DNA from: Selenomonadaceae bacterium
GTDB lineage: Bacteria; Bacillota; Negativicutes; Selenomonadales; Selenomonadaceae
DNA: 38,147 bases
NCBI GenBank assembly: GCA_017635875.1
Contig: JAGBKP010000086.1
Coordinates: 1-38,147 of the forward strand
Direction of reading: 5' to 3'
Shown here: in pieces, positions 1 through 38,147 of the stretch
Layout: each line of letters starts with the position of its first letter
How positions within the stretch are numbered: position 1 is the first letter of the stretch
Translations under genes and position numbers: made by a program
The notes under the pieces: generated by a model
What the model saw: the letters and a program-made list of their open reading frames with translations, nothing else
What the model was told of the DNA's origin: nothing
Databases searched by the model: none

Positions 1-1
1 T

Positions 2-1237
2 CCTGCCGCAACGCCCGCGCCTGCAGCTTCGGCTCCTGCGGCAAAAGCTCCGGCTAAGCCTGCCGCCGCCGCGCCTGCGAAGAAAAATCACGCGGGGCAG
101 TCCGTGCGCGTCGATATTGAAAAACTCGATACTCTTATGAACTTAATGGGCGAGCTTGTTATAAACAAAGTCCGTCTTGAACAAATCGGGCAGACTCATA
201 GAATAGGCGAACTTACCGAAACTTTGGAGCAAATGGACAGAGTTACCACCGACCTCCAAAACATTGTTATGAAAGTCAGAATGGTTCCCGTAAGCCAAGT
301 CTTTAACCGCTTCCCACGTATGGTGCGCGACGTTGCAAAAGAACTTAACAAAGAAATCAACCTTACCATCGAAGGCGAAGAGACGGAACTCGATCGTACC
401 GTTATCGACGAGATCGGCGATCCCATTATGCATTTGCTCCGTAATTCTCTTGACCACGGTTGCGAGCTTCCGGACGAGCGCGAGAGAAAAGGCAAGCCCC
501 GCGTCGGCGAAGTCGGCTTAATAGCGCGTCACGAAGGAAATAACGTCGTCATTATGGTAACCGACGACGGCGCCGGAATAAATGCTGATAAAATGCGCCG
601 CAAGGCCGTTGAAAAGGGAATGATGACGCAGGAAGAAGTCGATAAATTAGACGACGCGGATGCGGTTCGCATTATCTTCCTTCCCGGTTTCTCCACCGCA
701 GAGCAGATAAGCGACATATCAGGACGCGGCGTCGGTATGGACGTTGTCAGAAACAAGATAGAAGCCTTATCCGGTCACGTTGACGTTGAAACTCACGTGG
801 ACGAAGGTTCCATATTTAAGATTAAACTTCCTTTGACGCTTGCGATTATTCAGGCGATGCTCGTTAAAGTGCAGGAAGAAATGTACGCTATACCGCTTGG
901 CTCTATCGACAGCACGATAAACATACAGCCTGACGATATTAAAACCGTACAAAATAAGGAAGTTATCGTGCTCCGCGGCGAAATTATTCCGATTATCAGA
1001 ATGGAACAGACTCTTCAAATCCCGCACGTTAAAGACTTCGACGAGATTTTCGTGGTTGTCGTGCACGCGGGCGAAGCGAAAGCGGGCATCGTGGTGGACA
1101 ATCTTATAGGTCAGCAGGAAATCGTTATAAAGACCCTGGGAAATCTCTTTACGGGGCTTAAAATGTTTTCCGGCGCGACCGTATTGGGCGACGGGCGCGT
1201 TGCGCTTATCATCGACGTGGCTACTATGATGCAATAA
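2..1237 (+). CDS. cheA: Chemotaxis histidine kinase CheA, C-terminal part (5' end outside window)
   Basis: CheA is the chemotaxis kinase that phosphorylates CheY and CheB in response to receptor arrays. The reading frame is open to the left edge, so the P1 phosphotransfer and P2 domains are missing only because of the window boundary. The visible part starts with an Ala/Pro/Lys-rich linker. A P3 dimerisation helix pair follows (begins VRVDIEKLDTLMNLMGELVI). The P4 ATPase domain shows the N box HLLRNSLDHG (about visible residue 143), the G1 box DDGAGI (about 188) and the G2 box GRGVGMD (about 241). A CheW-like P5 domain completes it. A GTG at 104 is internal to the frame and not a credible start. 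cheW follows after 15 nt. Confidence 0.96.
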   Translation, partial: PAATPAPAASAPAAKAPAKPAAAAPAKKNHAGQSVRVDIEKLDTLMNLMGELVINKVRLEQIGQTHRIGELTETLEQMDRVTTDLQNIVMKVRMVPVSQVFNRFPRMVRDVAKELNKEINLTIEGEETELDRTVIDEIGDPIMHLLRNSLDHGCELPDERERKGKPRVGEVGLIARHEGNNVVIMVTDDGAGINADKMRRKAVEKGMMTQEEVDKLDDADAVRIIFLPGFSTAEQISDISGRGVGMDVVRNKIEALSGHVDVETHVDEGSIFKIKLPLTLAIIQAMLVKVQEEMYAIPLGSIDSTINIQPDDIKTVQNKEVIVLRGEIIPIIRMEQTLQIPHVKDFDEIFVVVVHAGEAKAGIVVDNLIGQQEIVIKTLGNLFTGLKMFSGATVLGDGRVALIIDVATMMQ

Positions 1238-1252
1238 GGGGAGGAAAGAGAA

Positions 1253-1723
1253 ATGGCAAACGAACTTGCGCCGATTACGGACGAATTGGGTCAACCCGTA
1301 GAGGAAGGAACTCAGGTTGTCGCTTTTAAACTCCGTGACGAAGAGTATGGAATAAGCATTTTAAACGTACAAGAAATCAGAAATCTTACGGATATTACCC
1401 GCGTGCCTTTTGCGGCGGATTTTATAAAGGGCGTTATAAACCTTCGCGGCAGCGTCCTGCCGGTTATCGACTTAAAGCAGCGTTTAGGGCTTGAGCAGAC
1501 CCCGTATACCGAAAAAACTCGTATAGTGACTGTTACCGTAGAAGATGTTCACGTCGGTATGCTTGTTGACGCTGTGACAGAGGTTATAACCATAGATTCT
1601 AAACCGGTAGATCCCAAAAAAGCGGTGAACGTAAAAGAAGCAAATCGTTTTTTGAGCGGTATCGGCAATATGGACGGCAGACTCATAATAATGTTGAATT
1701 TAGAAGAAATTATCGGTATATAA
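1253..1723 (+). CDS. cheW: Chemotaxis coupling protein CheW
   Basis: CheW is the cytoplasmic adaptor that links chemoreceptors to CheA. The 156-residue protein is a single CheW domain, the usual size, with the characteristic stretch VINLRGSVLPVIDLKQRLGL near residues 63-82. There is no receiver domain, which argues against CheV. ATG 1253 follows a strong GGGGAGG site 8 nt upstream. It lies 15 nt after cheA and 20 nt before cheC, so it belongs to the same operon. Confidence 0.96.
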   Translation: MANELAPITDELGQPVEEGTQVVAFKLRDEEYGISILNVQEIRNLTDITRVPFAADFIKGVINLRGSVLPVIDLKQRLGLEQTPYTEKTRIVTVTVEDVHVGMLVDAVTEVITIDSKPVDPKKAVNVKEANRFLSGIGNMDGRLIIMLNLEEIIGI

Positions 1724-1743
1724 GCAAATGAGGTATCGTAACT

Positions 1744-2358
1744 ATGGCTGATGAATTTAATTTGACTCCAAATCAAATGGATGCGTTGAGGGAGATAGGA
1801 AACGTTGGCGCGGGCAACTCCGCTACGGCTCTTTCTCAAATTATAAATCGGCGCATTGATATGAACGTGCCAAAAGTCGCGCTCGTTCCGATAGAGTCTG
1901 TACCGGACTTGGTTGGCGGTCCCGATACTATAGTTGTTGGCGTTTTTTTAAGAGTGTATGGTAAAGCTCCGGGGAATATCTTGTTTCTCTTGCCGCAAAA
2001 AAGCGCCTTTTTCCTGGTGGATACGCTTATGGGTAAAACTCACGGCGCAACCGATAAGCTTGATTTTATGGACGAGTCCGCGCTTATGGAGATTGGAAAC
2101 ATCTTGGCGGGCGCATATTTAAACGCATTCTTTACTTTTACAAACATATCGATGCTTCCTTCCATTCCGGCGCTGGCGATGGATATGGCGGGCGCCATAT
2201 TAAATGTTGTCCTTGTGCAGCTTGGACAGATGGGCGATACCGCAATGGTTATCGAAACCGAATTTTTATCGGAGGACGATGGAATAAACGGTCACTTCTT
2301 CTTGGTGCCGGACCCCGGTTCTCTTGAGACTATTATTAAAGCGGTAGGAGTTGAGTGA
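1744..2358 (+). CDS. cheC: CheY-P phosphatase CheC
   Basis: CheC dephosphorylates CheY-P and works with CheD in receptor adaptation. The 204-residue protein carries both phosphatase signatures of the CheC/CheX/FliY family: EIGNVGAGNSATAL near residues 16-29 and ESALMEIGNILAGA near 110. Each has the conserved Glu and Asn, so both active sites look intact. There is no FliN-like C-terminal domain, so it is CheC rather than FliY. ATG 1744 is preceded by a GAGGT site about 10 nt away. Its stop codon lies 1 nt upstream of the cheD start, which suggests translational coupling. Confidence 0.95.
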   Translation: MADEFNLTPNQMDALREIGNVGAGNSATALSQIINRRIDMNVPKVALVPIESVPDLVGGPDTIVVGVFLRVYGKAPGNILFLLPQKSAFFLVDTLMGKTHGATDKLDFMDESALMEIGNILAGAYLNAFFTFTNISMLPSIPALAMDMAGAILNVVLVQLGQMGDTAMVIETEFLSEDDGINGHFFLVPDPGSLETIIKAVGVE

Positions 2359-2359
2359 T

Positions 2360-2845
2360 ATGCCAGAGCTTATAAGGGTGGGTATGGCTGATTATAAAGT
2401 CGGAAAAAGCCCCGCTACGTTAATCAGCTACGGGCTTGGCTCTTGCATTGGCGTCTCACTTTACGACCCGCAGCTTAAAGTCGGTGGGCTTCTTCACATA
2501 ATGCTCCCCGACAGCAAACAGGCAAGAGCAAGCGATAATCCCGCAAAATTTGCAGATACGGGATTTCCGCTTATGTTAAAAGACGTGTTGGCGTTAGGCG
2601 CGGTTAAAAGCCGTTTGGTGGCAAAACTCGCCGGCGGCGCGCAGATGTTCGCCTTTCAAAATGCAACAGATGTTATGAGAGTTGGGTCAAGAAATGCCGA
2701 GGCTGTTAAGAAATTGCTGCAGGCAAACGGCATAAAGATACTTGCAGAGGACACGGGCGGCACTTATGGACGCACGGTTTCGATAGATTTAACGAATGGC
2801 GCGTACAAAGTTAAAACCATAGATAAAGGCGAAAAAGAGATTTAA
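2360..2845 (+). CDS. cheD: Chemoreceptor glutamine deamidase CheD
   Basis: CheD deamidates glutamines on chemoreceptors and is bound by CheC. The Cys-His motifs of the family are present: GLGSCIGV with the nucleophilic Cys, followed by LLHIMLP with the catalytic His. The chosen start is ATG 2360, about 9 nt after the AGGAG at 2346-2350. A TTG nine nt earlier (2351) abuts the ribosome site and is unlikely. This gives 161 residues, normal for the family. The cheC-cheD pairing supports the assignment. Confidence 0.95.
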   Translation: MPELIRVGMADYKVGKSPATLISYGLGSCIGVSLYDPQLKVGGLLHIMLPDSKQARASDNPAKFADTGFPLMLKDVLALGAVKSRLVAKLAGGAQMFAFQNATDVMRVGSRNAEAVKKLLQANGIKILAEDTGGTYGRTVSIDLTNGAYKVKTIDKGEKEI

Positions 2846-2873
2846 GACATTTACAAGCGTAGTAGGTGAGTAT

Positions 2874-3260
2874 GTGAAAGAATTTGTGACAACTTTTAAA
2901 TTTAAAGCGTCGATTCTTTTTGCGATAATCTCCTTTTTGGTAGTTATGATTGCAGGACTCTTAAAAGATGTTCGTTTTATCACGATTGCTTGGCGCTCCC
3001 TACTCGCTTTTTTTGTTGCAGGCGCGATAGCTTATTTTATTATCTTTTTATTGGAGTTTAAGGGAATTATAAATTTTGACGTTATAGAAGCGGAAGAAGA
3101 AATTGCGGAGATTGGTGAAGAAACCAATGAAACCGATGAAAACGTTGAAAACGAAGAAACCGGTGAAGAGAGCGGAGAGAAAAGCGAAGATTCGGAAAAC
3201 GAAGGCGACGGCTTTAAGCCTATGAATGCGGATAACTTGCAAAGAGTCGCAACATCTTAA
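2874..3260 (+). CDS. Small membrane protein with acidic tail, flagellar operon
   Basis: I do not recognise this as a named family. The 128-residue protein has two predicted transmembrane helices (about residues 11-29 and 41-61). A strongly acidic, low-complexity C-terminal half rich in Glu and Asn follows, and the last 20 residues are not acidic. GTG 2874 is the start in this frame, with AGGTGAG just upstream. It lies between cheD and the flagellar sigma factor, with gaps of 28 and 19 nt, so it is probably co-transcribed. A role in the flagellar or chemotaxis system is only inferred from position. Confidence 0.75.
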   Translation: MKEFVTTFKFKASILFAIISFLVVMIAGLLKDVRFITIAWRSLLAFFVAGAIAYFIIFLLEFKGIINFDVIEAEEEIAEIGEETNETDENVENEETGEESGEKSEDSENEGDGFKPMNADNLQRVATS

Positions 3261-3279
3261 ATAAAAAGGGGGGCTATCA

Positions 3280-4035
3280 GTGTTACTCGAAACCGAGACT
3301 ATAACAGGAGTTGATGCCCTTTGGGATCGTTATTTCAGAAACAAAACCGTAGAAAACAGAAACAAAATAGCGGAATATTATTTGCCTCTCGTGAAATTGG
3401 TTGCGGGACGAATTGCAATGAGTCTCCCAAGCCACGTTGATAAAGAGGATTTATTGAGCAGCGGTTTTTTTGGATTGATAGAGGCTATAGACAGATTTGA
3501 CGCAGGACGAAAAAATAAATTTGAAACATACGCGGGGGTCAGGATAAGGGGCGCGATGCTTGATTATCTCCGCTCGAAAGATTGGATACCCGTGACGACA
3601 CGGCAAAAAATCAGAAAATACGAAAAGGCGGTTTACGAGCTTGAATCTGAATTGGGTCGTCCCGCAAATGATGAAGAAATCGCGGAGCGTTTGCAGATAC
3701 CCATATTTGAACTTCCGGAAATCGAAAGGGAATTAAACGCCGCGACATTGGTGCCTTTTGAGGAATATACGCGCTCTTTTGATTTGGAGTCCGGCGATGT
3801 AACGCCCTCTGATTCGATGGAGTTTAAAGAACTTCAAAATACTTTGGCAAACGCCATAGACAGGCTTCCCGAAAAAGAAAGGCTCGTTGTGTCGCTCTAT
3901 TACTACGAAGAACTGACATTAAAGGAAATAAGTTTGATAATGCACTTGACGGAGGCGAGAATCTCTCAACTTCACACTAAGGCGGTGTTTAGATTGAGAG
4001 GTTATCTTGCGAGAATGAAGGCGAGTTTGATATAA
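3280..4035 (+). CDS. fliA: Flagellar sigma factor FliA/SigD (sigma-28)
   Basis: This is a sigma-70 family factor of the FliA/WhiG group, expected to direct RNA polymerase to late flagellar and chemotaxis promoters. Region 2 spans about residues 30-100 (LPLVKLVAGRIAMSLPSHVD through RGAMLDYLRSKDW). Region 3 is around 105-140, and region 4 is near 195-245 with a helix-turn-helix (LTLKEISLIMHLTEARISQL). Length (251 aa) and the absence of region 1.1 fit FliA. The start is GTG 3280 after a run of Gs (AAAGGGGGG). fapA follows 19 nt downstream. No gene for the anti-sigma factor FlgM is visible nearby. Confidence 0.93.
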   Translation: MLLETETITGVDALWDRYFRNKTVENRNKIAEYYLPLVKLVAGRIAMSLPSHVDKEDLLSSGFFGLIEAIDRFDAGRKNKFETYAGVRIRGAMLDYLRSKDWIPVTTRQKIRKYEKAVYELESELGRPANDEEIAERLQIPIFELPEIERELNAATLVPFEEYTRSFDLESGDVTPSDSMEFKELQNTLANAIDRLPEKERLVVSLYYYEELTLKEISLIMHLTEARISQLHTKAVFRLRGYLARMKASLI

Positions 4036-4054
4036 GAATTTAAGAGGTAATATT

Positions 4055-5680
4055 ATGGCAGATGATGAAGTAAGAACCGAAGGCAGCGAAGAGGAAGGTT
4101 ATCTGCTGCAGTTTTCAGCGGACGGCGTTTTTTTGACGATATATCCTCTCACGGTTATAGACAGCGCGGTTATCACAAGAATATTAGATGAGTATCAAGC
4201 GGAAGATTACGACGAGGGAGACATTGTACGGATTATAAAATCTGCTTCAGGCGAGCCTGAGAAAATCGCGGATAAATATACTGCTCCGAAAAAAAATGCA
4301 GATACTGATGAGGCTGTCCCGGAAGAATACGCGAAGATTTTCGTGGATGTATCGAAAGACAGAATGGAAGCCGTAGTGCGTTTCGATTTGACTTACGGCT
4401 CGAAACTTCCGACGGCGGATATGGTAAGAGATGCGTTAAAAGAAAAAAAGGTTGTTTACGGTATAGACGAAGAAGCCATAGAAAAAGGGGTGCAGAGCGC
4501 GTCTTTCTTCGTTGCGGCGACAGGTATACCTCCTAAACACGGGCAAAACGCCGTTATTGAAAGAAAATTTGATTTAAGCGATGTGGGCAAGCCTAAAATC
4601 GGAGCGAACGACAGAGCCAATTACAAAGATTTGAATTTGTTCCATCTTGTAAAGCGAAATACGCTGTTAGCGGTGAGAATCCCGCATACTGACGGCGTGC
4701 CGGGAAAAGATGTGTACGGAAACACAGTTGCGGCGAAAAACGGTCGTCCCGTGCCTATGCCGGTTGGGAAAAACACGAAAGTTATAGAGGATAATAAACT
4801 TGTTGCCGCTATAGACGGGCAGATTATTGATAAAAAATCCACTATCGCGGTTGATCCTCATTTGGTTCTTAACAGCGGCGTTAATGTTGCGACGGGCAGC
4901 ATTGATTTTACCGGAAGCGTTGAAATAAAGGGAAACGTGGAGCAGGGGTTTGTGGTAAAAGCTACGGGCGACGTTGAAATATCCGGCACCGTAAACGGCT
5001 CTATAATTGAAGGACGAAACGTATTTATAAAGGGCGGCGTGAACGGAATGAACCGCGCTCGCATAAAGGCGGCGGAAGATGTTCGTATGGCGTTTGCCGA
5101 AAGCGCGGACATTGAGGCGCGTCGCGATATTTATGTTTCGGACGTTGTGCTTCATACAGACCTTCGCGCGGGCAAAAAGATAATTTTAGAAGGCAAAAAA
5201 GCTCAAATAGTAGGCGGTAAAACCGAGGCGGGCGAGGAAATCCGCGTAAATTCCCTGGGCAATTCTTCGCAGGTTATTACTCGCGTATCCGTTGGTATTG
5301 ACCCAAATCTTCAAGGGCAGTATAAAGAAACCGTCGCTCGCTATAAAGAGGGTAAAAAACGCCTGCAACAAGTAACGCAGATGCTCGCCACTTTAAGCAA
5401 AATGGATATAAGCAAGTTATCTGAGGACCGCTTGGAGCAGATAAATCAGCTGACGCGTTCGCAGTTTCCTCTCGCCGGGCAAATTCGCCGCGATGAAACC
5501 ACTATAAAAAAGCTCGAACAGGAGCTTGCAGATATGAAGCACGGCAAAATAAGAGTTGCCGGCACGATTTATCCCGGAGTAAGAGTTTCGATCAATTCCA
5601 TTCAAAAACAATTTTTGAGCGAGGCAAAACATTGCCAGCTTAGCTTAGAAGACGAAGTGATAGTCATATCGCCGTATTAA
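4055..5680 (+). CDS. fapA: FapA/DUF342 flagellar assembly protein A
   Basis: DUF342 (FapA) proteins are found in many flagellar operons of Firmicutes. Their molecular role is poorly defined, though one member influences polar flagellar placement in Vibrio. The 541-residue protein has an alpha/beta N-terminal part and a central repeat-rich region (about 265-400; DVEISGTVNGSIIEGRNVFI is typical) that looks like a right-handed beta-helix. A predicted coiled coil lies at about 425-500. ATG 4055 has a GAGGT site 6-7 nt upstream. Its position directly after the sigma factor gene matches the family's common context. Confidence 0.88.
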   Translation: MADDEVRTEGSEEEGYLLQFSADGVFLTIYPLTVIDSAVITRILDEYQAEDYDEGDIVRIIKSASGEPEKIADKYTAPKKNADTDEAVPEEYAKIFVDVSKDRMEAVVRFDLTYGSKLPTADMVRDALKEKKVVYGIDEEAIEKGVQSASFFVAATGIPPKHGQNAVIERKFDLSDVGKPKIGANDRANYKDLNLFHLVKRNTLLAVRIPHTDGVPGKDVYGNTVAAKNGRPVPMPVGKNTKVIEDNKLVAAIDGQIIDKKSTIAVDPHLVLNSGVNVATGSIDFTGSVEIKGNVEQGFVVKATGDVEISGTVNGSIIEGRNVFIKGGVNGMNRARIKAAEDVRMAFAESADIEARRDIYVSDVVLHTDLRAGKKIILEGKKAQIVGGKTEAGEEIRVNSLGNSSQVITRVSVGIDPNLQGQYKETVARYKEGKKRLQQVTQMLATLSKMDISKLSEDRLEQINQLTRSQFPLAGQIRRDETTIKKLEQELADMKHGKIRVAGTIYPGVRVSINSIQKQFLSEAKHCQLSLEDEVIVISPY

Positions 5681-5700
5681 CACTCTCGGAGGTGTTTTAT

Positions 5701-6027
5701 ATGGATGTTACGCCTATGAGTTTGCAAATGGTTGTGCCTCATTCCACGGAAGTGGGGCAGATGCAACACAATATGAATCAAGCGGGAGCCTTGCAGCAGA
5801 GTTTTGAAACGCTTAAAGAAAAGCAAGACGCGGAGCTTAAACAATCGCAAGTGCGAGAAAAGGACAATCTTGAGGACGGCAAAGTAAAAGACGACCCCGA
5901 AAGACAAAATCGCGGCGCGTATCAAAGAGCGCGTAAACGCGTTATGGCAAGAAGCGAAGAAGAAGCGGAAAAAGAAAAATTTGCGTTTGACCCAACTCGC
6001 GGTCGGCATCTCGATATTTCTTTTTAA
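5701..6027 (+). CDS. Small charged hypothetical protein, end of flagellar operon
   Basis: I do not recognise this protein. ATG 5701 is preferred because GGAGGTG ends 6 nt upstream. An upstream GTG in frame (5692) overlaps that ribosome site. The 108-residue product has a hydrophobic start, a Gln/Met-rich helical stretch (residues 15-40), then a highly charged Lys/Glu/Arg region, with no signal peptide or membrane helix. It starts 20 nt after fapA and is the last gene of the run. A small flagellar-operon protein is plausible from context only. Confidence 0.72.
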   Translation: MDVTPMSLQMVVPHSTEVGQMQHNMNQAGALQQSFETLKEKQDAELKQSQVREKDNLEDGKVKDDPERQNRGAYQRARKRVMARSEEEAEKEKFAFDPTRGRHLDISF

Positions 6028-6109
6028 GCAACAAATGGCTGTTGATACTTTTTATAAAGTTACTTTTTGATTGAGGAAAAGATTTATAAAATGAAAAGAG
6101 TGTGAAAGA

Positions 6110-6864
6110 ATGACGGAGATAGATAAAAAACTTAATGAAATAATTAAAGCATATAATCATCTAATGAAAAACTTAATGAAATAATTAAAGCATATAATCA
6201 TCTAATGAAAAACATTGACGATGAGGCGGCTATTAGTCAAAATCGCGCTTATGGCGGTATAATTCGTTCCGGAAAAGGTAAGCTAGTCGAAAATATTGCG
6301 GAGTGTTTGGTTCGCATAGCTTGGGAAGATGTTCTTGGTCAAGACGGCGACAGAATGAAAATAAATAAGAAAAAAATGCCAATCGGTATAAGCGACGGTT
6401 ATATTGATCGTATATCCGACAATAATGTAAGCGAATATCTCAAAAAACATAATGGAGAGCTTGTTTATAAATTTGGCACGGATGTTCAGGTGTTTATTGA
6501 CGATGAATTGGTCTTACCGATTGAATGTAAAACTTATGCCGAAAATGCTATGATGAAGCGTATTCTTTTTGACGCTAAACTGATGAAAGAGGCAATGGGA
6601 ACAAACACTTATTATCTAGTACAGCTTGAGAGTCAACTTGGTGGCGATTACAGCGAATTGAAAAAAGTAACGTACGGCAGTCCCGCGACGCACGCTCTAA
6701 TGTCGTATGTTGATGTTGACCTTAAAATAATTACGTTGTTAAAAGGCGAAAGGCATGTAAAACGTCCTATTCATAAACATGAGTATTTTAAGGAATTGAA
6801 AATTTCCGAATTGCAAAAAGCGGTAAATATTTTTGCAAATGATTTGAAAAAATATGTGGAATAA
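6110..6864 (+). pseudogene. Type II restriction endonuclease gene, frameshifted by a 41-bp tandem duplication
   Basis: The ancestral gene appears to start at ATG 6110 (MTEIDKKLNEIIKAYNHL, continuing MKNIDDEAA). The present sequence has a 41-bp tandem duplication, which shifts the frame and gives TAA at 6182-6184 after 24 codons. Removing one copy restores a 237-residue protein. The 3' frame, openable from ATG 6205 as 219 residues, keeps a PD-(D/E)xK nuclease signature: an Asp near residue 93, then E107-C-K109 in LPIECKTY. It faces a DNA methyltransferase gene convergently, which supports a restriction-modification pair. No good ribosome site precedes ATG 6205, so expression is doubtful unless by reinitiation. 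The recognition sequence cannot be inferred. Confidence 0.72.
6126..6213. repeat. 41-bp tandem direct duplication inside the restriction gene
   Basis: Unit 1 (6126-6166) and unit 2 (6167-6207) are identical, followed by a third AAAAAC at 6208-6213. The total identical overlap is therefore 47 bp with period 41. The 6-bp AAAAAC at the junctions is the microhomology expected from replication slippage. 41 is not a multiple of three, so the reading frame changes. Confidence 0.97.
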
Positions 6865-6870
6865 AAGATA

Positions 6871-6914
6871 AAAAAAGCGTCAAATATCTGTTCTGATATT
6901 GACGCTTTTTTTTA
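6871..6914. terminator. Bidirectional intrinsic terminator between convergent R-M genes
   Basis: An imperfect inverted repeat (AAAAAAGCGTCAAATATC, loop TGTTCT, GATATTGACGCTTTTTTTT) has a T run on each strand. It separates the 3' ends of the restriction and methyltransferase genes. The methyltransferase stop codon (TAA, complement of 6912-6914) lies in its A/T flank. Confidence 0.85.
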
Positions 6915-8078
6915 TGTTTCTTTAAAAAGGTTTTGTTGTAAAGATTCAGAATCGGAAATTCTTTTTTCGGCAGTATTGCAATATTCTTTAGATATATCAA
7001 TACCAATGTATCTACGACCGTTTTTTTTGGCTACAACCGTTGTAGTTCCGACTCCATTAAACGGATCAAGGACTATATCGTTTTTAAAACTAAACAGTTT
7101 AAGCACTCGCTCAACAAGACTTTCAGGAAACATTGCCGGATGACCAAATTCTTTCATACGACGTTCAGGTGCTATGCTCCATTTTGCCACGACCCAAGAT
7201 TTAAATTCTTCTGCGGAAATATCGGCATCGGCGGTTTTTCCGGCTTTTTTCAAATCGCCTTTACAATATACCTCTATAAATTCCCAAGTGTATTTCAAAT
7301 ACGGACTTGACGGACTTTTCCAACTTCCGTAAGAACACATTTTACAGTTGTAATTATTTTTTTCCCAAAGTATCTCGCCTTTCCATATCATCTTGTTTTC
7401 CATAAAAAAATTACCGATAATATGATGCGCAGGAATATAATCGGAATATAGCGGTTGAACATTAACAACAAATCTTCCGCCATATTTTAAAACGCGAATA
7501 CACTCTTTAAAAATATTAAACAGTTTTTCAAAGTATGCGTTCCAACTTGCCGTGTCCTCGTGATCGTTATATTCAAGTCCAAAGTTATATGGAGGCGAAG
7601 TGAATATAATATCAATACAATTATCCGGAAGATTTTTCAAAAAATTAAGACTGTCTGCGCAGACAATTTTATTTTCAAATTCAAGAGGTAACTGATTGTT
7701 AGTCTTTGAAAAAAAGTTATCGTTGGCATAATAATGTTTGCCGCGATTTTTTTCTTTCGCTTTTCGATTTGAAACTTTCCGTTCCGCATTAAATCCGACA
7801 AAATGCCGCTTATTTCCTTTTAAGCCATAACTTCCGATTTTATCGACAATTTCAAAAGCCGCATTTTTCAGTGAATCGCTTATATCGAGAGTAGTCATAA
7901 ATTCTCGGTATTTTATCATATCGAGTTGGTACAAATTGATATTTAAGGTTTCTTCTTTAAGATTCATATAAGCGTCCGTTTTTGGAAATGCAACATTAAA
8001 CGCATTTTTTAGCAATTTACACTCATCATTGCCATATAATGAAACATTAAGTTTTTCATTACGATATGTAATCATCAT
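6912..8078 (-). CDS. DNA methyltransferase, beta-class (N4-cytosine or N6-adenine), type II R-M
   Basis: This is a DNA amino-methyltransferase, expected to protect host DNA from the partner endonuclease. Motif IV TSPPYNFGLEY (about residue 160) precedes motif I DPFNGVGTT (about 340), the order of the beta class. The SPPY form occurs in N4-cytosine enzymes and also in some N6-adenine ones. The first ~125 residues match no methyltransferase motif I can name and may help recognition. Two ATGs (8078 and 8075) follow GAGGTGA; the second has the better spacing. The gene looks intact and has its own promoter. Base composition is AT-rich compared with the flanking operons, consistent with acquisition. 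Confidence 0.93.
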   Translation of the reverse strand: MMITYRNEKLNVSLYGNDECKLLKNAFNVAFPKTDAYMNLKEETLNINLYQLDMIKYREFMTTLDISDSLKNAAFEIVDKIGSYGLKGNKRHFVGFNAERKVSNRKAKEKNRGKHYYANDNFFSKTNNQLPLEFENKIVCADSLNFLKNLPDNCIDIIFTSPPYNFGLEYNDHEDTASWNAYFEKLFNIFKECIRVLKYGGRFVVNVQPLYSDYIPAHHIIGNFFMENKMIWKGEILWEKNNYNCKMCSYGSWKSPSSPYLKYTWEFIEVYCKGDLKKAGKTADADISAEEFKSWVVAKWSIAPERRMKEFGHPAMFPESLVERVLKLFSFKNDIVLDPFNGVGTTTVVAKKNGRRYIGIDISKEYCNTAEKRISDSESLQQNLFKET

Positions 8079-8106
8079 TTTTCACCTCGTCATCTTGCTT
8101 TAATGT

Positions 8107-8135
8107 ATCTTAGCACAAGACAAAGATGAAATCAA
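8107..8135 (-). promoter_or_regulatory. Sigma-A-type promoter of the methyltransferase gene
   Basis: On the minus strand TTGATT (complement of 8130-8135), a 17-bp spacer and TAAGAT (complement of 8107-8112), with a TG one base before the -10 box. It lies about 30 nt upstream of the start codon and outside the insertion sequence, so the IS has not removed it. Confidence 0.65.
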
Positions 8136-8157
8136 GCTATTTTTGTCAAAAAAATCA

Positions 8158-8170
8158 ACACAAAAAATTT
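8158..8170. repeat. Putative IS30 target-site duplication, left copy
   Basis: ACACAAAAAATTT, identical to 9351-9363 on the other side of the element. An A/T-rich 13-mer could recur by chance, but the position at both edges is suggestive. Confidence 0.55.
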
Positions 8171-9350
8171 TCGAAAATTGCAATAACAAATCGGACAGTA
8201 AAAAAAAATAATTATAGGATATGTGGAAGTAAGGAAATTTGTTTGTCGAATAATTCTTTGGGTGTACGATAGCCAAACATCTTTCGGGGTAAATTATTGA
8301 TAAAATTCTCTATAGTTTGTACGGTATAGTCAGACACTTCTCCAATGTTTTTACCCTTTGGAATAAAACGCCGTACTATGGAATTTTGCTTCTCGTTGGT
8401 TCCACGTTCGCCTGCAGAATACGGATGGGCAAAATACACGTTTATTCCGACAAGAAATTCTTGTAAACTGCAAAACTCGCTACCATTATCGCTGGTTACC
8501 GTTTTAAATACCCGCGGAAACATTTCGCCATATTCTTTCTTTAGTGATACAAGAGCATGTTCTACTGATTTTTTATTTTTACCATCAATTTTAATGATAT
8601 GGCGTTTACGCGTCATTCGCTCATCAAGAGTCAATAAAACTTCTCCGGTGTTTCGCTTACCTACTATCGTGTCGATTTCCCAATGTCCAAATTCTGTTCG
8701 GCTATTTACAATTTCCGGACGCTCTTCAATGCTAGCTCCTAAAATACGGCGATTTATACGGCAACGGTGCTTATGAGTATTTCGTCTAACTCTAAGTAAA
8801 AGGTCTATGTTTTTTACTTTGATAAGACCTTTGCTGATATAGTTATATAAAGTCTTAGTACAAACGGTAACATCAAACATTCCTTCTAGTTTGGCTCTGC
8901 CACAAACAGCATCGGGTGATAATTTTTTATTTATGATTTCGTTTTCAGCAAATCGTATGAACTCATTTGCTTTATCCAACTTATATGGCTTGCGACAAAA
9001 ACTACGATTTCTTTCATAAGCGCGTTGACCTGTATCAGCAAAATATACGCGACGAAGTTTAAGATTGGAGTCGAGTTGTTCAACAGTGCCGCGTTTTAAT
9101 TCTTCATATAATGTGGAGCGAGATATTCCTAATTGATTTGCTATTTGAGTCTTTGGAACTTTTTGCCGCATAAGTGCTTGAATTTCGCCTCGTTGATATG
9201 AATTTAGATGTTGAAAACGACGCTTATTTGTAGTAGAATTAGTGCTAGACATGCAGGTTGGCTCCTTTCGGCGGATTGTGCGTCACACTTATCCTACCAC
9301 AAGCCTTCCTGCTTGTCTTTTTTTGTGTCCGATTTCATTTTACAATTAAC
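8171..9350 (-). mobile_element. IS30-family insertion sequence, about 1.18 kb
   Basis: The element contains one transposase gene and imperfect terminal inverted repeats of about 25 bp at 8173-8197 and 9326-9350 (19 of 25 match; the inner 10 bp AAATCGGACA are identical). An identical 13-bp direct repeat ACACAAAAAATTT lies at each edge (8158-8170 and 9351-9363), a likely target duplication. This is longer than the 2-3 bp usual in the family, although some IS30 members make longer ones. Exact ends are uncertain by 1-2 bp. It sits between the methyltransferase promoter and the 3' end of the DUF554 gene. Confidence 0.8.
8212..9252 (-). CDS. IS30-family transposase
   Basis: This is a DDE transposase of 346 residues, normal length for IS30. 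An N-terminal helix-turn-helix (about 17-55, with KVPKTQIANQLGISRSTLYE) binds the ends. The catalytic core shows D194 in HWEIDTIVG, D255 in TSDNGSEF and the Glu (about 287) in ERGTNEKQN, followed by the typical RRFIPKG. The start ATG 9252 has AAAGGAG 9 nt upstream. The frame is complete, so the element could be active. Confidence 0.96.
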   Translation of the reverse strand: MSSTNSTTNKRRFQHLNSYQRGEIQALMRQKVPKTQIANQLGISRSTLYEELKRGTVEQLDSNLKLRRVYFADTGQRAYERNRSFCRKPYKLDKANEFIRFAENEIINKKLSPDAVCGRAKLEGMFDVTVCTKTLYNYISKGLIKVKNIDLLLRVRRNTHKHRCRINRRILGASIEERPEIVNSRTEFGHWEIDTIVGKRNTGEVLLTLDERMTRKRHIIKIDGKNKKSVEHALVSLKKEYGEMFPRVFKTVTSDNGSEFCSLQEFLVGINVYFAHPYSAGERGTNEKQNSIVRRFIPKGKNIGEVSDYTVQTIENFINNLPRKMFGYRTPKELFDKQISLLPHIL

Positions 9351-9363
9351 ACACAAAAAATTT
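9351..9363. repeat. Putative IS30 target-site duplication, right copy
   Basis: ACACAAAAAATTT, the partner of 8158-8170. It starts directly after the right inverted repeat. Confidence 0.55.
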
Positions 9364-9424
9364 CTAGATAAAATTAACTCAATTTTTGATTGTTTGGGGG
9401 GTGAGGTTACGTATGCTTTCTTTA

Positions 9425-10108
9425 TCAAAGTGCTATCGCGACTATTATTGGCGCGACAACAAGGGCGGGGAGGTAGTTTATCACTTTTAATTTTGTGATT
9501 TCTGCCATATTAAGCCCTAAAGCCATGATTATGAGTGAGCCTACCGTGTTTAGTTCGGTTATTATCGCGTTTGAAAGAATTGGCGCGAGGGTTTCGGCAA
9601 AAATTACTATCGCGCCTTGAAAGAAAAGAGTAAATACCGCAGAACCCAAAACTCCCGCGCCCATTACGGCGGAAAGCATTATTCCCGCTATAAAATCAAG
9701 GAGCGATTTGGTATAGAGCATATTAAAATCGCCCAACAGACCCGCGTTTAAAGAGCCTACTATTACCATCGCGCCTACGTTCATTATAAGGCACGACGTC
9801 ACAAAGGCGTTGGCAAAATCTTCGCCGCCGCCTTTTTTTGAAAATTTTGAGGTGATTTTTTCCGCTCCGCGATTTATTTTTCCGTCAAGGTCTGTGAGTT
9901 CTCCTATAAAAATCCCAACGCTTACGGCTATTATCATTATAAGTATGTGCTTTTCCGCAATCGCTCCCTGTATGCCGATTAGTACCGTGCAAACGCCCAA
10001 TCCTTTCATAAGCGCGCTTGAAATGTCTTTCGGCACTCCTTTTTTTGCGGCAAGCCCTATAAGAGTGCCAATAACAATGGCTATGCTGTTTACAATAACG
10101 GCGAACAT
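9425..10108 (-). CDS. DUF554 family membrane protein (YdfK/YqgA-like)
   Basis: An integral membrane protein of unknown function, 227 residues, with about six to seven hydrophobic helices. The N-terminal IVNSIAIVIGTLIGLAAKKG and the central LTDLDGKINRGAEKI match the DUF554 pattern as I know it. ATG 10108 has GAGGTGG about 5 nt upstream. The gene follows the TRAP transporter on the same strand with 42 nt between. A GC-rich hairpin lies in that gap, so it may be transcribed only partly with it. Its 3' end is 62 nt from the IS30 repeat, so the stop codon was not disturbed. Confidence 0.85.
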   Translation of the reverse strand: MFAVIVNSIAIVIGTLIGLAAKKGVPKDISSALMKGLGVCTVLIGIQGAIAEKHILIMIIAVSVGIFIGELTDLDGKINRGAEKITSKFSKKGGGEDFANAFVTSCLIMNVGAMVIVGSLNAGLLGDFNMLYTKSLLDFIAGIMLSAVMGAGVLGSAVFTLFFQGAIVIFAETLAPILSNAIITELNTVGSLIIMALGLNMAEITKLKVINYLPALVVAPIIVAIAL

Positions 10109-10126
10109 TAAACCACCTCAAAAATT

Positions 10127-10150
10127 ATCCCCGCGCAAAGCGGGGATTTT
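10127..10150. terminator. Hairpin between the TRAP and DUF554 genes
   Basis: ATCCCCGC GCAAA GCGGGGAT, followed by six Ts on the plus strand. On the minus strand, the direction of the genes, it is followed by ATAATTTTT. It probably terminates or attenuates transcription leaving the TRAP gene. Confidence 0.65.
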
Positions 10151-12088
10151 TTATTTGTTTTCGTGCCGATACATTTTCTTTATATGACGCTTTTGCAAAA
10201 TTAGCACGATAACGATTAGGATTATGCCGATTAAATCCGTGACGCTGCCCGGTTTTATCATTAAAAGCCCGCCTATAAGCAATATTATCCGCTCGAATTT
10301 AGTTGTGTAATCGATAAAATAACCGATAAGCGACGCGGAAAGCGCGACCATACCTACAACAGCCGTTATCAGCGCGGACAGCGTCACCGAGATATTTCCG
10401 CTTTGTAGCAAGAGTTCAGGCGACATTACGAAAATATAGGGGATTATAAACGCGGCTATGGCAAGTTTGGACGCGTTTACGCCTGTTCTTAACGCGTTGC
10501 CGCCGCTAATGCCCGCGCCTGCAAACGCCGCAAGCGCGACGGGCGGAGTTACGTCCGCTATTATGCCAAAGTAAAATACGAACATATGCGCCGAAAGTAT
10601 CGGCACTCCTATTTGCAGGAGCGCAGGAGCGGCGACCGTGGACGTTATGACATAGTTTGCAGTCGTGGGTACGCCCATACCGAGGACTATGGCGGTAATC
10701 ATCGTAAAGAAAAGACTTGGGAGGAGCGCGCCGCCTGAAAGCTCGATTAAACTTGACGCAAGTTTTAGTCCCATACCCGTCTTTGTGACTACGCCTATTA
10801 TAATTCCCGCGGAGGCGCAGGCGACAAGCACTCCCAGCGCGCCTTTTGCGCCTTTTTCAAGCCCGTTTACTATTTCAATAGGTTTCATACGGGTCGATTT
10901 TCTTAAAGAGGAGCAGATTATGGACAAAAATATAGCGACAAGCGCGGCTCTCATCGGGGTGTAGCCGGTAACAAGCAAATAGACTATGACTATCAGAGGA
11001 ATAGCGAGATGACCGCGTTCTTTTAAAATTTCGCCGATTTTCGGAAGTTTTTCTCGTGGGATTCCCTTTAAATGGTTGCGTTTCGCCTCAAAATGCACGC
11101 CCAGCCATACGCCCAAAAAGTAGAGCAGAGCGGGGATGGCGGCGGCTTTTACAATATCAACGTACGGCACGCCCACAAATTCCGCCATTAAAAACGCCGC
11201 CGCGCCCATAACAGGCGGCATAAGCTGACCGCCGGTAGAAGCCGCAGCCTCTACCGCGCCCGCAAAATTTTTGTGGTAGCCGAGTTTTTTCATCATCGGA
11301 ATGGTTAAACTTCCCGTGCCGACAACATTTGCAACGGAACTTCCCGATACCGTCCCCATTAGGCCGCTTGAGAGCACCGCGACTTTAGCGGGACCGCCCG
11401 ACGCCCAACCCGCTATGGAATTTGCAAGGTCTATAAAGAATTTGCCGAGTCCCGTTACTTCTAAATACGCGCCAAAGAGTATGAACAGGAATATAAAGGT
11501 GGACGATACGCCTAACGGTATGCCGAAAATGCCTTCCGTGGTGAAATAAAGATGGCTTACAAGCTGATTTACTGTAAGCCCGCGGTGGGCGATAAGGCTT
11601 GGCATATACGGTCCTAAGAACGCGTAAGTCAAGAAGAACAGCACGACTATTACCATAGGCAAGCCCACTACGCGCCGCGTCGCTTCTATAATCGTAATTA
11701 TGCCTACAATACCAAAGATTAAATCGGCGCTCGTTACGGTGCCGGCGCGCAACACTAATTCCCCGTAAGCGTATACGATATACAGCGGAGTCGCCGCGCC
11801 TATAATTGCAAGAGCGGCGTCCAAAGGGTGGATTTTTTCGCGCGACCATGATTTTCGCGTGGGATAGAGCAAAAATGCAAGCGCCATACCGAAACTTAAA
11901 TGCACGGCGCGTTGGAGTTGCGCGTCAAGCACGCCGAAAATCGCGGTGTAGAGTTGAAAGAGTGAAAAGGATATGGCGATTGCCGTTACGATTTTCGCCA
12001 TAAATCCCATATAATTCATAGTATCGGATTCTTTGCTGTATTCTTTTAAAACTTTTTGAGCCAGTTCTTCGTTTTTTGCGTTTTCCAA
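10151..12088 (-). CDS. TRAP transporter, fused 4TM/12TM permease (DctQM type)
   Basis: This 645-residue protein fuses the small and large membrane subunits of a TRAP transporter. Such fused proteins normally import organic acids or amino acids driven by an ion gradient, with a TAXI-type extracytoplasmic binding protein. The large-subunit signatures are visible: GLMGTVSGSSVANVVGTGSL and VEAAASTGGQLMPPVMGAAA (about residues 243-290), then GMGVPTTANYVI near 475. The start is TTG 12088, 7 nt after GGAGG. No binding-protein gene is adjacent: upstream is an unrelated ABC operon with its own terminator. The substrate is unknown. Confidence 0.92.
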   Translation of the reverse strand: MENAKNEELAQKVLKEYSKESDTMNYMGFMAKIVTAIAISFSLFQLYTAIFGVLDAQLQRAVHLSFGMALAFLLYPTRKSWSREKIHPLDAALAIIGAATPLYIVYAYGELVLRAGTVTSADLIFGIVGIITIIEATRRVVGLPMVIVVLFFLTYAFLGPYMPSLIAHRGLTVNQLVSHLYFTTEGIFGIPLGVSSTFIFLFILFGAYLEVTGLGKFFIDLANSIAGWASGGPAKVAVLSSGLMGTVSGSSVANVVGTGSLTIPMMKKLGYHKNFAGAVEAAASTGGQLMPPVMGAAAFLMAEFVGVPYVDIVKAAAIPALLYFLGVWLGVHFEAKRNHLKGIPREKLPKIGEILKERGHLAIPLIVIVYLLVTGYTPMRAALVAIFLSIICSSLRKSTRMKPIEIVNGLEKGAKGALGVLVACASAGIIIGVVTKTGMGLKLASSLIELSGGALLPSLFFTMITAIVLGMGVPTTANYVITSTVAAPALLQIGVPILSAHMFVFYFGIIADVTPPVALAAFAGAGISGGNALRTGVNASKLAIAAFIIPYIFVMSPELLLQSGNISVTLSALITAVVGMVALSASLIGYFIDYTTKFERIILLIGGLLMIKPGSVTDLIGIILIVIVLILQKRHIKKMYRHENK

Positions 12089-12124
12089 TTTTGCGCCTCC
12101 TATAGTTAATATGTCACAGCAGAT

Positions 12125-12153
12125 ATTTTACTTCAATAAATGATATTTGTCAC
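12125..12153 (-). promoter_or_regulatory. Promoter of the TRAP transporter gene
   Basis: On the minus strand GTGACA (complement of 12148-12153), a 17-bp spacer and TAAAAT (complement of 12125-12130). Each hexamer has five of six consensus bases. It is about 37 nt upstream of the TTG start, just downstream of the terminator of the preceding operon. Confidence 0.7.
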
Positions 12154-12168
12154 TATTTTTTTTTGACA

Positions 12169-12208
12169 AAAAAGCGGCAAGAGCCGATTTTAAGCTCTCG
12201 CCGCTTTT
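12169..12208 (-). terminator. Terminator of the amino acid ABC operon
   Basis: A 15-bp stem with one mismatch (AAAAGCGGC-AGAGC against GCTCT-GCCGCTTTT) is followed on the minus strand by TTTTTTGTC. It lies directly after the ATPase gene. Confidence 0.85.
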
Positions 12209-12212
12209 GTTA

Positions 12213-12932
12213 TTACAATACCTTCGATAAAAACGCTTTTGTGCGTTCTTCTTTCGGATTTTCAAAAATTTCTTTGGGATTTCCTTCTTCTACTATATAG
12301 CCGCCGTCCATAAAGATTAGCCTTGTGCCGACTTCCCTTGCAAACCCCATTTCGTGCGTTACCACAATCATTGTCATACCCGATTTTGCAAGTTCTTTCA
12401 TAACGTCCAAAACTTCGCCTACAAGCTCAGGGTCAAGAGCTGATGTCGGCTCGTCAAAGAGCATAAGTTTCGGATTCATCGCCAAGGCTCTCGCTATGGC
12501 TACGCGCTGTTGCTGACCGCCCGAAAGCTGTTCGGGGTACGCGCTTTCTTTATCCGCAAGCCCTACGCGGGAAAGAAGTTCTCTTGCGGTTTTTTCACAT
12601 TCCTCGCGAGGGAGTTTTCTTACTTTCATAGGCGCAAGTATTATGTTTTCAAGCACCGTCATATGCGGAAATAGGTTAAACCTCTGAAACACCATTCCGA
12701 CTTCGGCGCGGACTTTGTTTATTTCCGCCTCGCCCGATATTTTTATGCCGTCTACGATTATTTCGCCTTCGGTCGGCTCTTCAAGATAATTTATGCAGCG
12801 TAAAAACGTGGATTTGCCCGAACCAGACGGGCCTATTATAACGACAACCTCGCGCGGCTTAACGCGAATATCTATGCCTTTTAAAATCTCAAGCTCGCCG
12901 AAGGATTTTTTCAGCCCTTTAACGTTTATCAT
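12213..12932 (-). CDS. Polar amino acid ABC transporter ATPase (GlnQ-like)
   Basis: This is the ATP-hydrolysing subunit of an amino acid importer. Walker [10 protein letters not shown] (about 35-43), signature LSGGQQQR, Walker B LMLFDEPT and the H-loop VTHE are all present. Length (239 aa) is typical for GlnQ/ArtP/HisP. The gene overlaps the end of the permease gene by 14 nt, so the two are translationally coupled. The substrate (Gln, Arg, Cys or similar) cannot be told from the ATPase. The operon order is binding protein, permease, ATPase. Confidence 0.95.
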
Positions 12933-13584
12933 TTATACGCCACCTCTTTTCAAGATACGCAACCAAACGCGAAATCGTAAGCGTCATTATAAGGTAAATA
13001 ACCGCAACGGAGAGCCAAATTTCAAGCGCGCCGTAAGTTCGGGCGATTATAAGCTGACCGCGCCTCGTAAGCTCCTCAAAACCTATGACCGAAACAAGGG
13101 AAGAATCCTTTAAAAGCGCGATAAATTCATTCCCAAGCGGAGGAATAACGCGTCTAAAGGCTTGCGGGACTATGATATAGCCCATAGTTTGCAGCCAAGT
13201 CATGCCAAGCGACCGTCCGGCCTCCATCTGTCCCTTGTCGATGGACTCTATTCCTGCGCGGAAAATTTCCGCCACATACGCGCCGCTGTTGATGCCGCAA
13301 CCCGCTATGGCGGCGATAAACGGGTCTATTCTCTGCCCCGTAATAACGGGAAGCGCAAAATATATTATAAAAATCTGCACGAGTAGGGGAGTGCCGCGGA
13401 AAAAATCAACATACACCGCCGCCGCAAAACGCACTATTTTCACGCTTGAAATTCTCGCAACGCCCGCAAACAGCCCGATAAATATGCCAAGCGCGATGGA
13501 AAGCACGGTAATTTCAATCGTAACCGCCGCCCCCGTGAGGAGTAGCGGTATCGACGTCGCTATTAAATCGAACGAAAAAGTCAT
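12919..13584 (-). CDS. Polar amino acid ABC transporter permease
   Basis: This is the membrane subunit of the HisM/GlnP family, 221 residues, with about five hydrophobic helices. The EAA loop that docks the ATPase reads [20 protein letters not shown] (about residues 141-160). With a single permease gene the complex is probably a homodimer. Its ATG overlaps the stop codon of the binding protein gene (ATGA), a sign of coupling. Confidence 0.95.
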
Positions 13585-14357
13585 TTAGATACCCCGAACC
13601 ATTTGTCGTAAATCTTCTGATATTCGCCGTTATCTTTGAGTTTTTTAAGCGCGGCGTTTATTTTTTCCTGAAGTTCCTTGTTGTCCTTACGCATAGCCAT
13701 ACCATAGTTTTCGGAGGTGAGTTTGTCGTTAAGCGGCTTTACGCCTTCGCTGTTGGTGCGTTTTAAATAGTAATCGTTTACCGGGCGGTCGTTAATAACC
13801 GCGTCTACGCCGCCCGCTTTAAGCTCCATAAAACATTCGGAAATTACGTTAAAGTTTTTAACTTCGCAATCTTTGATTTTAGCAGCTTCTCTTGAGCCTG
13901 TTGTGCCGATTTGCACCGCGACTTTTTTGCCTTCCAAATCGGTGAAACCTTTGATTTTGTCTTCGTTCGCGCGTACAACAATCGTAAGTCCGGATTCGTA
14001 ATACGGGTCGGAGAATAACACCTTATTCTTGCGCTCGTCGTTAATGGTCATACCCGAAATAATGAGGTCGATATTTCCGGCTTCAAGAGCGGGGATAAGC
14101 CCGTCGAAACCGATGTTGGATATTTCTACTTTATAATTCATTTCTTTTCCGATAGCGCGGATTAGATCCATATCAAAGCCTTGATATTCGGTTTTACCTT
14201 CCTCTTGAAACTCAAAAGGAGCAAAATCCGCAGAACACGCCACGCGGATAACTTTGTTTTCGGTCTTTTGCGCCTTGTTGTCGCCGCCGCAACCCGTAAG
14301 AACAGCGGTAAGCATAAAAATACTTCCCAATATAAGCGACAATATTTTTTTGTTCAT
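13581..14357 (-). CDS. Amino acid ABC transporter substrate-binding lipoprotein
   Basis: This is an extracytoplasmic binding protein of family 3 (SBP_bac_3). Residues 1-22 form a lipoprotein signal with the lipobox LTGC, so it should be anchored by the Cys. The mature part has the fold markers FAPFEFQ, YQGFDMDLIRAIGKEMNY and GTTGSREAA. Length (258 aa) is normal. ATG 14357 follows GAGGTGA. It is the first gene of the three-gene operon. Family markers fit polar amino acids such as Gln, Arg or cystine, but specificity is not resolved. Confidence 0.94.
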   Translation of the reverse strand: MNKKILSLILGSIFMLTAVLTGCGGDNKAQKTENKVIRVACSADFAPFEFQEEGKTEYQGFDMDLIRAIGKEMNYKVEISNIGFDGLIPALEAGNIDLIISGMTINDERKNKVLFSDPYYESGLTIVVRANEDKIKGFTDLEGKKVAVQIGTTGSREAAKIKDCEVKNFNVISECFMELKAGGVDAVINDRPVNDYYLKRTNSEGVKPLNDKLTSENYGMAMRKDNKELQEKINAALKKLKDNGEYQKIYDKWFGVSK

Positions 14358-14382
14358 AGTATCACCTCATAAAACATAAAGA

Positions 14383-14404
14383 AAAGGGGACAAAGCCCCT
14401 TTTA
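14383..14404. terminator. Hairpin ahead of the ABC operon
   Basis: AAAAGGGG ACAAAG CCCCTTTT, with a T-rich continuation on the minus strand. It lies between the decarboxylase genes and the binding protein gene and would terminate transcripts from the former. Confidence 0.6.
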
Positions 14405-14417
14405 ACTCTAAAATATT

Positions 14418-14510
14418 CCCCGTAAAGACATAAAAACGGGGTGCAGGGGGCGTTGCTCCCTGCCGGGGTCAAGGGGCAGAGCCCCTTGTGGGTACAGGGC
14501 AAAGCCCTGT
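14418..14510. repeat. Cluster of GC-rich stem-loops (family 2, copy 1)
   Basis: Four small hairpins in a row: CCCCGT/ACGGGG (14418-14441), GCAGGG/CCCTGC (14443-14463), CAAGGGGCAGAGCCCCTTG (14470-14488) and ACAGGGCAAAGCCCTGT (14494-14510). It shares GGGTGCAGGG, GCGT and CCCTGCCGG modules in the same order with 20842-20869. It fills the gap downstream of the decarboxylase beta gene. Confidence 0.85.
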
Positions 14511-14523
14511 GTTATAAAAAATT

Positions 14524-15657
14524 TTATTTTAACATAGCAAGCATAGTGCCCGCCGCGACGGCGGTGCCGATAACGCCCGCGACATTCGGTCCCATAGCGT
14601 GCATTAAGAGGTAGTTGCCGGGTTTGCTCTTCATACCGACCATTTGAGATACGCGAGCCGCCATAGGAACAGCGGAAACGCCGGCAGAGCCGATAAGCGG
14701 ATTGATTTTGCCGCCGGTGGCTTTAGACATAATCTTACCGAGGATAAGACCGCCCGCCGTGCCGCCGATAAACGCGATAAGACCGAGGACGATTATAAGG
14801 AGAGTTTCTTTAACGAGGAAACTTTCCGCCGACATCGTCATACCCGTGCCGGTTGCAAGGAAAATAGTAACCATATTGCAGAGCGCGTTTTGCGCAGTAT
14901 CTGAAAGTCTGTCCATAACGCCCGATTCTCTAAACAGATTGCCAAGCATAAGGCAACCCAAAAGCGCCGCGATGGAAGGGAGCAACAAGCTTATAAAAAT
15001 AGTCGCGACGATTGGGAACACGATGCGCTCAAAACGAGTGACGGGGCGAAGATTCTCCATTTGAATTTCCCGCTCTTTTTGAGAAGTAAGAAGCATCATA
15101 ACAGGCGGCTGAATAAGAGGAACAAGGGACATATAGGAATACGCCGCGACCGCTATCGCGCCCAAAAGATGCGGAGCAAGTTTCGTCGAAAGATAAATGG
15201 AAGTAGGCCCGTCCGCGCCGCCGATAATACCTATCGCCGCCGCTTCGTGCACGGTAAATCCGAGCACCATCGCGCCCGCGAGGGCAACGAAAACGCCGAT
15301 TTGCGCCGCCGCGCCAAGCATAAGGGTAACGGGACGCGCAAGGAGCGGGCTAAAGTCCGTCATCGCGCCTATGCCTAAAAAGATGAGGGGCGGAAATATT
15401 TCATAAGCGATACCGTAATTTATCGCTTTCATAACGTTCATTTCCTCGCCGAAAAAGCCTGTTTCGGGGATATTTGCAAGTATACAGCCAAAAGCTATAG
15501 GGCCGAGTAAAAGCGGCTCGAACTCCTTAACAATGGCAAGATAGAGGAGAATAAGCCCAACTAAAATCATAATGCCGTGACCGAGCGTAAAAGCCGCAAA
15601 ACCGCTGTCGTTCCAAACAGACTGCAAGGAGACGACAAAAGCGTTAATAAATTCCAT
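14524..15657 (-). CDS. Na+-translocating decarboxylase beta subunit (OadB/MmdB/GcdB)
   Basis: The beta subunit is the membrane part of biotin-dependent sodium-pumping decarboxylases (oxaloacetate, methylmalonyl-CoA or glutaconyl-CoA). It decarboxylates carboxybiotin and exports Na+. Very hydrophobic, 377 residues, the usual length. Known functional segments are visible: GGADGPTSIYLSTKLAPHLL with Asp149, and NPLIGSAGVSAVPMAARVSQ near the C terminus. ATG 15657 follows AAGGAGG. The small subunit gene is 12 nt upstream. The carboxyltransferase and biotin-carrier genes are absent from the window, so which decarboxylase this serves is not decided. Confidence 0.94.
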   Translation of the reverse strand: MEFINAFVVSLQSVWNDSGFAAFTLGHGIMILVGLILLYLAIVKEFEPLLLGPIAFGCILANIPETGFFGEEMNVMKAINYGIAYEIFPPLIFLGIGAMTDFSPLLARPVTLMLGAAAQIGVFVALAGAMVLGFTVHEAAAIGIIGGADGPTSIYLSTKLAPHLLGAIAVAAYSYMSLVPLIQPPVMMLLTSQKEREIQMENLRPVTRFERIVFPIVATIFISLLLPSIAALLGCLMLGNLFRESGVMDRLSDTAQNALCNMVTIFLATGTGMTMSAESFLVKETLLIIVLGLIAFIGGTAGGLILGKIMSKATGGKINPLIGSAGVSAVPMAARVSQMVGMKSKPGNYLLMHAMGPNVAGVIGTAVAAGTMLAMLK

Positions 15658-15669
15658 CTGTCTACCTCC

Positions 15670-16008
15670 TTAATAGTTCATATTGAAAGCGCGACCGGAC
15701 TGTTTCCAACCGTCGCGGTTTATAGGGCGAATTGCCTTTACAACGCCCGTTACGCCCATTGAAGATATGGCGGCCGTTATCGCCGCGACAATTTCTTCGT
15801 TGTTGCTTTCAACGGGCGCGGGAGTTTCAACCGGCTGCGCGGGAGCGGAAACAACCGCAGGAGTTTCGACTTTTTTCTCTTTTGGTTTTGTGGGGTCGAT
15901 AAAGTGAATAAGTTTAATCAAGTACATCAAAGCGATCAGCACTATAAATACGACCGTCATATTGATGAGCATGATTATAAATGGATTCGTTGTAACCGGT
16001 TGATGCAT
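15670..16008 (-). CDS. Small subunit of Na+-translocating decarboxylase (OadG/MmdD-like)
   Basis: A 112-residue protein with one N-terminal membrane helix (about 10-30). A Pro/Ala/Val-rich linker follows, and then a short C-terminal domain with EEIVAAITAAISSM and AIRPINRDGW. This architecture matches OadG gamma and MmdD delta subunits, which hold the decarboxylase complex together at the membrane. ATG 16008 has GAGGTGA upstream. It is the first gene before the beta subunit, and argS diverges from it. Confidence 0.86.
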   Translation of the reverse strand: MHQPVTTNPFIIMLINMTVVFIVLIALMYLIKLIHFIDPTKPKEKKVETPAVVSAPAQPVETPAPVESNNEEIVAAITAAISSMGVTGVVKAIRPINRDGWKQSGRAFNMNY

Positions 16009-16051
16009 TTAATCACCTCATAAAAAATTTATCGCAAAATAACATTCTAGA

Positions 16052-16104
16052 TTATACAACATAGTAAAAAAAATTTCCACTAAAATTTAAAAATAGTTGT
16101 ATAA
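16052..16104. promoter_or_regulatory. Inverted repeat in the argS/decarboxylase divergent region
   Basis: A perfect 9-bp inverted repeat, TTATACAAC at 16052-16060 and GTTGTATAA at 16096-16104. The left arm on the minus strand reads GTTGTATAAT, and the right arm GTTGTATAAAGG. Each arm therefore carries a plausible -10 box for its own gene. No clear -35 boxes are seen. It could be two promoter cores or an operator. Confidence 0.45.
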
Positions 16105-16165
16105 AGGATTTTAAAACTTTTTGTCGAATAGACTTAATTCAAGAAAAAATAAAGGATTGATAATT

Positions 16166-17821
16166 TTGGATATAAAAACAAAAATTATTGACGGATTAAA
16201 GTCGGCGATAGAAAAAGCTATGGATGCAGGCGAACTTACAGTTGGAGAAGTTCCGGAAATTCAGCTTGAAGTGCCGCCCGAAAAATCCTTGGGGGATTTT
16301 TCGTCTAATATCGCTATGCAGTCCGCTAAAGTTTTCAGAAAATCGCCGAAAATGATAGCGGAAATTATCGTAAAAAATCTGGAAGGCGATTGGCTGGAGA
16401 GAGCCGAAGTCGCAGGTCCCGGATTTTTAAACTTGTATTTAAAAGGAAACGTCTTGGCGGATTCGTTCCTGAATATTTACGAAAAAGGCGACGATTTTGG
16501 GCAATGTCCGCCGAAAAACGCGGGGAAAATTCAAGTCGAATACGTAAGCGCAAATCCAACGGGGCCGCTTCACGTCGGTCACGGCAGAGGCGCGGCGTTT
16601 GGCAGCGCGCTTGTTAATCTTTTAAGGGCCGCGGGATATGACGTAAAAAGCGAATATTACATCAACGACGCGGGAAATCAAATGGATATTCTCGCGCTTT
16701 CGGTAGATATTCGCTACAGAGAACTTTTCGGGGAAGAAATAGAACACCCCGAACAAATGTATCGCGGCGAAGATATTATTGACACGGCAAAACGCATTAA
16801 GGCTATTGACGGCGACAAATATTTAAAATTATCGGAAGCCGAAAGGCTGGAAATTTTTAAAAATTTAGCCTACAAGGAAAAACTTGCTATATTAAAAGAG
16901 GATTTAGAGGAATTTCAAGTCACTTTCGACGAATGGTTCAGCGAGAGAACGCTTCACCCCGAAGCTATAGATACCGCCATAGAAACGCTTAAAGAAAAAG
17001 GCAAAGCCTACGACAAAGAGGGCGCGATATGGTTAAATTCCACTTCTTACGGCGACGACAAGGACAGAGTTATAATCCGCGACAATGGCGTTCCAACATA
17101 CTTGGCGGCGGATATTGCCTATCATAAGAATAAGTTTGAAAGAGGTTTCGGTAAACTCATAAATATATGGGGCGCGGATCACCACGGCTACGTTTGCCGC
17201 GTAAAAGCGGCTATGGACGCTTTGGGCTTTAACGCGAAAAATCTTGAAATACTCTTAATGCAAATGGTGAGCCTCTATAGGGGCGGCGAGCTTGTGAAGA
17301 TGTCCAAGCGCACGGGCGAGAGCATAACCTTAAAAGAGCTTATGGAAGAAGTAGGGGTGGACGCGGCGCGTTATTTCTTCTTAATGCGCTCTGCGGACAG
17401 TCAGCTTGACTTTGACCTCGATTTAGCGAAAAAAGAATCTTCGGAAAACCCGGTGTATTATGTGCAATACGCACACGCGCGAATTTGCAGCATTATGAAA
17501 AACGCGCCCGAGGCGGGATTAAAACTCTTGGATAAGCCCGATTTTTCGCTTTTAAAAGAAGACGTTGAAGTGGAATTGATGAAAAAAATATCTTCTTTTG
17601 AAGAAGAAATCGACAAAGCGGCGGAAATATACGCCCCGCAACGCATAGCAAAATACGCTTACGATTTAGCGAGCGCGTTCCACAGTTTCTACAATCACTG
17701 CCGCATAGTGGGCGTAGACGAAAATTTAGGCAACGCGAGACTTGCGCTTGCGTACGAAACGGCAAGAGTAATACGGCTTGCTCTCTCCATTTTGGGCGTA
17801 AGCGCGCCGGAGAAGATGTAA
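16166..17821 (+). CDS. argS: Arginyl-tRNA synthetase
   Basis: This class I synthetase attaches arginine to tRNA-Arg. The N-terminal additional domain is followed by the HIGH-type motif in ANPTGPLHVGHGRG (about residue 130) and the KMSK loop VKMSKRTGES (about 378). The C-terminal anticodon-binding helical domain ends the protein. TTG 16166 is preferred: it begins MDIKTKIIDG, typical for the family, and follows AAAGG by about 10 nt. It gives 551 residues. A TTG at 16121 in frame would add 15 residues without family support. It is the first gene of a plus-strand run. Confidence 0.95.
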   Translation: MDIKTKIIDGLKSAIEKAMDAGELTVGEVPEIQLEVPPEKSLGDFSSNIAMQSAKVFRKSPKMIAEIIVKNLEGDWLERAEVAGPGFLNLYLKGNVLADSFLNIYEKGDDFGQCPPKNAGKIQVEYVSANPTGPLHVGHGRGAAFGSALVNLLRAAGYDVKSEYYINDAGNQMDILALSVDIRYRELFGEEIEHPEQMYRGEDIIDTAKRIKAIDGDKYLKLSEAERLEIFKNLAYKEKLAILKEDLEEFQVTFDEWFSERTLHPEAIDTAIETLKEKGKAYDKEGAIWLNSTSYGDDKDRVIIRDNGVPTYLAADIAYHKNKFERGFGKLINIWGADHHGYVCRVKAAMDALGFNAKNLEILLMQMVSLYRGGELVKMSKRTGESITLKELMEEVGVDAARYFFLMRSADSQLDFDLDLAKKESSENPVYYVQYAHARICSIMKNAPEAGLKLLDKPDFSLLKEDVEVELMKKISSFEEEIDKAAEIYAPQRIAKYAYDLASAFHSFYNHCRIVGVDENLGNARLALAYETARVIRLALSILGVSAPEKM

Positions 17822-17897
17822 AAAATGTAGATAGAATTCCGCAATATGTATCATCGGTACCCGCGGCGGGTGATATTTTTAAATTAGGTGGTTCAAA

Positions 17898-18674
17898 TTG
17901 AAATCTTGGGAAGAATTAGAAATTGAGGACGATTTTCTATTTCAAAAAGTTATGGAAAATGAGGAAATTTGCAAAACATTTTTAGAAAAGACATTGAAAC
18001 GAAAAATCAATAAAATCCGTTACTATCGGGGCGAACAAACCGTGAGTTTAAGTCCGATAAATAAAGGCGTTCGCTTCGATGTCGCAGTTGAAACCGCCGA
18101 TGGCGCAATCATAGATGTGGAAATGCAAACTTCCGATATATCAAAATGGCTGCCCAAACGAACGAGGTACTATCAAGCTATGATAGACCTAAACAAACTC
18201 GCAAAAGGTTCCAAATATCAAAATTTGCCCGAATCGTATATTATTTTTGTATGCACATTCGATCCGTTCGCGTTGTCTCGCAAAATTTACACATTCACGA
18301 ATCAATGCCGAGAAGAAAATTTTGATTTAAATGACGGCTCGACGAAAATTTTCTACAACACAATCGGTACTTTCGGAGAACTCGATGAAGACATAGAAAA
18401 TTTCTTGAACTATATCAAAACAAAATCCGTGAAAGGCGATTTTACAAGAAAGGTGGCGGAGGAAGTGGAAAAGCTAAAGGCGCACGATGCTCTAAAATTA
18501 GAGTATATGTCATTGTTCGCAAGAATGACAGACGAGCGAGAGGCGGAAAAAATAAATTCGATTCGCAACATAATGAAAAATCTTAATCTAACATTGGAAA
18601 AAGCTATGGAAGCACTTGGAATCCCCAAAAACGAGCAGCCAATGTACCGAGAAACAATTCTATCAATGGGTTAG
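17898..18674 (+). CDS. Rpn/PD-(D/E)XK nuclease family protein
   Basis: It belongs to the Rpn (recombination-promoting nuclease, formerly 'transposase_31/PD-DEXK transposase') family. These are widespread, often multicopy DNA nucleases of uncertain role. The nuclease core is visible as Asp61 in RFDVAVETADG, then E75-M-Q77 in IIDVEMQ, the ExQ variant of the motif. The C-terminal third is charged and helical. Length is 258 residues. TTG 17898 is the start, with AGGTGG 6 nt upstream. It sits between argS and rpoE and looks like an inserted accessory gene. No terminal repeats were found around it. Confidence 0.82.
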   Translation: MKSWEELEIEDDFLFQKVMENEEICKTFLEKTLKRKINKIRYYRGEQTVSLSPINKGVRFDVAVETADGAIIDVEMQTSDISKWLPKRTRYYQAMIDLNKLAKGSKYQNLPESYIIFVCTFDPFALSRKIYTFTNQCREENFDLNDGSTKIFYNTIGTFGELDEDIENFLNYIKTKSVKGDFTRKVAEEVEKLKAHDALKLEYMSLFARMTDEREAEKINSIRNIMKNLNLTLEKAMEALGIPKNEQPMYRETILSMG

Positions 18675-18771
18675 CCCAAATAGCTAATGGGTCAAATAAA
18701 AATGGGGGGCAATGGGACCGCTTCCTCTTGCAGTCGCAGGGCAAATCCCCGCATAAATAAAGGAGCAATTT

Positions 18772-19113
18772 ATGGCAAAAAATACCGATGTTAAAATCAA
18801 AAAAAATCCCGTGGACGAAGTCTATGACGTATTGAAGGAAAAGGGTGTGGGAGTTTATTATAAAGACCTCATAATGAAGGTTATAGATAATTTAAATCTT
18901 CCTGTGCGCTCTATGTCTGCGGCAATCTCAGAGATTTATACGCAGATGAATATGGACAGCCGTTTTCACTACGCGGGCGACGGCGTGTGGGATTTAGTCG
19001 AATGGATGCCGCCGGAAGTTAAGAGAAGAACGAGAGTGTCGTCAGGCGAAAACGGCAGCGCGTCTAAAGCATCAAGAAGAAAGGAAACTCTTTTTGAGAG
19101 TATTCAGGAGTAA
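18772..19113 (+). CDS. rpoE: RNA polymerase delta subunit-like protein (RpoE, HARE-HTH)
   Basis: The delta subunit of Firmicute RNA polymerase lowers nonspecific DNA binding and speeds recycling. The 113-residue protein has the HARE-HTH domain (about residues 12-80, PVDEVYDVLKEKGVGVYYKD to DGVWDLVEW). Unlike Bacillus delta, the tail is short and basic or neutral, without the long acidic stretch. ATG 18772 follows AAAGGAG. pyrG begins 3 nt after its stop, the same gene order as in Bacillus, which supports the call. Confidence 0.87.
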   Translation: MAKNTDVKIKKNPVDEVYDVLKEKGVGVYYKDLIMKVIDNLNLPVRSMSAAISEIYTQMNMDSRFHYAGDGVWDLVEWMPPEVKRRTRVSSGENGSASKASRRKETLFESIQE

Positions 19114-20721
<1,608 letters not shown>

Positions 20722-20722
20722 G

Positions 20723-20890
20723 TTGAGGGTTTCACCCTCAAACTCCCACCAAAGGGCGCTGCCCTCCGGACACCCGCAAGGGACTTTCGCCCCTTGACCC
20801 CATATCAAAAAATGGGGGTCAAGGGGGACGAGTTCCCCTTGCAGGGTGCAGGGACAGCGTCCCTGCCGGAGTTTGAGGCAGAGCCTCAAA
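20723..20890. repeat. Cluster of GC-rich stem-loops (family 2, copy 2)
   Basis: At least six stem-loops between pyrG and serA. They include TTGAGGGTTTCACCCTCAA (20723-20741), a CAAGGGG/CCCCTTG hairpin (20820-20841), GCAGGGACAGCGTCCCTGC (20848-20866) and TTTGAGGCAGAGCCTCAAA (20872-20890). An outer pair AAACTCC (20740-20746) and GGAGTTT (20868-20874) could enclose the cluster. Modules are shared with 14418-14510. It likely ends pyrG transcription. It also creates a spurious in-frame extension of serA. Confidence 0.88.
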
Positions 20891-20913
20891 AAATAAAAAG
20901 GAGAATAAAATAT

Positions 20914-22503
20914 ATGAAAATTTTAGCGGCAGACGGCATCGCGCAGGAAGGAATCGACCTCTTGACGCAGGAGAAAGGCTTTGAAGTCGTGGTGAAGGAG
21001 AAAATTTCCCACGAAGAACTTTTGGATATAATCGGCGATTTTGACGCGCTTATGGTGCGTTCCGCGTCGAAGGTAACGCCGGACGTTATCGAAAAGGCAA
21101 ATAAGCTTAAAATTATCGGCAGAGCCGGCGTAGGCGTTGATAATATAGATTTACCCGCGGCGACCGCTAAAGGGATAATCGTAATAAATTCGCCGAGCGG
21201 CAACACTATCGCCGCGACTGAGCATACAATGGCTATGATGCTTTCGTTGGCGCGTCATATTCCCGTAGCGAACGAAACGACGCAGAAGGGCGAATGGAAT
21301 CGTAAGAAGTATAAAGGCGTGGAACTTCGCGGAAAAACTTTGGGAATTATCGGTCTTGGCAGAATCGGCGGCAACGTCGCCATACGCTCCGAGGCTTTCG
21401 AGATGAACGTTATCGCTTACGACCCGTATATGAACGAGGCGAGAGCGAAGAATTTAGGCGTAAAAGTCGCGACGCTTGAAGAAGTCGTAAAAGAGTCCGA
21501 TTTCATCACGGTGCATATGCCCCTAACCCCTGAAACTAAGGGTATGATTTCTATGAAAGAAATGAAACAGATGAAAAAGGGCGTGCGCCTTGTAAACTGC
21601 GCCAGAGGCGGCATTATCGACGAAAACGATTTGGCGCAGGCGGTTAAAGAAGGCATAGTCGCAGGCGCGGCTATCGACGTGTTTACTTCCGAGCCTTTGG
21701 CGGAAGATACGCCGCTTCGCGGAGTGCCCGGCATTATCTTAACGCCGCATTTGGGCGCGTCTACCGTTGAGGCGCAGATTGCCGTTTCGGTTGACGTGGC
21801 GGAAGGCATCGTCGCGGCGTTAAAGGGCGAGCCTGTGACTACCGCGGTAAATATGGCTCCCGTGTCCAGGGAAGTTATGAAAGTTCTTTCGCCGTACTTA
21901 GATTTAGGCGAAAGACTCGGTTGCACTCTTTGCTCTCTCGCGGACGGAGCGATTTCTTCGCTTGAGATAACGTACAGCGGAAAAATTACGGAAGTAAATA
22001 CGAAAATGCTTACGACCGCAATTATAAAGGGCATATTAAACCCCATAATGGAGCAGGAAGTAAACTATGTAAACGCGCCGAAATTCGCAGAGGAGCGTCA
22101 TATAAACGTAGTCGAGAGCAAGGAGCAGGAAGCGAAACATTTCAAGAGCCTCATCAAAGTTACGGCGAAAACCAAAAACGGCGAAGCCTCCGTTGAAGGC
22201 ACGCTCTTCGGCGACGAGGGACGCATCGTCAAGATAAACAAGTTCAGAGTGGACGTAGACCCACACGCAAGAATTTTAATCTGCCCGCATATCAACCGCC
22301 CCGGCGTTATCGGCACCGTAGGCTCTATTATGGGCGAATCGAACATAAACATCTCCGGTATGCAGGTCGGCCGCACGGAAATAGACGGCACTAACCTTAT
22401 GGTGCTTACTATCGACAACGATATTCCTTCCGCTGTCCTAGACAAAGTCAAATCCGTCGACGGCATCTTCGACGCAAAACTCGTAAACTTCCACGCAGTT
22501 TGA
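20914..22503 (+). CDS. serA: D-3-phosphoglycerate dehydrogenase
   Basis: This is the first enzyme of serine biosynthesis, oxidising 3-phosphoglycerate with NAD+. The NAD-binding loop GLGRIGGNVA, the catalytic region NCARGGIIDE and the catalytic His in LTPHLGAST are present. The C terminus has an intervening domain and an ACT domain (from about residue 455, ARILICPHINRPGVIGTVGS) that usually binds serine for feedback control. The start at ATG 20914 is set by AAGGAG at 20898-20903 and gives 529 residues, typical of the long form. An upstream ATG (20794) lies within hairpin repeats and is rejected. Confidence 0.96.
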   Translation: MKILAADGIAQEGIDLLTQEKGFEVVVKEKISHEELLDIIGDFDALMVRSASKVTPDVIEKANKLKIIGRAGVGVDNIDLPAATAKGIIVINSPSGNTIAATEHTMAMMLSLARHIPVANETTQKGEWNRKKYKGVELRGKTLGIIGLGRIGGNVAIRSEAFEMNVIAYDPYMNEARAKNLGVKVATLEEVVKESDFITVHMPLTPETKGMISMKEMKQMKKGVRLVNCARGGIIDENDLAQAVKEGIVAGAAIDVFTSEPLAEDTPLRGVPGIILTPHLGASTVEAQIAVSVDVAEGIVAALKGEPVTTAVNMAPVSREVMKVLSPYLDLGERLGCTLCSLADGAISSLEITYSGKITEVNTKMLTTAIIKGILNPIMEQEVNYVNAPKFAEERHINVVESKEQEAKHFKSLIKVTAKTKNGEASVEGTLFGDEGRIVKINKFRVDVDPHARILICPHINRPGVIGTVGSIMGESNINISGMQVGRTEIDGTNLMVLTIDNDIPSAVLDKVKSVDGIFDAKLVNFHAV

Positions 22504-22512
22504 TTTGAGGGT

Positions 22513-22750
22513 GTCTTTACTTTTTTCTTTTCTCTCTTTCTTTTGAAAAAGAAATAGAGAAAAGAAAAAAGTAACAAAAAAGAAAAGAGAGAAAGAAAAC
22601 TTTATTATAATAAAATTTTTGATTTAAACATTACATTTTTATTTTTTTATATTAAAATTTTTTTCTCTTTTTCTTTTGGTTCTTTTCTTTTTCTCTTTTT
22701 TTACCTGTCCTCCCTTGCGGGGGATAAAAAAAGAGAAAAAGAAAAGAACG
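22513..22750. repeat. Purine/pyrimidine hairpin repeat (family 1), copy A
   Basis: The first hairpin (about 22516-22575) has arms of about 28 bp, pyrimidine-only then purine-only, ending GTAAC. A second purine block follows, ending GAAAGAAAACTTTA. An AT-rich spacer with ACATTTTTATTTTTTTATAT comes next. A second hairpin has perfect 24-bp arms (about 22679-22702 and 22726-22749), with CCTGTCCTCCCTTGCGG in its loop. It lies between serA and the phosphoethanolamine transferase gene. Confidence 0.88.
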
Positions 22751-22769
22751 GTCTTAAAGGTTATTTATT

Positions 22770-24617
22770 ATGATAAAAATAAAAAAATATACGCTAAAAA
22801 GCATAGGGGCGGCTCTCTTTTTCGCCGCCCTCTATTTTTTCCTGCTTATGTTGTTTTATGTTGAGATAAAGCAGGATATGGGGGAAGGTTATTATCTGCC
22901 CCTTATCGCGCCCGTATTATTGCTTTTGACGTTTATTCAATATGCGAGCCGCAAATATTTATTTTCGCTTTCGATGCTCCCGAATCTTTTGACGGGGCTT
23001 CTTTGGTGCGGGACTTTTCCGCTTTTCTATCAATGGACGTATAATTCGCCTTGGTATCTGTCGAAAATATGCTTTGATTTTGTTATTGGCACGGGGTTTA
23101 TAATACTTCTGACCTCGCTTGAAACGCTACTCTCGGGGGAAAATTGGGTAAAGATAAAAGCGGCATTTATGACCGCGCTGAATTTTCTTCTTATGGCTGT
23201 GCCCCTCGTGCAAATCGCATATTATTCGATGGTATATCATTCGCTTTCCCCCGCGTCATTGATGGCTCTTTACCTTACGAACTGGAAAGAGAGTATAAAC
23301 TTTTTGCAGTCCACTTTCGGCTATTTTTGGCTTGCCGTGATATTTGCCGCCGCGTGTTTGACACTTTTTATTTTTTACAAAATTCACGAAAATTTTATAA
23401 GAAGCATAGCGAAAGAGGAAAAATCAAGGGCGCAAAATTTTTCCTTAGCGGCGGTTTTCGTGTCCGTGACTTTGGTTGTATTTTGTCATTACATTCCCCA
23501 AACTTCTATTGCGGAACTCTACAAGGACGTTACGGATTACGTTGCAAAGACCGCAGAATACGAAAAATTTTACGACGAGCGGTTAAATAGCCTCGACATA
23601 GACAAAAACGCGGCTCTTCCCGCGATTATGGAAAAGCCGCATACCGTTATAATGGTTATTGGCGAATCCGCGTCACGCTCTTATATGAAGGCGTTTAATC
23701 CTAAATTAGAGTACGACAACACCCCTTGGATGAATAGGATGAAAAGCGAGGGGGAAATTTACCTCTACGAAAACACCTACGCGTCTTGGACGCAGACGGT
23801 GCCGAGCCTTCAGCGCGCCTTGACGGAGGAGAGCCAATATAACGGCAAGGATTTTTTAAAATCTTGCTCTGTAATGGATGTTGCGAAAAAAGCGGGCTAT
23901 GAAACTTGGTGGATAAGCAATCAAGGGCGTTACGGCGAATACGACAGCATAGTGACGCTTATAGCAAAATGCGCCGATCATTCGTATTGGAGCGACGATT
24001 CGTATTTGTTTTCCGACAAATACGATATGGTGCTCTTGGACGAGCTTAAAAAAGTAGACCCAAAGAAAAATAATTTCGTCGTACTGCACATTATGGGGAG
24101 CCATATCTATTACAACAACCGCTACCCGAGCGAGTTTGAAAAGTGGCAAACGGCAGACGGCGCGGGTATGGCGGAGGCTTTGCCGTCGTATGCAAACAGT
24201 ATACTCTATACGGATTATTTTTTGGAGCAGGTCTTTAACTACGCGAAACAAAATTTAAACCTTGCGGCGATGATATATTTTTCCGATCACGGCGAAAATC
24301 TTCTCATATCCCACAACCCCGACGTTTTCAGTTTCGATATGGTGCGCGTGCCGATGATGATTTATCTTTCGCGGGATTATAAACTCACACTTCCCGTAAA
24401 AAGCGATTTGCTAAAATCTCGTCAGGGCAGATATTTTACAAACGATATGATTTATGATACCGTCGCGGGGATTATCCGCGCTGAATCGTCGCGCTACGAA
24501 TCGCGACAAGACTTTTCCTCGAAGGATTACGGATTTACAAAGGATAATCTAACCACTATGATGGGAGAACGCAAATTGACGGAAGACCCCGACGCGGGGG
24601 TTGAAAGATTTTTCTAG
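22770..24617 (+). CDS. Phosphoethanolamine transferase-like sulfatase-family membrane protein
   Basis: It resembles EptA/CptA-type enzymes that move phosphoethanolamine onto lipid A or LPS core on the outer face of the inner membrane. About five N-terminal membrane helices (residues 8-220) precede a periplasmic sulfatase-fold domain. That domain contains VIGESASRSYMKAF (metal ligand Glu and the nucleophile position, here Ser rather than EptA's Thr), HIMGSH and the metal motif SDHGEN. ATG 22770 has AAAGG 9 nt upstream. Length is 615 aa. The substrate is inferred; a related phospho-alcohol transfer is possible. It implies an outer membrane. Confidence 0.84.
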   Translation: MIKIKKYTLKSIGAALFFAALYFFLLMLFYVEIKQDMGEGYYLPLIAPVLLLLTFIQYASRKYLFSLSMLPNLLTGLLWCGTFPLFYQWTYNSPWYLSKICFDFVIGTGFIILLTSLETLLSGENWVKIKAAFMTALNFLLMAVPLVQIAYYSMVYHSLSPASLMALYLTNWKESINFLQSTFGYFWLAVIFAAACLTLFIFYKIHENFIRSIAKEEKSRAQNFSLAAVFVSVTLVVFCHYIPQTSIAELYKDVTDYVAKTAEYEKFYDERLNSLDIDKNAALPAIMEKPHTVIMVIGESASRSYMKAFNPKLEYDNTPWMNRMKSEGEIYLYENTYASWTQTVPSLQRALTEESQYNGKDFLKSCSVMDVAKKAGYETWWISNQGRYGEYDSIVTLIAKCADHSYWSDDSYLFSDKYDMVLLDELKKVDPKKNNFVVLHIMGSHIYYNNRYPSEFEKWQTADGAGMAEALPSYANSILYTDYFLEQVFNYAKQNLNLAAMIYFSDHGENLLISHNPDVFSFDMVRVPMMIYLSRDYKLTLPVKSDLLKSRQGRYFTNDMIYDTVAGIIRAESSRYESRQDFSSKDYGFTKDNLTTMMGERKLTEDPDAGVERFF

Positions 24618-24654
24618 TAAATAAAAAACGAACTTATCCAAGATTGAGCACATA

Positions 24655-24694
24655 AAAGGGACTGCGAAAAACTTTAGTTTTTCACAGTCCCTTT
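24655..24694. terminator. Bidirectional terminator after the transferase gene
   Basis: A stem of about 18 bp with one mismatch (AAAGGGACTG-GAAAAACT against AGTTTTTCACAGTCCCTTT) ends the plus-strand gene at 24617. It can also stop minus-strand transcripts leaving yacL. Confidence 0.85.
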
Positions 24695-24753
24695 AGTTTG
24701 TAGACAAAACAAAAAATAAAAAGCAATAAAATAAAAACTAATCAATAGAATTT

Positions 24754-24780
24754 AGTAAAGTTTTTCTTTCTACTTTCTTT
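24754..24780 (-). repeat. Possible relic of the purine-rich repeat (family 1)
   Basis: Read on the minus strand this segment has GAAAGTAGAAAGAAAAACTT, close to the GAAAGTAGCAAAGAAAAGAAA...AACTTTA segment of copy B. It is short and of low complexity, so relatedness is tentative. Confidence 0.35.
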
Positions 24781-24825
24781 AAACTGCCCGACTTGTGTCT
24801 GAGTTTTTTTCGCAGAGCTGTTATT

Positions 24826-25944
24826 TTATCTCGGCTTTGCAAAAATCATTCTTCCCGCCGCCGTTTGAAGCGCGGATGTTACCTCTACGCTTATCTTTTC
24901 GCCCATAAATTTTCTGCCGTTTTCTATTACTATCATTGTGCCGTCGTCTAAATACGCAAGCCCTTGCCCTTGTTCCTTGCCTTCTTTTACAACGGTCACT
25001 TCCATTTCTTCGCCCGGCACGGCGACAGGTTTTAAGGCGTTTGAGAGTTCGTTTATGTTTAAAACTTTTACCCCTCTTAACTCCGCGACTTTGTTTAAGT
25101 TGTAGTCGTTGGTGATGATTTTTCCGTTTACTTTTTGGGCGAGTTTCACAAGTTTTGAGTCCACTTCCGCTATATCGTCAAAATCTTCGTTTGTGACTTC
25201 CACCGAAAGTTTAGCGGATTTTTCGCGGATTTTTTGCAATATGTCAAGCCCGCGCCTGCCGCGCACCCTTTTCAGCGCGTCCGCAGAATCCGCTATCCTT
25301 TGAAGTTCCTCCAAGACGAACACGGGAATTAAAAGCGTTCCTTCGATAAATCCGGTTTCTACAATGTCTGCGATTCTTCCGTCTATGATAACGCTCGTGT
25401 CTAAGAGTTTATACTTTTCGTTTGCCTCGTGTTTGGCGTTTTTAGAATGTACCGCGTCTTTTATTCCCTTTGGCAGATGAGAGAAGATTTCCGCAAAATC
25501 CTTGCGCTTTTTCAGCATTATATGTATTCCGAGATACCCAAGCACAATGCTGAACACCACGGGGATATAGTCGCCTACCATGGGTATTCTTGAAAAGGAA
25601 TAGCCGATTAAGTCCGCCAATATAAGACCTATCGCAAGACCAACGACGCCCGCGATAACGTCCGATATGGGCATTTTGTTTAAATGTTGCTCCACCCACA
25701 GGTTAAAACGCTTTAGTTGTTGTATAATAACTGATGAAAAAAAATGACCTATGATTCCGCCTAAAGCCGCTCCTATGAGTATCAGTATAAAATGCGCCAC
25801 GGTGAGCTTAAAAAATCCCATATCCGCCCGCAACACGGAGGTGCTTATAAAGTTCGTCAGTTCAGGCGCGAAGAATTGCAACGTTATCCCGCCCGCAAAG
25901 ACAAAGAGCGCGGTTATGAAAAATCTCAGTATTCTGTCCATCAT
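24826..25944 (-). CDS. yacL: PIN/TRAM-domain membrane protein YacL
   Basis: A Firmicute membrane-anchored putative ribonuclease of unknown target. Four membrane helices (about 5-150) are followed by a PIN domain. The PIN domain starts LLDTSVIIDGRIADIV and keeps the acidic residues in EELQRIADSAD, DSKLVKLA and TNDYNLNK. A C-terminal TRAM domain follows (about 315-372). Length is 372 residues, standard. Two ATGs (25944, 25941) follow GGAGGTG; either is possible. carD precedes it by 39 nt, the usual neighbourhood. ispD, which often follows, is not here. Confidence 0.93.
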   Translation of the reverse strand: MMDRILRFFITALFVFAGGITLQFFAPELTNFISTSVLRADMGFFKLTVAHFILILIGAALGGIIGHFFSSVIIQQLKRFNLWVEQHLNKMPISDVIAGVVGLAIGLILADLIGYSFSRIPMVGDYIPVVFSIVLGYLGIHIMLKKRKDFAEIFSHLPKGIKDAVHSKNAKHEANEKYKLLDTSVIIDGRIADIVETGFIEGTLLIPVFVLEELQRIADSADALKRVRGRRGLDILQKIREKSAKLSVEVTNEDFDDIAEVDSKLVKLAQKVNGKIITNDYNLNKVAELRGVKVLNINELSNALKPVAVPGEEMEVTVVKEGKEQGQGLAYLDDGTMIVIENGRKFMGEKISVEVTSALQTAAGRMIFAKPR

Positions 25945-25983
25945 ATTTTCACCTCCTTTTAAGTCACCGTCCTCACTCCGTTT

Positions 25984-26472
25984 CTATTTTCCCTTCGCCG
26001 TCATAATCTCGTCGAGCCATTTTTCCGTTTCTTCTATATTTTTATGCGCCGCGTAGACAAGTTCTGTCACAAGTATTTGTTTAGAGAGATCCATCAGCCG
26101 TTTTTCGCCGCTTGAAATTCTCTTGTCCTTATCCTGTTTTATAAGGTTTCTCGCCACTTTTGCGACTTCTTTCAAATCCCCTGTTTTCATTCTGTCCAAA
26201 TTCGATTGAAATCTCTTGTTCCAACTGCCTACGGCTTTGTCCGGCTTACCCTTTAACACGGCGACGACTTCTTCAAGCTCTTTTTCGCCTATTACCTCCC
26301 TAAGCCCTATATTGTCTGCGTTGTCTACGGGTATCATCACCTTCATACTTCCCATAGGAAGCTTTAACACATAATAGGACTTGTGTTCCCCCATTATCTC
26401 GCATTCTTCCACGTTTTCTATAACCCCCGCTCCGTGCATAGGATAAACCACTATATCTCCAACTTTCGGCAA
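25984..26472 (-). CDS. carD: CarD/CdnL-family transcription regulator
   Basis: CarD-type proteins bind RNA polymerase beta through an N-terminal Tudor-like domain and stabilise open complexes, notably at rRNA promoters. The N-terminal part VGDIVVYPMHGAGVIE matches the RNAP-interaction domain. The C-terminal helices (about 60-160) form the DNA-binding part. TTG 26472 is chosen because GGAGG lies 8 nt upstream, giving 162 residues. A GTG at 26481 is inside that ribosome site. It is followed by yacL, a conserved pair. Confidence 0.92.
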   Translation of the reverse strand: MPKVGDIVVYPMHGAGVIENVEECEIMGEHKSYYVLKLPMGSMKVMIPVDNADNIGLREVIGEKELEEVVAVLKGKPDKAVGSWNKRFQSNLDRMKTGDLKEVAKVARNLIKQDKDKRISSGEKRLMDLSKQILVTELVYAAHKNIEETEKWLDEIMTAKGK

Positions 26473-26504
26473 GTCCCTCACCTCCGTTCCTTAATTCGCG
26501 TTAT

Positions 26505-26661
26505 CTACTTTCTTTTCTTTCTCTCTCTTTTTTGAAAAAAAGAGGAGAGAAAGAAAAGAAAGTAGCAAAGAAAAGAAAGAGAGAGAAAAAACTTTAATAG
26601 CTTTTAACACTATATTCTTTATTTTTTATATTAAAATCCTTTTTCTTTCTTTTGGTTCTGT
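26505..26661. repeat. Purine/pyrimidine hairpin repeat (family 1), copy B
   Basis: The first hairpin runs CTACTTTC (26505) to GAAAGTAG (26565) with near-perfect arms of about 27 bp. The second purine block ends AACTTTA (about 26596). Then come the AT-rich spacer TTTATTTTTTATATTAAAAT and a terminal TTTTCTTTCTTTTGGTTCTG. The second hairpin of copies A and C is missing. It lies between the minus-strand genes tcdA and carD, yet reads in the same plus-strand orientation as A and C. Confidence 0.85.
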
Positions 26662-27339
26662 TCAAAGGTTCAACAATTTGCGAACGACATACCCTGCCAT
26701 AATCAAGCCTGCCGCGCTTGGGGCGAAGGATATGCTTCCTATCAGGCTTTTGTCTTTCACCGCTCTTGGAATTTCTTTTGAATAAACCACGGGCAAATTT
26801 TTAATGCCGAGTTCTTTTAATTTTTTTCTCATAACCCTTGCGAGCGGGTCGATTTTGGTTTTATAAATATCGCTTATTTCAAAGAGTTCGGGAGACAGCC
26901 TGTTTCCCGCGCCCATAGAGCTTATTATGGGAACGTTTGAATTCGTCGCGTTTTTAATTAGTTCTGTTTTTGCCGCGACGTCGTCTATAGCGTCTATTAT
27001 AAAATCAAATGTTTTTAAATCTACGCTTGTTTGGGGGTAAAACCCTTGAATTTCCGTCACTTTTGCAAATGGCGCGACGCTTTTTATGCGACAAGCCATA
27101 GCTTTTGTCTTTTCTTCGCCTATGTTTTCGACGGTGGCTAAAAGCTGACGGTTTATATTTGATTTTACGATAACGTCGCCGTCTATAAGAGCAATATTGC
27201 CGACTCCCGCGCGAGCGACGGCTTCCGCGGCAAACGAGCCTACGCCTCCTACTCCGAACACGGCTACGCTTGAGTTTTGAAGTTTGTTTAGTCCCTCTTC
27301 GCCGATTAGATTTATTGTTCTTGCGTAATATTCGTTCAT
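26662..27339 (-). CDS. tcdA: tRNA threonylcarbamoyladenosine dehydratase (TcdA/CsdL)
   Basis: An E1-like ThiF-family enzyme that cyclises t6A37 to ct6A in tRNAs, using ATP. The ATP-binding loop FGVGGVGS (about residues 29-36) and the SNINRQL arginine motif (about 60-66) are present. The protein lacks the CxxC zinc motifs of ThiF and MoeB. Length (225 aa) fits the shorter Firmicute form. Its ATG shares a base with the ftsZ stop codon (TAATG), so the two genes are translationally coupled. That is an unusual partnership. Confidence 0.9.
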   Translation of the reverse strand: MNEYYARTINLIGEEGLNKLQNSSVAVFGVGGVGSFAAEAVARAGVGNIALIDGDVIVKSNINRQLLATVENIGEEKTKAMACRIKSVAPFAKVTEIQGFYPQTSVDLKTFDFIIDAIDDVAAKTELIKNATNSNVPIISSMGAGNRLSPELFEISDIYKTKIDPLARVMRKKLKELGIKNLPVVYSKEIPRAVKDKSLIGSISFAPSAAGLIMAGYVVRKLLNL

Positions 27340-28544
27340 TATTTGTCGTCCGTTATCTTAAAGGCGGGAAGGGCAAAATTGTCGCCCGAGGATTTTGCGT
27401 TGCTCTTCATAGGCGAGGAGGTTTTGGATTTTTCCTTCATAAACGACGGCAAATCGAAGGAAAATTCTTCTTTCGGCGGCGCTTGTTCCGTTTTCTGTTT
27501 TACCGGCTCTTCAAAGATGCTTTTATTTTGGCTTATGGGCATCTCCGGGGTTTTTAATTCTTTCGGGGATTTTATCGCCGTAGAACCGGCAAAATCCGTG
27601 GCGATAATCGTCGCCTGCACGGTGTTGCCCATATCTTCGTCTATAACCACGCCAAAGATTATATTTACGCTTTCGTCCGCGTTTTTGTAGATGAAATCCG
27701 TCGCCTCGTGCACATCGTAAAGAGGCAAACTCTCGCTTGCGGTTATGTTTAAAATAAGCCCTCTTGCTCCGGTCAGCGTCTTATCTATCAAGGGACTTGT
27801 CACCGCGTTCTTTACCGCTTCAACCGCGCTGTTGTTGCTTCTGCCTATGCCAAGGAGCGCTTCGCTGCTTTCGCTCTGCGTAAAGATGGTTTCAACGTCG
27901 GCAAAGTCCACGTTTACGATGCCCGTTGTAAGGATAAGCTCCGCTATGCAACGGATAGCCTGCCTTAAAATATCGTCCGCCGATTCAAACGCCGCCTTCA
28001 TCGAAAGTTTTTTATCCGCTATCTTCATTAAGTTGTCGTTGTTTACGACCAAAAGCGCGTCCATATCCGCTTGCATCTTTTCAACGCCCGCCATAGCGGT
28101 GCGCATCTTTCTCGTGCCTTCAAAGGTAAATGGAAGAGTCACAACGCCTATTGTCAATATTCCCATATCTTTTGCGATTTTCGCAACGACGGGAGCCGCA
28201 CCAGTGCCAAAGCCGCCGCCAAGCGCTGCGGTTACAAATACCAAATTCGTATCCAGCATCATCTCGCGAATTTTTGCCTCGTCCATACGCGCCGCCGCTT
28301 CGCCTATTTCTACGTTTCCGCCGGTGCCTCTGCCCTTTGTTAAGGATTGACCGATTAAAAGCGTGGTGACGCCAGCGTCTTTTGTACGCATAAGCATCTT
28401 TTCGTCGCTGTTCACCGCGACAAGTTCAATATCTCCCATATCTTTTTCGGCCATACGAACAAGCACGCTGTTTCCGCCGCCGCCCACGCCGAACACTTTC
28501 ATCTTCACAATCTCGCGTTGCAGGTCTAAGTCCTCCAAAATCAT
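27339..28544 (-). CDS. ftsZ: FtsZ-family cell division GTPase, divergent
   Basis: FtsZ polymerises with GTP into the division ring. The fold markers are present: GVGGGGNSVLVRM (residues 19-31), the catalytic loop NVDFADVETI, and two candidate C-terminal peptides (DLPSFMKEKS and the terminal ALPAFKITDD). The tubulin signature, normally GGGTGTG, reads GGGFGTG (109-115, Phe at 112). The loop usually ending GANPEIG reads GRGTGGNVEIG. The gene is not in a dcw cluster; carD, tcdA and an OGT-like gene are its neighbours. It may be a second FtsZ paralogue or a lineage-specific form. The start ATG 28544 has only a weak ribosome site (GAGGG, 9 nt). Confidence 0.88.
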   Translation of the reverse strand: MILEDLDLQREIVKMKVFGVGGGGNSVLVRMAEKDMGDIELVAVNSDEKMLMRTKDAGVTTLLIGQSLTKGRGTGGNVEIGEAAARMDEAKIREMMLDTNLVFVTAALGGGFGTGAAPVVAKIAKDMGILTIGVVTLPFTFEGTRKMRTAMAGVEKMQADMDALLVVNNDNLMKIADKKLSMKAAFESADDILRQAIRCIAELILTTGIVNVDFADVETIFTQSESSEALLGIGRSNNSAVEAVKNAVTSPLIDKTLTGARGLILNITASESLPLYDVHEATDFIYKNADESVNIIFGVVIDEDMGNTVQATIIATDFAGSTAIKSPKELKTPEMPISQNKSIFEEPVKQKTEQAPPKEEFSFDLPSFMKEKSKTSSPMKSNAKSSGDNFALPAFKITDDK

Positions 28545-28722
28545 AGGCTCTTGCCCTCTTTTCTCTATTTTAAATTTAAAAATATCTACAAAAATAATAT
28601 TAAGTTTACCCTTTTTTTGTGATTTTTTTATGGAAATATACTTTACTTCGCGGTAAAGGAAATTTTATTTTTGTGTCGAAAAATATTTTTTATAAAAATA
28701 AAATTTTGAAAGGCAGAGCGTT

Positions 28723-31488
28723 ATGAAAAAGACTTTACCTAATTTTTTCCATAGACTTAGACTTGAATCGCAAAGCGTAATAAATATCGGGTTTTTGGGG
28801 GATAATTTCACATCCGTAAAAGAGATGCGGATAAACTATGCCTATTTTGGAATTTCCGATGAGAAAATATCAAAAACGGTTTTTTCGCTTACAATGCCGG
28901 ACAAAATGACGGAACACTTAAGAGAGCAGGCAGACGATTGGTTCGCTCTTTACGGCGACAAAGCGTACGATATTGCAAATGCGATTTATAATAAAAAGAT
29001 AGATATACTTATCGCGCTGTCTGACGGAAAACTTGTAAGAGAAATTTTAAGCTATCGCCCCGCGCCCATTCAAGTAGCGGCGGGCGCGGCTATTTCCCTA
29101 AAGGACGCTTTCGATAAAAATAACGCTCCCTATGTGGACGTATACTTTGGCGACGATTATATAGTCGCGTCAGAAGGCATCGAAACGGTGAAGTTTAATT
29201 CGGCGTTTTGCTATTTGCCGTTTTTCGGAGACGCTATGGTTAAGACAAAAGAACATAGCGAAGTGATTTTCGGTGCGATTTATAACGAAAGCGATAAACG
29301 CTTGCCGATGTGGAAAAATTTTTACGAGATTTTAAAAAGCGTTCCCAATTCAAAATTAAGGCTGTTTTCAGAGTGTTTCAATGACGAAAAAAATATAATC
29401 GTCGCGAAAAAAAGACTCGCTTGGGCAAATATTTCGGAAGATAAAATAGAAACCTGCCGCATAAAGGATAGCGACGATTTTGCTTATTTATCAGCCGCAG
29501 ACGTTTTACTCGACGCGTATCCGAACGGAGAGAACGTTTTGCTTTTGGACGCGCTCTATATGGGCGTACCCGTTGTTTCTATGACAAGCGCGGCAAGGAG
29601 CGTATTAAGCGCGGCGGGGCTTTCGGAGCTTGCGGCAACGGACGACGCTTCCTACGTAAACGCGGCCGCAGCCGTAGGCAACGATGCGGAGCTTCGCGAG
29701 GCTCTTAAGAGCGGATTAAGAAAAATTGTGGAATCTTCGCCTTTGATGAATAAAAACGACTGCTTAAACACATTTAAATCCGCTGTTTTCGCGCTGTTTG
29801 ATTATCTCGTATCGTTAAAGGAAAACGTTCCCACGGATGAAGAAGTAAAAGTATTGTGGAATATCTTTGAAAACGAGAGCGAAGAAGACGTAAATAAGTA
29901 CGCCCTTATGGATAGAATACTTTTATCGCGCCCGACAGACCCCGATATGTTAAATTATATAGCCGTTATGATTGCAAGGGACGACGCGGAGCATATCAAA
30001 GAGGCGTTAAAATATCTTCCCGAAAACTCTTTGACCGAAAAATTTTGCTCTCTCGCTTTGGCAAATCAAGAGAAAAATTGGGACGTTGCAGAAAAACTCG
30101 CGCTTGAGCTTAAAAACGCAAAGACCGAAACCACGGAGGAAGACAATATTATTTCAACTGCCTTGCACATTCTCGCGGACGTCTACAAAGCCACGGGCAG
30201 ATTTAAGGAATCGGCTGAAGAATACCTTGAAAGCGCAAAAAGAACGCCCGAAAAAACGAAGTCCAACACATACGAAAGATACAGCAACTATCTTTTAATG
30301 CTTCACTATACGGACGCAACGCCCAAAGAAATGTACGAAGCCGCGAAGGGGTACGCGGATCTGTTCGTAAATATTCCGCGCTTTACGCATTACAAAAGAC
30401 GGCGGGGAAAGATAAGAGTAGGCTACATTTCTGCGGATTTCAGAAACCACGTGGTTTCTAACTTTGCGAGCGCGTTCTTTCAAGCGAGAAACAAAGATAA
30501 ATTTGAAACTTTCGCCTATATGACAAAATCGGAGGATTCCAATACGGTTATATTTAAAAATATCGCGGATAATTATAGGAATTTGCGCCTTATGAAATAC
30601 GACGAATGCGCGAAGACCATCTATAATGACAAAATTGATATTTTGGTGGATTTAGGAGGGCATACGGGAGAAAATCCACTTCCGATTTTAGCGAGAAAGC
30701 CCGCGCCCGTTCAAGTTTCCGGTATCGGATATTTTTCGACCACGGGGCTGCCCGAAGTCGATTATTTCATAGTTGACGAACACACTGCCCCCGTTGGTGA
30801 GGACGTATTTTTCACGGAAAAACTTATCCGCCTAAAGCACAGTCATTTTTGCCTTACGCATACAAAAACGCGCCCGCAAATACTCCAACCTATTTCTTTT
30901 GAAAGAAACGGCTGTATAACCTTTGGTTCGATGAATAAAACCGACAAAGCGACGGACAAGGTAATGGAAGTTTGGAAAAGAATTTTGGACAGAGTTCCAA
31001 ATTCAAGATTGTTCTTAAAATACGGCATATACGACGATCCGTGGCGGTTAAAAGCGGAAAAAGAGCGTATGGAGCGTATTGGATTTGACTTAAGCCGCGT
31101 ATATTTTGAAGGATTTACTAATTTATACTTAAACCGCTACAACGATATGGACATAGCGCTCGACACTTTTCCGTACCCCGGCGGCGGCACGACCTGCGAC
31201 GCTCTACTTATGAACGTGCCGGTTGTAACTCTTGAGGGAAACAGCAATCACGAACGATTCGGAAAAAGCATACTCGAAAATATCGGGTTAGACGATTTAG
31301 TGGCAAAGAGTACGGACGAATATGTTGACATAGCGGTAAATTTAGCCGCCGATACGGAGCGGTTAAAGAAATATCATAGCGAAATATACGACCGTATGAC
31401 GCATTCCGCCATAATGGATCAGAGCATTTACATGAAGGACTTGGAAGAGGCTTACGAAAAAATATTTGGCGATTGGCTTGAAAGTTAA
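28723..31488 (+). CDS. GT41/OGT-like glycosyltransferase with duplicated, degenerate N-terminal catalytic domain
   Basis: This resembles bacterial SPINDLY/O-GlcNAc transferase proteins that glycosylate proteins from UDP-sugars. The C-terminal half holds the full GT41 set: VGYISADFRNHVVSNF, DILVDLGGHTGENPLPIL (about residue 638), APVQVSGIGYF (661), VPNSRLFLKYG (757) and the nucleotide-binding GGGTTCDAL (about 819). A central helical TPR-like part spans about 380-560. Residues 1-330 repeat the same motifs in order but weakened: DILIALSDGK (93), APIQVAAGAA (114), VPNSKLRLF (207), ENVLLLDALYMGVPVV (269). The His and GGGTT are lost, so this first copy looks non-catalytic. Length is 921 aa. The acceptor is unknown; flagellin is a guess. 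Confidence 0.87.
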   Translation: MKKTLPNFFHRLRLESQSVINIGFLGDNFTSVKEMRINYAYFGISDEKISKTVFSLTMPDKMTEHLREQADDWFALYGDKAYDIANAIYNKKIDILIALSDGKLVREILSYRPAPIQVAAGAAISLKDAFDKNNAPYVDVYFGDDYIVASEGIETVKFNSAFCYLPFFGDAMVKTKEHSEVIFGAIYNESDKRLPMWKNFYEILKSVPNSKLRLFSECFNDEKNIIVAKKRLAWANISEDKIETCRIKDSDDFAYLSAADVLLDAYPNGENVLLLDALYMGVPVVSMTSAARSVLSAAGLSELAATDDASYVNAAAAVGNDAELREALKSGLRKIVESSPLMNKNDCLNTFKSAVFALFDYLVSLKENVPTDEEVKVLWNIFENESEEDVNKYALMDRILLSRPTDPDMLNYIAVMIARDDAEHIKEALKYLPENSLTEKFCSLALANQEKNWDVAEKLALELKNAKTETTEEDNIISTALHILADVYKATGRFKESAEEYLESAKRTPEKTKSNTYERYSNYLLMLHYTDATPKEMYEAAKGYADLFVNIPRFTHYKRRRGKIRVGYISADFRNHVVSNFASAFFQARNKDKFETFAYMTKSEDSNTVIFKNIADNYRNLRLMKYDECAKTIYNDKIDILVDLGGHTGENPLPILARKPAPVQVSGIGYFSTTGLPEVDYFIVDEHTAPVGEDVFFTEKLIRLKHSHFCLTHTKTRPQILQPISFERNGCITFGSMNKTDKATDKVMEVWKRILDRVPNSRLFLKYGIYDDPWRLKAEKERMERIGFDLSRVYFEGFTNLYLNRYNDMDIALDTFPYPGGGTTCDALLMNVPVVTLEGNSNHERFGKSILENIGLDDLVAKSTDEYVDIAVNLAADTERLKKYHSEIYDRMTHSAIMDQSIYMKDLEEAYEKIFGDWLES

Positions 31489-31500
31489 AATTTTAAAACC

Positions 31501-31784
31501 TTACTTTCTTTTTTCTCTCTTTCTTTTGCCTGTCCTCCCTTGCGGAGGGAAAAAGAAAGAGAGAAAAAATCACTCAAGATTATAAGAAATTCTAAATAGT
31601 AAACTATTAAGAATTTCTAAAAAGTAACAAAGAAAAAAGAGAGAAAGAAAACTTTATCAAACGCTATTGATTAGTTTTGTCACTATTACATTTTTATTTT
31701 TTATAATAAAATTCTTTTTCTTTTTTTCTTTTGGTACTTTTCTTTCTTTTTTTTCTTATAAGAAAAAAAAAGAAAGAAAAGTAT
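31501..31784. repeat. Purine/pyrimidine hairpin repeat (family 1), copy C; fills the 314-bp gap 31489-31802
   Basis: The first hairpin (about 31509-31567) has CTTTTTTCTCTCTTTC and the matching purine arm, with CCTGTCCTCCCTTGCGG in its loop (31529-31545). A separate palindrome (31585-31619) then interrupts the right half. GTAACAAAG and a purine block ending AACTTTA follow, then ACATTTTTATTTTTTATA and a terminal hairpin (31734-31783, near-perfect 24-bp arms). No gene is seen in this gap. Confidence 0.88.
31585..31619. repeat. Palindrome inserted inside repeat copy C
   Basis: AGAAATTCTAAATAGT, a short loop, then ACTATTAAGAATTTCT, complementary at 15 of 16 positions. It has no counterpart in copies A and B and interrupts the purine arm before GTAAC. 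Confidence 0.85.
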
Positions 31785-31802
31785 GGTTTTCGAGGTTAAT
31801 AT

Positions 31803-33110
31803 ATGGAGTTAGACAAAAAATATATAAACATTGCTATGCCCGCCGCCTTTGAGGGCGTTTTTATGATACTTCTCGCAAACGTGGATATAATTTTGGTTGG
31901 AAAGTTGGGCGTTGACGCAGTCGCGGCGGTGAGTATCTTTACTCAGCCGCGAATGATGATACTTACGCTTGCTCGTTCGCTATCGGCGGCGCTTACGCTT
32001 ATAGCGGCGAAACATTACGGCAGGGGCGATAAAGTCGCCGCCTGCGCTATGTTGCAAAATTCCATTGTCGTATGGGGATTTTTGCTTTTGATAGTCCATA
32101 TTTTGTTTTTTCAATATATGGAAAATTTGCTTCTTTGGATGGGCGCGGAATTTTCTTATTTAAACGCGGCTCTTTCCTATGCGAATATAGCGATAATAGC
32201 CGTTTTTTTCACCTCGCTCGTCGCGATTTTGCAGGCTGTTATGCTTGGGTTTGGCGAAACTGCCGCCGTTATGCGGATAAACGTCATCGGAAATATTGTA
32301 AATATTGTTTTCAGTATTCCTCTTATATTCGGTTTTTGGATTATTCCCGCGCTTGGCGTTGTGGGAGCTGCGATTGGAACGGTTATAGGCTCTCTTTATT
32401 CTTTTGTCGATACCTGCTTTTATCTCTACAGACACAATATGTTTTATGCGGCGCGTATAAAATTGCGCCGATATTTTCGCGAATTTTTGCCCGTTTTCGG
32501 CGGAGTTTTTGCGGAGCAGGGTTCAGAAAGAGTCGGTATGGTGCTTTACACCAGAATGGCGGCGGAACTTGGCGCGATTCCTTACGCGGCGCACGCGGTA
32601 TGTATGAATTTTTGCGATTTTTACTACAGTTTTGCGGGCGGACTCGGAAAAGCGAGTATGGTGCTTGCGGGTCACGCCAAAGGCGCGGGAAATAACGCCC
32701 TGTGGAAAAAATACGTAAATATCGGGATAAAGTGGAGTTTTATATTTTCTTGTATTGCCTGCGTCTTTACTTTTGTTTTTCGCGAAGAAATTTTCGGTTT
32801 GTATTTAAAAGACCCCGAAACTCTATCGCTTGGCGCGGTTATAATGATTATAGTGGCTCTTGTAAGTTACCCCGAAGCTCACGCTATGGTATGCGCGGGC
32901 GTTTTGCGAGGCAGCGGACAGACCTCGCAGGTTGCTGTTTATTCTTTCATCAGCATAACCATTATGCGCCCGATTATAACGGCGTTTTTCCTGTATTATC
33001 TAAATATGGGGCTTGTGGGTGCGTGGCTCGCGCTTGCGATAGACCAAAGTATTCGCGCAATTTGCTCTCACATTTTATTGTGTAGATATAAAAATTTTTT
33101 AAATTTTTAG
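31803..33110 (+). CDS. MATE family multidrug/drug exporter
   Basis: A cation-driven antiporter that expels drugs or metabolites. The 435-residue protein has about 12 hydrophobic helices in two homologous halves, with MATE features such as FEGVFMILLANVDIILVGKL at the N terminus and GVLRGSGQTSQVAVYSFISI near residues 366-385. ATG 31803 follows GAGG by about 6 nt. It is preceded by repeat copy C. The exported substrate is not predictable. Confidence 0.93.
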   Translation: MELDKKYINIAMPAAFEGVFMILLANVDIILVGKLGVDAVAAVSIFTQPRMMILTLARSLSAALTLIAAKHYGRGDKVAACAMLQNSIVVWGFLLLIVHILFFQYMENLLLWMGAEFSYLNAALSYANIAIIAVFFTSLVAILQAVMLGFGETAAVMRINVIGNIVNIVFSIPLIFGFWIIPALGVVGAAIGTVIGSLYSFVDTCFYLYRHNMFYAARIKLRRYFREFLPVFGGVFAEQGSERVGMVLYTRMAAELGAIPYAAHAVCMNFCDFYYSFAGGLGKASMVLAGHAKGAGNNALWKKYVNIGIKWSFIFSCIACVFTFVFREEIFGLYLKDPETLSLGAVIMIIVALVSYPEAHAMVCAGVLRGSGQTSQVAVYSFISITIMRPIITAFFLYYLNMGLVGAWLALAIDQSIRAICSHILLCRYKNFLNF

Positions 33111-33116
33111 ACTTTT

Positions 33117-33136
33117 TTGAAAAAGTATTGTATAAT
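33117..33136 (+). promoter_or_regulatory. Probable promoter core upstream of the HIT gene
   Basis: A perfect TATAAT (33131-33136) lies about 30 nt upstream of the start codon, directly preceded by TTG. A TTGAAA at 33117 is too close to be its -35 box, and TTAGAC (33107-33112) at 18 bp is a weak alternative. Confidence 0.45.
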
Positions 33137-33165
33137 CGAATTATAAAATTTTAGGAGGTATTGTT

Positions 33166-33585
33166 ATGAAGGACAAAAATTGCGGTTATTGTATGAAAGA
33201 CGAGCATTTGGACGCTTTCGGCATTCATATTTGCGATTTGCCGAACAGCGTTTTGGTGCTTTTTAAAGAGCAAAGTCACCCCGGTCGCGTGATTGTCGCT
33301 TATAAAGACCACGTAAGCGAAATCGTCGACATATCGGACGAAGAAGTGGCGGCGTTTTATAAAGACGTAAGAAAAGTTGCGGCGGTTATTCATAAGGTGT
33401 TTAACCCCGATAAGATAAACTACGGCGCGTACGGCGATACTTCCGGGCATCTGCACGTTCATATAGTGCCTAAATACAAAGACGAATTTGAATGGGGCGG
33501 CACTTTTGAAATGAATCCCAAGAAAAAATTCTTGAGCGACGCCGAATATAAAGAAATGATTGATAAGATTAAAGCTGAACTATAA
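33166..33585 (+). CDS. HIT (histidine triad) family nucleotide hydrolase
   Basis: HIT proteins hydrolyse or transfer nucleoside phosphoramidates or dinucleoside polyphosphates. The histidine triad HLHVHIVP sits at residues 95-102 after GAYGDTSG. The 139-residue length is normal for the family. The N terminus has a CGYC motif (residues 6-9), which could bind a metal as in some HIT members. ATG 33166 follows AGGAGG by about 6 nt. The gene is closed by a strong terminator and appears monocistronic. Confidence 0.93.
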   Translation: MKDKNCGYCMKDEHLDAFGIHICDLPNSVLVLFKEQSHPGRVIVAYKDHVSEIVDISDEEVAAFYKDVRKVAAVIHKVFNPDKINYGAYGDTSGHLHVHIVPKYKDEFEWGGTFEMNPKKKFLSDAEYKEMIDKIKAEL

Positions 33586-33592
33586 AAAAGTA

Positions 33593-33639
33593 AAAAAAAA
33601 CGCCGCGCAAAATTTGTTTTGCGTAGCGTTTTTTTTTTC
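33593..33639. terminator. Bidirectional terminator after the HIT gene
   Basis: AACGC-GCGCAAAA, loop TTTG, TTTTGCG-GCGTT with A and T tracts on both sides. It serves the HIT gene and the convergent secreted-protein gene. Confidence 0.88.
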
Positions 33640-33640
33640 G

Positions 33641-34207
33641 TTATTTTTTCTTGTCGAGTTTCTTTTGTTGCTCCGTGGCGGCGCGTTCAAAATGCTTGTA
33701 GAATTGCTCGGAAAGCGCGTTATATGTGTTCTTGTCGGATTTATCGGAACGGTTTGCCACTATTTGATACGTGTAAAGAAGCTCGTCCGTGCCGGCTCTG
33801 TACATATCGAAGAAAAGCGTCAAGCGGCTGTTGTTCGCTATGGTTAAGATAACATAAGCGTCCGCATAATTTTTGATATTTTTCTTAAATTCTTCCGCGG
33901 CTTTTTTCTTTTCAAGAGAGAGTATATCTATTTTTGTCCCTTTCTTTATCTCTTGCGCCGCCGCATCGTAGGATAAAACATAGGCGCGCGCCACTTTGCT
34001 TGCGCCGTATACCGTTTCTATAATTTCTCTGTCGGATAAATCCTTTTCGTCGACTTTAACGTAAAGCGGCCAACCTAAAGCTATGCGCTTTACGGAGGAC
34101 AAATCCGCGCCTTCGGCGATGGTTTCTTGGTCTGCGTGCGCAAAAGCAGTAACGCTTAAAAGCGAAAACATCATAGTAAACATTACCAATTTCAAAAACT
34201 TTTTCAT
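33641..34207 (-). CDS. Secreted/periplasmic hypothetical protein
   Basis: I do not recognise the family. The 188-residue protein has a clear Sec signal peptide with likely cleavage after AFA (residue 23). The mature part is mixed alpha/beta: VKRIALGWPLYVK, a central KKGTKIDILSLEKKKAAEEF, YADAYVILTIANNSRLTLFF and a Lys-rich end. It may be membrane-associated or periplasmic. It lies 27 nt downstream of dapA and may be co-transcribed with it. No lipobox is present. Confidence 0.75.
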   Translation of the reverse strand: MKKFLKLVMFTMMFSLLSVTAFAHADQETIAEGADLSSVKRIALGWPLYVKVDEKDLSDREIIETVYGASKVARAYVLSYDAAAQEIKKGTKIDILSLEKKKAAEEFKKNIKNYADAYVILTIANNSRLTLFFDMYRAGTDELLYTYQIVANRSDKSDKNTYNALSEQFYKHFERAATEQQKKLDKKK

Positions 34208-34234
34208 AATAACAATTCTCCTTACGTTTTTAAT

Positions 34235-35119
34235 TTACTGAATAAGCCCGTGATTTTTTAAGGCTTTTTTTATTTGCTCCAGATTTTTTTCTTCGGGATC
34301 TGTTAGGGGCATACGCAAATTTCCGACATTGTACCCCATAAGACGCATAGCCGTTTTAACGGGAATGGGGTTTACCTCACAGAAAAGCGCGTCGATTAAA
34401 TCGGCGTATTCGATTTGAAGTTTTGCGGCTTCCTCCGTTTTTCCGCTAAAATAAAGTTCGCAAATATCGTGCGTCGCCTTTGGGGCAACGTTAGACAGCA
34501 CGGAGATTACGCCTTTTCCGCCGAGTGAAAGTATGGGAACGATTTGGTCGTCGTTTCCCGAATACACGTCTAAATCGTCGCCGCAAGCGTAACGCGTGCG
34601 AAGAATTGAGGACAAATCTCCGTTCGCCTCTTTAACCGCCACAATGTTCGGGTGTTTTGAAAGTTCCTTGTAAGTTTCGGTTTTAAACGACGTGCCGGTT
34701 CTGGACGGTACGCTGTATAAAATAATCGGAAGCCCGACGTCCGCTAGCATATTATAATGGCGAACAAGACCTTTTTGCGTGCATTTGTTGTAGTACGGCG
34801 TTACGACAAGCGCAGCGTCTGCTCCCGCATCTTTTGCGTATTTTGTAAGTTCCAACGCGTAAGCCGTTTCGTTTGAGCCTGTGCCGGCGATAACGGGGAT
34901 TCTTTTATTCACCGTATCAACAACGAATTTTATGGCGGCTTTATGCTCCTCGTCGCTCATAGTTGCGGATTCGCCCGTTGTGCCTGTCACGATAATAGCG
35001 TCCGTGCCGCATTTAATTTGGTCTTCGATAATTTTTGCAAATGTTTCGTAATTTATTCCGTTTTCCGTAAAAGGCGTAACAATAGCAACCCCGGCGCCTT
35101 TAAATATTGTTTTTTTCAC
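34235..35119 (-). CDS. dapA: 4-hydroxy-tetrahydrodipicolinate synthase
   Basis: DapA condenses pyruvate with aspartate semialdehyde, the first committed step to diaminopimelate and lysine. The Schiff-base lysine is in VAVKEANGD (about residue 160). The substrate motif GTTGES (about 44-49) and the Tyr in TPYYNK are present. The start GTG 35119 is chosen because GAGAGGTG ends about 6 nt upstream. It gives 294 residues, the normal length, and MKKTIFKGAG as N terminus. A frame extension to 35128 lies inside the ribosome site. It has its own promoter. Confidence 0.96.
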   Translation of the reverse strand: MKKTIFKGAGVAIVTPFTENGINYETFAKIIEDQIKCGTDAIIVTGTTGESATMSDEEHKAAIKFVVDTVNKRIPVIAGTGSNETAYALELTKYAKDAGADAALVVTPYYNKCTQKGLVRHYNMLADVGLPIILYSVPSRTGTSFKTETYKELSKHPNIVAVKEANGDLSSILRTRYACGDDLDVYSGNDDQIVPILSLGGKGVISVLSNVAPKATHDICELYFSGKTEEAAKLQIEYADLIDALFCEVNPIPVKTAMRLMGYNVGNLRMPLTDPEEKNLEQIKKALKNHGLIQ

Positions 35120-35139
35120 ATAAATCACCTCTCCTATGT

Positions 35140-35168
35140 ATTATCACACATAAAATTAAATAAGGCAA
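35140..35168 (-). promoter_or_regulatory. dapA promoter
   Basis: On the minus strand TTGCCT (complement of 35163-35168), a 17-bp spacer and GATAAT (complement of 35140-35145), about 21 nt upstream of the GTG start. The 100-bp gap after the peptidase gene holds no terminator I can see. Confidence 0.65.
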
Positions 35169-35218
35169 TATTTAAAAATAATTTTTTGCATAAAAATTTC
35201 ATAAATCTTGTTTGTTTT

Positions 35219-38134
35219 TTAATCCTCCGACACCTTTACGAGATTTTTAAATACGTCTGCGTTCGCTTTTAAATTTTCCTCATTGCCGAAAACGCAGACA
35301 TTGTTTTCCTCCATAACGCGGCGAATGAGTTTTGACAAATCCCTTACGTCTTTTTGGCGGGCGGATAATATCTCGTTGCGGCTCTTTTGCCTGTCCTCGT
35401 AAGAAATTTCCCTTAAATAGGTGGAAGAGGCAACATCCCCCTTCATCTTCGGCGTGAGCGGCATATCAATGTTTCCTATGGTGCCGATTATGAACTTGTC
35501 CATTTCTCTGTCGTTGACGTTGAAGTTTTCGATATAGTCCGCGGTCTTGTCGAACACTTCGAGAGTTTCCTTTAAATTCGGGTCGCGGTACGAGCCGAAA
35601 AATAAAGAGCCGTCGCGGTTAAATTTGGAAAACGCGCCGTACGCGCCGCCTTTTACGCGTATATTGTTCCAAAAATAATCGTAGCGTAGAATGGTTTCAA
35701 GTATGTGCAAAACTCCCGTATACTTTTCGCCGAGCTTTATGAAGTTGCCGCCTTTGCCCACGTATTGCACAAGGCTTGGGGACATTAAGCCTTCGTTTTT
35801 CCGCGCGATTTCAAAATTATATTTCGCTTTTTCAAAAGTTTTGTTTGAAAGTTTATCCGTAAATTTTGCAAATTCGTCTTTAAATTTGCCGTAGTCGCTT
35901 TCGGGGAGCGTTGCGCTTACGATGAGGTTTTCCTTCGTAAACACGCGCTCGATTATGCGTTTTGCGTTTTTCGACAGTTTCTCAAATTCTTTGTCAAAAT
36001 TTGCCAAAAACGCCTTTAAATAACGGTAGAACGGCAAATCGCCAAGAGCGGAATAATAATGCGCCGCCGTGGAATAGCTTGCGATTTCTTCGGCTACTAT
36101 GTTGTGGGCGGAGCGTTCAAAACTAAGCTCTATACCGACGACTATTTCCTCCAGCCGCTCTTTTACGCGTTTTTTATCGGTAAATTCGCTGCGTAAAATT
36201 ATTTCCTCGATTAAATTCAACATATCGGGGAGTTTATTTATAAGCGATTTTCCGATAACTTTAAAATACGGCGTATAATCGTCCGCTTTTTCGTTTTTGA
36301 CGATTACGGTTAAATCCGTGTCAATCCCGCCGGTCGCAAGGTCTATCCGCGTCCCCAGTTCTTCGTACGAATAATTTTTCGTAGGCACGTTTTGGAGCAG
36401 ACTTTCTATGAGGTAAAGCGTCAAAATATCCTCTTGCTCTACTTTGTCCGCGTTAAAATACATAGTTAAATAGGCGATGCCGCCGGTTTTTACGTCGCTA
36501 AACAGGGTTTTTACGCCGTTTATTTTGCGCTCTTTAAGCGGATATTCGTAAGATTTTTTTCGTATATCGGAGAGTTTTAAAATAGGTATGCTGTTTAAAG
36601 CGTCCTCGGTTTCTTCTCTCTCCTGCCTCTCTCTGAGCTTCTTCACTTCCGAAACAACCGCGGAAATTTCGCCTTCCGTCATATTCGCTTTTATTTTTGC
36701 AAGTTTATCCTTTAACGCGTCGCTCTTTTCTTTGCCGACAGTCGCGCTTGGGCTTAAAATCACCAGCGTTTTATGAGGATTGTTCAAAAGATATTTTTCA
36801 ATTAAATTTTCAAAATATCCGTCTTTAAGCCCCTTTCTCATACGCGCAATTAGCGGCTCATACATTAAGGGCGCGTACGGTTTTCCGTCGTAGAGCCAGT
36901 TCTTTAACGCTTGCAAGCCGTATATAAGTCCCTTGGGCGCAGTTCCGAAGTCCGCCTCTCTAAACCTAAACTCAAAGAGATTTACCGCAGACTCCAAAAG
37001 CAGCGGGTCTATTCCGTCCTTTACAAGTTTTTTCAAAGTATCTTCTATTATGTTCAAAAATTTATCCGCGCGGTCTTTTTCGGAATTAGACAAAATCACG
37101 CTAAACATAGGCTGGAGCATTTCGCTTTCCGTGACCGAATCCACGTCTTTGCCGAGTTTTGCGTCTATAATCGCTTTTTTTAACGGGCTCATCGCGCTGC
37201 CTATAAGGGCGTGTTCCAATATTTGAAGCCCCAAATCGGTCTCGTTGTCAAGCGCGTCGCCTGTGATAAAGTTAAGGCTTAAAAAGGTTTTTTCGGCGGG
37301 GTTGTCCTCTGAAGATATGGGATAAAAATATTCCGCCTTCTTTAATCCGTCAAACGTTTGTTGCCGTTCTATATTAGAATTTACTTCGATTTTATCAAAT
37401 TCAGAGAGATATTCTTCGTCTATATATTTCAGTTTTTCCGCTATATCCATATCTCCGTAAAGATATATATAGCTGTTTGAAGGGTGATAATATTTTTTGT
37501 GAAAGTTTAAAAAATCCTCGCGGGTAAGAGAAGGTATCGCGTCCGGGTCGCCGCCCGATTCGTAGCCGTAAGCGGTATCGGGGTAAAGCGTACTCATAAC
37601 CTTGCTTGCAAGCAAGCTGTCGGGGGAAGAAAGCGCGCCTTTCATCTCGTTATAAACAACGCCGGAGACATTAAGCGCGTCGTTTTCGACTTCGTAATGC
37701 CAGCCCTCCTGCATAAATATTTCCTTTTCGTCGTAAATGCCGGGGTAAAACACCGCGTCAAGATATACATCCATCAAATTTTGAAAATCTTTGTCGTTGC
37801 GGCTCGCAACGGGATAAACGGTTTTATCCGGGTAAGTCATAGCGTTTAAAAAAGTGTTTAAAGAGCCTTTAACAAGCTCCACAAACGGCTCTTTCAGCGG
37901 ATATTTTCTTGAGCCGCAAAGTACGGAGTGCTCCAAAATATGCGCCACTCCCGTGTCGTCGGTAGGTGGGGTTCTAAAGGCTATGGAAAAAACCTTGTTG
38001 TCGTCGTCGGTTTTTATAAAAAAAAGCCTCGCGCCGCTTTTTATATGGGTAAATAAAAAGCCTTCGCCGTCAATTTCTTGTATTTTTGTTGTTTCCAAGA
38101 GTTTAAATCCGTAAAGAATGTCGCCGATGTTCAT
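35219..38134 (-). CDS. M16C family zinc metallopeptidase (PreP/presequence protease-like)
   Basis: A large insulinase-type peptidase of 971 residues, the size of the single-chain M16C group that degrades peptides in a closed chamber. The inverted zinc motif HILEH (about residue 65) is present in AHILEHSVLCGS. The downstream zinc-ligand Glu lies in a helix near residue 160 (EMKGALSSPDSL). The other half, without an active site, is the second M16 domain pair. No signal peptide is seen, so it is probably cytoplasmic. ATG 38134 follows AGGAGG by 7 nt. Upstream sequence leaves the window. Confidence 0.95.
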   Translation of the reverse strand: MNIGDILYGFKLLETTKIQEIDGEGFLFTHIKSGARLFFIKTDDDNKVFSIAFRTPPTDDTGVAHILEHSVLCGSRKYPLKEPFVELVKGSLNTFLNAMTYPDKTVYPVASRNDKDFQNLMDVYLDAVFYPGIYDEKEIFMQEGWHYEVENDALNVSGVVYNEMKGALSSPDSLLASKVMSTLYPDTAYGYESGGDPDAIPSLTREDFLNFHKKYYHPSNSYIYLYGDMDIAEKLKYIDEEYLSEFDKIEVNSNIERQQTFDGLKKAEYFYPISSEDNPAEKTFLSLNFITGDALDNETDLGLQILEHALIGSAMSPLKKAIIDAKLGKDVDSVTESEMLQPMFSVILSNSEKDRADKFLNIIEDTLKKLVKDGIDPLLLESAVNLFEFRFREADFGTAPKGLIYGLQALKNWLYDGKPYAPLMYEPLIARMRKGLKDGYFENLIEKYLLNNPHKTLVILSPSATVGKEKSDALKDKLAKIKANMTEGEISAVVSEVKKLRERQEREETEDALNSIPILKLSDIRKKSYEYPLKERKINGVKTLFSDVKTGGIAYLTMYFNADKVEQEDILTLYLIESLLQNVPTKNYSYEELGTRIDLATGGIDTDLTVIVKNEKADDYTPYFKVIGKSLINKLPDMLNLIEEIILRSEFTDKKRVKERLEEIVVGIELSFERSAHNIVAEEIASYSTAAHYYSALGDLPFYRYLKAFLANFDKEFEKLSKNAKRIIERVFTKENLIVSATLPESDYGKFKDEFAKFTDKLSNKTFEKAKYNFEIARKNEGLMSPSLVQYVGKGGNFIKLGEKYTGVLHILETILRYDYFWNNIRVKGGAYGAFSKFNRDGSLFFGSYRDPNLKETLEVFDKTADYIENFNVNDREMDKFIIGTIGNIDMPLTPKMKGDVASSTYLREISYEDRQKSRNEILSARQKDVRDLSKLIRRVMEENNVCVFGNEENLKANADVFKNLVKVSED

Positions 38135-38147
38135 AAAATCCTCCTAA

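What the first reader, a model, noticed from the sequence alone, without database searches (positions are those of the whole stretch)
6110..6864. Restriction gene switched off by a reversible 41-bp tandem duplication
Seen: exact 41-bp tandem units at 6126-6166 and 6167-6207, with a third AAAAAC. Translation from ATG 6110 stops at 6182-6184 after 24 codons. Removing one unit joins MTEIDKKLNEIIKAYNHL to MKNIDDEAA and gives a continuous 237-codon frame. The partner methyltransferase is intact. Inference: slippage across the AAAAAC microhomology could delete or regain the unit and turn restriction on and off, while methylation stays on, the safe direction for the host. Alternatively it is a one-way inactivation or an assembly artefact.
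Basis: partly seen in the sequence, partly recalled or inferred. Interest (0 to 1): 0.65.

Follow-up and report, generated by a model that had tools for sequence, protein, structure and literature searches.

The report
Restriction gene broken by tandem duplication
In this bacterium the cutting half of a restriction-modification defence system is knocked out of frame by one exact, recent 41-letter repeat near its start while the protective half is intact; losing one repeat would mend it, but nothing shows that this happens as a switch, so it is most likely an ordinary loss of function.

Summary
The frame from ATG 6110 stops at 6182-6184 after 24 codons; with one unit it encodes 237 residues. 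The protein matches PADLOC's type II restriction-enzyme profile PDLC03499, and the one-unit N terminus aligns start to start, without gaps, with a 72%-identical relative. Six intact relatives carry this N-terminal stretch, so the two-unit form is the derived, broken one. The methyltransferase is full length. Contig ends in this metagenome assembly overlap by exactly 141 bp, which points to an assembler with k = 141. That spans the 88-bp array, so an assembly artefact is unlikely. It is the only exact, non-periodic tandem duplication of 20 bp or more in the 0.92 Mb of the genome scanned. One relative (L003) is also frameshifted near its N terminus, by a different lesion, beside an intact methyltransferase. 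Reversal by slippage is possible, but no one-unit allele was found, the 6-bp microhomology is commonplace, and short frameshifting duplications are a known class of one-off loss-of-function mutation. Best reading: a recent, revertible inactivation of an R gene, not a demonstrated phase switch. Known kind: pneumococcal capsule-gene duplications.

The parts
6110..6184 (+). Truncated 24-codon frame of the endonuclease gene in the two-unit allele (ATG 6110, TAA 6182-6184)
   Evidence: Translation
6126..6166 (+). First 41-bp unit, AAAAACTTAATGAAATAATTAAAGCATATAATCATCTAATG
   Evidence: TRF and exact comparison
6167..6207 (+). Second, identical 41-bp unit; shifts the frame by +2
6208..6213 (+). Third AAAAAC, the 6-bp microhomology at the far edge of the array
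   Evidence: such microhomology is common here
6205..6864 (+). Remaining 219-codon frame of the type II restriction endonuclease, with D..ECK motif, open from an internal Met
   Evidence: PADLOC PDLC03499 E 6.7e-73, profile positions 20-240 of 241; relatives
6868..6912 (.). Imperfect hairpin with A and T runs between the convergent genes, probably a shared terminator
   Evidence: Seen in the sequence; not listed by the simple terminator scan
6912..8078 (-). Partner DNA methyltransferase, 388 aa, N6_N4_Mtase, TSPPY and DPFNGVGTT motifs, full length
   Evidence: Pfam PF01555 E 2.2e-44; alignment with relatives

Best explanation
This is a small type II restriction-modification module (endonuclease on +, convergent methyltransferase on -) whose endonuclease gene was inactivated recently by one spontaneous 41-bp frameshifting tandem duplication in its first codons, probably by slipped mispairing at the AAAAAC microhomology. 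Restriction is off in the sequenced allele while methylation can continue, a state the host tolerates. The lesion could in principle be undone exactly by slippage between the two units, so it is a revertible loss-of-function allele, but nothing shows that it evolved as, or acts as, a switch. Shown: the duplication, the frameshift, the ancestral one-unit N terminus, the intact methyltransferase, the family. Inferred: loss of activity, the mechanism of origin, recency and revertibility.
For: Exact copies with no substitution and no other lesion in the frame. One-unit N terminus colinear Met to Met with the 72% relative L009 and present in five more. Lost residues fall in helix 1 of the model of a relative. 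Methyltransferase intact. Assembly k of 141 spans the array. No comparable duplication in the rest of the 0.92 Mb scanned. Relative L003 is broken at another N-terminal place by another lesion, methyltransferase kept, as expected of independent losses. Short tandem duplications (26-116 bp) are part of ordinary loss-of-function spectra (PMC6786866), and R genes that no longer help are soon corrupted (PMC4687349).
Against: The rest of the gene shows no decay, which a switch would also predict. The open frame in the two-unit allele still contains a copy of helix 1, so leaky expression is possible. One genome only; no reads.
Confidence: 0.7

Rival explanations
1. A phase-variable restriction switch: slippage between the 41-bp units turns the endonuclease on and off in a population while the methyltransferase stays on, protecting the host.
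For: The lesion is exactly reversible in principle; the direction is safe for the host (methyltransferase intact); reversible duplications inside capsule genes are reported in pneumococcus; no further decay of the gene.
Against: Only two copies and no one-unit allele seen; the microhomology is ordinary; the closest relative L009 lacks it; the only other broken relative has a different lesion.
Confidence: 0.15
2. The gene is not fully off: a restart at Met 6205 (20 nt after the stop), or a -1 slip at GAAAAAC that reads through a duplicated helix 1, gives some enzyme, so the duplication lowers expression.
For: The endonuclease frame is open upstream of 6205 through SSNEKLNEIIKAYNHL, and a profile hit extends to 6163.
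Against: No Shine-Dalgarno-like sequence before 6205, no stable structure downstream (z 0.53), a poor slip heptamer; the internal-Met protein lacks helix 1, which all six intact relatives have.
Confidence: 0.1
3. An assembly artefact: the real gene has one unit.
For: The genome is a 222-contig metagenome assembly and no reads were available.
Against: Nine pairs of contig ends share exactly 141 bp, the mark of a de Bruijn assembler with final k = 141. The array is 88 bp and its longest internal repeat 47 bp, so a two-unit path needs junction words present in reads. Such duplications are not common in this assembly.
Confidence: 0.05

Closest known systems
Spontaneous tandem duplications in pneumococcal capsule genes (cap3A, cap8E, tts; Waite 2001, 2003, cited in PMC4022640 and PMC4243769)
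   Same: A single short duplication inside a reading frame turns the gene off and can be lost precisely.
   Different: There reversion was observed in culture; here neither switching nor a second allele has been seen, and the gene is a restriction endonuclease.
Phase-variable restriction-modification genes with simple sequence repeats (e.g. poly-G or poly-GA tracts in Mycoplasma agalactiae, PMC9465063)
   Same: A frameshift near the start of a restriction-modification gene decides on or off.
   Different: Those use many copies of a 1-2 bp unit, often in the methyltransferase; here there are two copies of 41 bp in the endonuclease only.
PADLOC REase_II profile PDLC03499; fold neighbours BbvCI subunit B, SgrAI, Bse634I, Cfr10I
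   Same: Full-length profile match; PD-(D/E)XK type fold with a D..ECK motif.
   Different: Fold similarity is weak (TM 0.4-0.5), there is no sequence match to a solved structure, and the recognition site is unknown.
Ordinary loss-of-function spectrum with 26-116 bp tandem duplications (lrp of Xenorhabdus nematophila, PMC6786866)
   Same: Size and type of lesion.
   Different: Observed arising under selection there; here inferred from one genome.

Membership tests
Type II restriction endonuclease (PADLOC PDLC03499) | Profile match over the protein | tested here: met
   E 6.7e-73 for the internal-Met protein; all six members of alignment A1 match
Type II restriction endonuclease (PADLOC PDLC03499) | Adjacent cognate DNA methyltransferase | tested here: met
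   6912-8078 (-); related enzymes next to L002, L003, L004 and L012
Type II restriction endonuclease (PADLOC PDLC03499) | Cleavage activity | not testable with these tools
   Needs an assay
Reversible tandem-duplication phase variation (pneumococcal cap3A kind) | Exact frameshifting tandem duplication in a reading frame | tested here: met
Reversible tandem-duplication phase variation (pneumococcal cap3A kind) | Both alleles seen, or reversion measured | tested here: inconclusive
   No one-unit allele in the assembly or in viral contigs; no reads or strains available
Simple-sequence-repeat contingency locus | Many copies of a short unit | tested here: not met
   Two copies of 41 bp only

The most novel reading that the evidence does not exclude
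A population-level restriction switch in which gain and loss of a 41-bp unit turns a type II endonuclease off and on while its methyltransferase stays on, so that only part of the population restricts phage at any time.
Probability: 0.12. Interest if true: 0.5.

Novelty: new member of a known kind. Interest (0 to 1): 0.2.

Why it matters
If it switched, it would be a clean case of restriction alone being phase-varied, with methylation constant, through a large tandem unit instead of a short repeat tract. As it stands it is a well-documented example of how restriction genes are silenced while their methyltransferases persist, caught before further decay.

Tried and rejected
Looked for a one-unit copy in the same genome and in viral contigs: none. 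Looked for the gene in 151 genomes of the family, 380 of the class and 398 of the phylum: only one other carrier, L009. Plasmid and phage records: none. Pfam and NCBIfam: no family. Sequence search of solved structures: only designed repeat proteins, rejected as chance. Programmed frameshift: no structured leader. A first version of the tandem scan was swamped by masked stretches and was redone. Dating by synonymous divergence to L009 failed because synonymous sites are saturated.

Full report
Observation. The window holds an exact tandem duplication of a 41-bp unit at 6126-6166 and 6167-6207, followed by a third AAAAAC. From ATG 6110 the frame reads MTEIDKKLNEIIKAYNHLMKNLMK and stops at 6182-6184. 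With one unit it is open for 237 codons. No other perfect tandem repeat of unit 10 bp or more exists in the window. In 918,562 bases of the same genome (82 further contigs plus the window) there is no other exact non-periodic tandem duplication of 20 bp or more; the other hits are short-motif arrays and one 19-bp pair.

What the gene is. The frame from the internal Met 6205 matches PADLOC's type II restriction enzyme profile PDLC03499 with E 6.7e-73, but only from profile position 20. The missing positions correspond to the residues cut off by the duplication. The best relative, L009 (another family of the same phylum, 72% identical), starts MNSVEEKLNTLIAAYNKSVKGIDNAATMSKDRAYGG and aligns from Met to Met without a gap with the one-unit protein MTEIDKKLNEIIKAYNHLMKNIDDEAAISQNRAYGG. 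L002, L004, L012, L013 and L014 carry the same N-terminal stretch. A model of the L002 protein (mean pLDDT 76.7) puts most of the lost residues in helix 1, residues 9-31. Its nearest solved folds are BbvCI subunit B and the SgrAI/Bse634I/Cfr10I group, at low TM-scores of about 0.4-0.5.

Partner and surroundings. The convergent methyltransferase (6912-8078, -) is a full-length N6/N4 type enzyme with TSPPY and DPFNGVGTT motifs. It is 56-60% identical to the methyltransferases next to four of the relatives. A hairpin with A and T runs between the two genes looks like a shared terminator. An IS30-family transposase (8212-9252) between 30-bp inverted repeats lies upstream of the methyltransferase. 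In a genome of the same genus the flagellar genes continue directly into a 264-aa gene with no such module between, and in the window's genome that gene lies on another contig. The module therefore sits at an insertion or rearrangement point.

Artefact or real. The genome is a 222-contig metagenome assembly. Nine pairs of contig ends share exactly 141 bp, which marks a de Bruijn assembler whose last k was 141 (inference; MEGAHIT behaves so). The longest repeat inside the array is 47 bp and the array is 88 bp, so with words longer than 47 a two-unit path needs junction words from reads. I take the two-unit allele as real and as the main allele in the sample. No one-unit contig was binned with it.

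Switch or scar. Slippage could remove one unit exactly, and duplications of this kind have been reported as reversible in pneumococcal capsule genes (Waite 2001 and 2003, through PMC4022640 and PMC4243769). PMC4022640 gives a reversion frequency of at most about 1e-5 for insertions up to nine bp; that longer units revert more often is from memory. On the other side, short tandem duplications are a normal class of one-off loss-of-function mutation (26-116 bp in lrp, PMC6786866). AAAAAC microhomology is nothing special here: 22 comparable pairs in this gene, 35 per kb across the window. The closest relative does not carry it. Relative L003 is also frameshifted near its N terminus, but by a single base missing from an A run and at another codon, with its methyltransferase's catalytic region intact. 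Two of eight members broken early by unrelated lesions, each with a methyltransferase kept, fits independent loss of R better than a conserved switch; eight is a small sample, and the L003 lesion also rests on one assembly. Leaky expression is not excluded, because the two-unit allele keeps an open frame through a copy of helix 1, but no strong start or slip signal is visible.

Verdict. A real, recent, exactly revertible inactivation of a type II restriction gene beside an intact methyltransferase. Ordinary as a mutation; the switch remains a hypothesis to be settled by reads.

Noticed in passing
L003:2560-2680: Restriction gene of the same family in a Hyphomicrobiales MAG is also out of frame near its N terminus (A run one base short), beside a methyltransferase with intact catalytic motifs.
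   Followed up: partly
L012:1954-2598 and L014:2342-2893: Two relatives carry a second small nuclease-like gene (FDDGIDIFYNGLRIDVKT / FDGGTDIIYAGINIDVKT) directly before the restriction gene; together with the BbvCI fold match this suggests two-subunit enzymes in part of the family. Absent from the window's genome by search.
   Followed up: partly
L013:1333-3251 and L014:1074-3611: Two relatives of the endonuclease sit beside a 5-methylcytosine type methyltransferase instead of the N6/N4 type, so the same nuclease family pairs with two unrelated methyltransferase classes.
   Followed up: partly
L035:10091-10157 (contig 20 of the same genome): An AAAAAGATCC array of about 6.7 copies just before or at the start of a response-regulator-like frame (MNIAVCDSD...); copy changes could alter its expression.
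   Followed up: no
window 8176-9347: IS30-family element with 30-bp inverted repeats (80% complementary), about 100 bp upstream of the methyltransferase start; it may affect methyltransferase expression.
   Followed up: no
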